A stretch of 64,000 nt of DNA, from contig NZ_CAUI01000023.1 in NCBI RefSeq assembly GCF_000350165.1, positions 310,001 through 374,000 of the forward strand. The letters run 5' to 3'. This stretch comes from Halanaerobium saccharolyticum subsp. saccharolyticum DSM 6643. Lineage in GTDB: Bacteria; Bacillota; Halanaerobiia; Halanaerobiales; Halanaerobiaceae. Within the stretch, counting starts at the first letter, position 1; each line of letters begins with the position of its first letter. Shown piece by piece: positions 1-64,000 of this stretch. The notes under the pieces were generated by a model. The model ran no database searches and had not been told where the DNA came from. It saw nothing but the letters and a program-made list of their open reading frames with translations. A program made the position numbers and the translations under genes.

Positions 1-15
1 CTCTCAGTTATTTAC

Positions 16-1374
16 TTATGGACGCATTGAATCAAATAGCAGATCTGAGAATTCAGTATTCTGCATCATTCCATTAAATGCTTCTGCTCCTTCACCATAA
101 GCAAAGACTGGTACTGAGTTAAGTGTGTGTCCACCAGTAGAGGAATTAGCTCTAATGCGAGAACTTAGAACTCCTGCCTGATACTCTTGAGCAATAACAG
201 AGCCGATCTCCCATCCTACAAGATAGGTATACTTGAGATTACCTTCTTCATCTACAACTTTCTCATTGAAACTGGCAACTTCTGTATCGGATAAAGAAAT
301 ATTTGCATATTCTTCAAATACTGACTTAACACTCTCTACAGTAAATCCATTCCCATTTTCTTTAGCTGTCATCTGTGCAGCCATATATTCTGGAGAAACA
401 TCAATGTTCATTAAAGCTTCTTTATTAATTGGTTCAGATACTGAAAAACCAAGAGTTTCATGGTCAGCTGTTACAATAACTAAAGTATCTCCATTTTCCT
501 CAGCAAAATCCATTGCTGCTCTTACACTGGCATCAAAATCAAGAGTTTCAGCTACAACGCCAGGGATATCTGCTGCATGAGATGCATGGTCAATTCTGGC
601 ACCTTCTGCCATTAAGAAAAATCCATCTTCATCTTCAGAAAGTACTTCTAGAGCCTTTTTAGTCATTGCTTCCATTGAAGGTTCATTAGAACCAACATCA
701 TCACGATCATTAACATAGTTCATATATGAATCATTAAATAAACCAAGAAGCTTTCCATCCATGGCAATAACTTTTTCTAATTGAGTTTTATCAGATACAT
801 ACTGATAACCGTTTTCTTTAGCTTTAGCGATTAAATTTTCGCCAGCTTCTTCTTCCATAAAGTCTTCACGGCCACCACCAAGCATTACATCTACACCATT
901 ATTAATAGCCTGCTTGGCAATTTCTCCACCCATACCTCTATCTTCAACTGAGGCAATAAAGGCAGCTGGAGTTGCATCAGTTACAGTATTTGTACTGATT
1001 ACACCTGTAGCTTTGTTTCTAACCTGAGCAAAGTCTAATACAGAATCCAGTTCAGCACCATTTTTATTCATAGCAATTGCACCATTATATACCTTATGGC
1101 CTGTTGCCATTGCAGTACCGGCTGCAGCTGAATCTGTAACTCCCTCAGTAGAACTGGTCATCATAATACCAGTTTCAGGTAGTTTCATTAATTCAAGTTC
1201 ATGGTCTTTATCCCCAGCAAGATAGCGTGTCATATCAATCTGGCCAATTCCCAGACCATCACCTATCAATAAAATTACATTTTTAACTTCAGCCTGGGCA
1301 GCTGCAGTAAATATCAAAGCAAAAACTAAGAACAATGAAGCTACTAACATTAATTTTTTGGACTTTTTAAACAT
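16..1374 (-). CDS. phoA: Alkaline phosphatase, exported (PhoA superfamily)
   Basis: Hydrolyses phosphate monoesters in the periplasm. The 452-residue product begins with a Sec signal peptide (basic start, hydrophobic residues 8-25, likely cut after AQA at about 28). Family signatures are visible: IGDG near 37-40 (metal aspartate), DSA at 81-83 with Ser82 as the phospho-acceptor, the GARIDHASH metal motif near 258-266, ADHET at 303-307 and TGGHT near the C-terminus. The ATG is preceded by AAGGAGG. It is a single gene ending 15 bases from the window edge. The motifs make the family secure; the symbol is by homology class. Confidence 0.93.
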   Translation of the reverse strand: MFKKSKKLMLVASLFLVFALIFTAAAQAEVKNVILLIGDGLGIGQIDMTRYLAGDKDHELELMKLPETGIMMTSSTEGVTDSAAAGTAMATGHKVYNGAIAMNKNGAELDSVLDFAQVRNKATGVISTNTVTDATPAAFIASVEDRGMGGEIAKQAINNGVDVMLGGGREDFMEEEAGENLIAKAKENGYQYVSDKTQLEKVIAMDGKLLGLFNDSYMNYVNDRDDVGSNEPSMEAMTKKALEVLSEDEDGFFLMAEGARIDHASHAADIPGVVAETLDFDASVRAAMDFAEENGDTLVIVTADHETLGFSVSEPINKEALMNIDVSPEYMAAQMTAKENGNGFTVESVKSVFEEYANISLSDTEVASFNEKVVDEEGNLKYTYLVGWEIGSVIAQEYQAGVLSSRIRANSSTGGHTLNSVPVFAYGEGAEAFNGMMQNTEFSDLLFDSMRP

Positions 1375-1426
1375 AAATTTAATTCCTCCTTAAAATTTTT
1401 GTTTGTCAGACGACTGATGTGTCCTT

Positions 1427-1455
1427 ATTATTTTTATTCAATAGAAGAGGTGCAA
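1427..1455 (-). promoter_or_regulatory. Candidate sigmaA promoter of the alkaline phosphatase gene
   Basis: Read on the minus strand, TTGCAC (1450-1455) and AATAAT (1427-1432) are separated by exactly 17 bases and lie about 55 bases upstream of the phosphatase ATG. The match is good but the region is AT-rich, so this is a prediction. I saw no convincing Pho box. Confidence 0.4.
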
Positions 1456-1508
1456 ACCCTTCTTTTTTTAAGATTTTTTCTGAAAATTATAAAGATGACT
1501 ATGCTCAT

Positions 1509-2306
1509 TTAGTCTAATGAAAATATGGCAACTTTGTCTCCTTTAAGATACTGCCACTTACCAGTAAATCCAGCTTTCATGGCACCAATTTCCAGGTGCA
1601 GCATAGCAATTCCGCAGTCAATATTTTTTGAGCGCTCCTCATTTTTTTCTTTATTGTCCAGCTGAATAATTATAGAATTTCCTTCAATTTTAAAACGCCA
1701 GGGCTGGCGATTCAGTGCTGATGGAGCTAATCTTGCTGTTTCAAGAGCAGTAATCATCCACTCAGGTATTTTTTCTAAATTATTTTTATTTACTATTAAT
1801 TTTTTTAAATCTAATCTTTTTTTACTTTTTATAACTTTTTTTAAAACTCTTTCTGAAATAGTTGGCTTAGCTTCCGGATAACCAATAGGAGAAATAGCAT
1901 AGAGTTTTTCTTTTTGATTTAAATTTAAATCAGCCAGTACTTTATCTGATTTAAAGGTACCAGAAACCCAGCAACTTCCGAGCTCTAAAGCGGTGGCCTC
2001 TAATATAACTGCTTCTCCTCCATAACCGATTTTTTCTTCCATATTAGAAATATCTTCTCGGCCTACAAAAGCCAGATAAGCTGGTGCTCCAGTAATTTTA
2101 CCGTAACTTCCAATTATTCCAGTAAATATCTCTTCCACTTCTTTTTGAATCAAAATAATTCTCAATCCTTCAATATCATTGTTTAACACTTCGATTAGAT
2201 TGTTCAATTTTTTAATTTTTCGTTTTTCAATAATTTTAGAATTAAACTGCCGTCTTGAATTTCGCTCTTTGACTGCCTGATACCATCTTTTTGCAGGTAT
2301 TTCCAT
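1509..2306 (-). CDS. Nitroreductase-family flavoprotein (TM1586-like)
   Basis: The roughly 265-residue protein has the layout of the two-lobed nitroreductases: an N-terminal ERNSRRQF segment typical of FMN-binding nitroreductases, a central block with LELGSCWVSG, and a second lobe beginning near TARLAPSALNRQPW, the family's FMN/substrate-side motif. It probably reduces nitro or quinone compounds with NAD(P)H in the cytoplasm; the physiological substrate cannot be read. The ATG at 2306 is preferred over an in-frame TTG at 2312 because AAGGGG lies about 10 bases upstream of it. It stands between the phosphatase and an aldo/keto reductase, each apparently a separate unit. Confidence 0.8.
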   Translation of the reverse strand: MEIPAKRWYQAVKERNSRRQFNSKIIEKRKIKKLNNLIEVLNNDIEGLRIILIQKEVEEIFTGIIGSYGKITGAPAYLAFVGREDISNMEEKIGYGGEAVILEATALELGSCWVSGTFKSDKVLADLNLNQKEKLYAISPIGYPEAKPTISERVLKKVIKSKKRLDLKKLIVNKNNLEKIPEWMITALETARLAPSALNRQPWRFKIEGNSIIIQLDNKEKNEERSKNIDCGIAMLHLEIGAMKAGFTGKWQYLKGDKVAIFSLD

Positions 2307-2340
2307 TCTCAATCTACCCCTTTCTTTTATCCCATATTAA

Positions 2341-2363
2341 AGCCCCTCCGAAAGGGAGAGGCT
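2341..2363 (-). terminator. Rho-independent terminator after the aldo/keto reductase
   Basis: On the minus strand AGCCTCTCC and GGAGGGGCT form a 9-bp stem (one U-G pair) with a CUUUC loop, followed by a short T-rich stretch. It lies just after the stop codon of the aldo/keto reductase gene and before the nitroreductase gene. Confidence 0.6.
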
Positions 2364-2389
2364 GTTTAAATTGAAGTACTCTATTTAAC

Positions 2390-3217
2390 TTAAGAACTAA
2401 TTCCATAGGTTTCGTCATCAAAATCAATCCTATATATTCTTTTTTGCTGATCAATATTATCAATTTTCGCCATATCTTCTGAACTCAGTTCCCAATTAAA
2501 AAGTTCTAAGTTTTCTTCTATATGGGCTTTGCTTCTCGATTTTGGCAGAGGTACAACATCTTTTTGAAGCTCCCATTTTAGAACAATTTGAGCCGGAGAT
2601 TTATCATATTTATCTGCCAGTTCAACAATTGTATTATCTTCTAAAACTTCAGTTCTTGCCAGTGGTGCAGCAGCTTCTAATACTACATCATTTTCTTTAC
2701 AGAGTTCAAGTAGTTCTTTTTGATATAACCATGGGTGAAATTCTATTTGGTTTACTGTAATTGGTACCGGTGTAATTTTTAAAGCAGCATTTAATTGATA
2801 AGCAGAAAAGTTACTAACACCAATATTCTTAACCAGACCTTGATCGCGAAGATATTTCATTGCCTGCAGGGTTTCTCTTAAAGAAATTGCAGGGTTTGGC
2901 CAGTGAATTAAGTAGAGATCAAGATAATCAGTACCTAATTTTTCTAAAGAGCGCTCACAGGCTTTGATAACGCTTTCATAATTTAAGTTAGAAGGTAAAA
3001 CTTTGGATGTTATAAATAGTTCATCTCGATCATAATTTTCTAAAACTTCACCAATTCCCCCTTCATTATGATAACCTTCAGCAGTATCAATGTGATTATA
3101 GCCTGCCTTTAAGGCGATTTCTACATTTTCGCCTACATTTTCTTCAGCAATATCCCAGGTTCCATATGCTATCACAGGAATCTCGTCACCAGTCTTTAAT
3201 TTACGTGTTGGAATCAT
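2390..3217 (-). CDS. Aldo/keto reductase
   Basis: NADPH-dependent reduction of carbonyls in the cytoplasm. The 275-residue protein has the full family tetrad: Asp44 and Tyr49 in DTAEGY, Lys72 in TSKVLP, and His105 in LYLIHWP. A typical C-terminal phosphate-binding segment, VPLPKSRS, follows. Length and order are those of bacterial AKRs of the 2,5-diketo-gluconate reductase type. The ATG has an AAAGGAGG SD. It is divergent from the protease gene upstream and closed by its own terminator. The substrate is unknown. Confidence 0.9.
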   Translation of the reverse strand: MIPTRKLKTGDEIPVIAYGTWDIAEENVGENVEIALKAGYNHIDTAEGYHNEGGIGEVLENYDRDELFITSKVLPSNLNYESVIKACERSLEKLGTDYLDLYLIHWPNPAISLRETLQAMKYLRDQGLVKNIGVSNFSAYQLNAALKITPVPITVNQIEFHPWLYQKELLELCKENDVVLEAAAPLARTEVLEDNTIVELADKYDKSPAQIVLKWELQKDVVPLPKSRSKAHIEENLELFNWELSSEDMAKIDNIDQQKRIYRIDFDDETYGISS

Positions 3218-3405
3218 TTTATTCCTCCTTTTGGATATGTCGTTAACTCAAATCTAACTATTTTTAGAATTTTTATTTTTTAAGTTTTTCTTCTTATTAA
3301 TATATTATAGAATATAATTTAATTTCCTGTTTAAATTTTAAATTTCTTTATTTATCATTAAGTTAAATATTTATAAAATTATTTTTTAGCTGAAAGCTTT
3401 AATTA

Positions 3406-3414
3406 TGTTATAAT
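3406..3414 (+). promoter_or_regulatory. Extended -10 promoter of the subtilase gene
   Basis: TGTTATAAT is a perfect TGnTATAAT extended -10 on the plus strand, about 35 bases upstream of the proposed start. No good -35 box lies 17 bases upstream, which is acceptable for an extended -10 promoter. Confidence 0.5.
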
Positions 3415-3448
3415 AAATTTAACAATAAATCAAAAAGGAGGACCTGCT

Positions 3449-5221
3449 ATCAAAAAAGCATTAGTTTTAATATTTCTGTTTTTGATAATATTTGTTTTTT
3501 CCTTTCATATTAAAGAGGAAATGTTAAAAAATAATTCAATTAAAATCTTTATTATAGATTCTAAAGTTGAGTCAGAATTTTTAAGTAGTCCAGCTCTAAA
3601 AATTAGTTCAGATAGCAGTCACGGCAGTAAAGTTGCTGCAGTAATCCGCAGTCAGAGTCGTGCTGATATTAAAACTCTTTCTGCTGAAAACATCATTGGC
3701 CGTATTGATAAAAAAAATTATCTGAGTGCTTTAAGAAAAGTTGAAAATTATGCAGCAGTTCATCCTCAAGAAACTATAATTGTTAATATCAGTCTTGGTT
3801 TTGAAAAAGCTGAATCACAGGCAGATATTATCAAAGATATTAATACATTGGATAATATAATTATAGTTGCAGCTGCGGGTAATAATAATAGTGAGAATAT
3901 CGCCTATCCTGCTAGATTGGAAGAGGTAGTTGCAGCTGCAGCACTGGAAAATGATAAAAAAATGCCAGCTTCTAATTACGGCCCAGAAATTGATCTCGCT
4001 GCCTCTGGAATTATAAAAATAACACAGAGACACTACCTGCCTGCTCTAAACTTCAGCCGAAGCTACAAATTAAGCGGTACCTCTTTTGCAGCACCTCAGA
4101 TTAGTGCCCTATTAGCTGATCTATTATCTTTACAGCCTGAGCTCAAAATTGAAGATGCTCTAAAAATCATTAAAAACACCTCTGAAAATATAAATGATCC
4201 TCTTTTTGCAGAAAACAAACTTGGCTCCGGTCGAATTAATAGGTTTAAAGCTTTAAGCAGAGCTAACGCTTACTATTTCTGGCTGCAGTTAGCACTTTAT
4301 TCTTCTTTGATTACGGCTGCTCTTCTAATCCTTTATTATTGCTGGCATAAATATTCTCTAAGCGGTGTCTTTATTTTTATAACAATTTCAATCACTACTT
4401 TTTTAATCCAACCATTTTTGTTAGTCATTTATTATAAATTTGGGATTTCCAAAATTAGTTTTTTCTTTTTAAGCCTCACCCTTCTATACCTCTTATTTTT
4501 AAAGATCACCGCTCTTTATCTCAAAAAAACTGATAATTTTTATCTACTCCTTAAACTGGCCCCTTATTTAAATGATAAGCTAAAAGCACAGATAAACAAT
4601 AAAATTAAAAATGCGTTAACTGACAAAAACACAAAAAGCATTACAAAAATAGAAAGTTTTATTATTAACAAGCTTAGAAAAAGCAGTTCTCAAAATAAAA
4701 TAAACTTTTATCTAAAAATTGCTGCAGATTTTAAAAAGCCGCCTCTAAAAATGATTGTAAACAAATCATTAAATTACAAAATTACGGTTAAAAAAATAGC
4801 TTCAAATTTAGATTTAACTGCAAGAAAAAAAGAATATCAATTTTATATAATTGCTGAAATACTCTCTATAATTTTTAATGGTGATTATTCGCAGAAGAAA
4901 AAAGCTGCAGAACTTGCTGCAGAACTTAAAAGCCCTTTAATTTTAATCCCAATTAAAAACACTTTAATAAAAAGAAACGAATTTAATCAGAGTTCTGTAA
5001 CCCTGTATTTTTTGTTAGATATATTAGGAGCCTTTGCAGTTGAGGCTGCAGATATTTCTCATCTGCTCAAAGAAATTATTAATCAAGAAAGCAATCCCTG
5101 GCTTAAATATCATGCACTACAGGCTTATCTCAAAATAGCAGTTAATGATAAGGATTATCAAAAATTCATCAAAAAAATTAAAGCAAAAGAAAAAGAGCCA
5201 GTTTTATTGGCTCTTAGATAA
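3449..5221 (+). CDS. Membrane-associated subtilisin-like (S8) serine protease, probable ATC start
   Basis: Residue numbers use the ATC at 3449, which lies 7 bases after AAGGAGG and gives a basic, then hydrophobic N-terminus (KKALVLIFLFLIIFVF), a signal peptide or anchor. The first conventional in-frame codon, TTG at 3482, cuts that segment and has no SD. The catalytic set is complete: Asp37 (FIIDSK), His58 (SHGSKVA), oxyanion Asn145 (AAGNNN), Ser212 (SGTSFAAP). After the peptidase domain come about three membrane segments (roughly 275-375) and a charged 200-residue tail of helical repeats without a recognised domain. The gene is convergent with flgJ, and the shared terminator lies in its last codons. 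Substrate unknown. Confidence 0.75.
   Translation: MKKALVLIFLFLIIFVFSFHIKEEMLKNNSIKIFIIDSKVESEFLSSPALKISSDSSHGSKVAAVIRSQSRADIKTLSAENIIGRIDKKNYLSALRKVENYAAVHPQETIIVNISLGFEKAESQADIIKDINTLDNIIIVAAAGNNNSENIAYPARLEEVVAAAALENDKKMPASNYGPEIDLAASGIIKITQRHYLPALNFSRSYKLSGTSFAAPQISALLADLLSLQPELKIEDALKIIKNTSENINDPLFAENKLGSGRINRFKALSRANAYYFWLQLALYSSLITAALLILYYCWHKYSLSGVFIFITISITTFLIQPFLLVIYYKFGISKISFFFLSLTLLYLLFLKITALYLKKTDNFYLLLKLAPYLNDKLKAQINNKIKNALTDKNTKSITKIESFIINKLRKSSSQNKINFYLKIAADFKKPPLKMIVNKSLNYKITVKKIASNLDLTARKKEYQFYIIAEILSIIFNGDYSQKKKAAELAAELKSPLILIPIKNTLIKRNEFNQSSVTLYFLLDILGAFAVEAADISHLLKEIINQESNPWLKYHALQAYLKIAVNDKDYQKFIKKIKAKEKEPVLLALR
5193..5215. terminator. Bidirectional terminator inside the 3' end of the protease gene
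   Basis: AAGAGCCA and TGGCTCTT form an 8-bp stem with a 7-base loop. On the minus strand it is followed by a T-rich run (TTTTCTTTTG), so it can end the long flagellar transcript after flgJ. On the plus strand the protease stop codon and TAATTTTAATATATTTT follow. The stem lies entirely within the last protease codons. Confidence 0.65.
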
Positions 5222-5245
5222 TTTTAATATATTTTACTTTCAGAA

Positions 5246-5605
5246 TCAGGAATCTTTAAGCTGATTGACTAGAGCTCTATTTAATTCACCTAGAATACCC
5301 TGTTTGCCAGCCATCTGACTATATTCCTTTGTTAACATATCTGAAAAAACATCCTCAGCATAACCACCATCAAACATTTTTTCTTCAGGTAATGTTTTTT
5401 TCATTGATGAAAACATCTTTTCTAAAAATATAGCAGTAAATTTCTCTGCTTCTTTTTCAATTTCTTTTATATTTTCTTTTTTTTGCTCTATATTATTTGT
5501 CTTAGTAGCTTTATTTTTTAAATTAGCCTTTAATTTTTTAATTTGATTTTCATCTAAATTGTTTTTTTGCATATCCAGTTGCTGTCTAGCCAGATTATTA
5601 TTCAT
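5246..5605 (-). CDS. flgJ: FlgJ N-terminal-type rod-binding protein
   Basis: 119 residues matching only the rod-binding (rod cap) half of proteobacterial FlgJ: FTAIFLEKMFSSMKKTLPE, then GGYAEDVFSDMLTKEYSQ. The muramidase half is absent, as is common outside the Gammaproteobacteria. The lysine/asparagine-rich first 50 residues form a probable coiled coil. It is the last gene of the long minus-strand flagellar run, directly after flgI, which fits rod assembly across the wall. Confidence 0.85.
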   Translation of the reverse strand: MNNNLARQQLDMQKNNLDENQIKKLKANLKNKATKTNNIEQKKENIKEIEKEAEKFTAIFLEKMFSSMKKTLPEEKMFDGGYAEDVFSDMLTKEYSQMAGKQGILGELNRALVNQLKDS

Positions 5606-5647
5606 ACTGTTGATCTTAATTATAATTACCCCCTAAATAAACTATTA

Positions 5648-6781
5648 TTATCTTAATTCCAGTTCTGCATGTAAAGCCCCTGCAGCCTTAATTTTTTGAA
5701 TAATTGAGATAATATCACGTGGAGTAGCACCGATTGCATTTAAAGCTGTAACGAGATCTTCAATTGCATTTTCCTGCCGGACAACCACTAAATTGCTCTC
5801 TTCGCCTTCGTCTACCTCAATTTGAGTTTCTTCAGTTTCAACAGTTTCGCCTCCACTAAACGGAGGAGGTTGAGATACTTCTGTACTGGTGCTTATTTTG
5901 ACTGAAAGATTACCATGCGCAACAGCTACTGTTGAAATTTTAACATTATGAGTAAAAACTACAGTCCCTGTTTTTTCATCAATAACTACTCTGGCTTTTA
6001 GACCGGGACGAACTTTAACTCGATTAATTTCAGCAATAAATTCAACAACTCTATTCGAATAATTATCAGGAACTGAGACATTCACTGTTGCCGAATCAAC
6101 CGCTCTTGCTGCTGCAGAAGAATTTAAATTATTGTTAATTCTGGCTGCAATCTGACTTGCTGTTTCAAAATTTGGATTTTCTAAAATATACGTTAAATTA
6201 TTCGAATCAATTTTTCCAGCAAGTTCTTTTTCTACCATTGCTCCACCTGGTATCCTGCCCGCAGTTGGATGATTTTGACGCTGAGTATTTCCACCACCAC
6301 TAACATTATAGCCTCCAATAGAAACTGGTCCCTGAGCTGAAGCATAAATTTCACCATTAGGTGCCTTAAGAGGCGTCAGCAGGAGTGTTCCACCTTGAAG
6401 ACTATCTGCATCCCCCAGAGAACTAACAGCAATATCAATTTGATCACCGCTATGAACAAATGGAGGTAAAGAAGCTGTCACCATAACTGCAGCAATATTT
6501 CCACTACTCACCTGATTAGCATCGACATTAACTCCAAAATTCTGCAGCATATTAGCAACACTTTGAACAGTTGCCTGACTCCGACTAGAGTCACCACTTC
6601 CATTTAAACCAACAACAATTCCATAACCAATTAATTGATTTTCTCTAACACCCTTAAGTCGAGTAATATTACCTATTTCAACCTCTGTATATTCCGCTGC
6701 TTCCAGCATAAATGGAAAAAGCAAAAATATTAAAGTTAATAGTATTATTTTTTTTAATAAAGTTTTCTTTAAATTAAACAA
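5648..6781 (-). CDS. flgI: Flagellar P-ring protein FlgI
   Basis: 377 residues, the usual FlgI length. A signal peptide (hydrophobic residues about 11-27) precedes the conserved start RLKGVRENQLIGYGIVVGLNGSGDS. The later blocks VTASLPPF, GDQIDI, SSLGDA, GTVVFTHNV and the C-terminal ATPRDIISIIQKIKAAGALHAEL are typical. It forms the peptidoglycan-level bushing around the rod. It sits in an flgG-flgA-flgH-flgI-flgJ run. A P-ring implies a periplasm and outer membrane, unusual for a Firmicute-type gene set. Confidence 0.95.
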   Translation of the reverse strand: MFNLKKTLLKKIILLTLIFLLFPFMLEAAEYTEVEIGNITRLKGVRENQLIGYGIVVGLNGSGDSSRSQATVQSVANMLQNFGVNVDANQVSSGNIAAVMVTASLPPFVHSGDQIDIAVSSLGDADSLQGGTLLLTPLKAPNGEIYASAQGPVSIGGYNVSGGGNTQRQNHPTAGRIPGGAMVEKELAGKIDSNNLTYILENPNFETASQIAARINNNLNSSAAARAVDSATVNVSVPDNYSNRVVEFIAEINRVKVRPGLKARVVIDEKTGTVVFTHNVKISTVAVAHGNLSVKISTSTEVSQPPPFSGGETVETEETQIEVDEGEESNLVVVRQENAIEDLVTALNAIGATPRDIISIIQKIKAAGALHAELELR

Positions 6782-6860
6782 GATACCCCTTCTTTCAATA
6801 ATAGCTGGATTTCCATTTAAACAAATAATCTTACATTATCAATGTCATTTAGCTCCCTAT

Positions 6861-7439
6861 TTAAAAAATAAAATTAAATAATTTGGTCAAAAGTCCAGAT
6901 TCCTGCTTATCACCAATAGGTCCTTCACCTTCATATTCAACATTTGCAGAGGCAACTCTTTTTGAAGAAATTTCATTTTCAAAGTTTACATCCTCTGCTC
7001 TAATTACACCACTTAAGATAATTGTCTGTGTTTCACCATTAATCTTTACCTGTTTTCTGCCCTCTATTTCTAAATTTCCGTTTTCATCAATTTCAATTAT
7101 TTTAGTAGTGATATCCGCTTCTAAAGTACCACTGCGCTGGGTTTGCCCGTCTGCAGATTCCGAATCTGAGTAACTAAAATCAAAGAATGGCAGGAAATCA
7201 AGAATATTAGTTCCTCCTGCGGAATTATAATCACTATCCTGACTTGTACCAGTATTTGCACTCTGAATAGCGCTAGCATCCTCTTCGATTACTACAGTAA
7301 TAATATCGCCAACCTCATACTCGGGAAAATCCTGATAAAAATTTGCAGAATTATCACTCCACAGAGAATTAGCACTTACTGATAGCGTAGAAAATATTAA
7401 AATTAATGAAAATATAATTATTGATTTTTTTGAAATCAT
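6861..7439 (-). CDS. flgH: Flagellar L-ring protein FlgH without a lipobox cysteine
   Basis: 192 residues with an N-terminal signal peptide (cleavage likely after VSA) followed by NSLWSDNSANFYQDF and the FlgH core YEVGDIITVVIEEDASA, LEADITTKIIEI, GNLEIEGRKQVKINGE and LSGVIRAEDV. It forms the outer-membrane ring. Proteobacterial FlgH is usually a lipoprotein with a cysteine after the signal; no cysteine occurs anywhere in this protein, so membrane anchoring must differ. Gene order is flgA-flgH-flgI. Confidence 0.92.
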   Translation of the reverse strand: MISKKSIIIFSLILIFSTLSVSANSLWSDNSANFYQDFPEYEVGDIITVVIEEDASAIQSANTGTSQDSDYNSAGGTNILDFLPFFDFSYSDSESADGQTQRSGTLEADITTKIIEIDENGNLEIEGRKQVKINGETQTIILSGVIRAEDVNFENEISSKRVASANVEYEGEGPIGDKQESGLLTKLFNFIF

Positions 7440-7469
7440 TTTTCCACCTCTGGATAAATCATGTATTAT

Positions 7470-8429
7470 TTAAGGAGATATATACTTAACTTCGTTTTCT
7501 GATACAACCACTGCCTGAAATCGATAACCTGAATTTTCATTTTCCACTGTTATCTCCTCGCCCATTCGGCCACGTTCTTTTGCAATAACATAACTGCTTA
7601 GCTGCACATTATTTTTGATGATTTTTATTCTAACTCGATCTCCCCATTGAACTAAGTAAGGGTTCTTGATAACTTGATAACTTAAATAATCACCTTTTTT
7701 AAGGCTTGTTTTAAGTTCCTTGTTTTGAACAATATTCCAATCAGAAATTATTTGATCAGGATTTTTATAAATTACCTGTTCAAGCTCTTTAAAATCTGCC
7801 TTATTTAGATCAGAATTATAGGGAATATCTCTTACTGCCTGATAAATTTTTCTTTTTATTCCTAAATTAAATCTATAATATATTCTTTTTTGAACTTCTT
7901 TATTTTGTATAATCTCTAATGCTATATTATTTCTTCCAAATTTAAATCTAGACTGTGAAGCAATTTGAAATTTATAATCTCCAGCAGCAATATTGTATTG
8001 ATCAGGATTATTCAATTCTTTAATAAAAAGATTTTCAGGATCTGCCTGCAGCTGCTTTTTTAATTCATTTTCAATAAAAGTTTTGACAGCTGATTTATCA
8101 ATAAAGCTGCTTTTTCTTAGAATAACTACTTTTTTTGGCATCGAAAGCCTAAAGTCATTGCTTTGATAACCCAAATTTTTAATAGATAGTTCAACTAAAA
8201 CTCTATTGATAAATTTTTGATAGCCCGGCTGGGGCGAATTTGTAATCTGAATATTTTTTAATTTATTTAAATCATCTTCTCCAAAATCAAATCTATTAAT
8301 TTTTGCAATTTCACCTAAATATATATTAGCTGATTTTACTACTTCTTCCTGATTAATTACCACTTCAAAAGCAGCTGCAGAATTAGTCATTATTAAAATT
8401 AGAAATAAAAGAAAAATAATCTTTTTCAA
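7470..8429 (-). CDS. flgA: FlgA, P-ring assembly chaperone (SAF domain)
   Basis: 319 residues with a signal peptide (cut near AAAFE). The C-terminal half has the FlgA/SAF layout: a domain starting at RDIPYNSDLNKADF, KGDYLSYQVIKNPYLVQWGDRVRI, and the ending GEEITVENENSGYRFQAVVVSENEVKYI. FlgA escorts FlgI subunits in the periplasm. It precedes flgH and flgI, its expected partners. The N-terminal 170 residues are less conserved. Confidence 0.88.
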   Translation of the reverse strand: MKKIIFLLFLILIMTNSAAAFEVVINQEEVVKSANIYLGEIAKINRFDFGEDDLNKLKNIQITNSPQPGYQKFINRVLVELSIKNLGYQSNDFRLSMPKKVVILRKSSFIDKSAVKTFIENELKKQLQADPENLFIKELNNPDQYNIAAGDYKFQIASQSRFKFGRNNIALEIIQNKEVQKRIYYRFNLGIKRKIYQAVRDIPYNSDLNKADFKELEQVIYKNPDQIISDWNIVQNKELKTSLKKGDYLSYQVIKNPYLVQWGDRVRIKIIKNNVQLSSYVIAKERGRMGEEITVENENSGYRFQAVVVSENEVKYISP

Positions 8430-8449
8430 ACTAAACTCACCTCAACAAA

Positions 8450-9238
8450 TTATCTTTTAAGCTGATTAGCAGTCTGCAGCATTTCATCTGAAGCCTGAAT
8501 GGCTTTCGAATTAGTTTCATATGCTCTTTGGGCTGCAATCATATTTACCATTTCTTCTACAACTTTAACATTAGACATTTCTAAAAAGCCCTGAGTAATT
8601 GTTCCAGTACCATTTGTCCCTGGAGCAGATTGATTGGCCATTCCAGAGGCAGTTGTAACAGAATAAAGGTTACGACCCTGACTTGCTAATCCTGCAGGAT
8701 TAGAAAAGTTATATAACTGAATCTGTCCTGCTTCCTGCATTTGATCAGAACCACCTGGCTTATAACTTACAGTCCCATCTGAAGTAATAGAAATACTTGT
8801 TGCCTCAGGTGGAATATTAATCTGTGGATCAAGATAATAACCATCAGCAGTGACTATGTCTCCATTACTGTCCATTTTAAACGATCCATCTCTAGTATAA
8901 CCAAAATTACCATTAGGCAGCTGAACTCTAAAAAACCCATCGCCTTCAATAATCATGTCCAAAGGACTGTCAGTATTTTGAATGTTTCCCTGAGTGAAAA
9001 TTTTCTGAGTACTATTAACTTTTGAACCATGACCAATTTCAATTCCAGTCGGTACTTCTGCCCCTTGAGCATTCGGGGTCCCAGCATCTTTCATATTTGT
9101 ATAAATTAAATCGGCAAAGTTTATTTTTGATTTTTTAAAACCACTTGTATTAACATTTGCCAGGTTGTTGGAAATTACATCAATATTTGTTTGTTGAGAA
9201 TTCATTCCTGTAGCAGATGTCCATAATGCACTAATCAT
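8450..9238 (-). CDS. flgG: Distal rod protein FlgG
   Basis: 262 residues from the ATG at 9238, chosen over an upstream in-frame start at 9271 because GGAG lies 8 bases upstream and the protein then begins MISALWTSATGMNSQQ, the canonical FlgG start. Also visible are NNLANVNTSGFKKS, GDGFFRVQLPNG, YTRDGSFKMD and the C-terminal SNVKVVEEMVNMIAAQRAYETN with AIQASDEMLQTANQL. The preceding gap holds a structured leader like that of flgE. Confidence 0.96.
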   Translation of the reverse strand: MISALWTSATGMNSQQTNIDVISNNLANVNTSGFKKSKINFADLIYTNMKDAGTPNAQGAEVPTGIEIGHGSKVNSTQKIFTQGNIQNTDSPLDMIIEGDGFFRVQLPNGNFGYTRDGSFKMDSNGDIVTADGYYLDPQINIPPEATSISITSDGTVSYKPGGSDQMQEAGQIQLYNFSNPAGLASQGRNLYSVTTASGMANQSAPGTNGTGTITQGFLEMSNVKVVEEMVNMIAAQRAYETNSKAIQASDEMLQTANQLKR

Positions 9239-9279
9239 TTTAATCACTCCATATAATTTTATGTTTTTCAAAGAATTTA

Positions 9280-9336
9280 TCTGCTGTATCTCTCAGTCAA
9301 CAGCAGCACTTCAGCTTCCTTTACAGGTCCAGCTGA
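9280..9336 (-). promoter_or_regulatory. Structured leader RNA motif upstream of flgG (copy 1 of 2)
   Basis: In transcript sense, UCAGCU pairs with AGCUGA (enclosing GGACCUGUAAAGGA, with an inner CCU/AGG), then CUGCUGU pairs with ACAGCAG around a 12-base loop, flanked by AAAUC and GAUAAAU. The same elements in the same order occur before flgE at 26773-26838. This is not a family I can name. Function is unknown; location between flgF and flgG points to post-transcriptional control or RNA processing. Confidence 0.45.
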
Positions 9337-9347
9337 TTTTTTTAATT

Positions 9348-10103
9348 TTAAGCCTTACCAACTTCATTAATTACCTTGGATAAACTTTCATCTAAACTAG
9401 TAATTACTTTTTGATTTGATTCATAATGTCTGGTTGTTTTAATCATCTTAACCATTTCTTCAACTATTTTAACATTTGAAGTTTCTAAATATCCCTGAAC
9501 TACAGCTGCCTCAGATTCAATCGGACCATTGCTTTCTTCAACTGCTTGGTATAAATTATCACCCTGTTGAATTAACTCTTCCGAATTTTCAAAATTAACA
9601 ACTGCAATCTGACTTCCTTCTAAGCCGTTATTAAAATAGATAACCCCATTTTGATCTACATTTAAGTCTTCCCCAGAAATAAGCTGGATTCTCTCTCCAT
9701 TTTGATCAAGTACAGGGTTACCAGACTGTGTAACTAATTCTGAATTATTATTTATAGTGAAATTTCCATCACGACTATAGCGATTTCCTGCTTCAGTTTC
9801 AATAGTAAAAAATCCTTGACCCTGAATCGCAAAATCCAATTTAGCATTAGTTTTCTGAAAATCACCCTGTCTCATATCTTTAAAACTTCTTTCCATAAAA
9901 GCTCCAGTAGATATTTCGCCAATTTCTTGGCTGGGCTTGTCAGCTTCAATTCTTTGTAATAGCATTTCCGGAAAAGAACTTGTAATAGTATCACTTTTTT
10001 TAAAGGCAGTAGTATTAGCATTAGCAAGATTATTGGCTCTGATATTTGATTTCTTTTCTAAAACTCCCATGCTAGAAGCTGCAGTATAAAGTCCTTTAAT
10101 CAT
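9348..10103 (-). CDS. flgF: Proximal rod protein FlgF (FlhO/FlhP-like)
   Basis: 251 residues of the rod/hook family: N-terminal MIKGLYTAASSMGVLEKKSN and RANNLANANTTAFKKS, central GQGFFTIETEAGNRYSRDG, C-terminal ETSNVKIVEEMVKMIKTTRHYESNQK. It is paired with flgG downstream, which fits FlgF rather than hook protein. The ATG follows AAGGAGGTG. In Bacillus the equivalent pair is called flhO-flhP. Confidence 0.88.
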   Translation of the reverse strand: MIKGLYTAASSMGVLEKKSNIRANNLANANTTAFKKSDTITSSFPEMLLQRIEADKPSQEIGEISTGAFMERSFKDMRQGDFQKTNAKLDFAIQGQGFFTIETEAGNRYSRDGNFTINNNSELVTQSGNPVLDQNGERIQLISGEDLNVDQNGVIYFNNGLEGSQIAVVNFENSEELIQQGDNLYQAVEESNGPIESEAAVVQGYLETSNVKIVEEMVKMIKTTRHYESNQKVITSLDESLSKVINEVGKA

Positions 10104-10115
10104 TTTTTCACCTCC

Positions 10116-11480
10116 TTAATCTGATATTTGTCTAATTTCTTTATTTTCTTCTTTAAACTTACATCCCAGTAATTTATTTAGAATTATCTTTTTATCATGA
10201 GAAGTTAATATTTGAACTCCAGAAAATATACAATCTTTAACTTTAACAACTGCTGCTGGAGAATTGTTGATTTCGTCAGTTAATTCTTTAATTTCTTTTC
10301 CAAGCTTTTTCTTTTCTACAGTTAATTGCAAACTAGCTCGCTTTACTTTTGTTAAAAGTTCTTTCTTATCTGCTGGAAGTGTAATCCCTTTTTCCTGCAT
10401 ACTCTCCAACATTTCAATGCTTTTCTGAACTTTATTTAAATTGTCAATTATTTTCTCCTGCTCCTCTTTAGCCTCTTTTAATCTCTGCTTGACTTTAGGC
10501 ATCATCCCAATTTCAATTAAAGTTTTTGTGGCTAAACTTGAGCCAATTAAATTTGCTTCAATTAAATTTCTAGAAATAATTTTACCACCAACAATTAAGC
10601 CCTTACCTTCAGTGACTTTTATGCTATCTTTAGCTTTAATATTACTGTGCATAATCGCTTCATAAACCCTAACATTATTTGCTTCAACAGAAGCGTTTTC
10701 AATAAATCTTGCGTAAAAATCTCCTTCGGCAGAGGCTGTCCCCTTGTTTCTACCAACAAATCCTTTTTTTATTAAAATATTGCCAGTACTTTTTAATTCG
10801 CAGGCACCAGCATTACCAGCAATCTCTATATCTCCATCAGCTTCAATTTTAAAACCTTCTTTAACATTACCGTTAATCTTGACACTTCCGACAAAATTTA
10901 TATTCCCTGTACTTAAATCAACATCACCATTGACAGTGTAAACATCTTTGATAACAATCTTCTGAAATTCCCTAACTATTTGTCCATCTACTGCTGAATA
11001 AAGGCTATTATCCTTTTTGACAGCATTTTTTGACCGTGGGAGTTTAGGGTTTTTCATCTTTGGTGGTGCAACTTTTTGGCCTTTGATATTAATACCTGGC
11101 TTACCAGCTTCTGCTTCGACTTTAGTAACAATTTTTTCGCCTTTACGAACATTATTTATTAAATCTAATGAATGAAAATCCATTGTCCCATCTTTACGAA
11201 GAGTTCCTGCTTGTTTTTTCTTTTCTTCAAAATGATAAATCAACTTCCCATCCTTGCCCGGAGTCGGAGCTTTCCCTTCTGCAATTAATGTTTTATTAGG
11301 ATATTTATCTTTATCCAAAATTGTTTTTATCTTAGTTTTATTAATACCATAACTGATATTTTCTTCAGCAAGAACTTTTTCAATATCTGCTAATTCTAGG
11401 TCTAAATCATTAACTTCAGTATTTATAATTAAAAATGCTTTTAGTTTATCAGCTGAAATTTCAATTTTCAGATTCTCCAA
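10116..11480 (-). CDS. FapA family (DUF342) flagellar-assembly-protein-A-like protein
   Basis: 454 residues. An N-terminal domain is followed by repeated short beta-strand turns between about 180 and 300 (NINFVGSVKINGNV, IEADGDIEIAGNAG, LKSTGNILIKKGF), which is the right-handed beta-helix pattern of DUF342/FapA. A coiled coil lies at about 335-400. The start is TTG, 7 bases after AGGAGG. It sits directly after fliA in the operon. Members occur in flagellar and other loci and the biochemical role is unsettled, so no symbol is given. Confidence 0.8.
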   Translation of the reverse strand: MENLKIEISADKLKAFLIINTEVNDLDLELADIEKVLAEENISYGINKTKIKTILDKDKYPNKTLIAEGKAPTPGKDGKLIYHFEEKKKQAGTLRKDGTMDFHSLDLINNVRKGEKIVTKVEAEAGKPGINIKGQKVAPPKMKNPKLPRSKNAVKKDNSLYSAVDGQIVREFQKIVIKDVYTVNGDVDLSTGNINFVGSVKINGNVKEGFKIEADGDIEIAGNAGACELKSTGNILIKKGFVGRNKGTASAEGDFYARFIENASVEANNVRVYEAIMHSNIKAKDSIKVTEGKGLIVGGKIISRNLIEANLIGSSLATKTLIEIGMMPKVKQRLKEAKEEQEKIIDNLNKVQKSIEMLESMQEKGITLPADKKELLTKVKRASLQLTVEKKKLGKEIKELTDEINNSPAAVVKVKDCIFSGVQILTSHDKKIILNKLLGCKFKEENKEIRQISD

Positions 11481-11540
11481 ATCTATACCTCCTAATATAA
11501 TAAACTTAGTTATGCAATTTTATTATTGTTAATATTCTTG

Positions 11541-12287
11541 CTAAAAATATTCTTTAGATCTGCTCAACATCCCCCGCAGTCTGCTGATTGTATGACTATG
11601 TATTTGGGAGACTCTTGCTGCTGAAATATTCATTACTGCAGCAATCTCTGCCTGAGTCAGCTCTTCGTAATAATAAAGAGAAATGAGCAGACGCTCTTTT
11701 TGGCTTAGTCTATCTATTGTTTTTGCTAATAAGTTAACTGCTTCTTCGCGGGCTAATTTATCTACTGTTTTCTCTAAATCAGCTGCGATAATTTCTATTA
11801 ATTCTACTCCATCAAAATCTGTAGAAAGTGAAATGCTTTCTGAAATGTTTTGATAATACTCTAGAGTCTTTATTCTTTCAGTACTGATATTAGTTACTTT
11901 ACTTAATTCTTCCTCATATAAACTGTTTTTATCTTGATCCGCTTTTAAATCAATCTTAGCCTGTTTTAATTTTTTTAACTGACTGCGCATATTATTAGGA
12001 AGCCAATCTTTTCGACGTAAATAGTCTATAATCTCCCCTTTAATTCTTGGTAAAGCAAAGGTTGAAAAACTATAGCCTCTTTTATAATCAAATTTCTCTA
12101 TCGCTTCAATTAAGCCTATAATACCATAACTTTCTAAATCTTCCCGCTCAATATTATCGGGCAGCATCACCATAATTCTACCTGCAGCATATCTAACTAG
12201 ATCAATATGTTCTAAAATAATTTTTTCTCTAGCCTGATCGTCATCTTCTTTTTTATATTTTTCCCACAAAGACTCATCTAAAAGCAT
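11541..12287 (-). CDS. fliA: Flagellar sigma factor FliA (sigma28/SigD class)
   Basis: 248 residues with region 2 (VRYAAGRI, DLESYGIIGLIEAIEKFDYKRG, FSTFALPRIKGEIIDYLRRKDW) and region 4 (DRLSQKERLLISLYYYEELTQAEIAAVMNISAARVSQIHSHTI split over one helix-turn-helix). The order and length match FliA/SigD. It directs late flagellar promoters and is held back by FlgM, encoded at 60781-61050. It lies between ycgR with its small partner and fapA. Confidence 0.94.
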   Translation of the reverse strand: MLLDESLWEKYKKEDDDQAREKIILEHIDLVRYAAGRIMVMLPDNIEREDLESYGIIGLIEAIEKFDYKRGYSFSTFALPRIKGEIIDYLRRKDWLPNNMRSQLKKLKQAKIDLKADQDKNSLYEEELSKVTNISTERIKTLEYYQNISESISLSTDFDGVELIEIIAADLEKTVDKLAREEAVNLLAKTIDRLSQKERLLISLYYYEELTQAEIAAVMNISAARVSQIHSHTISRLRGMLSRSKEYF

Positions 12288-12325
12288 TATAATCTTCCTT
12301 TAGTAAATTTATTATTAAGATAAAG

Positions 12326-12634
12326 TTACTTCTCCTTCTGATCTTCATACTCAATTTCAGGAGGATTTAAAGGAGAAAAATCTTCAGCTGTTTCTTTTGG
12401 TTCTTCTTTTTCTTTATTATTCTCTTCTTCGCCTTTATCATCGCTATCACTATTATCTGATTGTGTCTTAATAAAATAAACAGATAACTGGACTAGCAAT
12501 GCCAAAACTGATACAAGAAATAAATATTTAAGGCCATTTAAAAACACTGTTTCTAAATTATTACCACTTAATAAATTATATATTACTGAAACTACATATG
12601 AAATAAACCCGGCTAAAAATGAATTAAAAATCAT
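12326..12634 (-). CDS. Small membrane protein downstream of ycgR, unknown function
   Basis: About 102 residues from the ATG at 12634, which overlaps the ycgR stop as ATGA; an upstream in-frame start at 12682 would overlap ycgR by 52 bases and is less likely. Two membrane segments (IFNSFLAGFISYVVSVIYNLL and GLKYLFLVSVLALLVQLSVYF) are followed by a highly acidic tail rich in Glu, Asp and Lys. I do not recognise a family. Tight coupling to ycgR and fliA suggests a motility role, but nothing in the sequence shows what. Confidence 0.65.
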   Translation of the reverse strand: MIFNSFLAGFISYVVSVIYNLLSGNNLETVFLNGLKYLFLVSVLALLVQLSVYFIKTQSDNSDSDDKGEEENNKEKEEPKETAEDFSPLNPPEIEYEDQKEK

Positions 12635-13272
12635 CTTCCTAACCCTTTCTGCCTTAGTTTCCTCTGCAGGTTGAAAATCCATTGAATTATCATTTCTCTA
12701 TTTCTATCACTAATATCTATAAACTCTATTCCATATTTATAAACTTCAAAGTTTTCTTTTCTTTTCCTTACAATCTTCCCCTTAATTAATTTATCTAATT
12801 TTATTAGTTTTTTAAAAGAGATTTTTATTTGATCTCCCTCTTTTAATTTTAATTTTGTTTTTATTTGTATACCCCCACCGCTAATATCCATTAACTTAAC
12901 TTCTTTTTTTTCAATAGAACCATCTTTTTTTTCTTGATTTAATTCAACAATTCCATCAAGTTCAAGTCTGAAATAATCTCGTCTCTGAATTCTTTTTAGT
13001 TCTTCGGGTCTTTTGATTAAGATAAAAGGCAAAGGTTCTTTAATTCTCTGCAAGATGACGCTTTTAAATTCATAAGCTGCTCTATCAGTGGTAAAATAAA
13101 CATAAATTATATCATTCTTTTTAACTGCTAAAGGGGCTCCATGCTGATAAAGGCCGGTGATTACTATTCCTGCATCCACAAAGTCTGCAATTTTTGAAAG
13201 ATAAATCTCTGGATAATCATCCAATTCAAATTCAACTTCAATTTTTTGGTTTATCTTTAATTTCTTCATCAT
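12631..13272 (-). CDS. ycgR: YcgR-type PilZ protein, c-di-GMP-responsive flagellar brake
   Basis: 213 residues: an N-terminal YcgR-like beta domain (to about 90) and a C-terminal PilZ domain. Both c-di-GMP-binding elements are intact: the RxxxR pair Arg94/Arg98 in RIQRRDYFR, and Asp129-x-Ser131-x-x-Gly134 in DISGGGIQI. When bound to c-di-GMP, YcgR proteins slow or bias the motor by contact with MotA or FliG/FliM. It sits between flhG and fliA. A c-di-GMP riboswitch stands at the head of the same gene run. Confidence 0.88.
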   Translation of the reverse strand: MMKKLKINQKIEVEFELDDYPEIYLSKIADFVDAGIVITGLYQHGAPLAVKKNDIIYVYFTTDRAAYEFKSVILQRIKEPLPFILIKRPEELKRIQRRDYFRLELDGIVELNQEKKDGSIEKKEVKLMDISGGGIQIKTKLKLKEGDQIKISFKKLIKLDKLIKGKIVRKRKENFEVYKYGIEFIDISDRNREMIIQWIFNLQRKLRQKGLGR

Positions 13273-13291
13273 CTCAACTCCAACAGCTTTT

Positions 13292-14206
13292 TCAACTATT
13301 TCCTTTTAAAAAGCCAATCATTTTATAAAAATAACTTTTGACACCTTTTGCGCTTTTTTTCTCTCCACTTACTTTCCTAGCAATTTTTTCAAAATCTAAT
13401 GCGGTATCTCGATGTGGAAAAAGTTCAGAAAATGGTTTTTGCTTCCTAATTGCAGCACTTATTTTATTATCTGAACTAACAGTACCTAGCAGTGTTAGTT
13501 CTATATTTAAATATTTTTTAACGGTCGAAATCATTCTTTCAGCAGTTTTTTTTGCTTCTTTTTCATTATTCACCTGATTAATAACCATTTTCACAGGACT
13601 TTTATAGTCATGGTTAGCAAGAATTTTAATCAGGCTGTAACTATCCATTATTGATGTTGGCTCTGTTGTTAAAACAAGAATTAGTTCATCTACAGCTCTG
13701 ATAGTATTAACTATACTCCGGGAAGCACCTGCCCCAAGATCAATTAACAGAAAATCAAAATCCTTTTCCAGAGTAGAGCCGATATTAAGCAGTTTATTTA
13801 TAGAATTTGTGTTATCATCTATAAAACTATCATCGCCAGTTATTCCACTTAAAAGCTTAATTCCAGCGGGAGCATCACAAATTGCTTCTTCTAAAGTACA
13901 TTCATCCCTTAAAAGATGGCCTAAATCATATTTAGGCTGAACTCCAAGCATAATATCTAAATTTGCCATTCCTATATCACTATCAATAATTAAAACTTTT
14001 TTATCTAATTTACATAACTGATAGGCGAAATTACTGCTAAAAGTTGATTTCCCAACTCCACCTTTGCCACTGGCAACTGCTATTGTTCTTGTTGTAGTAT
14101 TTGTGTTTTCAAACTCAGCAGTTTTAGAAGCAGCTGCTACATCTTCCTTTTTCTCTTCCAACTTTTCTTTCATCATTTCTTTCAAACGAGCCGCCTGATT
14201 ACGCAT
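13292..14206 (-). CDS. flhG: FlhG (YlxH/MinD-like) ATPase controlling flagellar number
   Basis: The ATG at 14206 (GGTGA 7 bases upstream) gives 304 residues. It begins with NQAARLK, a match to the DQAxxLR activating helix that stimulates FlhF GTPase. The deviant Walker A GKGGVGKST follows at 47-55, then LIIDSDIGMANLDIMLGV and LLIDLGAGASRS. FlhG resets FlhF and limits flagella. It overlaps the flhF end by 8 bases and precedes ycgR. Confidence 0.92.
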   Translation of the reverse strand: MRNQAARLKEMMKEKLEEKKEDVAAASKTAEFENTNTTTRTIAVASGKGGVGKSTFSSNFAYQLCKLDKKVLIIDSDIGMANLDIMLGVQPKYDLGHLLRDECTLEEAICDAPAGIKLLSGITGDDSFIDDNTNSINKLLNIGSTLEKDFDFLLIDLGAGASRSIVNTIRAVDELILVLTTEPTSIMDSYSLIKILANHDYKSPVKMVINQVNNEKEAKKTAERMISTVKKYLNIELTLLGTVSSDNKISAAIRKQKPFSELFPHRDTALDFEKIARKVSGEKKSAKGVKSYFYKMIGFLKGNS

Positions 14207-15443
14207 AATAATCACCAAATAAATATTTTCTTAAATTATCGGCTTTGGCAGCCTCAATATCTTCTGGTACGTCCTGACCAAAACTCAAAAATGAAAACGG
14301 GAGCCCATAATTTTCTTTTAAATTAATAAGGTCACCATAACTTTCTGTTTCATCGAGCTTTGTTAAGAGCATATGGTCAGGGTTGAGACTTCCAAATTTA
14401 TTAATAATACTTTTCAGATCACTACTTTTGGTGTTCATGCTAACTACCAGATGTGTTTCATCGATAAAATCAGCTGCTGTATACATTTTTAATCTTGCCA
14501 GCTGTAATTGATCTTTCCAGCTGCTGCCTGGAGTATCAATTAAAACTAAATCACAATCATTAAATCTATTATCAATTAAATCTTTAAGTTTATCGCCACT
14601 ATATGATACTGCAAAAGGAAGATCAATAATATCACTATAGGTCTGCAGCTGCTCAACTGCAGCAATTCGATAAGTGTCAGCAGTTATCAAACCAACTTTT
14701 TTGTTTTTTTCTACAGAAAAAATAGCTGCTACCTTGGCAATAGTTGTTGTTTTCCCAACTCCTGTTGGTCCAATAAAAGAAACAACTTTCTGTTTTGAGT
14801 TTAAGTTAATTCCACTCTCAAAATCAAAATATTTATTACAAAACTTTGGTAATTTTTCTTTAAAAGAAGTATCTTCAGTAAAATCTTCCTCTTTTTCTAG
14901 TTCCCGAATAAATTTAGTAATAAATCTAGATTCAACACCTTGAGCCAGTAAATAATTATAAATATTGTCATCAGCTGTAGAAATTTGATTATTAGATTTT
15001 CTAACACTTTTAATTTTTTTAGACAAATTTTCTTTTGCAGTTTTGACCTGATTATCTTTTTTATTATTAGCTAGTTCAGTTTGTAAATCAAACTTTTTTT
15101 GCTTTGTCTGTTTTAAGTCATCATTCTTATAATTATTTTGGACAGCTTCTTTTGCATTAAAATTAGCATTATTTTGAGTCTCATTTTGCGAATTAAAATC
15201 TTTATCTTCAGTTTTTACATCATTTATGAACTCTTTGATTGCATTTATTTCTTCAGGATTCTCAGCTTCAGTTTTAACTTCAATTGTTGCTAAAACCTCA
15301 ATTTTTGTTTTTGCAAAAAAGCCAAAAATTCCGCCCTCTTTATACTTTCTTCTATCAATAATTACTGCTTCAGGACCTAAATCTGCCTTAACTTTAAATA
15401 TGGCATCCTGTATAGTTTCTCCTGTATATCTTTTAACCTGCAT
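14199..15443 (-). CDS. flhF: FlhF, SRP-like GTPase placing flagella
   Basis: 414 residues in three parts: an N-terminal B domain (1-60, beginning MQVKRYTGETIQDAI), a long Asn/Lys/Gln-rich linker (about 75-160), and an NG GTPase domain with G1 GPTGVGKT at 225-232, then TADTYRIAAVEQLQ, LVLIDTPGSS and LLTKLDET. FlhF sets the site of the first basal-body parts at the membrane. The start codon directly abuts the flhA stop (TAAATG), so translation is probably coupled. Confidence 0.95.
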   Translation of the reverse strand: MQVKRYTGETIQDAIFKVKADLGPEAVIIDRRKYKEGGIFGFFAKTKIEVLATIEVKTEAENPEEINAIKEFINDVKTEDKDFNSQNETQNNANFNAKEAVQNNYKNDDLKQTKQKKFDLQTELANNKKDNQVKTAKENLSKKIKSVRKSNNQISTADDNIYNYLLAQGVESRFITKFIRELEKEEDFTEDTSFKEKLPKFCNKYFDFESGINLNSKQKVVSFIGPTGVGKTTTIAKVAAIFSVEKNKKVGLITADTYRIAAVEQLQTYSDIIDLPFAVSYSGDKLKDLIDNRFNDCDLVLIDTPGSSWKDQLQLARLKMYTAADFIDETHLVVSMNTKSSDLKSIINKFGSLNPDHMLLTKLDETESYGDLINLKENYGLPFSFLSFGQDVPEDIEAAKADNLRKYLFGDYYA

Positions 15444-17519
15444 TTAATTTACTACCCCCTGTACCTGTAAATTAACATCTGATTCTAGTTCATTAAAGGA
15501 TAGAACAATTAGTTCAGAAAAAGTTCTATGAACCATCTCTTTAAGCGGTCTTCTGAGCATTGGTGAGGTCAGAAGTATTGGCTCTTTACCTGTTTCTAAA
15601 AGTGATTTTGCCTGGTTTACAACTTTATTAATCAAAGCCTGAGCTTCAGCAGGCTCAAGCGAAAGAAATCTACCCTGATCAGACTGCTCGACTGAATTAA
15701 TAAGCTTTTCTTCCTGCCCAGGATCAATAGTGATTGCATAAAGTGTATCATCTTCTGCGGTGAACTGATTGCTTATTTGACGAGAAAGCCCCTGACGAAC
15801 GTATTCAGTCAAAATGCTTTGGTCATTAGTTCTTCCAGCATGATCAGCCAGAGTCTCTAAAATAATAATTAAATTTTTAATAGGAATGTTTTCCCAGAGT
15901 AAATTCTGTAAAATCTTTTGAATCTCACCAAGTTTCATTAAATCCGGTATAAGTTCATCTATTACAGCTTCATTTTCTTCTTTATAATTATCTATCAGTT
16001 TTTTTACTTCTTTTCTACCTAAAAGTTCGTATGCATGTTCTCTTATTATTTCAGTTAAATGAGTGGCCATTACAGAACCTGGGTCAACAACCGTGTAGTT
16101 TGCTAATTCTGCATTTTCCTTTTGTGATTCTTCAATCCAGAGGGCCTCTGTCCCAAAAGCAGGCTCTTCAGTTTCAATGCCTGGAATATCTTCGAAAGTA
16201 TTACCTGGATCCATTGCTAAAAATTTATCAGTATAAAGCTCGTACTGACTGAGTTCTACACCATGCAGTTTTATTTTATATATGTCAGGTGGCAGCTGCA
16301 GATTATCTACAATTCTAATTGGCGGTAAAATAATTCCTAACTCAACTGCAATTTGTTTGCGAATATTACTGACTCTATCTAAAAAATCTCCTCCCTGTTC
16401 GGGAAGAACCAGTGAAATAAGATTATATCCTACTTCAATTTCTAATTTATCTACTTTAATCAATTGTTTTAACTCTTCCTGTTTCATCTCCTGTTTTTCA
16501 GCTTCTGTCATCTGGCGCTGTTTTTTCTGCTTCTTCTCAACTTCAGCCGGCTGCTCTGCGGCAATTCTCACAATTAAATAGGCTAGTACTCCAATAAAAA
16601 TTGCTAAAAACATAAATGGCAGTGTTGGCAGTCCAGGCACAAATCCGATAACTAAAAGCACACCTGAGGCAATAAATAGTGCTTTAGGCTGTTTTAAAAG
16701 CTGTTCTGTCATTTCATTACCCATATTATTATCAGAGGCAGCTCGAGTAACAACCATACCGGTTGCAGTTGAGATTAAAAGAGCAGGTATCTGTGATACA
16801 AGTCCATCACCCACTGTTAACAAAATATATGTTTGAGCAGCTTCGGCAAAGCCCATCCCCTGCTGTAAAACACCAATAACTAATCCACCGACAATATTAA
16901 TAAAAGTAATTATAATACCGGCAATAGCATCACCTTTAACAAATTTACTGGCACCATCCATTGCCCCATAAAAATCGGCTTCCTGTCTAATCTTTTCTCT
17001 TTCCTTTTTTGCTTCTATCTCATCGATTACACCTGCATTTAAATCAGCATCAATACTCATCTGTTTACCTGGCATAGCATCCAGAGTAAAACGGGCTGCT
17101 ACTTCGGCAACTCTTTCTGCACCTTTGGTAATTACAACAAATTGGATGATAACAATAATTAAAAAGATAATTAAACCAACAACATAATTACCACCAACAA
17201 CGAAATCACCAAAACTCATTATAATCTCGCCTGCATAACCCTGACCTAAAATTAATCTGGTGGTCGAAACATTAAGTCCCAACCGAAAAAGTGTAGCAAA
17301 AAGTAATAAAGACGGAAAAACAGATAAATCTAAGGGCTCAGTTGTATAAATACTGACAAGTATAATAACCATAGCAAAGGTAACATTAGCAGCCAGCAGC
17401 ATATCAAGCAGCATCGTTGGCAGCGGAATAATAAACATTACAATTATACTTACTACCATCAATGCAAAAATCACATCTGTATTTTTAGTTATTTTCGAAA
17501 AAGCTATACTGTTATCCAC
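15444..17519 (-). CDS. flhA: FlhA, flagellar type III export gate
   Basis: 691 residues, the usual length: about eight membrane segments in the first 320, with the conserved cytosolic loop RFTLDAMPGKQMSIDADLNAG, then the soluble C-terminal domain that docks chaperone-substrate pairs. The start is GTG with GGAGGG 9 bases upstream. It follows flhB and is coupled to flhF. Confidence 0.97.
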   Translation of the reverse strand: MDNSIAFSKITKNTDVIFALMVVSIIVMFIIPLPTMLLDMLLAANVTFAMVIILVSIYTTEPLDLSVFPSLLLFATLFRLGLNVSTTRLILGQGYAGEIIMSFGDFVVGGNYVVGLIIFLIIVIIQFVVITKGAERVAEVAARFTLDAMPGKQMSIDADLNAGVIDEIEAKKEREKIRQEADFYGAMDGASKFVKGDAIAGIIITFINIVGGLVIGVLQQGMGFAEAAQTYILLTVGDGLVSQIPALLISTATGMVVTRAASDNNMGNEMTEQLLKQPKALFIASGVLLVIGFVPGLPTLPFMFLAIFIGVLAYLIVRIAAEQPAEVEKKQKKQRQMTEAEKQEMKQEELKQLIKVDKLEIEVGYNLISLVLPEQGGDFLDRVSNIRKQIAVELGIILPPIRIVDNLQLPPDIYKIKLHGVELSQYELYTDKFLAMDPGNTFEDIPGIETEEPAFGTEALWIEESQKENAELANYTVVDPGSVMATHLTEIIREHAYELLGRKEVKKLIDNYKEENEAVIDELIPDLMKLGEIQKILQNLLWENIPIKNLIIILETLADHAGRTNDQSILTEYVRQGLSRQISNQFTAEDDTLYAITIDPGQEEKLINSVEQSDQGRFLSLEPAEAQALINKVVNQAKSLLETGKEPILLTSPMLRRPLKEMVHRTFSELIVLSFNELESDVNLQVQGVVN

Positions 17520-17552
17520 TAATTACTTCCCTCCAAAACTTTGTAAAACCAA

Positions 17553-18617
17553 TTAATAATTGTCTTTGTCTTGAAAAACCTTAGCCAATATTTCTGCAAC
17601 AGCCTGATAAAGTTCTACCGGTACCTGATCCCCAATTTCTGTCATTGAATTTAATGATCTAGCAAGGGGTTTGTTCTCTATTATTTTAATTTCTGATTCT
17701 CTTGCTTTTTCTTTAATCTTTTGAGCAACAAAGCCTTCACCTTTAGCCAGCACAACTGGAGCTTCCATTTCATCTAACTCATACTTTAAAGCAACAGCAA
17801 TATGGGTTGGGTTGGTAATTATTACATCAGCCTCTTTTACAGAAGACATCATTCTGTTCATACTCATTTCTTTCTGTCTCTGTTTTCGCTGCTGTCTAAT
17901 AATTGGGTCCCCTTCCATCTCTTTTCTTTCCTGTTTAACTTCATATTTAGACATTTTAAGATCTTTATTATGCTGCCATCTTTGGTAAATCAAATCAATT
18001 ATTCCAAGTACCATAATAGCAGTTATTATCGAAAAAGCCATGGTACTGATTAAATCACTGATTACAACAAGTGACTGTCTTAAACCCTGATGCAGAGTTT
18101 TTTGAAATACTTCTATATTTTTTACTAAAATATTATAAGCTATTGCAGAAATTATTGCTAACTTAAAAAGTGATTTAAAAAGCTCCATTAAAGATCTAAG
18201 TGAAAATATGTTTTTAAAACCCTTAATTGGATTTATTTTTTTAAGGTCGGGAACTAAAGACTTGGTAGTAAATAGTGGTCCGATCTGCAGAAAATTAACT
18301 AAGACCCCAGCGGCTGCAGTAACGACCATTACCGGAGAAATAGCTCTAATAGCTTTCATAAAAGCAGTTAACAAAATATTATAAGCATTATCTATACTAA
18401 AAGGTGAAGTTATTAATTCAGTAAAGTAATATCTAATTTCTGTAATCATAGTAAAGAACATCTGCTGCATTAAAAAATATAGTAATAAAAAACTGGCCAG
18501 CAAAGTAAAAGCCTGACTTATTTCCTTACCCTTAGCAACATTACCTTCTTTACGAGCATCCTCTTTCCGCCGGGGAGTGGCATCTTCTGTTTTTTCTCCA
18601 CTACCATCTTCTGCCAT
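17553..18617 (-). CDS. flhB: FlhB, export gate and substrate-specificity switch
   Basis: 354 residues: N-terminal GEKTEDATPRRKEDARKEG, four membrane segments, and a cytosolic domain with the autocleavage motif NPTH at 269-272 in VIITNPTHIAVALKYE. Cleavage between Asn and Pro lets the export apparatus switch from rod/hook to filament substrates, together with FliK (27787-29367). AGGAGGGGAG precedes the ATG. It sits in fliR-flhB-flhA order. Confidence 0.97.
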   Translation of the reverse strand: MAEDGSGEKTEDATPRRKEDARKEGNVAKGKEISQAFTLLASFLLLYFLMQQMFFTMITEIRYYFTELITSPFSIDNAYNILLTAFMKAIRAISPVMVVTAAAGVLVNFLQIGPLFTTKSLVPDLKKINPIKGFKNIFSLRSLMELFKSLFKLAIISAIAYNILVKNIEVFQKTLHQGLRQSLVVISDLISTMAFSIITAIMVLGIIDLIYQRWQHNKDLKMSKYEVKQERKEMEGDPIIRQQRKQRQKEMSMNRMMSSVKEADVIITNPTHIAVALKYELDEMEAPVVLAKGEGFVAQKIKEKARESEIKIIENKPLARSLNSMTEIGDQVPVELYQAVAEILAKVFQDKDNY

Positions 18618-18635
18618 TGTCTCCCCTCCTTTTAT

Positions 18636-19421
18636 TTAGGGACTTATCAATCTAAAAATCTGTGGTATTTCATTAATAATATCAAAAATTATTTCAGCAT
18701 AAAAATTGTTTAAAACTGGTATTAAAACAAAGAGTAAGAGCAGACCGGCCATTATTTTTATCGGTAAACCGACTACGAAAAGATTCATCTGCGGAACTGA
18801 ACGAGCTAAAAAAGCTAAAATCAAATCTATAAAAAATATGGCTCCTGCAATTGGAATGGCAACTTTTACTGCCAGCAAAAACATATCTCCACTCCGGCGA
18901 AAAAAGTACTGCCATATTTTCAAACTAAAATTTACTTGGCCGGGAGGAATAATTCTAAAGGATTGATGTAAATGTTTAACTAAATACAGATGACCATCCA
19001 CAGCTAAAAATATCAAAGTCAGCAAAATATTTTTAAACTGACCGATAACTGGTGAGTTAATACCACTAAAAGGGTCAACTACATTAGCAATTCTAAAGCC
19101 CATTCCCATATCTATTATCTGCCCTCCCAGTTGAACAGCAGCAAAAACTAAAAAAACTGCCATCCCCATAAAAAGTCCAACACTTAATTCACTCATAATT
19201 TTAACTAAAACTAGTAAATCGCTGGCTGGATATATTGGCTGATAAAAACTGAGTACAACCGGCATTGTAATAGCGGTCAGGGATAGTGCGATTAAAATTT
19301 TAGCCTGATAAAATATTACCTGACTGCTGAAGATGGGAGTTAAGAAAAATATACCCAAATAACGACTAAAAATTAAAGCAAACAAAAATATAGCCTCATT
19401 TATCAAAAAATCTTCTCCCAA
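18636..19421 (-). CDS. fliR: FliR, export gate membrane protein
   Basis: 261 residues with about six membrane segments; typical blocks are ALIFSRYLGIFFLTPIFSS, LSVGLFMGMAVFLVFAAVQLGGQ and DMGMGFRIANVVDPFSG. It forms the gate with FliP and FliQ. The likely start is TTG, using an AGGAGG that lies in the last codons of fliQ, so the two genes are translationally linked. Confidence 0.94.
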   Translation of the reverse strand: MGEDFLINEAIFLFALIFSRYLGIFFLTPIFSSQVIFYQAKILIALSLTAITMPVVLSFYQPIYPASDLLVLVKIMSELSVGLFMGMAVFLVFAAVQLGGQIIDMGMGFRIANVVDPFSGINSPVIGQFKNILLTLIFLAVDGHLYLVKHLHQSFRIIPPGQVNFSLKIWQYFFRRSGDMFLLAVKVAIPIAGAIFFIDLILAFLARSVPQMNLFVVGLPIKIMAGLLLLFVLIPVLNNFYAEIIFDIINEIPQIFRLISP

Positions 19422-19427
19422 GAATTA

Positions 19428-19700
19428 TCAACCTCCTATATAAAGAGGAATATTTCGCAATAATTCCTGCACAAATTCAACTACAGTGGTTAAAATCCAG
19501 GGACCAAAAAATGCAATAGAACCGAGGACTGCAAATATTTTAGGAACAAAAGCCAAAGTCTGTTCCTGAATTTGAGTTGTAGCTTGAAAAATTGCTACCA
19601 GAAGTCCTGTTATTAATCCAGCACCTAAGACAGGAAAAATAACTAAAATTACGGTATATAAAGATTCTCGGCCGATATCTAAGACTACTGCTTCTCCCAT
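19428..19700 (-). CDS. fliQ: FliQ, export gate membrane protein
   Basis: 90 residues from the ATG at 19700 (GGAG 8 bases upstream), matching the usual FliQ length of about 89; an in-frame TTG at 19718 is not needed. Two hydrophobic helices frame ATTQIQEQTLAFVPKI, the family hallmark. Gene order fliP-fliQ-fliR is canonical. Confidence 0.95.
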   Translation of the reverse strand: MGEAVVLDIGRESLYTVILVIFPVLGAGLITGLLVAIFQATTQIQEQTLAFVPKIFAVLGSIAFFGPWILTTVVEFVQELLRNIPLYIGG

Positions 19701-19773
19701 TTTCCCCACTCCTATCAATAGTTACTAATTTTTTAGAATAAAATATTTTTCATTGATTAAATTTGATAAATTA

Positions 19774-20562
19774 TTAGTTAAAAGTTTCAACTAGAGATCC
19801 AATTAAAAGATGCCAGCCATCTGCAAGTACAAAAAGTAAAATCTTAAATGGAAGCGAAATAATAACCGGTGGCAGCATCATCATTCCCATCGACATCAAA
19901 ATACTGGCAACAATCATATCGATCATCAAAAACGGTATATATAATAAAAATCCAATTTGAAAGGCAATTTTAACCTCATGAATTAAAAATGCTGGAATCA
20001 AAACATAAGTCGGCAAATCCTGCCTGCTTTCCGGCCGTTCAATTTCTGCCAATTCTGCAAAAAGACTTAAAGATGGCTCATCTACCTGATTAAACATAAA
20101 CTCTCTGACCGGTGTTATAGTATTTTCGTAAGCTGTTTCTATTGATATTTGTTCTTCTAAATAAGGCTGTAAGGCATCTTGATTTACAACCTGCAAAACT
20201 GGTGCCATTATAAAAATAGTTAAAAATATTGCGATTCCAATTAAAACCTGATTTGGAGGCATATTATTTAAAGATAAAGCTCTTTTTAAAATTGAAAAAA
20301 CTATTATTATTCTGGTAAATGAAGTAAATAAAACGATAATTGCGGGTGCTAATGAAAGAACTGTTAATAATAATAAGATTCGTAAAGATAAGACAAGATC
20401 TTCTCCTTCTGCATCCTGGTTATCTGTATTTGAAATTTCAAATGAAAATTCAGGTAAATTAAATTCCTGAGCGGCAGCCGCAGAACTAAAAATGAAAATG
20501 GAACTTATAATTAAAATAAACAAAAGAACAATGGCCACAAATTTACTTTCCATTGTGATCAC
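19774..20562 (-). CDS. fliP: FliP, export gate membrane protein
   Basis: 262 residues. An N-terminal cleavable signal-like segment (ends near AAAAQ) precedes the core: SLAPAIIVLFTSFTRIIIVFSILKRAL split by the first membrane pair, NNMPPNQVLIGIAIFLT, and PAFLIHEVKIAFQIGF. GTG at 20562 and ATG at 20553 are both possible; neither has a strong SD and the gene overlaps the fliO end, suggesting coupled translation. Confidence 0.95.
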   Translation of the reverse strand: MITMESKFVAIVLLFILIISSIFIFSSAAAAQEFNLPEFSFEISNTDNQDAEGEDLVLSLRILLLLTVLSLAPAIIVLFTSFTRIIIVFSILKRALSLNNMPPNQVLIGIAIFLTIFIMAPVLQVVNQDALQPYLEEQISIETAYENTITPVREFMFNQVDEPSLSLFAELAEIERPESRQDLPTYVLIPAFLIHEVKIAFQIGFLLYIPFLMIDMIVASILMSMGMMMLPPVIISLPFKILLFVLADGWHLLIGSLVETFN

Positions 20563-20935
20563 TGCCGGAATTATCTTTGTTCTTTTTCTGCTTATTATTC
20601 TTTTGATTAAGAATTTTTAGCAGCTTATCTTTAAAAATTGTTTTTTCTTCTTTATCGTTTTCCAGCTCATCTAGCTCAATATCCAGTTCTGAAATTGACC
20701 AGCTCCTTAAAAAATTAAGTTCGTCTTTACTTCCACCAAGCATTACAATTTCATCATAAACTTTTATTAGATAAATGTTTTCACCATTAAGTAATCTCAT
20801 ACTATCTACTATTTTTAATTCTTTTGAAGAACTAAAATTGAACCGCTTTCTAATTAAATAATAAATGGCGAGTATAAAGCCTATAACTAAAATTAAATAA
20901 AATGCCATTTTAAAAGTTTCCCATATATAGTTCAT
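20543..20935 (-). CDS. fliO: FliO (FliZ-like), export gate assembly protein
   Basis: 130 residues with one membrane helix near the start (FYLILVIGFILAIYYLI) and a cytosolic FliO domain containing ELKIVDSMRLLNGENIYLIKVYDEIVMLGG split at about 40-70, followed by a Lys/Asn-rich tail. FliO stabilises FliP during gate assembly. It sits between fliY and fliP and overlaps fliP by 20 bases. Confidence 0.85.
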   Translation of the reverse strand: MNYIWETFKMAFYLILVIGFILAIYYLIRKRFNFSSSKELKIVDSMRLLNGENIYLIKVYDEIVMLGGSKDELNFLRSWSISELDIELDELENDKEEKTIFKDKLLKILNQKNNKQKKNKDNSGSDHNGK

Positions 20936-20949
20936 TTTTACACCACCAC

Positions 20950-22155
20950 TTAAAGAGTGCTTAAACGTTCGGTTGGACTGATTATATCTTTAACCCTAAA
21001 GCCAAAGTTTTCATCAATTACTACTACTTCGCCCTTAGCAACCAATTTGCCATTAACCAGTAAATCTACCGGTTCACCTGCCAGTTTATCCAGTTCAATA
21101 ATCGAACCATCTCCCAGCTCTAAGATATCTCTAATTTTCATTACTGTCTTACCTAATCTTACTGTTACCTCTAAAGGCACATCTTTGATAAGTTCCATAT
21201 TATTTGGCAGCGGCTGTGTATCCTGATCATTAAATTCAGGGAACTGGGCAGTATGCATATCGACTTTTTCTTCTTCAGTTATTTTTCTAGATTCTCTTCT
21301 ACTGCTTGAAGCTTTATCCCTATTAGCAGCAGGCGCTTTTTTAGTTTCTGTTTTCTCAGGTTCTAGCTCCGGTTCCGGTTCAGTTTGTGGTTCAGCACTG
21401 CTAAGTTCTTGAGCTTCCTCAATATCATCATCTGCTTTTTCTTCTTCACTATTGTCCATTAAACCAGTCTGACCACTTAAAAGTGAATTTGCCATTTTTT
21501 TAATAAAATTAAAAGAAGATAACTGTTTGAATGTACTATCAATTAAATCTCCAATTTTCAAATTAAAAGAAGTAACAACAATTTCTTCTCCTGGATCAAA
21601 CCAATCTCTTCCTTCTTCTATTACATCATCTAAGTTAATAAATTCTGCTTCTGGTGGAGAAATATTAACCAGCGTATCTAAAATATTTGACATAGATGTT
21701 GACGCTGCTCCCATCATCTGATTCATAGCTTCTCCAACTGCACTGATCGAAATCTCGTTTAACATTTCCTGTTCCAGGCCATCTAGACCATCTCCACCCA
21801 TCATTAAATCAGCAATTACTGCCGCATCTTTGGTGTTAATAACAAGAATGCTCAAACCTTCAATTCCTTCAACATACTCCACTTTTATTAAAACACAAGG
21901 CCGATCATAGGCTTCTATCAGTTCTTTAAAAGACATCAATTCAACTTCGGGAGTTGTTATTTCAACCTTTTGATCCAGCAATTTGGAGAGTGCTGTAGCA
22001 GAGGAACCCATTGCTATATTGTTTACTTCACCTATTACATCAATTTCTTCAGGATTAAGACTGGTCGTATTTTCGTTTTCGTCTTCAGAATCATCCTGAT
22101 TATTCATTAAAGCATCTATTTCTTCTTGTGACAAAAAATTACCATCATTAGTCAT
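20950..22155 (-). CDS. fliY: FliY, switch protein with CheC-like phosphatase and FliN domains
   Basis: 401 residues from the ATG at 22155 (AGGAG about 10 bases upstream; the in-frame TTG at 22173 is not needed). An N-terminal CheY-P-docking peptide (FLSQEEIDALM) is followed by a CheC-like domain with both ExxN sites, DVIGEVNN and SAVGEAMN, so it should dephosphorylate CheY-P. An acidic linker (about 225-300) leads to a C-terminal FliN/SpoA domain (VPLEVTVRLGKTVMKIRDIL). It replaces simple FliN, as in Bacillus and Thermotoga, and overlaps fliM. Confidence 0.94.
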   Translation of the reverse strand: MTNDGNFLSQEEIDALMNNQDDSEDENENTTSLNPEEIDVIGEVNNIAMGSSATALSKLLDQKVEITTPEVELMSFKELIEAYDRPCVLIKVEYVEGIEGLSILVINTKDAAVIADLMMGGDGLDGLEQEMLNEISISAVGEAMNQMMGAASTSMSNILDTLVNISPPEAEFINLDDVIEEGRDWFDPGEEIVVTSFNLKIGDLIDSTFKQLSSFNFIKKMANSLLSGQTGLMDNSEEEKADDDIEEAQELSSAEPQTEPEPELEPEKTETKKAPAANRDKASSSRRESRKITEEEKVDMHTAQFPEFNDQDTQPLPNNMELIKDVPLEVTVRLGKTVMKIRDILELGDGSIIELDKLAGEPVDLLVNGKLVAKGEVVVIDENFGFRVKDIISPTERLSTL

Positions 22156-23152
22156 TGACTTCACTCTCCTCAAATAAATTTTCTGCTACTCCAACAATTT
22201 GTATCGCTTTATGACGATTCTTGGTCCCAACAACCGCCTCATATTTATGGTGATTACCGATTTTTAATTCAGCATTTGCTTCTACTTTTTTATCAAGTCT
22301 AATTACATCACCTGGATGTAAATATAAAAAATCTTCTACTGTTAATTCAGTGCTTCCAAGTACAGCATCTACCTCAACCCTAGCCTCATTTAATCTTTTC
22401 TTTAGTTTGGCAATATGTTCAGGAGTCTGCTTTTCCCTGGTACTTGAAAACCAGTACTGAGCATTTAAATTCTTAACTATGGGCTCTAAAACTATATAAG
22501 GCAAACAAATATTAATTAAGCCTTCTGTACTACCGATTTTGGCCGCAAGTGTTATAATAATAGTCATATCACTATCAGGAACTACCTGAATAAAGTGCGG
22601 ATTGGATTCCAGTTCTAATAGTTTTGGTTCTAAATCTTCAATGTTACTCCAGGCTTCACGAAAATCTGTTAAAAGCCAGTTCATAACTCTTTTCAAAACA
22701 ACTTTTTCAATATCAGTAAAAGATCGAACATCTGTAATCGGATTACCAAAACCGCCAAATAATCTGTCAATAATACCAAACCCAATCTCTGGATTTATTT
22801 CAAAAATAAACTGACCGCTTAACGGCTCAAGCTTATTTATCCCAAGAATTGTTGGCTCCGGCAGTGAGTTAATAAACTCCGAATAGGCAAGCTGCTCAAT
22901 TGAAACCACCTCAAAATTAACCATACTTCTCAATTTAGTCGAAAGAGTAGTAGTGAAAATACGGGAAAGATTGTCATGAATCATTTCTAAAGTACGAATC
23001 TGTTCTTTAGATAATTTATCTGGTCTCTTAAAATCATATTCTTTCACCTGTTTTTCGTCTGACTGTTCTTTAGCTTCTTCAACATCTATACTACCACTAC
23101 TGATTGCAGAAAGAAGTGAATCAATTTCATTTTGATTTAATACATCAGACAT
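22148..23152 (-). CDS. fliM: FliM, flagellar motor switch protein
   Basis: 334 residues: N-terminal CheY-binding peptide LNQNEIDSLLSAI, the CheC-like middle domain beginning PDKLSKEQIRTLEMIHDNL with QFIFEINPEIGFGIIDRLFGG, and a C-terminal SpoA domain (VEVDAVLGSTELTVEDFLYLHPGDVIRLD over two strands). AAGGAG precedes the ATG. It is followed immediately by fliY; FliM and FliY together form the C-ring target for CheY-P. Confidence 0.96.
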   Translation of the reverse strand: MSDVLNQNEIDSLLSAISSGSIDVEEAKEQSDEKQVKEYDFKRPDKLSKEQIRTLEMIHDNLSRIFTTTLSTKLRSMVNFEVVSIEQLAYSEFINSLPEPTILGINKLEPLSGQFIFEINPEIGFGIIDRLFGGFGNPITDVRSFTDIEKVVLKRVMNWLLTDFREAWSNIEDLEPKLLELESNPHFIQVVPDSDMTIIITLAAKIGSTEGLINICLPYIVLEPIVKNLNAQYWFSSTREKQTPEHIAKLKKRLNEARVEVDAVLGSTELTVEDFLYLHPGDVIRLDKKVEANAELKIGNHHKYEAVVGTKNRHKAIQIVGVAENLFEESEVND

Positions 23153-23164
23153 CTTAACTCCTCC

Positions 23165-23614
23165 TTACTGCACAACCAATTCTGTAAACCATACATTTGT
23201 TATTTCTCCTGATTTTAATATTTTATTTACCTCATTTTTAATAATACTCTTTATAGTTTGAGCATTAGCTTCTTTTAAAATAGTTTCATTTTGAGAACGC
23301 AAAGTTGTTATTATTGTATCCCTTAACTGAGGTTTCCTTTTTTCTAGTTCTTCAATTAAATTATTATCTTCAATTTCAAATACCAGACTTGCTCTAATAA
23401 AATTGATTCTACTATTATCAGTTATATTAACTACAAAATCTCCTACCATGTAGGTAGACCTAATATCTTCAATTTTAAATTCTTCTTTTTCTTCACTATT
23501 TTCTGCTACAGAAAAATAAGTAAAAAAAGTAAAACTAGCTACTCCTGTAATAATAATAACAAGTACAATAATCAGTGTTAACATTTTATAATTTATAGTT
23601 TTATTTTCTGCCAT
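23165..23614 (-). CDS. fliL: FliL, stator-associated membrane protein
   Basis: 149 residues when started at the ATG at 23614, which has GGGGAGG 9 bases upstream inside the motB end; longer in-frame starts up to 23707 lie within motB and are unlikely. One membrane helix (MLTLIIVLVIIITGVASFTF) is followed by the periplasmic FliL domain with YMVGDFVVNITD, RASLVFEI and LRDTIITTL. FliL surrounds and stabilises the stator at high load. It follows motA-motB. Confidence 0.88.
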   Translation of the reverse strand: MAENKTINYKMLTLIIVLVIIITGVASFTFFTYFSVAENSEEKEEFKIEDIRSTYMVGDFVVNITDNSRINFIRASLVFEIEDNNLIEELEKRKPQLRDTIITTLRSQNETILKEANAQTIKSIIKNEVNKILKSGEITNVWFTELVVQ

Positions 23615-23615
23615 A

Positions 23616-24443
23616 TCAGCCATCCTCCCCTTCCGACTGAATTCTCTCCTCGTTGTTTTCCGCAAGTTCCCTTTGCTTTTGTTGTTTTGGAATTGAATTT
23701 GAATCATTATTTACAACGTATTGAGAATTTAAGATTACAACTTCAATCCTTCTGTTTTTTGCTCTTCCTTTAGAACTATCATTATCAGCAACCGGTCTAT
23801 ATTCCGAATAACCGGCAGCAGAAAGGCGAGCAGGATCAAAGTCTGTTTCTTCAATTAAAAATTTTATAACATTTACTGCTCTTGCAGTTGATAGTTCCCA
23901 GTTTGAAGGAAACTCATCTGTTCTAATTGGTAAATCATCTGTATGTCCTTCAATCATAATATCATTTGGAATATCTATTAAAATATCAGAAATCATCGAT
24001 AAAACTTCTCTTCCCTGTCCTCGTATGTTTGCCCGGCCTAATTCGTATAATATCTCACCAGTCAAGCTGATAACTAAACCTTTTCTCTTATTTTCAACCT
24101 CAACTCTATCTCCAAGATCATTACTTTTAATGTAATTATCAAGCTCCCTCATTATCTGCTGAATATTTTGAGGTGCCTGGGCATAATCCTCTCCAAGTGT
24201 ACCTGCATCTATGTTGGGATTAGGAGTAATTGTCTGACCTCCATCTAAAACACCAAGTTGATTTTGAAGTGCTGATATAAAACCCTGGAACTTTTCAACA
24301 TCCATTGAAGAAAAAGAATATAATAGCACAAAAAATACTAAAAGCAGGGTCATCATATCACCAAAAGTTGTCATCCAGGCAGGTGATCCACCACCATCAT
24401 CATTTTTATTATTGTTATTATTACGAGGCATTTTCCCTGGCAC
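23616..24443 (-). CDS. motB: MotB, stator subunit with OmpA-like domain
   Basis: 275 residues: a basic/Asn-rich N-terminus, PAWMTTFGDMMTLLLVFFVLL with the ion-carrying aspartate at position 29, a plug/linker, and an OmpA-like peptidoglycan-binding domain (IEGHTDDLPI, NWELSTARAVNVIKFL, GYSEYRPVADN, NRRIEVVI). Ion type (H+ or Na+) cannot be called from sequence alone. GTG at 24443 or ATG at 24431 could be the start. It overlaps motA. Confidence 0.95.
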   Translation of the reverse strand: MPGKMPRNNNNNKNDDGGGSPAWMTTFGDMMTLLLVFFVLLYSFSSMDVEKFQGFISALQNQLGVLDGGQTITPNPNIDAGTLGEDYAQAPQNIQQIMRELDNYIKSNDLGDRVEVENKRKGLVISLTGEILYELGRANIRGQGREVLSMISDILIDIPNDIMIEGHTDDLPIRTDEFPSNWELSTARAVNVIKFLIEETDFDPARLSAAGYSEYRPVADNDSSKGRAKNRRIEVVILNSQYVVNNDSNSIPKQQKQRELAENNEERIQSEGEDG

Positions 24444-25230
24444 CTACCTCTCCCATATCATTTATTCTGGCTTCTACCTCTTCTTTCTCGCCCTCTGATA
24501 AGAAAGCATGTAATTTTTCTTTTACAATTCTTGGGTTTTCGCCAGCCTGAATTGAGAGTATTCCTTCTATAATAACTTCTTTAACATGTATTTCGTGATT
24601 ACTCTGTGTTTCTAAGTTTTTAGATAACGGAATAAATAACCAGTTAGCAAGCAAGGCACCATAAAGAGTTGTAATTAAAGCTACAGCCATACCAGAACCC
24701 AACTGAGTTGGATCATCCAGCTGACTTAACATCTGGACCAATCCGATTAAGGTACCAATCATACCAAAAGCAGGTGCTAACTGTCCCATTGTGGCAAAGA
24801 TTCCTCTCCCTTTAGCGTGTCTTTCCTGCAAAAAAGTTAGTTTTGTTTCTAAAATATTTCGAACTAATTCAGGATCAGTACCATCAACTATTAACTGAAC
24901 TCCTTTTTTTAGGAATTCATCATCCATTTCAGCAGCATCATCTTCTAAAGCCAAAAGACCTTCTCTTCTTGCTTTTTCAGCAAAATTTACAAGACTTTCA
25001 ATTATATGATCTGACTCTATTTTGTCATCCTGAAGTGAAACACGTAACAGATTAGGAATGTTTTTTAAATCACTGAAAGTATAACTGATCATTACACCGG
25101 CCAGGGTACCACCTAGAACTACCAGGGCAGACTGAACACTAACAAAGATTATTACGTTACCACCCAGTATAGCTACCAATGAAAATATTATTGCTCCTGC
25201 TGCTAAACCGACTATTGTTGCGATATCCAT
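24421..25230 (-). CDS. motA: MotA, stator subunit
   Basis: 269 residues with four membrane segments and the usual blocks: VQSALVVLGGTLAGVMISYT near the start, ARREGLLALEDD in the cytosolic loop that touches FliG, LAPAFGMIGTLIGLVQML, and VALITTLYGALLANWLFIPL. The ATG follows the flbD stop with no gap (TAAATG) and GGGGAGAG upstream. It pairs with motB. Confidence 0.96.
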   Translation of the reverse strand: MDIATIVGLAAGAIIFSLVAILGGNVIIFVSVQSALVVLGGTLAGVMISYTFSDLKNIPNLLRVSLQDDKIESDHIIESLVNFAEKARREGLLALEDDAAEMDDEFLKKGVQLIVDGTDPELVRNILETKLTFLQERHAKGRGIFATMGQLAPAFGMIGTLIGLVQMLSQLDDPTQLGSGMAVALITTLYGALLANWLFIPLSKNLETQSNHEIHVKEVIIEGILSIQAGENPRIVKEKLHAFLSEGEKEEVEARINDMGEVGARENAS

Positions 25231-25443
25231 TTAAGATCTCTCCCCTGTTCTAGAAATTCCACCCATAATTTTCTGGCGATATTTTACTACCTTTTCAATT
25301 ATATCATCTGCCGAATCTTTGACAAGCAATTTTTTGCCATTATTAAGGGTTATCACTGTATCTGGAGTCTCCTGCACCTCAACTATCAGATCAACATTTA
25401 ATACAAATTCTTTTCCACTTGTCCTGGTCAATTTAATCATCAT
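25231..25443 (-). CDS. flbD: FlbD/SwrD-type small flagellar protein
   Basis: 70 residues beginning MIKLTRTSGKEFVLNVDLI, with EVQETPDTVITLNNGKKLLV and a C-terminal helix DDIIEKVVKYRQKI: the FlbD family pattern. In Bacillus the equivalent (SwrD) raises stator power. The position between flgE and motA is the usual one in clostridial and Bacillus flagellar operons. Confidence 0.9.
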   Translation of the reverse strand: MMIKLTRTSGKEFVLNVDLIVEVQETPDTVITLNNGKKLLVKDSADDIIEKVVKYRQKIMGGISRTGERS

Positions 25444-25509
25444 ACACTTCCTTTATTATATGTCAGGCCAAAATCTATAATAGATTTCAGCCTGACTATT
25501 TAAATCAAA

Positions 25510-26748
25510 TTATCTTTTTAGATTTACTAATTCCTGCAGCATTTCATCTGAGGTTGTTATAAGTTTTGAACTTGCCTGGAACCCTCTCTGAGCAGTAATC
25601 ATATTGGTAAACTCCTGAGAAAGATTGGCATTTGACATTTCTAAAGTAGAAGGCGCTAAATTACCAGTACCTCCAGACCCAGGAAAAGTGTTCTGAGGCT
25701 CTCCAGAATTAACTGATTCTGTAAAGACTCCATCTTTCCGATTTAAACCAGCAGGATTAGAAAAATTCACTAATTTAATCCTAGCAGATGCTTCAGATAA
25801 CCCATTACTATAAGATCCAGTAATATATCCATTTTCATCAAATGAAAAAGATTCTAAATCCCCTTTTTTATAACCAGTAACATCAGAAAAATTAATATCC
25901 GAGTTAGCAGATATTTGAGTTAAATTATTCAAATCAATTTCAATATCATTTCCAATTATACTTGCTATATTATCAGTGTATTGAAATTCACCAGACTGAA
26001 TATCACCATTTGGTAAAAAACTTATATCAAATTCATTAACAGGTGTCGATCCAGAAAATTCCAATTCGGTTTCTGTTTTATCTTCTGCGATTATTTTTCC
26101 TTTTCCAGTCCATTCATCATCAGCGGTATCCTTAGTATAAGTCATCTCAAGAGTATATGAAGAGTTATCCTGAGCTATTATATCGGTAGATACAGTTCTT
26201 TCTTCCCCAGAAGTTATACTTTTATTTAAGTTCCCTCCAAGTGAAACTTCATCTGTAGATTTTGCATTAATTGTAGACTTCAGATTAATTGGATTATTTT
26301 CTTGATTATTATCCAATTCATTTACTGCCCCTACTACCTGTAATCCAGTTGAAAGTGAAAATAAATTTCCTTTAGCATCAAAACCAAAGTTCCCTGCCCT
26401 GGAATATGATTTATTACCATTTTCATCCTGCAGAACAAAAAATCCATCTCCCTGAATAGCTACATCAGAATTTTTTCCTGTTGACTGTAGGTTTCCAGAA
26501 GACATATCACTATCTATACTTCCGATCCCTACTCCAAGTCCAATTTGTTGTGGATTAGTTCCCGCTCTATCACCATTATCTGAAGGTCTTGAAGCACCTT
26601 TCAAAGTCTGACTTAACATTTCTTTAAAAGTAACCCGGCTGCTTTTAAATCCAATTGTATTTACATTTGAAATATTATTTCCTGTTACATCCATCATCTG
26701 CTGATGTGTGTTTAATCCTGACACACCCGCATACATCGATCTTAACAT
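25510..26748 (-). CDS. flgE: Hook protein FlgE
   Basis: 412 residues. N-terminal MLRSMYAGVSGLNTHQQMMD and GNNISNVNTIGFKSSRVTFKEML, a central variable acidic region rich in Ser, Thr, Asp and Asn (about 130-300), and C-terminal LEMSNANLSQEFTNMITAQRGFQASSKLI. The larger middle than flgF/flgG and the neighbours (flgD upstream, flbD downstream) identify it as hook. AAGGAGG precedes the ATG. A structured leader lies upstream. Confidence 0.95.
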   Translation of the reverse strand: MLRSMYAGVSGLNTHQQMMDVTGNNISNVNTIGFKSSRVTFKEMLSQTLKGASRPSDNGDRAGTNPQQIGLGVGIGSIDSDMSSGNLQSTGKNSDVAIQGDGFFVLQDENGNKSYSRAGNFGFDAKGNLFSLSTGLQVVGAVNELDNNQENNPINLKSTINAKSTDEVSLGGNLNKSITSGEERTVSTDIIAQDNSSYTLEMTYTKDTADDEWTGKGKIIAEDKTETELEFSGSTPVNEFDISFLPNGDIQSGEFQYTDNIASIIGNDIEIDLNNLTQISANSDINFSDVTGYKKGDLESFSFDENGYITGSYSNGLSEASARIKLVNFSNPAGLNRKDGVFTESVNSGEPQNTFPGSGGTGNLAPSTLEMSNANLSQEFTNMITAQRGFQASSKLITTSDEMLQELVNLKR

Positions 26749-26772
26749 ATAAATTTTCCTCCTTCAGTATTT

Positions 26773-26838
26773 ATCGGAGTTCCACTGTTATCGACAGCAG
26801 AACAGAGCTCCCTGAAAAAGGTCCAGCTCATATCCGAT
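26773..26838 (-). promoter_or_regulatory. Structured leader RNA motif upstream of flgE (copy 2 of 2)
   Basis: In transcript sense an outer stem AUCGGA/UCCGAU closes a three-way junction with two hairpins: GAGCU...AGCUC (containing GGACCU...AGGG) and GUUC-UG-CUGU...ACAG-UG-GAAC. The order AAAUC, AGCUGGACCU, AGG, AGCU, CUGCUGU, ACAG, GAUAAAU is shared with the flgG leader. It lies 25 bases upstream of the flgE ATG, close enough to influence SD access. Confidence 0.5.
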
Positions 26839-26922
26839 TTTAAGCTAAATTTTAGATTTTCCAGCTTAAAGTCTTCATTTTTTCTATTTTTTCAGTTATA
26901 TTTTCATTTTACAATTATCTTG

Positions 26923-27318
26923 CTATTTCATAAATACTGCACTATCTATATTAGTAAAAACATTATCATCCATACTGTCCTCATCAACTGCTGTAACTAC
27001 TGTGTTGTTTTCTACACTAACAATATAAGCTACATTGTTAACCATCACTAAAGAATCTCTTGCACCTTTATTTCTAGCTTTTTCTACCCCGGTACTTAAC
27101 TTATCAAGTTCTACTTTTGAAACGGGAATAGAGCGAGAATCGATTCTTTTCTTAGCGTGTTTGGAAAATGAAAGCTTATCCTTCCCCTTCATCTTATCTC
27201 CTAAAATATCCTTAAACGATGGAGAATTAGATTTTTTCTTTTCCTGGACATTTTTCTTTTGCTGTTGTGTCCTTTTGAGAGGTTGTATTGGTTGATTTAT
27301 TTTTAGTCTATTATCCAT
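26923..27318 (-). CDS. Flagellar operon protein of the TIGR02530 type
   Basis: 131 residues from the ATG at 27318 (AGAGGTG 6-8 bases upstream). A basic, Gln/Lys-rich first half ends in SPSFKDILG, followed by the diagnostic segment LSFSKHAKKRIDSRSI, then KLSTGVEKARNKGARDSLVMVNNVAYIVSV. Proteins of this kind lie between flgD and flgE in many Firmicutes and resemble Bacillus YlzI/FlgD-associated proteins. Function unknown, possibly hook assembly. Confidence 0.8.
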   Translation of the reverse strand: MDNRLKINQPIQPLKRTQQQKKNVQEKKKSNSPSFKDILGDKMKGKDKLSFSKHAKKRIDSRSIPVSKVELDKLSTGVEKARNKGARDSLVMVNNVAYIVSVENNTVVTAVDEDSMDDNVFTNIDSAVFMK

Positions 27319-27332
27319 ATTTAACACCTCTT

Positions 27333-27773
27333 TTATACTTCTTCTGCCTCAATGTTTTTTACCTGAGTTATATTACTAATATTAATCTCAGACCCACTAT
27401 CAAGTACTGCCAGCACCTTACCATTAGAAGATTTAACTGCATCAACTACACCTTCAAGTTTAATACCTTCGACATTTGCTGTAATTTCTTTACCGATAAG
27501 ATTACTATTTTGTATTACCTGATTAGAACTCAATTTATCTTCTAGAAGAGAATAGACTTTTTCAGTTTTTTCAAGCGAACTAAACTCTGCCATCTGGGCA
27601 ACAAAATCTCTATCTTCCATTGGATTAAGAGGATCCTGGTTTTGCAATTGAGTAATAAGTATCTTAAAAAAGGCATCCTGACCAAGCGCATCATTAGCTT
27701 CTAAAGTCTCACGTTGAGTTTCCTGTTGATACTGAGTATTTTGAGTCGAACTTACACCTGTTATATCAGCCAT
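27333..27773 (-). CDS. flgD: FlgD, hook cap and scaffold
   Basis: 146 residues, the short form containing the N-terminal export/cap segment: LGQDAFFKILITQLQNQDPLNPMEDRDFVAQMAEFSSLEK (split here for length, residues about 29-70), then a small beta domain LIGKEITANVEGIKLEGVVDAV. The larger C-terminal domains of enteric FlgD are missing, as in Bacillus. It sits between fliK and the TIGR02530-type protein. Confidence 0.93.
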   Translation of the reverse strand: MADITGVSSTQNTQYQQETQRETLEANDALGQDAFFKILITQLQNQDPLNPMEDRDFVAQMAEFSSLEKTEKVYSLLEDKLSSNQVIQNSNLIGKEITANVEGIKLEGVVDAVKSSNGKVLAVLDSGSEINISNITQVKNIEAEEV

Positions 27774-27786
27774 TTAACTACCTCCT

Positions 27787-29367
27787 TTAAACAATTAAAT
27801 TAAGCTTCCCTTTAGCAAAGGCTGCCCTATTAATAATTTCCTGTTGTCTCATCATGAGTTCATCATTATTTAAATTATCATTTGTGATATTCCTCTGAAC
27901 ATAATACTGGCCTTGAAAAAACTGTCGCTGTTCATATTCCTGATTTTGACCAGTTTCGCCATCACTAAAGTCAGAATTTTGTTCGTTAAAATCAAAGTTA
28001 TTCTGCTGTTCAACCTGTTTGGGCGCATTTTTTGCAGTTTCAATTTTGAACTGCTCAATATTTATTCCCTGTTTTAGCAAATCAGTCTTTATTTCCTGCA
28101 TGCTGTTTTCAAGTTGAGACTGCACAAACTTACTTTCTACAATCATTTTAGCATCAATTTTACCTTGATCAAGATTAAGTTTAACTGCAATCTTACCTAA
28201 TGAATCAGGTTTTAATTCCAGATTCATTTCATTTTTAGCAGCTGAATATTCTCCCCTAAATTTCTGGACAAATTGGTCTTTAACAGGAAGATTTTGCTTT
28301 AGTTCAGAGTTATTATTTAAATTAACAAGCCTTCCGCCGCTATTAGTTTCCAGCTCCATATTTAAAAATGATTCTGTTCCAATCAAATTTAAATTAGAAT
28401 CTTTTCCTTTTGCAGTTGACTCACCCTGCATCAGTTTTGTCAAACCTTCCAGATTTAATTCTGCTGAATTTTTATTGCTCATGGAATTAAAGAATTTTAG
28501 TTCTTGATTGGTTTTACCTTGATTATCATTCTTAATTTGAGTAAGAACTTCTTCTTTCAAATTTCCATTTTGAGCTAAATCAAGTTCCTGATTTAAGCCA
28601 GTTAGATCTGATTGATTAAGATTTAAACTTTCAACAACTTTAGCTGAATTCTTTGCATTTAAAAACTTCCCATCTGTTTTAGTAGCTGAGTTTTCTTTTG
28701 CTGATTTCAGATTATCATCATTTTTAGCAGTTAATTCTTTGGCAGCAACCTCATTAAAAGATTGATTTTCGGATAATATAGTTCCACTGCTTTCAATTTC
28801 TTTTAATAAATTGATTAATGAAGCTAATTCAGTATTTTCATTCAAATCAACTTCGGATTCTGATAAAAAAGTTCCTAAATCAGAAAATAGTTCTTCTAAA
28901 GAACTTTCATTCATTTCCGAAAATGCTAAGTCTACAGCTGAAATATTTTGCTTATTAACTGCTTGAATTTGAGCTTTCGAAAAGCCAGCTTCTTTCAAAA
29001 CTGATTCTAATTTCTGCTGAGCTTCACTACCTAAATTCAATTGACCTAACTGAACAAAAATATTTTCTTTGATTTCTTCCATTTTTTCTTTATCAACTTT
29101 TTTTAAATCTTTATCACTTTTATCAGCTTCGACATTCTTACTCTTGCTGTTTTTTGCTTCTGGTTCTGCTCTCAGATCCTTGGATTCTTCTTTGACTTTT
29201 TTGTTCTTAGAAGCAGATTGAGAATTATCATTTCTCTTATTTTGTAAAGCTTTCATCTTTTCTGAGAATGATTGCTCAGGTTTTACTGCTTGATAAGAAT
29301 CTTTTTTAATGTTTTCTTGAGCCGGAGCTTTAAAATGATATTGATTTAAACTAACACCTCTATTCAA
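27787..29367 (-). CDS. fliK: FliK, hook-length control protein
   Basis: About 526 residues from a TTG at 29367 that is well spaced from AAGGGGGTG; the in-frame TTG at 29385 lies within or before that SD and is less likely. The first 400 residues are low-complexity, Lys/Asn/Glu/Ser-rich and mostly helical, as expected for a molecular ruler. The C-terminal FliK domain is clear: NEMNLELKPDSLGKIAVKL, then KIDAKMIVESKFVQSQLENS. It meets FlhB to stop hook growth. Confidence 0.88.
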   Translation of the reverse strand: MNRGVSLNQYHFKAPAQENIKKDSYQAVKPEQSFSEKMKALQNKRNDNSQSASKNKKVKEESKDLRAEPEAKNSKSKNVEADKSDKDLKKVDKEKMEEIKENIFVQLGQLNLGSEAQQKLESVLKEAGFSKAQIQAVNKQNISAVDLAFSEMNESSLEELFSDLGTFLSESEVDLNENTELASLINLLKEIESSGTILSENQSFNEVAAKELTAKNDDNLKSAKENSATKTDGKFLNAKNSAKVVESLNLNQSDLTGLNQELDLAQNGNLKEEVLTQIKNDNQGKTNQELKFFNSMSNKNSAELNLEGLTKLMQGESTAKGKDSNLNLIGTESFLNMELETNSGGRLVNLNNNSELKQNLPVKDQFVQKFRGEYSAAKNEMNLELKPDSLGKIAVKLNLDQGKIDAKMIVESKFVQSQLENSMQEIKTDLLKQGINIEQFKIETAKNAPKQVEQQNNFDFNEQNSDFSDGETGQNQEYEQRQFFQGQYYVQRNITNDNLNNDELMMRQQEIINRAAFAKGKLNLIV

Positions 29368-29407
29368 TTTCTCACCCCCTTTCAATTATTTTTTAACTCA
29401 TCATTAT

Positions 29408-29941
29408 CTATTGACTAAGAAGACTAAAAAGTTCAGCAGCTCTATCCTGGGACAATGATTCCAGTATAGCTGCCGCCTGGTCTTCTTTAAGCCGTGATAA
29501 GATTTCTAAAGCCAGCTTCTGATCCATCTGCATTATTACAGCTGCTGCAGCATCTGAATCCATGCTGCGATATATATCGGCTATCTTTTCCAGTTTAGCT
29601 TCTCTATCTTCTTTGCTATCAGCCAATTCATTGTAGTCCTTTTGGATTTCAGCCATTACTGCTTCCTGATCTTCAAGTTCTTGTTCAAGTTTTTGTATTT
29701 CATTATTTAGTTCAGCAATTTCTGTATCTTTAGAATTGATCTTCTGCTGCAGGTCCATATTTTCAGTTTCCAGTTCGACTATTTCTGCTCGGCTGACAAG
29801 GTAATTATTTACAACCGGTATTCTGCTGGCTAAATTATATAAAGCTGCTTTAACATCAATTACATCGAGTGCATCAAGTGACCAGCTTAACATAGAAAAA
29901 AGTACTAAAAATAATATTAAAAAATATATAATTTTTTTCAT
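29408..29941 (-). CDS. MotE-like protein (coiled coil plus MgtE-N/FliG-like helical domain)
   Basis: 177 residues: an N-terminal signal anchor (IIYFLILFLVLFSMLSW), a periplasmic coiled coil (about 50-110), and a C-terminal domain IYRSMDSDAAAAVIMQMDQ, ALEILSRLKEDQAAAILESL, resembling the MgtE-N/FliG-like domain. The family occurs between fliJ and fliK in many operons; in some bacteria it is called MotE and chaperones MotC. Role here is inferred from place and architecture. Confidence 0.8.
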   Translation of the reverse strand: MKKIIYFLILFLVLFSMLSWSLDALDVIDVKAALYNLASRIPVVNNYLVSRAEIVELETENMDLQQKINSKDTEIAELNNEIQKLEQELEDQEAVMAEIQKDYNELADSKEDREAKLEKIADIYRSMDSDAAAAVIMQMDQKLALEILSRLKEDQAAAILESLSQDRAAELFSLLSQ

Positions 29942-29946
29942 TGGCT

Positions 29947-30381
29947 TTATCTACCACCTGTAGTATAGTGTCTTCCTAATTCATCAAGTTCTTTTTGTTC
30001 TGATGCTAAAAATTCTTTGATGAACCTTTCACTTTCTTTTTCTTTTAATTTTTCCAGGGTTTTTCTTTCTTTTTTCTTTTCCATCAGATATTGAAACTGC
30101 TTTTCTACTGCCTGAGCCTTCTCTTTTTGCTTCTTTTCAATTTCCAATTTTAAAGCTCTTAATCTCTTTAAATAATTTCTCAGTTCAATATGAGCATTAA
30201 TATTTGCAGCATCATTTCTTAAATTATCAAAAACTTCTTCTTTTTCAAACTCAAGCTCTTGCAGCTGCTTGTTTAATTCTTGCAGCTCTTTTTTTAACTT
30301 AAGATAATTATTTTCTGCCTGTTCTTCCTCTTTATTTCTCAGGGATAAAATTTTATCAAATTTAAAATTATATTTAGCCAT
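29947..30381 (-). CDS. fliJ: FliJ, export chaperone-escort protein
   Basis: 144 residues, an almost continuous charged coiled coil beginning KFDKILSLRNKEEEQAENNYLKLKKEL (about residues 6-32). Sequence similarity among FliJ proteins is low, but length, coiled-coil character and position directly after fliI identify it. FliJ couples the FliI ATPase to FlhA. Confidence 0.85.
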   Translation of the reverse strand: MAKYNFKFDKILSLRNKEEEQAENNYLKLKKELQELNKQLQELEFEKEEVFDNLRNDAANINAHIELRNYLKRLRALKLEIEKKQKEKAQAVEKQFQYLMEKKKERKTLEKLKEKESERFIKEFLASEQKELDELGRHYTTGGR

Positions 30382-30391
30382 CTAAGTCACC

Positions 30392-31699
30392 CTATCTTGA
30401 GGCAATATTTTTTAAGCGTTTGACAGTATCTTCATAATTTGCTTTTTCTTCTATTCCCTGTCTCAAAAAATTATTAATCTGATCAATTTTTTCAATGGCT
30501 TTATCAACCTCGGGATTTGAGCCCTTTTCATAAGCACCAATATTAATTAAATCCTCTGATTGATTGTAAGTGGCCAGCCACTGCTGTATCTTTTCAGAAG
30601 CTTTAAGGTGATCTTTCTCTACCAGATCATTCATAATTCTACTAACACTGCTCAATACATCAACTGCAGGATAATGACCTGATTCAGCAAGTTCTCTAGA
30701 AAGTGATATATGACCATCAAGTATACCCCGGACCGTATCAGAAACCGGCTCATTAAAATCATCACCTTCAACTAAAACTGTGTAAAGAGCGGTAATAGAA
30801 CCAACATCATTCGTTCCTGTTCTTTCTAATAACTTGGGTAGCTCGGCAAATACAGAAGGTGGATAACCCCTTGTTGCAGGTGGTTCACCAATTGCCAGAC
30901 CTACTTCTCTTAAAGCCATGGCGACTCTGGTAACCGAATCCATCATCAACAAAACATCTTCACCCTGATCTCTAAAATATTCGGCAATTGCAGTAGCAAT
31001 ATTCGCTGCTTTAACCCTGAGTAATGCTGGTTGATCAGAAGTTGCAACTACTACAATTGAGCGTTTCAAGCCTTCTGCGCCCAGATCCTTTTCAATAAAG
31101 TCTCTAACTTCACGCCCTCTTTCTCCAACCAGAGCAATCACATTAATATCAGCATTCGTATTTCTGGCTGCCATTCCAAGCAGTGTTGATTTACCTACAC
31201 CACTACCGGCAAAAATACCAAGACGTTGACCCTTACCGCAGGTTAAAAAGCCATCAATACATCTAACCCCTAAAGAAAGCGGCTCTTTAATCCTCTCCCT
31301 GCTTAAGGGATCAGGTGGCCGACGATTTACTTCAACTGCTGTACCACTATTTATATTATCTCCATTAAGAATGTTGCCGCTACCATCAATTATTTTTCCT
31401 AAAAGATTTTCTCCAACTTTTATCTTTAGTTTCTCACCTGTAGCAACTACTTTAGCACCAGGTTTTATACCTTCCATTTCACCGATAGGCATCATCAAAA
31501 TCTTATTATCATCAAAACCAACAACCTCAGCTTGAATATCCCCCTGGTCACTTTTTATCAAACACAGCTCTCCAATTGAGGCCTGAGGACCAATTGATTC
31601 AATAACAAGTCCTATAACCCGGTTAATATGGCCAAAGTTGCGGGTTGTTTCCATCTGATTAAGTTTTGCTTCGAGTTTATCTAACTGTAAATCAAACAT
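30392..31699 (-). CDS. fliI: FliI, flagellar export ATPase
   Basis: 435 residues from the ATG at 31699, which overlaps the fliH end. Walker A is GSGVGKST at 165-172, preceded by RCIDGFLTCGKGQRLGIF. Also visible are VALVGERGREVRDFIE, the Walker B region DVLLMMDSVTRVAMALREVGL, and GEPPATRGYPPSVFAELPKLLERTG (split). It powers unfolding and delivery of export substrates with FliH and FliJ, both adjacent. Confidence 0.97.
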   Translation of the reverse strand: MFDLQLDKLEAKLNQMETTRNFGHINRVIGLVIESIGPQASIGELCLIKSDQGDIQAEVVGFDDNKILMMPIGEMEGIKPGAKVVATGEKLKIKVGENLLGKIIDGSGNILNGDNINSGTAVEVNRRPPDPLSRERIKEPLSLGVRCIDGFLTCGKGQRLGIFAGSGVGKSTLLGMAARNTNADINVIALVGERGREVRDFIEKDLGAEGLKRSIVVVATSDQPALLRVKAANIATAIAEYFRDQGEDVLLMMDSVTRVAMALREVGLAIGEPPATRGYPPSVFAELPKLLERTGTNDVGSITALYTVLVEGDDFNEPVSDTVRGILDGHISLSRELAESGHYPAVDVLSSVSRIMNDLVEKDHLKASEKIQQWLATYNQSEDLINIGAYEKGSNPEVDKAIEKIDQINNFLRQGIEEKANYEDTVKRLKNIASR

Positions 31700-32480
31700 T
31701 AGCCTCAACCTCTTTTAAAAGTTCTTCTTTTATTAAATCAATTTTATGTGAAATACTGCCTTCTTTGCCGCCGAGATTAGATTCGACAATACAATCACCT
31801 TTTTTTAAGTCTGAGTCGGCTTTAAATTCAAGATTTTTTTCTTTCAATCTAGAATAAAGGTTATTATCTTCGATAAAGGGAACTAAATCTGGATGAATTC
31901 GTACAATAATATTTTTATGGCTTTCATCAATTTCTGAAAGAATATCACTAATAATATTATTTATAATTTCGGGCTGCTGTTCCAGCTTAACATCTATAAT
32001 CACACTTGCAATTTTAACTGCTAATCTGACTATGTCTTTCTTTACTCCAATTTTTTGCTGATTTAGTTCTGCTTGAAAAGATTCTGCAGTTAAAAGCAAT
32101 TCTGATGCCGCACTATCTATTTTTTGCTGAGCTGCTTTAATTGCTTCAGCTTCAGCTTCATTTTTAATTTTAGAAAAAATTTCCTCTTTTTCGGCTTCTA
32201 TTTTCTTTTTTTCTTTTTCAGCAGCTTTAATCATTTCTGAAGCTTTGTGTTCAGCTTGAGCAATAATTAAATCGGCTTCTTTTTCTGCTTTTTCCCGTTT
32301 AATAATTAAATGGGCTTTTTTAGAACTATCTGAACTATAATTCTGCTTTTTATTATTTCCATTTGTAGATTGATTTGTTTGTGCTGCTTTTTCTCTTAAA
32401 GATTCTATAGAAAGGGCGTTATCCTGATTTTGAATTTTGTATTTACCAATTATTTGAGAAGCCTTAATAATTTTAGACAA
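31692..32480 (-). CDS. fliH: FliH, regulator of the export ATPase
   Basis: 262 residues: a long charged coiled coil (about 55-150, rich in Ala, Glu and Lys) followed by the FliH/HrpE C-terminal domain with GVKKDIVRLAVKIASVIIDVKLEQQPE (about 144-170), RIHPDLVPFI and GDCIVESNLGGKEGSI. It overlaps fliG by 8 bases and fliI by 8 bases, so the three are translationally coupled. Confidence 0.9.
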   Translation of the reverse strand: MSKIIKASQIIGKYKIQNQDNALSIESLREKAAQTNQSTNGNNKKQNYSSDSSKKAHLIIKREKAEKEADLIIAQAEHKASEMIKAAEKEKKKIEAEKEEIFSKIKNEAEAEAIKAAQQKIDSAASELLLTAESFQAELNQQKIGVKKDIVRLAVKIASVIIDVKLEQQPEIINNIISDILSEIDESHKNIIVRIHPDLVPFIEDNNLYSRLKEKNLEFKADSDLKKGDCIVESNLGGKEGSISHKIDLIKEELLKEVEANV

Positions 32481-33477
32481 TTACCTCACCTTCCCCACCA
32501 CGGGCAATTACAATTTCTCCACTTTCTTCTAATTCTCTAATAATATTAACAATTCTTTGCTGAGCATCCTCCACCTCTCTAATTCGGACAGGACCCATGA
32601 ATTCAATATCCTCTTCCAGCATCTCGGCTGCTCTTTGTGACATATTACCTTTTATGATATTTTCAACTTCTTCACTGGCAGTTTTTAAAGCAAGAGCTAA
32701 ATCATGTGTTTCCACCTGACGCAGCACCAGCTGAACCGCTCTATCAGTCAGAAGTACAACATCTTCAAAGACAAACATTCTCTTTTTGATTTCTTCAACC
32801 AGTTCTGGATCATCTTCTTCTAATTTATCAAGAATATTTTTTTCGGTACCTCGATCAACTTGATTTAAGACATCTACTATTGCCTGAATACCTCCTGCAC
32901 TAGCATATTCATTACTTGCGACAGCAGATAATTTTTTCTCCATTACCGCTTCTACTTCTTTAATTATTTCAGGTGAAATTCTATCCATAACCGCAATTCT
33001 TTTTGCTACCTTACTCTGAACATCTGTTGGCAGCATAGATAAAACCTGCGAAGCCTGTTCAGCATTGACATAAGCTAAGATTAAAGCGATAGTCTGAGGA
33101 TGCTCCCCCTGGATAAAATTCAAAAGTTGACCAGGGTCAGATTTGCGGATAGAATCAAATGGTCTTACCTGTAGAGTTGCGGTCAGACGGTTAATTATTC
33201 TTTTAGTTTTATCAGGCCCAAAAGACTTTTCTAAAATCTTTTTAGCATAATTAATACCACCAGAATTAATGTAGTCATTTGCCTGCTGCAGCTGTATAAA
33301 TTCCTGCTGAATTTTCTTTTTTAAGCCGGGATCTATTTTATTTTGATTGGCAATTTCTAGGGTCAATTTTTCAACTTCTTCATCATCTAGATGTTTAAAA
33401 ACATCGGAAGAAGTCTCTGGACCCAAAGAAATTAGTAAGATTGCCGCTTTTTCTTTACCTGTAAGTTCATCTCTCAT
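32473..33477 (-). CDS. fliG: FliG, motor switch protein
   Basis: 334 residues, full length. Conserved blocks: LTGKEKAAILLISLGPE, the GEHPQTIALILAYV motif of the middle domain, and the C-terminal torque helix KKRMFVFEDVVLLTDRAVQLVLRQV with charged residues typical of the MotA-contact surface. It connects the FliF ring to FliM/FliY. Gene order fliF-fliG-fliH is canonical. Confidence 0.97.
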   Translation of the reverse strand: MRDELTGKEKAAILLISLGPETSSDVFKHLDDEEVEKLTLEIANQNKIDPGLKKKIQQEFIQLQQANDYINSGGINYAKKILEKSFGPDKTKRIINRLTATLQVRPFDSIRKSDPGQLLNFIQGEHPQTIALILAYVNAEQASQVLSMLPTDVQSKVAKRIAVMDRISPEIIKEVEAVMEKKLSAVASNEYASAGGIQAIVDVLNQVDRGTEKNILDKLEEDDPELVEEIKKRMFVFEDVVLLTDRAVQLVLRQVETHDLALALKTASEEVENIIKGNMSQRAAEMLEEDIEFMGPVRIREVEDAQQRIVNIIRELEESGEIVIARGGEGEVIV

Positions 33478-33495
33478 AAGAATTTCCTTTCAATT

Positions 33496-35037
33496 TTATT
33501 CATCCATTAGCCAACTGCGTATTAGCTTTGCAGCATTTTCTGGATCTGAATGAATCATTTGTTCTAATTCGCGTTTCATATGAGCATCTTTTTTCTGTTC
33601 CTGATTCGGTTCAAATAAAGCCATTTCTTCTTCGTCATCTTCGACTGACAAATCTATGTTGCCACCTGTGGCAAACTGGCTTTTCTTGCGTCTGTATAAA
33701 TAAATAATTAAGGCTGCACTAACAATTAAAACAAAGACTATTAAAGCAGCATAAATGTACATTCTACGTCTTTCTGCAGCTGCAAGATTTTCCCTTGCTG
33801 CCTCAGCTTCTTCCTGCAGTGAATTATCAAAATTAACGGCAGTAACATTTAGCAAATCTCCCCGTTCCTGATCATAACCAATGGCCGCTGCAACAGCTGA
33901 TCTGATTTGATTAATTGTTTCTTCATCTGTAGACTGATCGACCATTACCGAAACTGAAAGTCTTTCAACTTTGCCGGGAGCATAAATATGCTGTTCAATT
34001 CTTTCATTAATCTCATAATTAGTTATTCTATTTTCATTTTCATAACTCGAACTTTCATTGTTACCTTCAGCCTGATATTGCGGAATATTAGCATCAGTTC
34101 CTGGAGCACCACCAGCTCCCTGAGAGCCCTCCTGACTTTCACTGCTAATTTCCTCACTTCTTACAATTCCGTTTTCATCTACAACTGGAGAGTAGGTTTT
34201 GCTTTCGGCCTGTCTTTGATCAAAATTTAAATTAGCATAAATTTCTACAGCGAAGTTATTCGGTCCCAAAACTCTACTTAAAAGCGAGCTCAAATCATTT
34301 TTAAGTGATGCTTCAAATTCTTTTTGCAGAACAAAATTTTGAGGATCAACTCCCTGATTAAGATCAGAATTATTATTGGAGAGCAGATTACCGTTTGTAT
34401 CAACAATTGTAACATCAGCTAAGGGAAGATTTTGAACTCCACTAGAAACAAGATTGCGAATAGCCTCAATCTGATTTTGATTCATTCTAAAACCCGGTTC
34501 TAGTTCTACCAAAACGGAAGCTGTTGCCGATTCTTCTTCAGAAAGAAAAAGGCTTTCTTGGGGTGGGGTTATCTGCACTCGCGAATAACTAATGCCTGAT
34601 ATCGACTGAATTGAGCGGCCTAATTCTCCTCCGAGCGCTCTATAATAATTGACTTTCCTTTCAAATTCTGTTGTCCCAAAATCACTCTCATCGAAAATTT
34701 CAAAGCCGACTATCCCCTGGTCAGGTAAACCAGCAGCTGCTAAATCAAGTCGAAGTTTATAAATTTCAGATTCTGGTACTAAAATAGTATTACCTTGTCC
34801 TCCCAATTTATAGTCAACATTATTTTCGTCCAACCTTGCAACTATTGCAGCTGAATCAGAGGTGCTTAAGTCAGCATAAAGCGGCTGGTAGTTAACAGAA
34901 CTTCCACTAAATATTAAATAAGCAAAAGCTAAGGACATTAAAACTGTCAGCACAATAATTAAAAGCTGAATTTTTTTATTTAGTTTTTTCCATAAAGTGC
35001 TGAGTTCTTCCTTATATTTTGCAAACATCTCTGCCAT
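33496..35037 (-). CDS. fliF: FliF, MS-ring protein
   Basis: 513 residues with two membrane helices: near the N-terminus (LLIIVLTVLMSLAFAYLIF) and near the C-terminus (IYAALIVFVLIVSAALIIYLY). Between them are the ring-building domains with NVDYKLGGQGNTILVPE, GLPDQGIVGFEIFD and ATASVLVELEPG. The acidic C-terminal tail is the FliG-binding part. It is the first large structural gene after flgBC-fliE. Confidence 0.96.
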   Translation of the reverse strand: MAEMFAKYKEELSTLWKKLNKKIQLLIIVLTVLMSLAFAYLIFSGSSVNYQPLYADLSTSDSAAIVARLDENNVDYKLGGQGNTILVPESEIYKLRLDLAAAGLPDQGIVGFEIFDESDFGTTEFERKVNYYRALGGELGRSIQSISGISYSRVQITPPQESLFLSEEESATASVLVELEPGFRMNQNQIEAIRNLVSSGVQNLPLADVTIVDTNGNLLSNNNSDLNQGVDPQNFVLQKEFEASLKNDLSSLLSRVLGPNNFAVEIYANLNFDQRQAESKTYSPVVDENGIVRSEEISSESQEGSQGAGGAPGTDANIPQYQAEGNNESSSYENENRITNYEINERIEQHIYAPGKVERLSVSVMVDQSTDEETINQIRSAVAAAIGYDQERGDLLNVTAVNFDNSLQEEAEAARENLAAAERRRMYIYAALIVFVLIVSAALIIYLYRRKKSQFATGGNIDLSVEDDEEEMALFEPNQEQKKDAHMKRELEQMIHSDPENAAKLIRSWLMDE

Positions 35038-35146
35038 TATAAAACCTCTTCCTCATTATTACTTACTAAAATTAACTTTAAAAATGCATTAAAATTTTAA
35101 ATAAAAATATAAATAAAAATTATAAATGAAACAAAAATTTATCAAA

Positions 35147-35446
35147 TTAAACCTGGAGACGCATAATTTCCTTGTAAGCATCAATTGCTTTTGACTGAAC
35201 CGCTGTAGTTAAGTTAACTGCTATTTTAGCTTTTTCAGCAGAGATCATAACTTGATGAATATTATCTGTTTTACCAACTGCGAAATCAGCGGTCATTTTT
35301 TGAGAATCTTTTTGTAATTGGTTTACCTCTTGTAATTTTTTGTTAAAATAATTGGAAAAATTTTCTTTATTAGGCTCTTCGATTTGCTTGGATCCCTGAT
35401 CAAGCTTGAAATTATCTGCTATATTGATCGGATTAATATTTATCAT
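35147..35446 (-). CDS. fliE: FliE, MS-ring/rod junction protein
   Basis: 99 residues from the ATG at 35446 (GAGGTG upstream); an in-frame GTG at 35455 lies in the SD. C-terminal pattern FAVGKTDNIHQVMISAEKAKIAVNLTTAVQSKAIDAYKEIMRLQV (residues about 55-99) is the FliE hallmark. The gene order flgB-flgC-fliE-fliF is standard. A 109-base AT-rich gap with no clear element separates it from fliF. Confidence 0.93.
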   Translation of the reverse strand: MININPINIADNFKLDQGSKQIEEPNKENFSNYFNKKLQEVNQLQKDSQKMTADFAVGKTDNIHQVMISAEKAKIAVNLTTAVQSKAIDAYKEIMRLQV

Positions 35447-35467
35447 TGTTTTCACCTCGTTTTAAGC

Positions 35468-35896
35468 TTAGGTACTAATATTTAGGGCACTATTTGCCAT
35501 ACTTTTGTAATTAGAAATTGCCTGTACATTTGCCTCATAACTTCTGCTTGCATCAATCATATTAACCATTTCGGTCATTACACTGACATTTGGCAGCTCT
35601 AAATAACCATTCTCATCTGCATCTGGATGATCGGGACGATATTCCAATCTAAAAGGAGAGGGATCTTCTTCAATTGCACTTACTTCAACACCTGCATTGG
35701 CTCCACTTTTTTGCTTGGAGTTTAAGGCCTTTACTTGACTAGAGAATTTTTCTTTAAAAACAGCTACTTTTCTTCGATAAGTGTTTCCATCTTCATCACG
35801 AGTAGTTTCTGCATTGGCTATATTCCCCGAAATAAGGTCCATTCTTAACCTCTGAGCAGTTAATCCAGATGCACTGATATCAATTCCCTTAAACAC
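35468..35896 (-). CDS. flgC: Proximal rod protein FlgC
   Basis: 142 residues: N-terminal FKGIDISASGLTAQRLRMDL and SGNIANAETTRDEDGNTYRRK, C-terminal PNVSVMTEMVNMIDASRSYEANVQAI. Both ends are canonical for FlgC, with the usual inserted YRPDHPDADENGYLELP. It follows flgB by 2 bases. Confidence 0.96.
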   Translation of the reverse strand: MFKGIDISASGLTAQRLRMDLISGNIANAETTRDEDGNTYRRKVAVFKEKFSSQVKALNSKQKSGANAGVEVSAIEEDPSPFRLEYRPDHPDADENGYLELPNVSVMTEMVNMIDASRSYEANVQAISNYKSMANSALNIST

Positions 35897-35898
35897 TT

Positions 35899-36300
35899 TT
35901 ATCTACCTCCCTGACTTATAACCTGATTTAAAGTCGAAAAATGACCTGCCGCACGACGGGTCATTACATTATAATATATACTATTTTTGGCCATTTCTGC
36001 CATTTCAAAATCAACATCTACATTATTTTGATCATTACGGTAGCTTTTATTACTATTTGAAACAGTAGTGTTTGGATTAGAATATTCCTTGCGGAAGGGA
36101 ATATGTTTTGAAGTGGTGGTATTTAAGGAAATGTTTTTATTTTGGTCAGCATTTATCTTTTTATTTAACATCGATTTAAAATTAGTATCCTGCCGTTTAT
36201 AGCCTGGGGTCCCAATATTTGCTAAATTGTTCGAAATTAGTTCTCCTCTTTTGACTGCACCATCTAAAGCACCACTAATTATTGATACATAATTATTCAC
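35899..36300 (-). CDS. flgB: Proximal rod protein FlgB
   Basis: 133 residues, starting at GTG with AGGAGG 7 bases upstream. Conserved parts: GALDGAVKRGELISNNLANI, GTPGYKRQDTNFKSML, and NNVDVDFEMAEMAKNSIYYNVMTR (about 92-115). It is the first gene after the c-di-GMP riboswitch leader, so all downstream basal-body genes probably share that control. Confidence 0.95.
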   Translation of the reverse strand: MNNYVSIISGALDGAVKRGELISNNLANIGTPGYKRQDTNFKSMLNKKINADQNKNISLNTTTSKHIPFRKEYSNPNTTVSNSNKSYRNDQNNVDVDFEMAEMAKNSIYYNVMTRRAAGHFSTLNQVISQGGR

Positions 36301-36338
36301 TCTGCCACCTCCTGAATTAAATTTTAAATATAAAAATG

Positions 36339-36361
36339 GGCCTTTAGGTTAACTAAAGGCC
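36339..36361 (-). terminator. Expression-platform hairpin downstream of the c-di-GMP aptamer
   Basis: GGCCTTTAG and CTAAAGGCC form a perfect 9-bp stem with a 5-base loop, followed on the minus strand by CATTTTTATA. It lies between the aptamer and the flgB SD and looks like an intrinsic terminator that would stop flagellar transcription unless an alternative fold forms. Confidence 0.55.
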
Positions 36362-36443
36362 ACATAGCAACTCATTAAAAAAATATTGCATGGAATTATG
36401 TAGTAGAAATCTACTATTAATACATTCAATATTATCTTCAATA

Positions 36444-36528
36444 ACATGCAACCTGGCAGTCATAACATAATTTCGTTTTTAGACCCATAGTTTTGCGTCA
36501 TTACCTTTCGGTAATTTTGCCAATATTT
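36444..36528 (-). ncRNA. Cyclic di-GMP-I (GEMM) riboswitch aptamer
   Basis: In transcript sense the order of conserved elements is GGCAAA, a stem UUACC-GAAA-GGUAA with GNRA tetraloop, GACGCAAA, CUAUGGGUCUAA (tetraloop-receptor side), a variable stem, then GACUGCCAGGUUGC. These correspond one to one with the c-di-GMP-I consensus known from Vibrio and Clostridia. Downstream, UUGCAUG at the aptamer 3' end (36445-36451) can pair with CAUGCAA (36386-36392), which is followed by a U7 run, giving an alternative hairpin that would compete with the aptamer's closing stem. Whether ligand turns flgB on or off cannot be settled by eye. Confidence 0.85.
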
Positions 36529-36539
36529 ATTTAAATAAG

Positions 36540-36893
36540 TTATAGCAATTTTTCTAAGGATTCCATCACTCTATCTTTCTTAAATGGTTTCACAATAAAG
36601 TCCTTTGCTCCCAGTTCAATTGCTTGAATAACAATTTTTTGTTGTCCCATAGCACTACAAACAACAATTTTCGCAGACGGGTCAATATCTTGAATTGCTT
36701 TTATAGCTTCTAATCCATCCATAATCGGCATTGTAATATCCATAGTCACGATATCGGGCTTTACTTCCTGATAAAGTTCTACAGCTTCCTTCCCATTTTC
36801 TGCTTCTCCGACAACTTCAAAATTATCTTTTAAAATATTTTTCAAATTCAAGCGCATAAAAGCAGCATCATCTACTATTAAAACACTATTCAT
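36540..36893 (-). CDS. cheY: CheY, chemotaxis response regulator
   Basis: 117 residues from the ATG at 36893 (AGGAGG upstream; the TTG at 36914 lies before the SD). Single receiver domain with Asp8/Asp9, phospho-acceptor Asp52 in TMDITMP, Ser80 in VVCSAMG and Lys102 in VKPF. No output domain. It binds FliM and FliY when phosphorylated by CheA. It lies between cheD and the riboswitch leader of flgB. Confidence 0.94.
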   Translation of the reverse strand: MNSVLIVDDAAFMRLNLKNILKDNFEVVGEAENGKEAVELYQEVKPDIVTMDITMPIMDGLEAIKAIQDIDPSAKIVVCSAMGQQKIVIQAIELGAKDFIVKPFKKDRVMESLEKLL

Positions 36894-36985
36894 ATAAGGT
36901 TTACCTCCTAGCAAGTATTTATACTGCTATTAATAATAATAACAAATATATATTTTATTTACAAGAGAAAATTAATATTTTTGTT

Positions 36986-37489
36986 TTATAATGTCATATT
37001 TTGTCTATTGAAGGCACTTACTCTAATCTTACCATCAATGAGATTAAAATACATTGAGCGTCCATAATCCTTTGCTAAATCAGAGCCAACGATCTTTATT
37101 TTTTCTTCTTTTAGAACTCTTTTGACAGCTGCAATATTTTTTTGACCAATCTGCATCACCGATTGACCGGCCTCTGTTTTAAACATTCCGGCTCCACCAA
37201 CAAGTTTTGCCTGCAGCCGCTGTCTTCTAGCTCCTTTTTCTATCATTTTATCTAAAAGAAATGGAATAGCAGTATCGGCATATTTACTTTTTACTTGATT
37301 TTTTCCTTTACTCTCAGGCAGCATAACATGGGCTAAGCCTCCTATTTTTGTAAATTCATCATAAAAAGCAACCCCCACACAGGAACCTAAACCCAAAATA
37401 ACAAGTAATGCATCTTCCTGATCAACTGCCCAATCAGCCATTTTAACTATTGTTTTCTTTGCTTCCTTTTTGTTTTCTAAACTAAGCAA
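36986..37489 (-). CDS. cheD: CheD, receptor glutamine deamidase
   Basis: About 167 residues. Catalytic residues are present: Cys in LGLGSCVGVAFYD, His in GGLAHVMLPES, and Thr in YADTAIPFL; also KLVGGAGMF and RVSAFNRQ near the end. TTG at 37489 is favoured because GGTGA in the last cheC codons lies 5-6 bases upstream; GTG at 37498 is the alternative. CheD also activates CheC, which is encoded immediately upstream and overlaps it. Confidence 0.92.
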   Translation of the reverse strand: MLSLENKKEAKKTIVKMADWAVDQEDALLVILGLGSCVGVAFYDEFTKIGGLAHVMLPESKGKNQVKSKYADTAIPFLLDKMIEKGARRQRLQAKLVGGAGMFKTEAGQSVMQIGQKNIAAVKRVLKEEKIKIVGSDLAKDYGRSMYFNLIDGKIRVSAFNRQNMTL

Positions 37490-38084
37490 GGTTATCACCC
37501 ATCAAATGCTGGAAAAGAATATCTATTGATTTTTCTTCGGGAATAAAAAAATAATATAATTCCAATTTCTTTTCAGATATAATAAATTCTGTTTCCAATA
37601 AAATAATTTCATCTCCACTTTGACTGTAGTCAATAACAGAACTGCTTAGTACTGCACCTGCCATATCATATGCTACAGCGGGTAAACCCTGACTTAAATT
37701 CAAATCACTAAAAATATTTATCGCCTTTAAGTAAGCACCGCTTAAAATATTGCCGAGCTCTCTTAAAGCCGAATTTCGAATTTCAGTTCCGGGAAGCTCC
37801 CCCTCTCCAAATAAAAGGTGAAGAATCTTTTCTACACTGTCCATCTCTAAAACTAAAAGTATCTTGCCGGAAAGTTCACCATCGAAATTGATTAGTGTAC
37901 AGGCAATATAATCTTCCTGACTGCCTGTTATTTCCGGGAGCTCTTCGATCGGCATCAGTTCAATTCTTGGAACTGTGATTTTAGTTTCTTGATCCACCAT
38001 GGTAGAAAAAGCTGTTGCTGCATTTCCCGCCCCAATATTTGCTATTTCTTTTAGAATGTCTTTTTTTTCTTTATCTAAATTCAT
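37482..38084 (-). CDS. cheC: CheC, CheY-P phosphatase
   Basis: 200 residues with two copies of the phosphatase signature [DS]xxxExxN: DILKEIAN at the N-terminus and SALRELGN in the middle. Both are complete, so it should remove phosphate from CheY-P, helped by CheD. It lacks the FliN domain found in FliY. The neighbours (cheW upstream, cheD overlapping downstream) are as in Bacillus and Thermotoga systems. Confidence 0.94.
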   Translation of the reverse strand: MNLDKEKKDILKEIANIGAGNAATAFSTMVDQETKITVPRIELMPIEELPEITGSQEDYIACTLINFDGELSGKILLVLEMDSVEKILHLLFGEGELPGTEIRNSALRELGNILSGAYLKAINIFSDLNLSQGLPAVAYDMAGAVLSSSVIDYSQSGDEIILLETEFIISEKKLELYYFFIPEEKSIDILFQHLMGDNLA

Positions 38085-38098
38085 AAACTGCCCCTTTA

Positions 38099-38605
38099 TT
38101 AACTGACAATATTTTTGTCTAAATGCTGAAGTTGATTCATTTCTTCGGCACTTAATACCTGCTTCAAATCAAGCAGCATTAATAATTCTGCTCCTTCTGT
38201 TCGACCAACACCTGCTATGTATTTACGATCTATTTTTTGAGCAAGTTTTGGCAGCTCAGCTATTTCTTCTTGATGCAGTTCTTTAATTTCTTTTACTTCT
38301 TCAACCATCATCCCTGCTGTTAAATCATCTAACTCGACTATAATAATAACACCGCTATTTTCCGGCTGAGAATTAGCCTCTTGAGTGATATTTAATCTTA
38401 GCTGTAAATCTACTACAGGAACAACCATCCCCCGCAAATCAATCAGACCTGCTATATAATCTGGGCTTTCAGGTACTAAAGTTAATTCCTTGCTTGATAA
38501 AATTTCTCGAGTCTGTTTAATATGAACACCAAATTGTTTCCCAGCAAGTGTAAATATTATATATTTTTCCTGCTTTTCTTTACTAGTTTTATTATTCATC
38601 TGCAA
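38099..38605 (-). CDS. cheW: CheW-type coupling protein, second copy
   Basis: 168 residues forming one CheW domain: EKYIIFTLAGKQFGVHI, LTLVPESPDYIAGLIDLRGMVVPVVDL (about 36-62), and a C-terminal half ending in LLMLLDLKQVL. The TTG at 38605 is better spaced from GAGGGGG than the ATG at 38599. It differs from the upstream CheW (only moderate identity by eye), so the two may couple different receptors or act in CheV-like signal damping without a receiver. Confidence 0.88.
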   Translation of the reverse strand: MQMNNKTSKEKQEKYIIFTLAGKQFGVHIKQTREILSSKELTLVPESPDYIAGLIDLRGMVVPVVDLQLRLNITQEANSQPENSGVIIIVELDDLTAGMMVEEVKEIKELHQEEIAELPKLAQKIDRKYIAGVGRTEGAELLMLLDLKQVLSAEEMNQLQHLDKNIVS

Positions 38606-38636
38606 AGCAACCCCCTCAACATTTTAAAATTATGAT

Positions 38637-39128
38637 TTAAGCAAAAAGTGTTTTTTCTAGATCAAGGAGAATTAATAAAGGATTATCAGCTCTAGCACAA
38701 ACTCCTCTTAAATAATCTTCTCTAATTCCCTTTTCTAATTCAGGAGGAGGCGCAACCTTTTCTTCCTCAACCCAGACTATTCCTTCAATGTGATCAACTT
38801 GAATTCCTAAAAGCTGTCCTTCACTTTCTACAGTTATGATCCGCTGCTCAGCATCAGAAAATAAATGTTCATTTATATCATCTTCAATACCAAAACGTCT
38901 GCTCAATTCAATTACAGGAACAATTATACCTCTGAGATTAATTACTCCCATCACATGTTCAGCAGTATTAGGAACTTTAGTTATTTTAGTTTCTTTTATA
39001 ATTTCTCTTGTCTTATCGATTTTAATACCATATTGTTCAGCATCTATGTTAAACACTACATACTGATTTAAATCAGATTTGCTATCCTGAGCAGCCATTG
39101 AAATCGAATTTTCTTTATCTAAGGTCAT
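38637..39128 (-). CDS. cheW: CheW coupling protein, first copy
   Basis: 163 residues, one CheW domain after a 20-residue polar tail: NQYVVFNIDAEQYGIKIDKT, TKVPNTAEHVMGVINLRGIIVPVIEL (split at about 51-76) and NPLLILLDLEKTLF. AGAGGTG precedes the ATG. It lies directly after cheA, so it is the more likely main scaffold between CheA and receptors. Confidence 0.92.
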   Translation of the reverse strand: MTLDKENSISMAAQDSKSDLNQYVVFNIDAEQYGIKIDKTREIIKETKITKVPNTAEHVMGVINLRGIIVPVIELSRRFGIEDDINEHLFSDAEQRIITVESEGQLLGIQVDHIEGIVWVEEEKVAPPPELEKGIREDYLRGVCARADNPLLILLDLEKTLFA

Positions 39129-39148
39129 TTTTTCACCTCTTTATTATA

Positions 39149-41131
39149 TTATCTACTGACAACATCTCGAACATCAACGATAAGAGCAACATCACCATCA
39201 CCAATAATTGTAGCTCCACTTATGTATCTAGTCTCCTGCAGATATTTACCCAGAGACTTGATTACTATTTCCTGCTGATTTAATAATTCTTCTACAACTA
39301 AACCAACCTTTCTTTCACCACTTTTTAAAATAACGACAGAAAGATCTTTTTCGGAATTTTTAAAGCTTTTTTGATCATCATCTCCAAAAATTGCTGCTGC
39401 TGAAACAATAGGAATAGTAGTTTCTCTTAAGACTATTACATCTTTACCTCTAATTTTTTTAATATTTTCAGTTTCAATTGTTAGAGTTTCACTGACTGCG
39501 CTTAAAGGAATTGCAAAAGTATCGCCAATTATTTTAACCATCAGCGCCTGAGAAATTGCTAAAGTTAAGGGTAATGTTATTTTAAAAGTACTTCCCTCAC
39601 CTGGTTCAGAATCAATACTTACCTGACCATCAAGTTTTTTAACTGTGCTGCGGACAATATCCATCCCCACACCTCGACCAGAAACATCTGTTATTTCCTG
39701 AGCAGTACTAAATCCTGGATGAAAAACAAAGTCCAAAATATCTCTTTTCTCAAGTTGTTCAACTTCTTCTTGTTCAATAATCCCTTTATCTACAGCTTTT
39801 TTAGCAATTGCTGCTGCTTTGATACCAGCTCCGTCATCTTTGACCTCAATGATGATTTCACTACCTTTTTGATAAGCTAAAAGTTCAACTTTACCTTTTC
39901 CATCTTTACCAGCGGCTTTTCTTGCGGCAGGTTTTTCGATACCGTGATCAATAGCATTTCTAAGTAAATGAGTTAGCGGATCTGCTAATTCATCAATGAT
40001 TGAGCGGTCAAGTTCTGTTTCCTGACCGGACATCACAAAATCAATTTCCTTATTCATTTTATTGGCAAGATCTCTCATCATCCGAGGAAAACGGCTAAAC
40101 ATTACTCCTACCGGCACCATTCTAATCTGCATCACAATATGATGTAAATCCATGGTTACTCGATCAAGCTGAGGCATGATTTCTTTAAATTTTGTTTTTT
40201 TAATATCAAGTGACTCTAATCTACTTTTATTAATTAAAAGTTCTCCAACCATATTCATTAAAGTATCAAGCTTACTGATATCTACTCTAACGGTAGAACT
40301 GCTGTTGAAGCTGCTTACTTTATTTTTTTGAACAGTATTTGATTTGCTTTCTTTTTCAGAATCGATTTTTATTTCTGAACTCTGAAGTTCATCTAAACTA
40401 ATTAATTTAATACTGCTTTGAGCTTCTATTTCTGTTTTAAATTCTTCCTTTTCCAGCCAGCTTAAAGCAATTATATTTAATTGATCAATATCTGCCTCAG
40501 AATTTTCAATTGTATTTCTCGGAGGTTCTGATTTAAAGAGCTGTCCTATTTCATCTAGTTTCTTTAAAAGCATAAAAGCTCTAACTGATTTGAATTCTTC
40601 ATCAACAACTTCAGCTTTTAAATGATAGACCTTTTCTTTATCTTTTTTTCTTTCTAAAAGTTCTTCTTTTTCAGCCTCTGTTAAAAAATCTCTAACATTT
40701 TCAGAAGTATCAACTGCTGCAGTTTGGCTCTCTTTAAAATCATTGGCCTCAGTATAGGCATTAAGCTCGGCAATTAAAGCATCTAAATCAAAACCTTCCG
40801 GCTCTTTACCATTATTCTCTTCTACTGCTTTAACTAAATATTGAATATTGTCTAAGGCCTGAAAGAGAAGATCAATGAATTCTGTCTTTACTTTAATCTC
40901 ACCTTCTCTAATCTTATCTAAACTATTTTCTAATTTATGGGTTAGTTCTGTTAATTTTTCAAAGCCCATTGCAGCTGCCATTCCCTTAAGTGAGTGAGCT
41001 GCTCTAAAAATTGCATCTATAGTTTCTTTATCTTCTGGATTGTTTTCTAATGTTAAAATACCATTGTTTAAAACCTCAATATATTCCTTCGCCTCTGCAA
41101 AAAAGATCTTTAAATATTCATTCTCCTGCAA
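39149..41131 (-). CDS. cheA: CheA, chemotaxis histidine kinase
   Basis: 660 residues. P1 has the phospho-accepting His46 in AAHSLKGMAAAMGF. A P2-like region (about 170-260) and linker follow. P3 dimer helices start at RVDISKLDTLMNMVGELLIN. P4 carries the N box HLLRNAIDHGIEKP, G1 DDGAGI, the F/G2 region GFSTAQEITDVSGRGVGMD and GEGSTF. P5 is CheW-like. The start is TTG, 6 bases after GAGGGGG. No receptor gene is nearby. Confidence 0.96.
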   Translation of the reverse strand: MQENEYLKIFFAEAKEYIEVLNNGILTLENNPEDKETIDAIFRAAHSLKGMAAAMGFEKLTELTHKLENSLDKIREGEIKVKTEFIDLLFQALDNIQYLVKAVEENNGKEPEGFDLDALIAELNAYTEANDFKESQTAAVDTSENVRDFLTEAEKEELLERKKDKEKVYHLKAEVVDEEFKSVRAFMLLKKLDEIGQLFKSEPPRNTIENSEADIDQLNIIALSWLEKEEFKTEIEAQSSIKLISLDELQSSEIKIDSEKESKSNTVQKNKVSSFNSSSTVRVDISKLDTLMNMVGELLINKSRLESLDIKKTKFKEIMPQLDRVTMDLHHIVMQIRMVPVGVMFSRFPRMMRDLANKMNKEIDFVMSGQETELDRSIIDELADPLTHLLRNAIDHGIEKPAARKAAGKDGKGKVELLAYQKGSEIIIEVKDDGAGIKAAAIAKKAVDKGIIEQEEVEQLEKRDILDFVFHPGFSTAQEITDVSGRGVGMDIVRSTVKKLDGQVSIDSEPGEGSTFKITLPLTLAISQALMVKIIGDTFAIPLSAVSETLTIETENIKKIRGKDVIVLRETTIPIVSAAAIFGDDDQKSFKNSEKDLSVVILKSGERKVGLVVEELLNQQEIVIKSLGKYLQETRYISGATIIGDGDVALIVDVRDVVSR

Positions 41132-41194
41132 AAAAATCCCCCCTCATAACTTAGTTAATAATATCTTAAATTTCTAAAAAATTCAAATTTTATT

Positions 41195-41575
41195 CTAACT
41201 TTGCTCATCAAAAAATTTCGCTTCCTGCTGGCCTGGATTATGATATCCTTTAATACTTTTTTGGCGGCTATATAGTTCTAAAATTTTTGTTTTAGTTTCT
41301 CCCTTTTTTTGGGAGAGAAGTTCAATATTTTGAGCTTGAGCTTTTACAATAGAAGCTAAAAGTTTCTCGATTTTTTGACTAACTGCTGTTTTAGCTTTTT
41401 TAGTCTCTGCTGCTTGAACAGAGCTTTTTGAATCATCTTTTTTTATTTTTTCAATTATTTCATTTTTTTCTTTTAATAGTATTTCTAATTTTTCAAAATC
41501 TTCTGCTGCAATTAAAGTTTTTTCTTTCAGTAATTTTTGCTTAAGATTTTGATATAAATCAAATAAAGCACTCAT
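41195..41575 (-). CDS. FliT-like flagellar chaperone
   Basis: 126 residues from the ATG at 41575 (GGAGG 6 bases upstream). The protein is an all-helical, Lys/Glu/Gln-rich coiled coil (LYQNLKQKLLKEKTLIAAEDF, then NIELLSQKKGETKTKILELY) typical of FliT and FlgN chaperones, and ends in a short polar tail. It directly follows fliS, as fliT does in many clusters. Sequence similarity in this family is weak, so the assignment leans on position. Confidence 0.6.
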   Translation of the reverse strand: MSALFDLYQNLKQKLLKEKTLIAAEDFEKLEILLKEKNEIIEKIKKDDSKSSVQAAETKKAKTAVSQKIEKLLASIVKAQAQNIELLSQKKGETKTKILELYSRQKSIKGYHNPGQQEAKFFDEQS

Positions 41576-41576
41576 T

Positions 41577-41987
41577 TTAGCCTCCAAGATTAACCCTTTT
41601 AAGTTCAGGTGATTTTTGCTTTAAAACTATTTCCTTATAGGAAGTATAAAGTTCCTCTAAAAGAGGGATTATGTTATTAAGATGTTCAATATCTTTTTTT
41701 AGATTAGCCTGCAGCAGTTCCTGATAGATAAAATCATATAGCTTTTCTAATTGATCTGCCAGCTGACCACCCTTTTCTTTATCCAATGTTGATTTCAGCT
41801 CTAAAACAATATTTTGAACTTTAATTATATTTTTATGGCTTGCTTCTATTTCGTCAGCTTCAATATTTTTAATTGCCAGTTTAGAAAATTTTATAGCTCC
41901 CTGATAAAGCATTAATAATAGTTTGCCGGGGCTTGAAGTATTGATCTGAGTTTTCTTATACTGCTCTGCGCGATTTTTATTCATCAT
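41577..41987 (-). CDS. fliS: FliS, flagellin export chaperone
   Basis: 136 residues: AEQYKKTQINTSSPGKLLLMLYQGAIKF (residues about 7-34) is the family N-terminus, followed by the helical bundle with IIKVQNIVLELKSTLD and DFIYQELLQANLK. FliS holds flagellin before export and, through FliW, feeds into CsrA control. It sits just after csrA-fliW, not next to fliD as in Bacillus. Confidence 0.95.
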   Translation of the reverse strand: MMNKNRAEQYKKTQINTSSPGKLLLMLYQGAIKFSKLAIKNIEADEIEASHKNIIKVQNIVLELKSTLDKEKGGQLADQLEKLYDFIYQELLQANLKKDIEHLNNIIPLLEELYTSYKEIVLKQKSPELKRVNLGG

Positions 41988-42007
41988 GATCGCCTCCTTT
42001 AAGCAAT

Positions 42008-42238
42008 TTATTCTGCATTAAATTTTATCTGCTGCAGCTTGTTTAATAAATCTTTATTTTCAGCAGCAGCTCGGTTTTCCTTTTTAACATCTTCTAATAA
42101 TTCTTTGCGTAATATTTCAATCTCTTTGGGTGCACTTATTCCCAACTGTACACTACCATTGTCAATACCAACAACTGTGATTTCTATATCCTGACCAATA
42201 ATGATTTTTTCATCTTTTTTCCTTGTTAAAACCAGCAT
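42008..42238 (-). CDS. csrA: CsrA, RNA-binding translational repressor
   Basis: 76 residues beginning [20 protein letters not shown], with [18 protein letters not shown] and the RNA-contact arginine in ILRKE. It overlaps the fliW stop (TAATG). CsrA dimers bind GGA in hairpin loops and block ribosome entry; a near-consensus target is in the flagellin leader at 57484-57501. FliW relieves it by binding. Confidence 0.96.
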
Positions 42239-42705
42239 TATTCTGACACCTCATCTTTTTGAGCAGGGTTTTCTGCCTGCTGCTCGGCAAAAATTGGAAA
42301 GCGCACACTAAAATTATGATTGTCCAGAATAATCTGGCCGCCTAACTTTTCTTTTAAGTTAATAATTATAGGAGCAGATAGGTTAGCTGTTATTTCCTCT
42401 AATTGATCTTTTAAAGTGATGATATTTAATACTAAAATATCCTCTATTGATTTAATTTCTAGATCTTTTTCTCTTTGATCACTTATTTCAAATTCATAAT
42501 CCTCAATTAAGTTGCCCGGCTCAACCGTAATAAATGCCAGCTCCGGATTGTTAACTGACTGCATAATTATAAATGGTGAATCCTCGGCAAAGGGAAGCAA
42601 AATAAATTCTTTAGCGGTTTCAAAACCAGGCAACCCATTTTTGAAATATATAATTTGATCTTCCTTAATTTCTATTTTACCAAAATCTCTTGTCATTAGC
42701 TCCAA
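42238..42705 (-). CDS. fliW: FliW, CsrA antagonist and flagellin-binding assembly factor
   Basis: 155 residues with the family pattern [50 protein letters not shown] and [24 protein letters not shown] (split). FliW binds either flagellin or CsrA and so links filament export to flagellin translation. TTG at 42705 (AGGGGGG 8 bases upstream) or the ATG at 42696 could be the start. Coupled to csrA. Confidence 0.94.
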
Positions 42706-42724
42706 TTTTATTGCCCCCTAAATT

Positions 42725-42994
42725 TTAAGCTTTAAAATCTATTTCTGGTCCCGGTTTATAGACCAAAGTTAATTCTCTTTCTGCATTATACATAATTTCA
42801 GAACCGAGATCAGATATCTTGTAATTTTCAAAATCTGCCAACTTATCTCCGCTTGCTGCGTAAAAAGATGCAGCCTCAGCTGCAGTTTTATTCCCCTGAT
42901 CAGCAATTGCCTTAGCTCTATCAGCCAAGTTATAAAAATTAAGCGCTTTACGGGAAGGATAATTATCAATTTTCAAAGTTAAATTATTAAGCAT
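42725..42994 (-). CDS. Short YviE-like (DUF6470-type) protein
   Basis: 89 residues; AAGGAG is 9 bases before the ATG. By eye SRKALNFYNLADRAKAIADQG and ASGDKLADFENYKISDL resemble the C-terminal part of Bacillus YviE (which has a similar G-D-x-L-x-x-x-E-N stretch), and the place immediately upstream of fliW-csrA is exactly that of yviE. The N-terminal repeats of YviE are absent, so this is a shortened relative or a chance likeness. Function unknown. Confidence 0.5.
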   Translation of the reverse strand: MLNNLTLKIDNYPSRKALNFYNLADRAKAIADQGNKTAAEAASFYAASGDKLADFENYKISDLGSEIMYNAERELTLVYKPGPEIDFKA

Positions 42995-43007
42995 GGCTTA
43001 GAACTCC

Positions 43008-44336
43008 TTAACTTTCTTTATTTAATATATCATAAACTTTAGAATTGTTATAAGAACTATCTGGTCTTTTCTCTCTTAGTTCCTGAAGCACTTGCTGAGC
43101 TGCTGCCACTTTACCCCGTTCATCTAAAAGTAAACCAAGAGTATATAGCGCTTCGACATAATAATTCGTGTTCGGATAATTATTTATATAAAGTCGATAA
43201 TATTCTTCTGCTGCTTCAAAATCTTCTTCTAACTGACTGCTTCTTGCTAAAAGAAAAAGACTTTCTCTTTTTAAATAATCAGCATCTGATAATTGATAAA
43301 GCTGTTTGAAAATAATAGTGGCTTCTTCGTATCTTTGGTTTCTAAATCTCTGCAGACCATGGTTAAAGAGTTCCTGCTCGCGATCCTGGTCAAAATATTG
43401 TTCAAAAACTTCAGCTTTATTTTTTTCAGCCTCTTTATTTTTAATATTTCTGATTAAATCTAAAGAAACTAAGTTATTTATAGCCTGATATTGCATTAAA
43501 TTTAAGTTTAAATCTAATTTTTTGAAGTTATTTGCTGCACTTTCATTTTCTGAATTATTATTGTTATTATTTGCAGCCTGATTATTATTCTCATTATTAA
43601 TACCTGGATCTGTTCTTTGACTCTGAGTTGTATTATCAGCTATTTCGCTTCTTTCCATTATTTCTAAAGGCTCACCATTACTTAAAATAAAGATTAAAAA
43701 CACCGCTAAGAGTGCTGTTATAAGTGCTATCAATTCTTTTTTATATTTACTTATTTTAAATTTATCTAAATTAAAGCGGCTTAAATCTATTTCAGCTAAA
43801 TTAAAGAATTTAGAAGCTTTTTCATTGTTTTCGCATTCCATAATATAATCTTTAATATTCTGATTCCCACTATCTAAGTCATAGGCCTGATATAGATATT
43901 TAAGTGCTTCCTGATAATTTTGATCTTCTTTATATAATAGCCCTAAAATTAAATAGGGCTCAATTAGTTCGTCATGCTTTTTTATAATTTCTTTTAAAAA
44001 ATTAATTTTTTTACTTTTAGCAGCTGAATCATTAAAAAGTATCTTTCTATACTGCTGTCGCAACTCCAAAAAATCTTTTTTGGTAATTAATTCGAGATAA
44101 TCAGCTGCCTGATTATTTTTTCTTTTAAGAGACAAGCTCTGCTTCCACTGTTCTTCTGCTTTATCAAAGCGGCATTTAAGATAATAACCAAGTCCCAGCA
44201 AATTGAGTGCTAAAACATCATTAGGATTAAACTTCAGACATAATTTTAACTCTTTGATTGCTTCGGTTACATTATTTTTTTTGATTAAATTTAAAGCCTT
44301 TTGATAATGAAATTTTGTTCCTCTATTTTTATCCAT
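43008..44336 (-). CDS. TPR-repeat membrane protein
   Basis: 442 residues. N-terminal TPR units (about 8-75 and 120-165, e.g. ALNLLGLGYYLKCRFDKAEE, YLILGLLYKEDQNYQEALKY) lie in the cytoplasm; one membrane helix at about 203-222 (LIALITALLAVFLIFIL); an Asn-rich spacer; then C-terminal periplasmic TPRs (YEEATIIFKQLYQL, FEAAEEYYRLYINNYPNTNYY, ALYTLGLLLDERGK). No enzyme domain is seen. It stands between yjfB-like and yviE-like genes, suggesting a scaffold in motility, though this is only context. Confidence 0.75.
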   Translation of the reverse strand: MDKNRGTKFHYQKALNLIKKNNVTEAIKELKLCLKFNPNDVLALNLLGLGYYLKCRFDKAEEQWKQSLSLKRKNNQAADYLELITKKDFLELRQQYRKILFNDSAAKSKKINFLKEIIKKHDELIEPYLILGLLYKEDQNYQEALKYLYQAYDLDSGNQNIKDYIMECENNEKASKFFNLAEIDLSRFNLDKFKISKYKKELIALITALLAVFLIFILSNGEPLEIMERSEIADNTTQSQRTDPGINNENNNQAANNNNNNSENESAANNFKKLDLNLNLMQYQAINNLVSLDLIRNIKNKEAEKNKAEVFEQYFDQDREQELFNHGLQRFRNQRYEEATIIFKQLYQLSDADYLKRESLFLLARSSQLEEDFEAAEEYYRLYINNYPNTNYYVEALYTLGLLLDERGKVAAAQQVLQELREKRPDSSYNNSKVYDILNKES

Positions 44337-44412
44337 AAACTACCCCACAAGTTTTAATAAATTTCTTATTTTAAAATAATTGTCCAAAATACTCTATTAT
44401 AATCTATTTTAA

Positions 44413-44607
44413 TTAAGCTCGAACATTAAGGTGATGACCACGGTTAATACCCGCTGCCTGTTGAACAGCTTCTGTAGTCTCCTGCATTCCTTCTAAAAGT
44501 TTACCAACAGTAGCCCCATCCTGACCCATTGATTGCTGCAGTGACATCATGCCTAAGGCCTGCTGCACACTTGCAATCTGGCTCTGCATAGCAGAATTTA
44601 CATTCAT
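44413..44607 (-). CDS. YjfB-family putative motility protein
   Basis: 64 residues from the ATG at 44607 (AAGGAG 9 bases upstream). SAMQSQIASVQQALGMMSLQQSMGQDGATV and EAVQQAAG (split; residues 4-33 and about 46) match the small YjfB family known from SigD-regulated genes of Bacillus. It is the first gene of the fliW-csrA-che run and has a sigmaA-like promoter upstream. Molecular role unknown. Confidence 0.75.
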   Translation of the reverse strand: MNVNSAMQSQIASVQQALGMMSLQQSMGQDGATVGKLLEGMQETTEAVQQAAGINRGHHLNVRA

Positions 44608-44912
44608 TGTTTTCAACTCCTTTTTTTTATGGCAATTCTGGATTTATTATAGCATATTATATCTGAGTATAAAAGAAGATCACCGGAAGTTCAATGGAAG
44701 AACGATAATTGAAGCTTGTTATACAATTAAAGCTGTTACTTGCTCTTACTACTAGAATCGTTGAAAATCGTTGTTTTATTAAATGCCCTCAGCTCTGATT
44801 TAGGACGATTAAAGCAATAGAAAGCGAATTAAATCCTATTTGCAGGTTTATATAACTAAGTTTAAATCTCGGCAAATAATCTTTAACTATCGCTTTCTTT
44901 AAAAAGTTCAAC
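44608..44912 (-). promoter_or_regulatory. 305-base intergenic region with promoter and alternative stem structures
   Basis: No open reading frame of note. On the minus strand a long-range repeat AGAAAGCGA pairs with TCGCTTTCT about 60 bases later, while AAAGCGATAG can instead pair with CTATTGCTTT, so two exclusive folds are possible. A direct repeat CAACGATT occurs twice in 19 bases. A sigmaA-like promoter is at 44666-44694. The region ends the nucleoside operon and starts the yjfB-che run. Confidence 0.4.
44666..44694 (-). promoter_or_regulatory. sigmaA-like promoter of the yjfB-TPR-fliW-csrA-che run
   Basis: Minus strand TTGAAC (44689-44694), 17-base spacer, TATACT (44666-44671), about 60 bases upstream of the yjfB-like ATG. 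Two further TATAAT boxes lie just downstream but lack a -35 partner. Confidence 0.5.
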
Positions 44913-45659
44913 TTAATTTTTATCCTGCAGCTGCTGCCAGGCTAAAAGAGATTCTAGAGCCAGCTTAATTTCTCTGCTTTCTCCCTCCATAATAACCTCA
45001 TCTTTTTCCACATAACTGTTTATGCCAGCAGAAGAATCCTGGCTTTCATTTACTACCACGTTTAAAATTGAAGCTGCTCTTAACTGCCGCAGATTAGCAA
45101 CAGTAAAAAGGGCAGCCGTTTCCATATCTGATGCCAGAACATTTTTGCCTTTCCAGTAATCAATAAGCTCCTGGTTGTGATCGATATAAAAGGACTCATG
45201 GCTGCGGCAGATCCCTAAGCTAAAATCAAAAGCTAAAGCCTGAGCCTTATTTTTAATACAGCTGCTTAGTTCGAAATCACTAACTGCTGGATATTCACTT
45301 TTAACATATGTCTTACTTAAACCATCTTCTCTGACAGCGGCAGTGACAATTATTAGCTCACCCAGTTTAAGTTCTGGCTGCAGAGCTCCACAGCTGCCGA
45401 TTCTGATTAAATTTTTTGCACCACAATTAGCAAGCTCTTCGACTGCAATCCCCATTGAACAGCCACCAATTCCAGTCGAAGTAACGGTTACAGGCAGCCC
45501 CTGGTAATTGCCAGTTATTGTTCTAAATTCTCGATTAAATGCAATCTCTTTTACCTGACTCAATTCTTCTGCCACCCTTAAAACTCGCTCTGGATCTCCT
45601 GGCAGCAGTACGTTTTCAGCAATATCACCCGGCTGACAGAGTAAATGTGCTTCTTTCAT
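44913..45659 (-). CDS. udp: Nucleoside phosphorylase, probably uridine phosphorylase
   Basis: 248 residues from the ATG at 45659 (AGGAG 8 bases upstream). Family blocks: VLLPGDPERVLRVAE (phosphate site), TGIGGCSMGIAVEELANCGA, IRIGSCGAL, and DMETAALFTVANLRQLRAASIL (ribose-binding Glu). It splits nucleosides to base plus ribose-1-phosphate. Uridine versus purine preference is a guess from overall pattern. It ends an operon with a BMP-type nucleoside transporter, which fits nucleoside salvage. Confidence 0.82.
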   Translation of the reverse strand: MKEAHLLCQPGDIAENVLLPGDPERVLRVAEELSQVKEIAFNREFRTITGNYQGLPVTVTSTGIGGCSMGIAVEELANCGAKNLIRIGSCGALQPELKLGELIIVTAAVREDGLSKTYVKSEYPAVSDFELSSCIKNKAQALAFDFSLGICRSHESFYIDHNQELIDYWKGKNVLASDMETAALFTVANLRQLRAASILNVVVNESQDSSAGINSYVEKDEVIMEGESREIKLALESLLAWQQLQDKN

Positions 45660-45754
45660 TTGCTCACTCCTAACTTTTTGATCTTGATTAAAATTCAATC
45701 TATCTAATAATTCAAACGGTACTTAATTTTATAAGACTAATTAACTATTAAAAA

Positions 45755-47197
45755 TTAATTTCCAGTTAAAGATTTTGTTCCCGGAAGCTGAAGCAAAGCT
45801 GCTTCTCTCAAGATTTCGCTTCTTGTCGGGTGGACATAAATATTTTCAAGCAGCTGTTTGAGTTGTAAGTTTTGGCCTGCTAGTGAGAGACTAGAGATGA
45901 TTTCTGAAAGCTCATTTCCGACCAGGTAAATACCAAGCACCTGATCCCCATCTTCTGCCAGCATAATTTTAACAAACCCTGGATCACTACTGTTTAAACT
46001 GCGCCAGCAGTCTTTAAAGTAATATTTTTGAATTTGATATTCAATGTTTTTTGACTTTAACTGGCTTTCACTTAAACCAAGACCCCCAATTTCGGGTATG
46101 GTAAAAATGTTTAGCGGAATAATTTGTTCAGCTGCTGATTTAAACTCTAAAAGCGGCTCCTGTTGATCAGAATTCAACTTGTTTTTAAAAACCTTTTTTT
46201 GCTTAAGATTATTAACTGCAATTAAGGCATCACTAATTGCTGTACTGGCAATTCCAAATCTGCTATTAAGATCGCCAAGAGCATAGACATTGGGCTTGCT
46301 TGTCTGCAGTTTCTGATTAACTTTGAGCTGTTGAGCTTTAAAATCAAGCTCTAAATTTTCAATTCCAGCTGGAAAGTTGGCCTCTCTGCCGGCAGTAAAT
46401 AAAATTTTATCTACAACTAACGATTTGTTTTCCCCTTTTTCAGAAACAGACTCTAATTCAGCTCTAACCATTTTTTTAGCTTCAATTTCAGTTATTTCAG
46501 TATTTTTAAGCAGAGTTGAAGCCATTAGCTCAACTCCATTTTTTTCAAGCTCCCGCTGCAGCAGCTCAGTTAAATCCTGATCAATCCCCGGCAGCAGACT
46601 GGCTTCCTGGTCTAAAATATAAACCTTGACCCCCAGAAAACTAAAAATAGAAGCAAACTCTGCTCCTTCAATATTCATTCCAACAATTAAGATACTCTCC
46701 GGCAGTTCTTTTAGAGTAACAGCTTCTTTATGAGAAATTATATATTTCCCATCTAAATTAAAATTGGATCCCGTTTTAACTTTACTTCCAGTAGCTAACA
46801 TCAGCTGTTCAGCTTTAATTATTTTTTCGGCCAGCTCAAATTCTTGCTTCGAGTTAAAATGACCTTCTCCATAAAAAATATCTGCTCCGGCCTTTGTTAG
46901 ATCTGTTTTGATCTTGGTTTCAATTTTTTTAAAATCTGAGGCCTGAAGTAGAAAATCTTCAATTTTTGGTTCCGCATTCAAGTTTGAAAATAAGCCCACT
47001 GCCTTTTGATAGGCCTTAATTTTATCAGCGATCATTTTGACTGGAAGACTGCCCCAGTAAAAGGAGGTTCCACCGAATTCTGCTTTTTCGACTACAGCTG
47101 TTTTTAAACCAGCTCTAGCAGCCTCCCGGGCAGCATAAAAACCAGCTGCCCCAGAACCGATTACTAACAAATCATATTTAAGCTTTTCTTTAACCAT
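45755..47197 (-). CDS. Lipoamide-dehydrogenase-like flavoprotein lacking both redox cysteines
   Basis: 480 residues with the pyridine-nucleotide-disulfide oxidoreductase fold: FAD motif GSGAAG at 14-19, ALGDLNSRF for the second FAD contact, and a C-terminal dimer domain with YVHPTRSEILREA. The active site normally read as GGTCxxxGCxPSK is here GGTSFYWGSLPVK, so Ser45 and Ser50 replace both cysteines. The NAD-side motif is also altered (VGMNIEGAE in place of GxGxxG). It cannot act by disulfide exchange. Lying between transporter and phosphorylase genes, it may have another redox or binding role, unknown. Confidence 0.85.
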   Translation of the reverse strand: MVKEKLKYDLLVIGSGAAGFYAAREAARAGLKTAVVEKAEFGGTSFYWGSLPVKMIADKIKAYQKAVGLFSNLNAEPKIEDFLLQASDFKKIETKIKTDLTKAGADIFYGEGHFNSKQEFELAEKIIKAEQLMLATGSKVKTGSNFNLDGKYIISHKEAVTLKELPESILIVGMNIEGAEFASIFSFLGVKVYILDQEASLLPGIDQDLTELLQRELEKNGVELMASTLLKNTEITEIEAKKMVRAELESVSEKGENKSLVVDKILFTAGREANFPAGIENLELDFKAQQLKVNQKLQTSKPNVYALGDLNSRFGIASTAISDALIAVNNLKQKKVFKNKLNSDQQEPLLEFKSAAEQIIPLNIFTIPEIGGLGLSESQLKSKNIEYQIQKYYFKDCWRSLNSSDPGFVKIMLAEDGDQVLGIYLVGNELSEIISSLSLAGQNLQLKQLLENIYVHPTRSEILREAALLQLPGTKSLTGN

Positions 47198-47261
47198 TAA
47201 TCCACTTCCTTTAGTTGCTCTTACTTAATTTATATTTCAACTTCACTAAAATAATTTTAAT

Positions 47262-48197
47262 TTAGTTAGCAGTTTCTAGAGCTGTTTTATCTTTTTTATT
47301 CAAATGTCTTTTGGCAATTATAAATAGGGCAATTACTGTAAAGAGATAAGGAATCGCCTTACTAAACTGGGCTGGAACTCCTACTCCCTGCAGTCTCATA
47401 CCTACTGCATCGAAAAAACCAAATAAAAGAGCAGCCCCAAAGGTTTTTACCGGATGGGAGCGGCCAAAAATTATTGCAGCCAGAGCAATAAAACCACGAT
47501 CGGCGCTCATCCCCTCCGAAAATAGAGTTAGATATCCTAAAGACAGATGGGCTCCAGCTAAACCGGTAAATATACCACACATAACTGAGCTAAAATGCTT
47601 CATCAGCTGCGAACTGACTCCAACTGTATCTAAGGCTTCTGGATATTCTCCAGCTGCCCGAAGCCACATTCCATATGGTGTTTTGTAGAGGAAAATTGTA
47701 ACCAGAATAACTAAAAGCCAGCTGATATAGACTGTGACAGAATGATTATTAAAAATTACATTTAAAAAATTAATATTTTCTAGAAAAGGAATATTTATTC
47801 TGGGAATTGCAATGATCTGATCTGAAGAAAAAGCTCCCTTAACTCCAAAAATAGTTCTTAAAAGGAAAACAGTTAAACCACCAGCAAAAATATTTATTGC
47901 GATGCCGACTATAAATTCATCGGCCTTTAACTTAACTACCATAAAACTAAAGAATAGACCAATTATTATTCCTGATAAAACAGCAAAAGCTACTCCCATT
48001 AAAGAACTTGCAAAAAGATAACTGCCTAAAACAGCAAAAAAAGCTCCAATTAAAATCATACCATCCATGCCAATATTTAAAATATCAGCCTGCATTGTTA
48101 AAAGTCCACCTAAAGCTGCTAAAATTAGAGGAGTTGAGGTTCTAATTGTATTTTGAATAACTGATAAATTAAAAATTCTAAGTAATATTTCTTCCAT
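47262..48197 (-). CDS. ABC transporter permease, BMP/nucleoside family (second permease)
   Basis: 311 residues, about eight to nine membrane segments, with the family segments TPLILAALGGLLTMQADILNIGMDGMILIGAF (split, residues about 22-53), LKADEFIVGIAINIFAGGL and GFIALAAIIFGRSHPVKTFGAALLFGF (about 234-260). It resembles the shorter YufQ/NupC-like permease. It begins directly after the stop of the first permease. Confidence 0.9.
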   Translation of the reverse strand: MEEILLRIFNLSVIQNTIRTSTPLILAALGGLLTMQADILNIGMDGMILIGAFFAVLGSYLFASSLMGVAFAVLSGIIIGLFFSFMVVKLKADEFIVGIAINIFAGGLTVFLLRTIFGVKGAFSSDQIIAIPRINIPFLENINFLNVIFNNHSVTVYISWLLVILVTIFLYKTPYGMWLRAAGEYPEALDTVGVSSQLMKHFSSVMCGIFTGLAGAHLSLGYLTLFSEGMSADRGFIALAAIIFGRSHPVKTFGAALLFGFFDAVGMRLQGVGVPAQFSKAIPYLFTVIALFIIAKRHLNKKDKTALETAN

Positions 48198-49253
48198 TTA
48201 GAGTTGCTCCCCCTTTTTGAAAAATCCTTTGATAATTTTTTTCATCCCTGCCTCACCAGCAATAAAAAAGATTATAACTGATTGAATAATTAAAACCAGC
48301 TCAGATGGGATTTCAGTTGCCATCTCCATCGACATTGATCCGGTTTTTAAGGCAGCAAAGAAAAATGACATAAATATGATACCAATCGGATTATTTTTAA
48401 CAATCAAAGCAATTAACAAACCATCAAAATAGTAGCCGGGTGAAATTCCCTGCAGAAACCTAAAATGAGTCCCTAAAACTTCAAAAGAACCTGCAATTCC
48501 TGCCAGACCTCCAGAAATCAACATAGCGGTAATCATTCTTTTTTTAGAATTAACTCCACCATAATCAGCAAAGTCTTTATTCTGTCCCACCATTTTAAAA
48601 TCATAACCTAAGGTAGTTTTTTCTAAAAGATAATAGATTGCAATTCCAATTAAGGCTACCATAAAAATACTGCTGTTTAAATCGGAAAGTCTTACCAGCC
48701 GACTCAGCTGGTAACCTTCTGCTACCATATCAGTTCCACCCATTTTGCCCTGACTGGTTGCAAAAGGATAGTTAACCAGATAACCTGTAAAAAAGATAGC
48801 GACACTGTTTAACATAATTGTGGTAATAACCTCATCAATCTGATAATAGACCTTAAGCACAGCTGGAATATAGGCATAGGCTGCTCCGACTGCTGCCGCT
48901 GCTACAACCGCCAGCAAAATACCAAGATAACCAGGCAAATTAGTAAATGTAATCCCGACATAAGCTGCGGCAAAAGCACCTAAATAAAGCTGGCCTTCTC
49001 CCCCTATATTATAGATTCCCGATCTAAAGGAAACCGCTGTCGCCAGGCCGGTTAAAACTAGTGGTACCATTTTAGCTAAAGTCGTGGCAAAACGATATTG
49101 CGAATTAAAAGCACCGGCAAACATCGCCTGATAACCAAGCAGTGGATTTTTGCCATAAAGCCACATAATTATTCCACCAATTAAAAGGGCTGCTGCAATG
49201 GAGATGAATAAAGAGCTTAAATATTCTAGTTTATATTTATCTTTTTTAATCAA
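48198..49253 (-). CDS. ABC transporter permease, BMP/nucleoside family (first permease)
   Basis: 351 residues, about nine membrane segments. Typical features: PLVLTGLATAVSFRSGIYNIGGEGQLYLGAF (split, about 74-104), IDEVITTIMLNSVAIFFTGYLV, and FDGLLIALIVKNNPIGIIFMSFFFAAL. It resembles YufP/NupB. The start is TTG, overlapping the stop of the ATPase gene (TTGA), with AAGGGGTGA upstream. Confidence 0.9.
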   Translation of the reverse strand: MIKKDKYKLEYLSSLFISIAAALLIGGIIMWLYGKNPLLGYQAMFAGAFNSQYRFATTLAKMVPLVLTGLATAVSFRSGIYNIGGEGQLYLGAFAAAYVGITFTNLPGYLGILLAVVAAAAVGAAYAYIPAVLKVYYQIDEVITTIMLNSVAIFFTGYLVNYPFATSQGKMGGTDMVAEGYQLSRLVRLSDLNSSIFMVALIGIAIYYLLEKTTLGYDFKMVGQNKDFADYGGVNSKKRMITAMLISGGLAGIAGSFEVLGTHFRFLQGISPGYYFDGLLIALIVKNNPIGIIFMSFFFAALKTGSMSMEMATEIPSELVLIIQSVIIFFIAGEAGMKKIIKGFFKKGEQL

Positions 49254-50782
49254 TTTGCTTCACCCCTTTTTTCGGTCATATATAATCCTATTTCTTTTTT
49301 AGATAAATCTTTGTTGTTTTCAAATTCTCCAGTTATTTGACCTTCATAAATTGTTAGAATTCGATCAGAAAGCCGCATAATCTCATCCAATTCTGCCGAA
49401 ACTAAAAGCACTGCACAGCCTTCGTTTCTTTTTTTCATTATTTCATTATGGATAAATTCAATTGCTCCAATATCTACTCCCCGGGTTGGCTGAGAAATGA
49501 GTAAAATCGGGCTGTCAAAAGAAAATTCTCTAGCAATAACCATTTTCTGCATATTACCACCCGAAAGACTGCCGGCACTAACCTCTGCTGAAGGGGTTCG
49601 GATATCAAATTCTTCAATTAAATTAGCTGCTTCTTTTTTAACTGCTTGCTGCTTTAAATGAACTTTATTGGCGGCAAAATCTTTTTGGTACTGTTTACCC
49701 ATTAAGAGATTTTCGGCAATTGTGGCCTCTTTACTCATTCCATTTTTTAAGCGATCTTCAGGAATATGAGCAACTCCATTTCGTCTAATTTCTCCACTGC
49801 TGCTCTCTGAAAGATCTTGATCATTAATTATAATTTTCCCTGACTCAAGTTCTCTCAAACCAGCAATTACTTCTACTAATTCGGACTGGCCATTACCTTC
49901 TACTCCGGCGATACCTAAAATTTCTCCACTGTGTACTTGAAAGGAAATATCTTTAACTGCTTTTAAATTTCGATTATCCCGAGCCTTGAGCTGCTGTACT
50001 TCCAGTCTAACCTGGCCCTGTTTAGAATCTCGCTCCAGCTCTGAAAGTAAGACTTCGCGGCCAACCATTAATTCGGCTATTTTTTCTTTTGTAGCAGACT
50101 CTGTGGCCATTGTCTGCAGTTTTTTGCCATCTCTCATTACCGTAACTCGATCTGAAATATTCATAACTTCATTTAATTTATGAGTAATAAAAATAACAGT
50201 CTTATTTTTTTCTTTAACTAAAGTTTTAATCACTTCAAATAATTCTTCAGTCTCCTGAGGGGTTAAAACTGCTGTTGGCTCATCTAAGATTAAAATTTCT
50301 GCTCCGTGATATAAAACTTTGAGAATCTCAATCCGCTGCTGAATCCCGACTGAAACATCTTCTACTTTCTGCAGTGGATCAACAGCTAAACCATATTCTG
50401 CCTGCAGCTGTTCAGTTATTTTTTCTGCTTTTTTAAAATCAGTAAAAATACTTTTCTGCCGCGGTTCATAACCTAAAACTATATTTTCTGCAATTGTAAA
50501 AGATGGGATCAGCATAAAATGCTGATGGACCATTCCAATTCCCATTTTAATTGCCTGAGCGGGGCTGGCAATTTTTTCTTCTTGGCCTTCAATATAAATT
50601 TTACCTGCTGTCGGCTGGTGCATCCCATATAATATTTTAAGTAGGGTTGTTTTACCAGCACCATTTTCGCCAACTATAGCGTGGATTTCTCCTTTGTTAA
50701 TAGTTAAGTCAATATCATTATTTGCTACAACTCCTGGAAACTCCTTTCTGATCTTTTCAAAACGAATCAGTTCTTCTGCCAT
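49250..50782 (-). CDS. ABC transporter ATPase with two nucleotide-binding domains (nucleoside type)
   Basis: 510 residues from the ATG at 50782 (GAGGTGA upstream). NBD1: Walker A GENGAGKTT, signature VSVGIQQRIEILKVLYHGA, Walker B ILILDEPTAVL. NBD2: degenerate Walker A GVEGNGQSEL, signature LSGGNMQKMVIAREF, then LISQPTRGVDIGA. This tandem form with a weak second Walker A is usual for the sugar/nucleoside (CUT2, BMP) importers. It energises the two permeases downstream. Confidence 0.93.
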   Translation of the reverse strand: MAEELIRFEKIRKEFPGVVANNDIDLTINKGEIHAIVGENGAGKTTLLKILYGMHQPTAGKIYIEGQEEKIASPAQAIKMGIGMVHQHFMLIPSFTIAENIVLGYEPRQKSIFTDFKKAEKITEQLQAEYGLAVDPLQKVEDVSVGIQQRIEILKVLYHGAEILILDEPTAVLTPQETEELFEVIKTLVKEKNKTVIFITHKLNEVMNISDRVTVMRDGKKLQTMATESATKEKIAELMVGREVLLSELERDSKQGQVRLEVQQLKARDNRNLKAVKDISFQVHSGEILGIAGVEGNGQSELVEVIAGLRELESGKIIINDQDLSESSSGEIRRNGVAHIPEDRLKNGMSKEATIAENLLMGKQYQKDFAANKVHLKQQAVKKEAANLIEEFDIRTPSAEVSAGSLSGGNMQKMVIAREFSFDSPILLISQPTRGVDIGAIEFIHNEIMKKRNEGCAVLLVSAELDEIMRLSDRILTIYEGQITGEFENNKDLSKKEIGLYMTEKRGEAN

Positions 50783-50813
50783 AAATTTCACCTCAATCAA
50801 AATTTAATAAAAT

Positions 50814-50842
50814 TAAGGAGGAGCAACTTTCACCCCTCCTTA
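50814..50842 (-). terminator. Hairpin between the binding-protein and ATPase genes (partial terminator)
   Basis: On the minus strand TAAGGAGG and CCTCCTTA form an 8-bp stem with a 13-base loop, followed by ATTTTATTAAATTTTG. It contains an anti-SD-like CCTCCTT. Such hairpins usually reduce expression of downstream transporter genes relative to the binding protein or protect its mRNA end. Confidence 0.4.
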
Positions 50843-50875
50843 CAGTAATCTTTTTTAGTTTTTAATAGCTATAGC

Positions 50876-51895
50876 TTAATAAGCTGTTGAAACTTCTATT
50901 TCACCACTAATAATTTTTTCTTTAATAGTCTGAACCTTTTCTTTAATCTCAGCGGGAACTATCTGCTCCATCGCTTCAGTTCCATAACCAATATAGACTC
51001 CTTCTTCTTCTAATCCATAAGTATAAAGACTGCCGGAATCAAGCTCATCATTAATAATTCTTTCAATTGACTCATAAACTGAAACATTAACCGCCTTAAC
51101 TACACTAGCGATAATAACATCGGGGTTAATATAACGCTGATCTGCGTCAACACCAATTACATATTTTTTGTTTTCTGCTGCTGCCTGGAAAACTCCTTCT
51201 CCTGTTTTACCAGCTGCTGCAAATACCACATCTGCTCCCTGAGAGAAAAGGGTTAAAGCTGATTCTTTTCCCTGAGCTGGATCCTCAAAGTCACCAGCAA
51301 AAACTGTTTCTACCTTAGTTTCAGAATCAATATATTTGGCTCCTTCCTGATAACCAACCTGGAAGTTTCTAATAACAGGAATATCCATACCACCTACCAT
51401 TCCAATTGTTTTTTCAGCTGTAATATTTGGAACTTCAGTTTCAGTTGTCATCATAGCTGCTAAAGCACCTGCTAAAAATGAACCTTCATTTTCTTTGTAG
51501 ATGATAGAAGTAATATTATCATAACCTTCTACATTGTTATCTACATAAATATATTCTACCTCTGGAAATTCTGGTGCCACAGTCTGAACAACATCGTAAA
51601 ATTCAAAACCAACTACAACTACCACGTCTCCATACATTGAGCCCTGAATAAGACGATCTCTAAATAATGAAGGATCATTTCTACATTCTAAAACTCTGGA
51701 GTCAATACCAAAGTCCTCTTCTGCCCACTCTACCCCTTCGGCAGATGAATCATAAAATGAGCGGTCACCCAGACCTCCAGAAACTACAAGTGCAACTTTA
51801 AGCTCTGATTCTGCCTGTACAGCTTCTGTTTCTAAAATAACTGCGGAGCTAAAAAGAAAAACTAAAGCTAATGTTAAAAATAAAAATTTTTTCAT
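50876..51895 (-). CDS. BMP/PnrA-family nucleoside-binding protein
   Basis: 339 residues: signal peptide (cut likely after VQA at about 28), then KVALVVSGGLGDRSFYDSSAEG, VVVGFEFYDVVQTVAPEFPEVEYIYVD (split), FLAGALAAMMTTETEV, KTIGMVGGMDIPVI and GADVVFAAAGKTGEGVF. These are the BMP (purine-nucleoside receptor A) hallmarks. Unlike Gram-positive members it has no lipobox cysteine, so it is probably a free periplasmic protein, fitting a diderm envelope. Confidence 0.93.
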   Translation of the reverse strand: MKKFLFLTLALVFLFSSAVILETEAVQAESELKVALVVSGGLGDRSFYDSSAEGVEWAEEDFGIDSRVLECRNDPSLFRDRLIQGSMYGDVVVVVGFEFYDVVQTVAPEFPEVEYIYVDNNVEGYDNITSIIYKENEGSFLAGALAAMMTTETEVPNITAEKTIGMVGGMDIPVIRNFQVGYQEGAKYIDSETKVETVFAGDFEDPAQGKESALTLFSQGADVVFAAAGKTGEGVFQAAAENKKYVIGVDADQRYINPDVIIASVVKAVNVSVYESIERIINDELDSGSLYTYGLEEEGVYIGYGTEAMEQIVPAEIKEKVQTIKEKIISGEIEVSTAY

Positions 51896-51940
51896 TTAAA
51901 TAACACCTTCCCTTTTTGTTTTTTATATATTTAAACCGCT

Positions 51941-52627
51941 TTATTGGTAGCGGCTTAATTCCTCTTCCTGTTTCAGTGCTTTTAGATCCTTAATAATAAT
52001 GCTCTGGCTGCTGAATTCTAAAATGCCTTTTTGACTCAGTTTTTTTAAAACTCGATTAATGCTTCTTTTAGTAACTGCCAGCTGGTCAGAAAGCTGCTTT
52101 TTATCGAGCTTTAGTTCAACCCTACCTGAACTCTTTTGGGCTGCTTCTACTTTATAGACCAGATAATTACAGATCCGATATCTTAAAGAATAAAGCATAT
52201 CCTCGCCGGCCTTCTGCGAAAGTTTATAAAAACTATCACAGAGGGTTCGGGTTAAATAAAGCAGGTAGTCCTGATCTTCTTTAAGCCACTGCATAAAATA
52301 TTTTCTCTGCAGACGAATAATTTTGCTGCTGCTAATTGTTTCAACAGTGCAGACATAAGGCTGCTGATTAAAAATTTCCAGTTCACCAAAATAGTTAGCT
52401 CTTTTGTAAATTGACTGCACATATTTGCTGCCGTTTTCTGCCATTAAATAAATGCTGAGATAACCATCAAGAATATAATAAAAGTAATCTGAGATTTCTC
52501 CCTGGTGACAGATGATTTCTCCTGCCTGATATTCTTTCACTTCCCATTTATCAATGATTGAATCCGGCATGTTTTTAAAAATATTTTGAAATTTTTTATC
52601 GTTTTTTATAATTTTTCTAAAATTCAA
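51941..52627 (-). CDS. Crp/Fnr-family transcription regulator
   Basis: 228 residues: N-terminal cyclic-nucleotide-binding-type beta barrel (IICHQGEISDYFYYILDGYLSIYL, NYFGELEIFNQQPYVCTVETI), dimer helix, and C-terminal winged helix with LDKKQLSDQLAVTKRSINRVL. No cysteine cluster for Fe-S is seen, and ligand is unknown. The start is TTG with AAGGGG upstream. As first gene of the nucleoside operon it probably controls it. A 14-bp palindrome lies 42 bases upstream. Confidence 0.85.
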   Translation of the reverse strand: MNFRKIIKNDKKFQNIFKNMPDSIIDKWEVKEYQAGEIICHQGEISDYFYYILDGYLSIYLMAENGSKYVQSIYKRANYFGELEIFNQQPYVCTVETISSSKIIRLQRKYFMQWLKEDQDYLLYLTRTLCDSFYKLSQKAGEDMLYSLRYRICNYLVYKVEAAQKSSGRVELKLDKKQLSDQLAVTKRSINRVLKKLSQKGILEFSSQSIIIKDLKALKQEEELSRYQ

Positions 52628-52668
52628 TCTTATCCCCTTAATTGTAAATTATTTAGCCAAAAAAATAA

Positions 52669-52682
52669 AGGACATATGTCCT
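52669..52682. promoter_or_regulatory. Perfect 14-bp palindrome AGGACATATGTCCT
   Basis: It lies between the 141-residue gene and the Crp-family gene. On the minus strand it is followed by TTATTTTTTT, so as RNA it could be a short terminator (5-bp stem, AUAU loop) for the fliD transcript. As DNA it is a two-fold site that a Crp-type dimer could bind to regulate its own gene. Both uses are possible. Confidence 0.4.
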
Positions 52683-52743
52683 GAGGCTTAATCAACTAGT
52701 TTTATTTGTTTAATTTAGTCAACCAATATTCAGACAATCAGTT

Positions 52744-53169
52744 TTAAACATGCTCGTCCAGAATATGCTCTTCTTTTTTATCTTCAGCATAGATAAAACG
52801 ATCTGAACCGGAGGCAGTCATCTTGACACTAACCTTACCGATTCCAAATTCTTCGTTAACCTGCTGCTGAATGGCAGCCTGAATCTCTGTTAAATTATAT
52901 TCTCCCGGATCTATTTTTACAGCTTTATTGCGGTTATTGTGGTTAATAAAAAAGATATTATTGCTGTTGTTGATTTTAATCGGTCTTTTAACCGCATCAG
53001 AAACTGCAAAATCTTCTAAGTCATAGGTGACTTTGGCTGGCTGCTGTGATTTAGTAAATCTATCACCTTTTTCTGGTTGGACTTCGGTTTGATTGGGTTG
53101 ATTTAACTTCTGGACAAAGAAATTTTTGATTTGGCTTAGTACAGAGTTGGTTTTTTCTACAGCAGACAT
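52744..53169 (-). CDS. Unknown protein downstream of fliD, with a flagellin/FliD-like beta-alpha segment
   Basis: 141 residues; AGAGGTG precedes the ATG. The first 50 residues are polar and probably unfolded. The second half contains NNRNKAVKIDPGEYNLTEI followed by QAAIQQQVNEEFGIGKVSVK, which looks like the 'beta-strand, G-x-Y-s-x-x-e-i-a-x-x-I' unit seen in flagellin and FliD variable domains. It lacks the coiled-coil termini of filament proteins. I do not recognise a family. It is the last gene of the late filament run. Confidence 0.6.
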   Translation of the reverse strand: MSAVEKTNSVLSQIKNFFVQKLNQPNQTEVQPEKGDRFTKSQQPAKVTYDLEDFAVSDAVKRPIKINNSNNIFFINHNNRNKAVKIDPGEYNLTEIQAAIQQQVNEEFGIGKVSVKMTASGSDRFIYAEDKKEEHILDEHV

Positions 53170-53184
53170 TTTTGGTCACCTCTT

Positions 53185-53760
53185 TTAGTATTCTTCTAAT
53201 AATTCCTGATTAAAGTCTTTTAACTTCTCAATATATTCTACCATTTCTACTTCTAATAAATCTCCCAGGTAATCATAGTTTTCATTCTGCAGAGCAACCA
53301 TAGCCCTGTTTAGTGCCTGGGTAAAATCAGATAGTATCTTATTACCTTTATTTTTTAGCTCTTTATTATCTATTAAGGATATTATACCATTGATGACTTC
53401 CAGATACCATTGAATTCCTTCTAGAGTCTTATCCAGCAGCTCAGAAGCATCTGCTTCCTTACCATTTTTAAAAAGTTCTGCTGAGTTATTTAAAGCATTT
53501 TTTAATTTAGGCAGGTAGTCTTCTGCTTCTTTAAGGGTTTCAGTTATTAGCTGCTCAACTTTTTTGCTTTCAAACTTTATCTTATCTATTCTTTCTAGAT
53601 CAAGTTCATTTTCCCGAAAATATTCTAAAGAGACCTCAACTTCATCCAAATGGAGTGTATCTATTATTTCATTTTCTAACTTTGATTCTACCAGTTCTAA
53701 AATATCATTTTTATCAGTGGCATCTTCTGCTATTGAATTCTCGTTTATGTATATTTTCAT
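53185..53760 (-). CDS. Unknown acidic helical protein downstream of fliD
   Basis: 191 residues, no signal peptide and no membrane helix. A short N-terminal beta part (MKIYINENSIAED, IIDTLHLDEVEVSLEYF) is followed by a four-helix-like acidic region (KKVEQLITETLKEAEDYLPKL, LLDKTLEGIQWYLEVINGIISL, NYDYLGDLLEVEMVEYIEKL). Size and helices recall export chaperones such as FliS, but I see no real motif match. The place after fliD, where fliS often lies, suggests a chaperone-like or regulatory role; this is inference only. Confidence 0.6.
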   Translation of the reverse strand: MKIYINENSIAEDATDKNDILELVESKLENEIIDTLHLDEVEVSLEYFRENELDLERIDKIKFESKKVEQLITETLKEAEDYLPKLKNALNNSAELFKNGKEADASELLDKTLEGIQWYLEVINGIISLIDNKELKNKGNKILSDFTQALNRAMVALQNENYDYLGDLLEVEMVEYIEKLKDFNQELLEEY

Positions 53761-53789
53761 AATATATTTTCCTTCCCTAAAACAATTAA

Positions 53790-53824
53790 AGGAGATCGGT
53801 ATCTATTCAGCTCACCAATCTCCT
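53790..53824 (-). terminator. Terminator-like hairpin after fliD
   Basis: On the minus strand AGGAGATTGGT pairs with ACCGATCTCCT (one mismatch) around a 13-base loop, followed by TTAATTGTTTT. It separates fliD from the 191-residue gene and probably lowers read-through rather than ending all transcripts. Confidence 0.5.
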
Positions 53825-53849
53825 CAAAAAATTACAAATTACTATCATA

Positions 53850-55580
53850 TTAGTTATTACTACTCAGCATGCTTGTTGAACCAGCTAGGCTTGAAAGCTG
53901 ACTCTGCATCCAGCTCATCTGCTGATTCATCTCAGAGATAGCTGTTTCCATTGCAGCAAACTGTTCTACATATCTGTCTCTGGTCATTTCTACTTTTCTT
54001 TCCACATCTTCTATATCATCATTTAGACTATCTATCCGAGTATCATAGAAATCCAATCTTCTAGGTATTAAACCTGTATTTGACTGCATCAACTGGTCAA
54101 GATAGCTGTCCATTCTGACAGCCATGCCATCAAATCCATCTGAATCACTTTCACCATTAAAAATAGACATTACTTCTTCTGAAGATTGATCTAAAGCTTC
54201 TGTGAATTTAGATTTATCAAAGCTCATTACTCCATCCCTGTCGATTTCTATTCCAACTGATGATAGAGTCTTAAAATCTCCAGTATCCTTAATTTTAGAT
54301 GATACCAGACTTCTAAGTCTTGTCTGCAACCTCATCGCAGTTGAATCACCCTGCAGTACAGCACCTTTTTCTTCTTCCTCATCATAATCAGTTTTACCAT
54401 CAAGGAAGTTCATTACACTGTTGTACTGATCAACAAAAGCCTTTACAGCATCAGTGGCTTTACCTGTATCTTTGCTTACAGACACACTGGCAGAAGCAGT
54501 ATCTATTCCATCATTAACAACAGCATCAGGATTGATATTAAATGTTACACCATCTACAGCTTCTGAAAAAGTATTTGTAGAACTAGTAATACCTTCAATA
54601 CCATTAATATCTATATTTGCATCTTCTGCAGTCTGAAGTTCATTTTGATAACTTCGATTACCAAAAGCTAAATCTGACAGGATATTCTCAGTTCCAGTAT
54701 TACTCAGCTTAATATCTGAACCAGCTGTAGAACTACTTATTGATAGAGAAAAATATCCATTAGCTTCATCAGTTACTGAAGCGGAAAGGTCTCCACCAAG
54801 TGCAAGTGCATCTACTTGACTTTTAATATCGTTTAATGTAGTGGTTTCATCTACTATGATTTCTCCAGATCCAGTACCACCCTCTACATCAATCTGAAAA
54901 CTTCCAGTTAATCCCAAAGCAGTGTCAGCATCTTTAACTTCCATTAAATTTGTAGATAGACTGTTATCATTATCTCCAGTCTGTAGAACACCTAGGCTAT
55001 TAAATAGATCATTATCATCTACTAAAGCAATCTGATTTTTTTCACCTGTATCAGCACTTTCTAAAACAAGGTGATTATCTACAATAGAAGCATTTACTCC
55101 AGCCTCTGCATCATTAATCTTATTACTAATATCAGCTAAAGTATCGCTATCGTTAATTGTAATATCTGTTCCATTAATTTGAATATTATTTTCTGCGGCT
55201 ATTGACCCAAACCCTGTAAGATCCTTAATTGCTGTTGTAGAATCATCCAATCTGTTACCTGATATTCTTTGAGTACTAGCTACATTATTAACAGTAATCG
55301 AATAATTAGCTTCATTAGAATCATTACTTGCTGTAGCTGTAACAATATCTTTATCACTGGAACTTGCACTGCGAGAATTATAAGTTGAAGATAACTTTAA
55401 ATCAGTTGTTCTATCTTCTAACTTATCCAGCCTGCTGTTAACATCACGCCAGGCACCTTTAGTCATCTCCAGTTCAGATATTTCCTGCTGATAATTATAG
55501 ATTGGTCTCTGTTCTAGGGCAACCAACTGATCAATTACAGCAGTAGTATCCATACCAGTTGCTAAACCATCTAGTTGCAT
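53850..55580 (-). CDS. fliD: FliD, filament cap protein
   Basis: 576 residues from the ATG at 55580 (AGGTG 9 bases upstream). N-terminal LDGLATGMDTTAVIDQLVAL and EISELEMTKGAWRDVNSRL, a long acidic beta-rich middle with flagellin-hook-type repeats (TLADISNKINDAEAGVNASI), and the C-terminal family segment RLDFYDTRIDSLNDDIEDVE followed by MTRDRYVEQFAAMETAIS. It caps the growing filament and folds flagellin. It follows flaG. Confidence 0.94.
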   Translation of the reverse strand: MQLDGLATGMDTTAVIDQLVALEQRPIYNYQQEISELEMTKGAWRDVNSRLDKLEDRTTDLKLSSTYNSRSASSSDKDIVTATASNDSNEANYSITVNNVASTQRISGNRLDDSTTAIKDLTGFGSIAAENNIQINGTDITINDSDTLADISNKINDAEAGVNASIVDNHLVLESADTGEKNQIALVDDNDLFNSLGVLQTGDNDNSLSTNLMEVKDADTALGLTGSFQIDVEGGTGSGEIIVDETTTLNDIKSQVDALALGGDLSASVTDEANGYFSLSISSSTAGSDIKLSNTGTENILSDLAFGNRSYQNELQTAEDANIDINGIEGITSSTNTFSEAVDGVTFNINPDAVVNDGIDTASASVSVSKDTGKATDAVKAFVDQYNSVMNFLDGKTDYDEEEEKGAVLQGDSTAMRLQTRLRSLVSSKIKDTGDFKTLSSVGIEIDRDGVMSFDKSKFTEALDQSSEEVMSIFNGESDSDGFDGMAVRMDSYLDQLMQSNTGLIPRRLDFYDTRIDSLNDDIEDVERKVEMTRDRYVEQFAAMETAISEMNQQMSWMQSQLSSLAGSTSMLSSNN

Positions 55581-55603
55581 ACTATATAACACCTACTTCC
55601 TCT

Positions 55604-55990
55604 TTAAACCTTTTCATCTATTAATATACCTACCATTTCATGTATTCTTGCTTTTAAATCCAGCATTTCTTCAGGTGGCAATTCTTTTATTACTTCATCT
55701 GTATTAATATCAATTACCTGAACCATTAGCTCTTCTGTATCTTCATGTATCTGAAAGGATAATCCTTCTTTTACTTGATCTACTATTTCATTTACATCTT
55801 TTACAGATTCTCTAACTTCATCTTCAAGTTCTTGCTGGTTGTATTCCTTTTTTTCCTGAAGAGATGTAGCTTTTGTATTAGTTTTTTTATTATTAGATTT
55901 AATTTTTTCAGTTCTAATATTTTCACTGCTATTGTTGTTATTATTGTATAGCTGCTGGCTGGAAAGCGAGTCTACTCCTTCTGTTCTCAT
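55604..55990 (-). CDS. flaG: FlaG family protein
   Basis: 128 residues. The polar first 75 residues (Asn/Lys/Glu-rich) are followed by the FlaG domain GLSFQIHEDTEELMVQVIDINTDEVIKELPPEEMLDLKARI (split at about 76-115). FlaG influences filament length. The order flagellin-flaG-fliD matches Bacillus (hag-yvyC-fliD). Confidence 0.9.
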   Translation of the reverse strand: MRTEGVDSLSSQQLYNNNNNSSENIRTEKIKSNNKKTNTKATSLQEKKEYNQQELEDEVRESVKDVNEIVDQVKEGLSFQIHEDTEELMVQVIDINTDEVIKELPPEEMLDLKARIHEMVGILIDEKV

Positions 55991-56018
55991 AAAGCTTCCA
56001 CCCTTTCTTAAAAAATAA

Positions 56019-56040
56019 GCCAGCCGGAAAACCGGCCGGC
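56019..56040. terminator. Strong terminator after the flagellin gene
   Basis: GCCGGCCGG-TTTT-CCGGCTGGC on the minus strand makes a 9-bp GC-rich stem (one mismatch) with a T4 loop, followed by TTATTTTTTAAG. The plus-strand side is also followed by T-rich sequence. It makes flagellin largely a single-gene transcript. Confidence 0.85.
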
Positions 56041-56076
56041 TTTATTTTTATTGTATATTTAGTTCTCTTCAAGAAA

Positions 56077-57450
56077 TTAACCGAGTAACTGCAGTACTCC
56101 CTGTGGCAACTGGTTAGCTTGAGCCATCATAGCTGTACCAGCCTGAGAAAGAATCTGCTGTTTACTCATGTTCATCATTTCTTTAGCCATGTCTACATCA
56201 GAGATTCTGGATTCAGCAGCTGTAATATTTTCTTCAGAAGCGCTTAAATTATTTATTGTATGATCTAATCTATTTTGATAAGCACCTAATTTAGAACGTT
56301 CTGCTGAAACAGTTCCAATAGCTTCATCTAATATTTCAATAGCAGCTGTAGCTTTATCATGAGTAGAAACATCCAAAGCTGCCTCAACATTAGTATTGTT
56401 TGTACCATCAGTAACAGTATTAGCTGCTGTAAATGCAGCACCATTTGAACCAACTGTACTTCCTGCTGTACCAGCAATATTAAGAGCATTAGATCTCATA
56501 TCAGAAATATCTACAGAGAAAGCTTGTTTCATATTTGAACCAATTTGTATTTTCGCAGTACCTCCTGTTCCTTCGGTACCATCAGTAGCATTTAACTCAT
56601 CAATTGTACCAGTACCAGTGGCACTTGAATCTATTATTCCCCTCACATCGTCACTACCAGCAAAATCCCCTGCGTCATTTGCTTTAATAGTAATTTCATT
56701 ACTATTATCTGTAAATGTGAAGTTAGATAGATTTTCATCGACAGTATTAGTTCCATTTGCACCAGAATTATCAGTCCCATTTGCTAAATCATCAAAAGCA
56801 TCCTGAAGAGCAGCTCCAAAAGCAGCATCTGCACCAGCACCATTAGCTACATCAATAGTCATTGTCTTTGCAGATGTATCTATACTATCAGCATCATCAT
56901 TAGCATCTGCTAAGTTAGCAGTAACAGTCCAAGTATCTTCTCCCACTGTAATATCATACTTGTCACCATCTGTTACTGAATTAAACCCTAATGTCATTTG
57001 ACCACCAGTCGCTCCAGAACCTGCGCCTTCCATACTTCCATCTAATACTTCTTGAGTATTGAATTCAGTAGTATTCCCTATTCTATTAAGCTCTGAAGTA
57101 AGGTTATTGACCTCTTTTTGAATTTCAGTCCTATCTGCATCAGTATTAGTATCACTTGAAGCTTGTACGGTTAATTCTCTCATACGCTGAAGAATAGAGT
57201 GAGTTTCTTTAAGAGCACCTTCAGCAGTTTGAATCATTGAAATACCATCCTGAGCATTTCTTTGTGCTTGAGCTAATCCTTTAATTTGAGAATTCATTTT
57301 CTCACTAATAGCTAAACCAGCCGCATCATCAGCAGCACTATTAATTCTTTTACCTGAAGACAACCTTGATAAAGACTTACTTAAGTTATTGTTTGTATTT
57401 TTCAATTGATTATAAGAGTTTAAAGCAGCGACATTCGTATTAATTCTCAT
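56077..57450 (-). CDS. fliC: Flagellin
   Basis: 457 residues. Conserved D0/D1 N-terminus [38 protein letters not shown], and [21 protein letters not shown]; conserved C-terminus [39 protein letters not shown]. The middle (about 150-340) is a variable, very acidic Asp/Thr/Asn/Gly-rich surface domain, as in halophiles. AAGGAGG SD; long structured leader with a CsrA site; strong terminator. It equals hag of Bacillus. Confidence 0.97.
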
Positions 57451-57458
57451 TATTTATT

Positions 57459-57501
57459 CCTCCTTGAAATTTTGTGTAGTTATACTGGCATCCTTGCCAG
57501 T
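57459..57501 (-). promoter_or_regulatory. Predicted CsrA-binding sites in the flagellin leader
   Basis: Transcript-sense hairpin ACUGGCA-AGGA-UGCCAGU (57484-57501) presents GCAAGGAUGC, matching the CsrA consensus core CARGGAUG with GGA in a tetraloop. A second GGA lies in the SD itself (CAAGGAGG, 57459-57466), about 20 bases further on. The two-site layout is the same as known for Bacillus hag control by CsrA/FliW. Confidence 0.7.
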
Positions 57502-57517
57502 TATTCTAATTTGTTTT

Positions 57518-57585
57518 GGTTATATGAGCACCTCCACAGCAACACTTCGGCCGATAGTGTTGCCAGCAACGGTGTTTTAGTAACC
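57518..57585 (-). promoter_or_regulatory. Long composite hairpin in the flagellin leader
   Basis: In transcript sense GGUUA/UAACC, CACC/GGUG and GCAACAC/GUGUUGC stack into one long irregular hairpin with apical loop UAUCGGCCGAA. The loop contains the self-complementary CGGCCG, which could let two RNAs pair loop to loop. A further 9-bp hairpin (AACTATGGT/ACCATAGTT, 57591-57619) lies upstream, without a T-run. Possible roles are mRNA stability or translational control. Confidence 0.5.
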
Positions 57586-57636
57586 ATTACAACTATGGTA
57601 GTTTATTAAACCATAGTTATAAAAGCCACTAAAAAT

Positions 57637-58548
57637 TTATCTAATAAAATCTACTAAAGACTGCTGCATAATTCTTGACCCCGAGGCCAAAGAAGCCCTA
57701 TAAACTGTTTCTTCCATTTTGAGTTCTGTAATTACCTCTGCTAAATCAGCATCTTCATTTTTAGATTTTAAAGTTCTAAGATGAACTTCATTTGCTTCTA
57801 ATCGATCAATAATGTTTCCTGTACGCTGAAGCTTTCCACCAACTTGGGATCTTAATTCTGCATAATCATTAATAAAATCATCCATTTCATCAAGATTATC
57901 ACTAAGATCTTCACCTTTGATGTCTTTGCCAGGTATATTATTTTCTAATTGTCTATAAATTTTATTAAGTTTATCAATTTTATCTTTAAAAACCTCATGT
58001 CCATTGAGGTTAACCCCCATCTCAACATTCTCATTTAATCTTCTCTTAACACTATTTTTATCCCCTTGATAGTCAACATAATTATCTATATCCGTTTTGT
58101 CACTATTAAGTATAAATGGCTTTTCTCCTGTTTTCTGACCGGAAAATATGTAACTGTCACCAAGTTTAGCATTCGAAATATCAATTAGCTCATCTCGAAG
58201 CTGTTTCATTTCCTTAGCTACCATTTTGCGATCATCAGAAGTCATTGAATCATTGGCAGCATAAATTGTTAATTCCCTCGCTCTTTGAATTACCTCGGTT
58301 CCACTTTTAAGAGCACTCTCAGTAGTATTTAACCAGTTTTCTGTCTGATTAAGATTACGCTGGAACTGATTATTTCTATTTAACTGTGATTTATAATTCA
58401 TGCTATCTGCTACCTTAATTGGTGCATCAGATGGCATTTGGAATAACTTGCCTGAACTTAACTGTTCATTTAAGTCATTTAAATCTCCTAAATTATTTTG
58501 TAGATGGTCTAACATATTTCTAACCATCATTGAGTTAGTAACCCGCAT
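57637..58548 (-). CDS. flgL: FlgL, hook-filament junction protein
   Basis: 303 residues from the ATG at 58548 (GGAG 9 bases upstream; TTG at 58557 rejected). MRVTNSMMVRNMLDHLQNNL, LNEQLSSGKLFQMPSDAPI, ENWLNTTESALKSG and the C-terminal ADLAEVITELKMEETVYRASL are typical FlgL. It follows flgK and precedes flagellin. Confidence 0.94.
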   Translation of the reverse strand: MRVTNSMMVRNMLDHLQNNLGDLNDLNEQLSSGKLFQMPSDAPIKVADSMNYKSQLNRNNQFQRNLNQTENWLNTTESALKSGTEVIQRARELTIYAANDSMTSDDRKMVAKEMKQLRDELIDISNAKLGDSYIFSGQKTGEKPFILNSDKTDIDNYVDYQGDKNSVKRRLNENVEMGVNLNGHEVFKDKIDKLNKIYRQLENNIPGKDIKGEDLSDNLDEMDDFINDYAELRSQVGGKLQRTGNIIDRLEANEVHLRTLKSKNEDADLAEVITELKMEETVYRASLASGSRIMQQSLVDFIR

Positions 58549-58567
58549 TCTTTTCAACTCCTATATC

Positions 58568-60250
58568 TTAAACTATTGTCATTAATGAATCCAGTAATTC
58601 TTCTGTTTTATTAATATATTTAGCTGCTGCTGAATATGACTGCTGATATTTAATTAAGTTAGCCATTTCCTCATCTAAAGAAACTCCAGAAATACTCCTA
58701 TCAAGAGTATTTAACTGTTTCAAAACGACTTCCTGATTATTTACCATTTTCTGAGCTCTAGATGATTCAGCACCTACAGAAGTAATGATTTTTCTAAAAT
58801 CAGATTTTACATTTTTGCCATCCTGATTAAAGATATCAGAAAGAGCATTAGCATTTTCTCCATTGCCAATACTGTAACCTAAATCTACTTCAGCAGTTCC
58901 TTTGCTTTTAGCAGTTATATCAAAGTCAGCATTAGCCTGACCAGCTGCAACAAACCCAAGATCTATATCAAATCCAATTTTAAAATCATCCTCTTCTTTA
59001 GCAAGTCCAGTTATTGAATCTCCTGTTTCCAGATTTGTTACTTCAACTTTATAATCATCACCATCTTTTCCAATTGTAATTTCAAACTTATCCTCTGAAT
59101 CACTGGTGTCAGCTTTTTCAATTCCTATAATTGAAAGATCAGAAACTGTATTTCCAGCTGCAATTTTATCTAAACCACCATCAGGATTATCAATCTCATC
59201 TGTTAAAGCCAGTTGAGAAACTGCCTTATCCGAATCAGTAATTTCAACAAAGAAATCTTTACCCTGTTTTCCTTCTGCATCATAACCAGCTTTGTGCTGT
59301 TCATTAAATTGAGTTACCATATCATTGGCAAGTGTATTTAAATCAGCTATTTTATCATCTAAAGTTTTAATTAAATTTTTATCTCTTTGATCTACCCAGA
59401 CACTAATTTTACCATCTTTAATTTCAACCGGTGAGCCTGTTTTGGAATGTCCCAAAATCATTTTATCCGCATCATTCGGATCTTCAATCATCTCTAGCTC
59501 ATAAGCATCTGAGCCATTAACAATCTGTTTTCCATCGGCAGAGATTATCAAATTACCTGCTTCATCTTCTCGGGATTGTACATCTAACATCGAGTTTAGC
59601 TCTTTATATAATGCATCTCGCTCATCTAAAAGATCATTAGGATTCTGATCACTACCATTGACCGAAACAATTTGTTTATTTAGATCTGCAATCTGCGTTG
59701 TCAAACCATTAACTTTTTTAGCTGCATTTGTTAAATTTTCATTTATACTTTCCTTGTAATCAACTAACTGATTTTCTACACTCTGAAAAGAATCAACTAG
59801 ATTACGGGCGTTTTCTCTGACCATGTTACGGGCTGCGTCATCACTGGGATTATTACTTAAATCCTGGAGTGAATTCCAGAACTGGTCCATCGCAGTGTCT
59901 ATTCCGGAATCAGAAGGTTCATTAAAAATATACTCTATCTTCTCCAAACCCCGCTGCATTTCAGTCCAGTAACCTGTAGTTTGAGTTTCATTAAAAATTT
60001 GAGAGTTTATAAACTGATCTTTAACTCGCTCCACACTTTCAATCTCAACTCCAGTCCCAAACTGTCCGGCTCCTCCGTTATTGGATAGCCCAGGAGCTGT
60101 ATAAGGATAAGAGGCTTTATGTACTGCCCGCTGTTTATTATAATTTTCATTATTTGCATTTGCTATATTATGTCCTGTCACATCGAGAGATTTACGCTGA
60201 GTCTCTAACGCTCTTAACCCGACATGGAGGCCGCTGAATATATTATTCAT
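58568..60250 (-). CDS. flgK: FlgK, hook-filament junction protein
   Basis: 560 residues. N-terminal FSGLHVGLRALETQRKSLDV and GHNIANANNENYNKQRAVHK, GTGVEIESVERVKDQFINSQI, FWNSLQDLSNNPSD; C-terminal GVSLDEEMANLIKYQQSYSA and AAKYINKTEELLDSLM. The acidic middle is variable. AAGGTGG precedes the ATG. Order flgM-flgN-flgK-flgL is canonical. Confidence 0.96.
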   Translation of the reverse strand: MNNIFSGLHVGLRALETQRKSLDVTGHNIANANNENYNKQRAVHKASYPYTAPGLSNNGGAGQFGTGVEIESVERVKDQFINSQIFNETQTTGYWTEMQRGLEKIEYIFNEPSDSGIDTAMDQFWNSLQDLSNNPSDDAARNMVRENARNLVDSFQSVENQLVDYKESINENLTNAAKKVNGLTTQIADLNKQIVSVNGSDQNPNDLLDERDALYKELNSMLDVQSREDEAGNLIISADGKQIVNGSDAYELEMIEDPNDADKMILGHSKTGSPVEIKDGKISVWVDQRDKNLIKTLDDKIADLNTLANDMVTQFNEQHKAGYDAEGKQGKDFFVEITDSDKAVSQLALTDEIDNPDGGLDKIAAGNTVSDLSIIGIEKADTSDSEDKFEITIGKDGDDYKVEVTNLETGDSITGLAKEEDDFKIGFDIDLGFVAAGQANADFDITAKSKGTAEVDLGYSIGNGENANALSDIFNQDGKNVKSDFRKIITSVGAESSRAQKMVNNQEVVLKQLNTLDRSISGVSLDEEMANLIKYQQSYSAAAKYINKTEELLDSLMTIV

Positions 60251-60265
60251 TATATTTAACCACCT

Positions 60266-60769
60266 TTAAACCTGTTTATTTAATAACCTCGGCTGACCTT
60301 TATTCTCTTTAGCATCTTTACTATATGTGTTTTTTTCATTATCTTTTATGCTGTTTAAAATAGTCTCTATCGAAAAAGTGTTAAGCTCTAATGCCTTTGT
60401 GAGCAGTTCCTGGTTTTGATCATTTAAACTGTAAAATTTATCTGTAAGTTCTATTAATTCTTCTCTGATACTATTTAAGTCTGCTCCCCAGTCAGCAGGA
60501 AGCTTTTTAATGAAATCACTGTATTTATCATTTTCAAGTTTTAGCTCAAATTTTTCTTTGATTTCAGTTATTATTTCTTTTCTCTCTTTTTCCTTAGCTT
60601 CTATCTTTTCTATCACTTTTTGATCACGTTTTAAAGTTTCAGCTAAGGCTTCTGTATCATTTTCAACTAAAGCTTCATTTTTGGCTTCAGCTATTTCAAA
60701 AAGTTCTTGATAAAGTTCTTTTTCTTCTTTTAGTAATTCTAATAAGTTATTTTTTAGCTCACCCTGCAT
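60266..60769 (-). CDS. flgN: FlgN, chaperone for FlgK and FlgL
   Basis: 167 residues, all helical and highly charged: LLELLKEEKELYQELFEIAE, KRDQKVIEKIEAKEKERKEII, and LTDKFYSLNDQNQELLTKAL near the C-terminus, the FlgN pattern. The tail is Lys/Asn-rich. It lies between flgM and flgK, as in Bacillus (yvyG). Confidence 0.9.
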   Translation of the reverse strand: MQGELKNNLLELLKEEKELYQELFEIAEAKNEALVENDTEALAETLKRDQKVIEKIEAKEKERKEIITEIKEKFELKLENDKYSDFIKKLPADWGADLNSIREELIELTDKFYSLNDQNQELLTKALELNTFSIETILNSIKDNEKNTYSKDAKENKGQPRLLNKQV

Positions 60770-60780
60770 TAATATTTCAC

Positions 60781-61050
60781 CTACTTAATATTTTTTAACA
60801 TCTTTTCAGCAATTTTTTTGCTGTCTATTTGATAGTTACCATTTTCAAGCTTCGCTTTTAAATCAGCTACTTTATCTGTTCTGATCTGAGGTCTATTTTT
60901 CAACTCAGCCTTTGCAGTTAAAATACCCTTAGCCTGCGAAGAAATTTTAATCTGATCATTTTTAGAGTTTTTAGCAGCTTTATTCTGTTTTTGTTTTAAC
61001 TGCTGATAGTACTGTTCTATTTTTCCTGCTTTAATATTATTAATCTTCAC
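60781..61050 (-). CDS. flgM: FlgM, anti-sigma28 factor
   Basis: 89 residues with a GTG start and GGAGGGG 6 bases upstream. The unfolded N-terminal half is Lys/Gln/Asn-rich; the sigma-binding C-terminal half is RTDKVADLKAKLENGNYQID followed by SKKIAEKMLKNI. It holds FliA (11541-12287) until the hook is complete and FlgM is exported. Confidence 0.93.
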   Translation of the reverse strand: MKINNIKAGKIEQYYQQLKQKQNKAAKNSKNDQIKISSQAKGILTAKAELKNRPQIRTDKVADLKAKLENGNYQIDSKKIAEKMLKNIK

Positions 61051-61097
61051 AGCTTTCCCCTCCAGTTAAATCAAAGTTTTTTTATCTTCTACTACTA

Positions 61098-61124
61098 TTA
61101 TCGTCAGCTGCTGATATTTATTAA
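61098..61124 (-). promoter_or_regulatory. Possible sigma28 promoter upstream of flgM
   Basis: Minus strand TTAA, 15 bases, GACGATAA. The -10 matches the sigma28/SigD consensus GCCGATAA at seven of eight places; the -35 is one base off TAAA. It is 48 bases upstream of the GTG. Weak evidence but well placed for FliA-driven flgM-flgN-flgK-flgL. Confidence 0.3.
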
Positions 61125-61223
61125 ATTTATTCTAAGCTGATTTATAGCTATTTTAATCTATTAAACTCAATTATCTAATTATAGCTCCTAAATAAGACTC
61201 TAGATAAATTAATAAAAAAATAA

Positions 61224-61258
61224 CCGCCTTTTGAATGCTTTTAAACACTCTCAGGCGG
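61224..61258 (-). terminator. Terminator between yvyF and flgM
   Basis: CCGCCT/AGGCGG closes an inner GAGTG/CATTC stem on the minus strand, followed by TTATTTTTTTATT. It follows the yvyF-like stop by about 38 bases and isolates flgM, suggesting flgM starts its own transcript. Confidence 0.8.
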
Positions 61259-61296
61259 AATTAAATAACTTATAACTGCTTTTACTAGCTCTTTCT

Positions 61297-61716
61297 CTAT
61301 CTTTCTTTTTTCTTAAATCTGTCACTTATAAACATCTTGTCACTCTTTTTCCCCTTATTTTTATCTTTTTCAGTTTCCTGACTGGGTTTAGAGCTTAAAT
61401 CGTTAATCATCTTAGTGCGGCAGCTTTCACAATAAACTCCAGCTGCTATCTCTTTATCACAGATTTTACACTTTAAGCTGTAGTCAATTGCTAGACCATC
61501 ACTCTGAAGTCGGTTATCTTTAATAAATTTAATAATTAGCTTTTCCTCTACACCCGTAGCTTCCGATACTGTCTTTACTGTAGAGTTAGGATGATCCCAG
61601 AGGTAATCTTTTACCAGTTCATATTTTTCTTCTTCGCTCTTCCTGCAGTTAGGACAAACTTTCTGTCCTGCAGAAGCAAAAACTTTCCCACATTCCTGAC
61701 AGTTAATTAAATTCAT
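61297..61716 (-). CDS. yvyF: YvyF-type flagellar operon protein (TIGR03826), zinc-ribbon-like
   Basis: 139 residues. An N-terminal zinc ribbon has CQECG and CPNCR; a middle helix-turn-helix-like part is YLWDHPNSTVKTVSEATGV; a second ribbon has CKICD and CESC; the tail is Lys-rich. In Bacillus yvyF directly precedes flgM as here, but in this window a strong terminator intervenes. Probably a regulator; target unknown. Confidence 0.87.
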   Translation of the reverse strand: MNLINCQECGKVFASAGQKVCPNCRKSEEEKYELVKDYLWDHPNSTVKTVSEATGVEEKLIIKFIKDNRLQSDGLAIDYSLKCKICDKEIAAGVYCESCRTKMINDLSSKPSQETEKDKNKGKKSDKMFISDRFKKKER

Positions 61717-61907
61717 TTATAATCCCCCTGTTATTTTAAAGATTAATTTGATAGAATATTATTTAATACAAAATTCGACTTTTTTATTGAAATCAAATAT
61801 ATTGTATCATTTTAGAAAGAGTTTTGAAAATATTTTTTCAAAAAGGTTTTGCACCATCTTTGAAGAATATGGTTTATATAGTCCAAAAAAAGCAGGAGGT
61901 TTTTAAA

Positions 61908-62912
61908 ATGCTAAAAGTTATGATCTGCGATGATTCGGCCTTTATGCGCAAAATATTTTCCGATACAGTTGAGGCTGATTCGGAACTTACTGTAATAGAT
62001 ACAGCCTATAACGGACAGAATTTATTAGATAAATTAAAAAAACAAAAACCAGATTTACTGATGCTTGATATAGAAATGCCGGTACTTAATGGTCTTCAGA
62101 CTCTTAAAATAGTTAAAGAAAAATATCCGGAGATACCGGTAATCATGGTAAGTGCTTTAGACAACAGCGAAACAGTTTTCAAAGCTCTGGATATCGGGGC
62201 CTTTGATTTTATACCTAAACCAGGAGGTTCAATTTCTTTAAATATTGATTCTATCAAAGAAGAACTGATAACAAAACTTAAAGCTGCTCACAAATCTAAA
62301 AAAGAAAGAGTAACTAAACCGGTGAAAATTAGAAAAAGAATTAAATCTTTTCCGATAGTTGCTATCGGAACTTCTTCTGGTGGACCTAGAGCCTTATCAA
62401 CACTTTTAAGCGGCATTCCCAATAATTTCCCTGCCGCCTTTGTTATTGTTCAGCATATGCCTGCTGGTTTTACTAAAACCCTGGCAGATAGGTTAAACAG
62501 CATCTCTGGTTTAAGTATTAAAGAAGCTGAGGCAGGAGATAAATTGAAAAAGGGACATGCACTATTAGCGCCCGGAGATTATCACTTAGAAATTAATAAT
62601 AATGGTCAGGTTAAATTAAATCAAAATCCCAAAGAACACGGTGTTCGTCCTTCAGTAGATTATATGCTCAAAAGCCTGGCTCAAAATTATAATGCTGAGC
62701 GCATAACTGCTGTTATCCTAACTGGAATGGGACGTGATGGGGCTGTAGGTATGGAGGAACTGACCAATAACGGTGCTTATGGTATAATAGAAGCTAAAGA
62801 AAGTGCCTTAGTTTATGGTATGCCATCAGCGGCAGCAGCTAAGGGTGCCTATGATGAAATCTTAAATATTAATGATATAGCGGCAAGATTAATCGAAATT
62901 GTGGAGGGATAA
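61908..62912 (+). CDS. cheB: CheB, receptor methylesterase response regulator
   Basis: 335 residues from the ATG at 61908 (AGGAGG 8 bases upstream; an earlier in-frame ATG at 61824 has no SD). The receiver has Asp8/Asp9 and Asp54 (LMLDIEMP). The methylesterase domain has the triad Ser156 in GTSSGGP, His183 in VQHMPAGFT and Asp277 in TGMGRDGAVGM. It is divergent from yvyF and forms an operon with cheR. Confidence 0.96.
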   Translation: MLKVMICDDSAFMRKIFSDTVEADSELTVIDTAYNGQNLLDKLKKQKPDLLMLDIEMPVLNGLQTLKIVKEKYPEIPVIMVSALDNSETVFKALDIGAFDFIPKPGGSISLNIDSIKEELITKLKAAHKSKKERVTKPVKIRKRIKSFPIVAIGTSSGGPRALSTLLSGIPNNFPAAFVIVQHMPAGFTKTLADRLNSISGLSIKEAEAGDKLKKGHALLAPGDYHLEINNNGQVKLNQNPKEHGVRPSVDYMLKSLAQNYNAERITAVILTGMGRDGAVGMEELTNNGAYGIIEAKESALVYGMPSAAAAKGAYDEILNINDIAARLIEIVEG

Positions 62913-62917
62913 ATTAA

Positions 62918-63712
62918 ATGAGTTTAACATTTTCGGACTTTAAGAATCAGGCAAAAGAGGTTTTAAATATTGATCTAGATGGCTATAAATTGGATAGGGT
63001 CGAAAGAAGAACTAAAAGTTTAATGCGCAGATATGATGTTAATGATTTTGATGAATGTATCAGCTTAATTAAAAATGATACAGCTTTTAAAGAAGCCTAC
63101 TTAAATCATTTTACTATTAACACTTCCGAATTTTTTCGTAATCCAGAGAGCTTTAAATTTTTAAAAAATGATATATTACCAGAATTAGCAGAAAAGAAAA
63201 GGAAGATTAGGATTTGGAGTGCCCCCTGTTCTAACGGCTGCGAGCCCTATACTCTAGCAATTATTTTAACAGAACTAGGTCTGGCGTCAAATCGTTTTGA
63301 GATTTATGCAAGTGACCTTGATCCCGGCATTTTAGATCAGGCTAGAAGTGGTATTTACAGAGAAAATTCATTAAAAAATGTCTCGACTAAGTTAAGGCAG
63401 AAATATTTTAAGCCCCATCCGGAAAAAGATAACTTTTTTGTTTTAGATTCTAAAATTAGAAGACTCGTTAATTTTGAAGAAAAGGATTTGATTAATGGTA
63501 GATTTGATAGAAACTGGGATCTTATATTAAGCCGCAACTTTTTTATTTACCTGACAAAAGACATGAAGGATCAGCTGATAAAAAAGTTTCTTTCTGTTTT
63601 AAATCAGGATTACTATTTCTTTTTAGGTAACACAGAGTATATTTTCTCGGCTGAAAAATATGATTTAGAGAAAGTATATCAGTCTATTTATAGGTATAAC
63701 AAAAATAATTAG
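62918..63712 (+). CDS. cheR: CheR, receptor methyltransferase
   Basis: 264 residues. An N-terminal helical domain (RRTKSLMRRYDVNDFDE) precedes the SAM domain: NHFTINTSEFFRNPESF, IRIWSAPCSNGCEPYTLAI (usual GEEPY is GCEPY here), IYASDLDPGILDQARSGIY and WDLILSRNFFIYL. It methylates receptor glutamates with SAM, opposing CheB. Starts 5 bases after cheB. No receptor gene is in the window. Confidence 0.95.
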   Translation: MSLTFSDFKNQAKEVLNIDLDGYKLDRVERRTKSLMRRYDVNDFDECISLIKNDTAFKEAYLNHFTINTSEFFRNPESFKFLKNDILPELAEKKRKIRIWSAPCSNGCEPYTLAIILTELGLASNRFEIYASDLDPGILDQARSGIYRENSLKNVSTKLRQKYFKPHPEKDNFFVLDSKIRRLVNFEEKDLINGRFDRNWDLILSRNFFIYLTKDMKDQLIKKFLSVLNQDYYFFLGNTEYIFSAEKYDLEKVYQSIYRYNKNN

Positions 63713-63742
63713 TTTTGATTAAATTAATAAGCTATTTTAAAA

Positions 63743-63798
63743 CCCCGTTCCCTTTTAAGTGCTTTAAAAAAAATAGACACTTTAAAAGAAGAACGGGG
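63743..63798. terminator. Bidirectional terminator between cheR and the DUF2905 gene
   Basis: CCCCGTTC/GAACGGGG with an inner CTTTTAAGTG/CACTTTAAAAG stem (one-base bulge) makes a long hairpin with A- and T-rich flanks on both sides. It can stop the cheB-cheR transcript and the convergent gene. Confidence 0.75.
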
Positions 63799-63807
63799 CT
63801 TAATTTA

Positions 63808-64000
63808 TTAGTTAAAAAAATAAAGTATTAACCTAATTATAATATTTAAAAAAATACTTAAAACCAGCATTGTGGCCATTGGAAAGTAGAAAGTAAAATT
63901 TTCTCTCTCCACTTTTAAATCACCTGGTAAATTTCCAAACCAGGAAAATGAAGCTCCGGCAAAATAAATTACTGCTCCAACTAAAGCAATTATAAGAGCG
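63808..64000 (-). CDS. DUF2905-type small membrane protein, 5' end outside window
   Basis: The last 63 residues are visible: a hydrophobic helix (LIIALVGAVIYFAGASFSWF), then the family signature GNLPGDLKVERENFTFYFP, then a second helix (ATMLVLSIFLNIIIRLILYFF). This G-x-LPGD-x-x-x-E...F-x-FYFP pattern is that of DUF2905. The start lies beyond the window. Function unknown; it is unrelated to motility as far as can be seen. Confidence 0.8.
   Translation of the reverse strand, partial: ALIIALVGAVIYFAGASFSWFGNLPGDLKVERENFTFYFPMATMLVLSIFLNIIIRLILYFFN

Follow-up and report, generated by a model that had tools for sequence, protein, structure and literature searches.

A conserved two-hairpin leader RNA before the hook and distal-rod genes of Bacillota, probably a translational switch

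Does the short stretch of DNA ahead of the hook gene flgE in Halanaerobium saccharolyticum specify a structured leader RNA, and if so, what does that RNA do? In the window (the whole 64,000-nt stretch of DNA analysed here), the hook protein gene flgE, identified by Pfam and NCBIfam, occupies 25510-26748 on the minus strand, and a sequence-only reading had proposed a candidate new RNA motif, a three-way junction, at 26773-26838. That reading named no strand; since flgE is on the minus strand, the leader RNA reads from 26838 to 26773, and on this strand the structure is real as described. We found that the outer stem P1 is complete, as had been claimed, pairing AUCGGA (26833-26838, minus) with UCCGAU (26773-26778, minus), and that it encloses two hairpins. 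Hairpin 1 (26805-26829, minus), GAGCU-GGA-CCU-UUUUC-AGG-G-AGCUC, consists of GAGCU, an unpaired GGA that forms an internal loop, the pairs CCU/AGG, a single G and AGCUC; its GC, GGAC and GC are nearly invariant, and its outer pairs covary. Hairpin 2 (26779-26803, minus) is GUUCUGCUGU-CGAUA-ACAGUGGAAC, with CGAUA as a five-base loop. The element had been placed 25 bases before the flgE ATG, which agrees with the 24 bases that separate 26773 from the ATG at 26748. Without the start region, the 94-nt leader is predicted to fold as the three-way junction (-25.7). The plus strand of 26773-26838 has a folding z of -3.84 (0/200 shuffles as good) but is not the transcript strand; the real evidence for the leader structure is comparative, not this plus-strand score.

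Directly 5' of P1, an extra hairpin, UUUAAGCU...AGCUUAAA (26839-26870, minus), is kept in most leaders of the genus. From the stop codon of the preceding gene, TIGR02530, to the element there are ~85 nt in the window and a few nt in most other organisms. A promoter or terminator reading was rejected: hairpin 2 is followed by AAAUACUGAAGG, with no U run.

A second copy of the leader lies at 9281-9336 (minus), before the distal rod protein gene flgG (8450-9238, minus; ATG at 9238), the second gene presumed to be regulated. It has the same two hairpins as the flgE leader, with hairpin 1 at 9336-9311 and hairpin 2 at 9306-9281, the latter with a 12-nt loop (9299-9288). Using a covariance model (R1) built from three flgG leaders only, we scanned the 64-kb window with filters off and found the two copies as the two best matches, with 59.7 bits for the flgG leader and 23.4 bits (E 6.6e-5) for the flgE leader. 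The flgE match is a prediction that no tuning of the flgG set could have produced, and it supports the earlier idea of a leader common to both genes. Sitting directly 5' of both, the leader is placed so as to tune them together, as that idea held.

We found the leader far beyond this genome. By DNA search, 10 of the family's 13 other genomes have the flgE leader, and the flgG leader turns up within the genus and in one genome from a different family. Strong matches to R1 in other families of the order sit without exception between flgF and flgG or 5' of flgE; at weak matches in the order (L067-L069 and L071-L080), protein search showed no flagellar gene, and these appear to be chance. A refined model (R2) of 36 sequences matches 49/59 genomes of the class (E<=0.05) and 231/398 genomes drawn across the phylum (E<=0.001), where the E-values of such home-made models are rough, the species are not independent, and the phylum counts are lower bounds since the scan used strict filters. 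Every one of the top-ranked class and phylum matches that we inspected is at flgE or flgG. Among class genomes with no motif or a weak match, 11 of 12 checked lack the export gene flhA; one class genome (G052) is an exception, with flhA and no motif match, and its leader has diverged or been lost. Across the 398 phylum genomes, the motif is in 224/326 flhA-positive and 7/72 flhA-negative genomes, and since the flhA-negative motif genomes G083, G211, G367 and G419 carry flgE or flgG, flhA is likely missing from these assemblies.

Independently, we scanned one genome per species in 84,980 species with a degenerate DNA pattern and found at least 120 stretches. Among the 120 listed, protein search places flgE, flgG, flgF or TIGR02530 next to 119. 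In 113, the adjacent upstream gene is TIGR02530 or flgF, and 109 of these also have a recognised hook or flgG gene downstream (of the other four, three end near a contig or locus edge); six have the downstream gene only. In Bacillus-type loci the hook protein scores FlgG-like with the window's own queries, and it was counted as hook because it follows TIGR02530. The sole listed stretch with neither neighbour in the first protein search (L149) lies in a diverged flagellar operon, after FliI-like and other flagellar ORFs and a TIGR02530-like gene whose match (E 7.5e-5) falls below the cut-off. In this locus (5387-7268, an Oscillospiraceae MAG), the motif is followed by a 454-aa protein that BLAST does not recognise as FlgE. 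The listed matches include Bacillus, Paenibacillus, Lysinibacillus, Clostridium, Sporomusa, Roseburia and a Lactobacillus, and also Bdellovibrionales, a deltaproteobacterial MAG and a MAG labelled Geobacter. Judged by these matches, the leader is conserved across Bacillota and some other bacteria. Conservation limited to the genus is thereby rejected, with matches across order, class, phylum and beyond; relatives do carry the stems, and what had been read as a local motif is phylum-wide.

We found strong covariation in the structure. Standard pairs fill 99.0% of pair cells in 58 diverse sequences, and both partners differ in 186 cells (53 on average in shuffles; 0/500), figures that are somewhat inflated because the alignment was fitted to the proposed structure. 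Two-sided changes occur in 11 of the 14 pairs, the covariation score is 0.638 compared with 0.216 in shuffles (0/500), and pairing falls to <=55% when the partner is shifted by 1-3 columns. These alignments were made by covariance model; MAFFT applied to flgE and flgG leaders together misplaced the gap in the hairpin-1 loop. Hence, with this effect size and the gene context, there is no real doubt about the structure.

Conservation is highest where bases are unpaired or do not covary: in 166 sequences, most of them retrieved with a pattern in which some of this consensus is preset, these parts are GC-n-GGACC...GG-R-R-GC in hairpin 1 and nRAnYGAnnGAn in the hairpin-2 loop. It is thus the hairpin-1 internal loop, GGACC, and the hairpin-2 loop that are almost invariant. 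Most leaders outside the genus type have the 12-nt loop nRAnYGAnnGAn, and the flgE leaders of the window genus and three others of the order (L059, L060 and L070) have five bases, YGANN, apparently the core of the 12-nt form. P1 is replaced yet still pairs in flgE leaders of the order, as ACUGGU/ACCAGU (L059), AACUGG/CCAGUU (L070) and CCGG/CCGG (L060), and as AAGCUGG/CCCGCUU with one mismatch in L011. In 162 leaders, the flanks pair better with their own partner (-4.58 kcal/mol) than with swapped ones (-3.15 kcal/mol, sd 0.15; 0/200), and P1 is weak or absent in many leaders. The proposed three-way junction is supported, with P1 as its weakest part, only loosely conserved outside the genus.

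The GGACCU(C) strand of hairpin 1 is complementary to the Shine-Dalgarno sequence GAGGUC. In the window, CCUUUUUCAG (26821-26812, minus) within hairpin 1 is the complement of the flgE Shine-Dalgarno region CUGAAGGAGG (26767-26758, minus), giving 10 bp with two G-U pairs. For the full window leader, this paired form is the predicted minimum free energy (MFE) fold (-26.7), with an unpaired probability of ~0.1 for the Shine-Dalgarno sequence; with the three-way junction at -25.7, the leader is predicted to be bistable. In the other leaders for which GACCU/AGGUY pairing was tested, the Shine-Dalgarno-paired state lies at a median of 2.5 kcal/mol above the MFE, and about half of the leaders are without a GAGGU-type Shine-Dalgarno sequence.

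The base that follows a GAGGU-type Shine-Dalgarno sequence points the same way. Before 65 genes below the motif it is C in 44, U in 18, A in 2 and G in 1 (C/U 62/65), whereas before 191 other ORFs of the same loci it is G in 144, A in 30, U in 13 and C in 4 (C/U 17/191). G is expected in the other ORFs from the 16S tail; hence, a base able to pair with the conserved G of hairpin 1 is preferred only before genes below the motif. L246 has GGCCC in hairpin 1 together with GGAGGG as its Shine-Dalgarno sequence, so that an A to C change is paired with a U to G change. Leaders form stronger hairpin-1/Shine-Dalgarno duplexes with their own partner (-8.57) than with swapped ones (-7.91; 0/200), in a comparison that does not remove relatedness, as is true of both swapped-pair tests. 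By gene, this effect is clear for flgE leaders and not significant for flgG leaders (12/200). Hence, pairing of the Shine-Dalgarno sequence that excludes hairpin 1 is supported for flgE leaders, and the complementarity, the next-base bias and the predicted bistability together make a translational switch the most likely function.

Which molecule might set such a switch? Just 5' of flgE lies a gene for a flagellar protein of unknown function (TIGR02530/PF12611; 26923-27327, minus), which we consider the candidate RNA partner. In the 398 phylum genomes compared (326 flhA-positive, 285 csrA-positive and 280 TIGR02530-positive), the motif is in 222/273 flagellated genomes with TIGR02530 and in 2/53 without (OR 111, p 2e-28), and 228/231 motif genomes encode the protein. 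Corroborating these results, a search without filters found the leader in 13/13 sampled TIGR02530-positive genomes that the fast scan had missed. Of the two flagellated motif genomes without TIGR02530 (G194 and G381), one looks like a weak match (E 7e-4) and the other like an incomplete genome (79%). Since TIGR02530 adjoins the motif in the same operon, the co-occurrence may reflect linkage and shared ancestry. Linkage can explain part of it; the flgG copies lie elsewhere, and they also occur in TIGR02530 genomes that have the gene at another place (in G350, on another contig). TIGR02530 is present in most flagellated Bacillota sampled, and we found no match to it in 14 control genomes, including E. 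coli and Bacillus subtilis. The sequence-only reading had offered a ligand, CsrA, RNase processing or an export-linked regulator as effector; since the motif tracks TIGR02530, the export-linked protein appears the best of these guesses.

On balance, we consider it somewhat probable that the leader acts in cis, within the long flagellar operon, as a switch of translation, with the TIGR02530 protein as the most likely reader of its shape. In one state, hairpin 1 and hairpin 2 (here with P1) would be formed and the flgE Shine-Dalgarno sequence would be free; in the other, the GGACCU(N) strand of hairpin 1 would pair with the Shine-Dalgarno sequence, turning hook translation off. The flgG gene would carry a copy of this switch. 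The TIGR02530 protein, with its predicted RelE-like domain, would read the shape of the leader, and its binding would favour one state and thus set hook and distal-rod synthesis. The use of both states in cells, the binding of TIGR02530 to the RNA and the direction of control are the points that we infer.

The AlphaFold2 model of TIGR02530 (pLDDT 87; 85 aligned sequences) has two helices followed by antiparallel strands. In structural comparison, the best-ranked matches are mostly chains of the RelE, ParE, HigB, YafQ and YoeB type and the RelE domain of Cami1, with Z up to 6.0 over ~70 residues, where Z < 8 is below a firm fold match. Foldseek gave no E-value below 0.1 with this model. Hence, the modelled resemblance to RelE is suggestive, not firm. 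Sequence searches of the PDB with TIGR02530 gave nothing meaningful, and there are weak matches to DUF4258. The residues S55, H57, R61 and T112 are invariant in the 85 sequences; seen on the RelE-like model, and with the weak DUF4258 similarity, they suggest a possible RNase or a derived RNA-binding domain. At residues 38-42, near the N-terminus, there is an F-x-x-x-L; its F38 never varies, and 76/85 sequences have L at residue 42. FlgD, an early export substrate, has its gate recognition motif at residues 36-40 (PMC8983047), and by analogy with that position we hypothesize that TIGR02530 may be exported. A fuller proposal, which we regard as unlikely, is that TIGR02530 is an exported RNA-binding regulator of RelE fold that, while cytoplasmic, would hold the hook and distal-rod leaders in one state, its export flipping them.

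The same anti-Shine-Dalgarno switch could work without a protein if the junction bound a metabolite or second messenger, with c-di-GMP as the obvious guess. Near-invariant unpaired nucleotides in two loops, the compact size and the Shine-Dalgarno switch itself would fit such a riboswitch, and the c-di-GMP-I riboswitch at the flgB end of the same operon indicates that RNA sensing is used in the flagellar pathway. Metabolite riboswitches usually spread to other genes of their pathway, however, and this leader is restricted to hook and rod genes in all 120 contexts listed; nor would a metabolite predict the near absence of the motif from flagellated genomes without TIGR02530. We therefore judge a small-molecule riboswitch improbable.

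A role in mRNA processing or stability, in which the hairpins would be cut or would shield the 5' end of the flgE (or flgG) segment so that more subunit is made, is less plausible still. It suits an intercistronic site in a long operon, 5' of polymerising subunits, and the predicted likeness of TIGR02530 to RelE-type RNases, but it gives no reason for C or U to be preferred after GAGGU in the Shine-Dalgarno sequences of the genes below.

Flagellin mRNA in Bacillus and Campylobacter is a target of CsrA/FliW. By extension, a CsrA dimer (with FliW) might bind the GGA of hairpin 1 and that of the Shine-Dalgarno sequence; GGA hardly varies in hairpin 1, the Shine-Dalgarno sequence contains it too, and csrA and fliW are both in the window. 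We found no association of the motif with csrA among flagellated genomes (OR 1.29, p 0.51), and 32 motif-positive flagellated genomes have no csrA match. GGA, kept otherwise, is GGC in L246 and L254, and CsrA leaves the conserved CC/GG pairs and the hairpin-2 loop unexplained. CsrA, one of the effectors that had been suggested, is thus very doubtful as the general partner, though it could act here additionally. In the window, csrA and fliW are adjacent and followed by fliS (42009-42705, minus), close to the flagellar operon. Weakest of all, a chance structure or repeat element has practically no likelihood, with nothing in its favour after comparison and with covariation and the flagellar context ruling it out.

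The proposal of a candidate new RNA motif holds for a real structured leader that is apparently new. No Rfam family (4227 searched) reaches its gathering score in the window leader, and Rfam gave no leader match in 20 distant loci and 12 loci of named organisms. We found no report of a flgE/flgG leader motif in the literature searched, including the main texts of motif-discovery papers, whose supplements may list one, and a review of Clostridioides difficile riboswitches. In the window, Rfam matches only a separate c-di-GMP-I riboswitch (36444-36531, minus, read 36531-36444; 71.6 bits), which lies between a cheY-like gene (36540-36914) and flgB (35899-36300) and, from this position, probably controls the start of the flagellar operon. 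In Clostridioides difficile, a c-di-GMP-I riboswitch likewise controls the start of the flagellar operon.

Several known systems resemble this leader in part. The c-di-GMP-I (GEMM) riboswitch RF01051 is also a cis-regulatory RNA of flagellar operons, but the leader does not match it. The flg-Rhizobiales RNA motif is a candidate structured RNA near flagellar genes. Termite-flg (RF01729), listed for the termite hindgut only (PMC2864571), is another such candidate; the leader has no Rfam match. The hag leader with CsrA-FliW (Bacillus subtilis, Campylobacter) shares translational control of a flagellar structural gene through its leader and senses the secretion state of flagellin, whereas here the genes are those of hook and distal rod, the conserved two-hairpin RNA is absent from Rfam, and its occurrence does not depend on the presence of csrA. 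Autogenous leaders of ribosomal proteins likewise have a protein gene beside a structured leader of its own operon and control access to the Shine-Dalgarno sequence, but the protein that would bind the leader here is not ribosomal. FlgM and other exported regulators couple export to gene expression, as TIGR02530 would if exported, although TIGR02530 would act on mRNA and not on a sigma factor. Hence, the leader is of a known kind, a translational leader RNA, but of an unlisted family with a probable dedicated protein.

A widespread structured RNA before the genes of a much-studied machine, found in other phyla as well as across Bacillota, thus seems to have escaped notice; the lack of any TIGR02530 match in the control genomes, E. 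coli and Bacillus subtilis among them, may be part of the reason. The leader offers a handle on how the supply of hook and rod protein is set, and it suggests a role for TIGR02530 in a protein-RNA pair that is directly testable. If the exported-regulator proposal is true, hook synthesis would be tied to export competence by a regulator that parallels FlgM at the mRNA level, and a fold of toxin type would have become a specific reader of mRNA.
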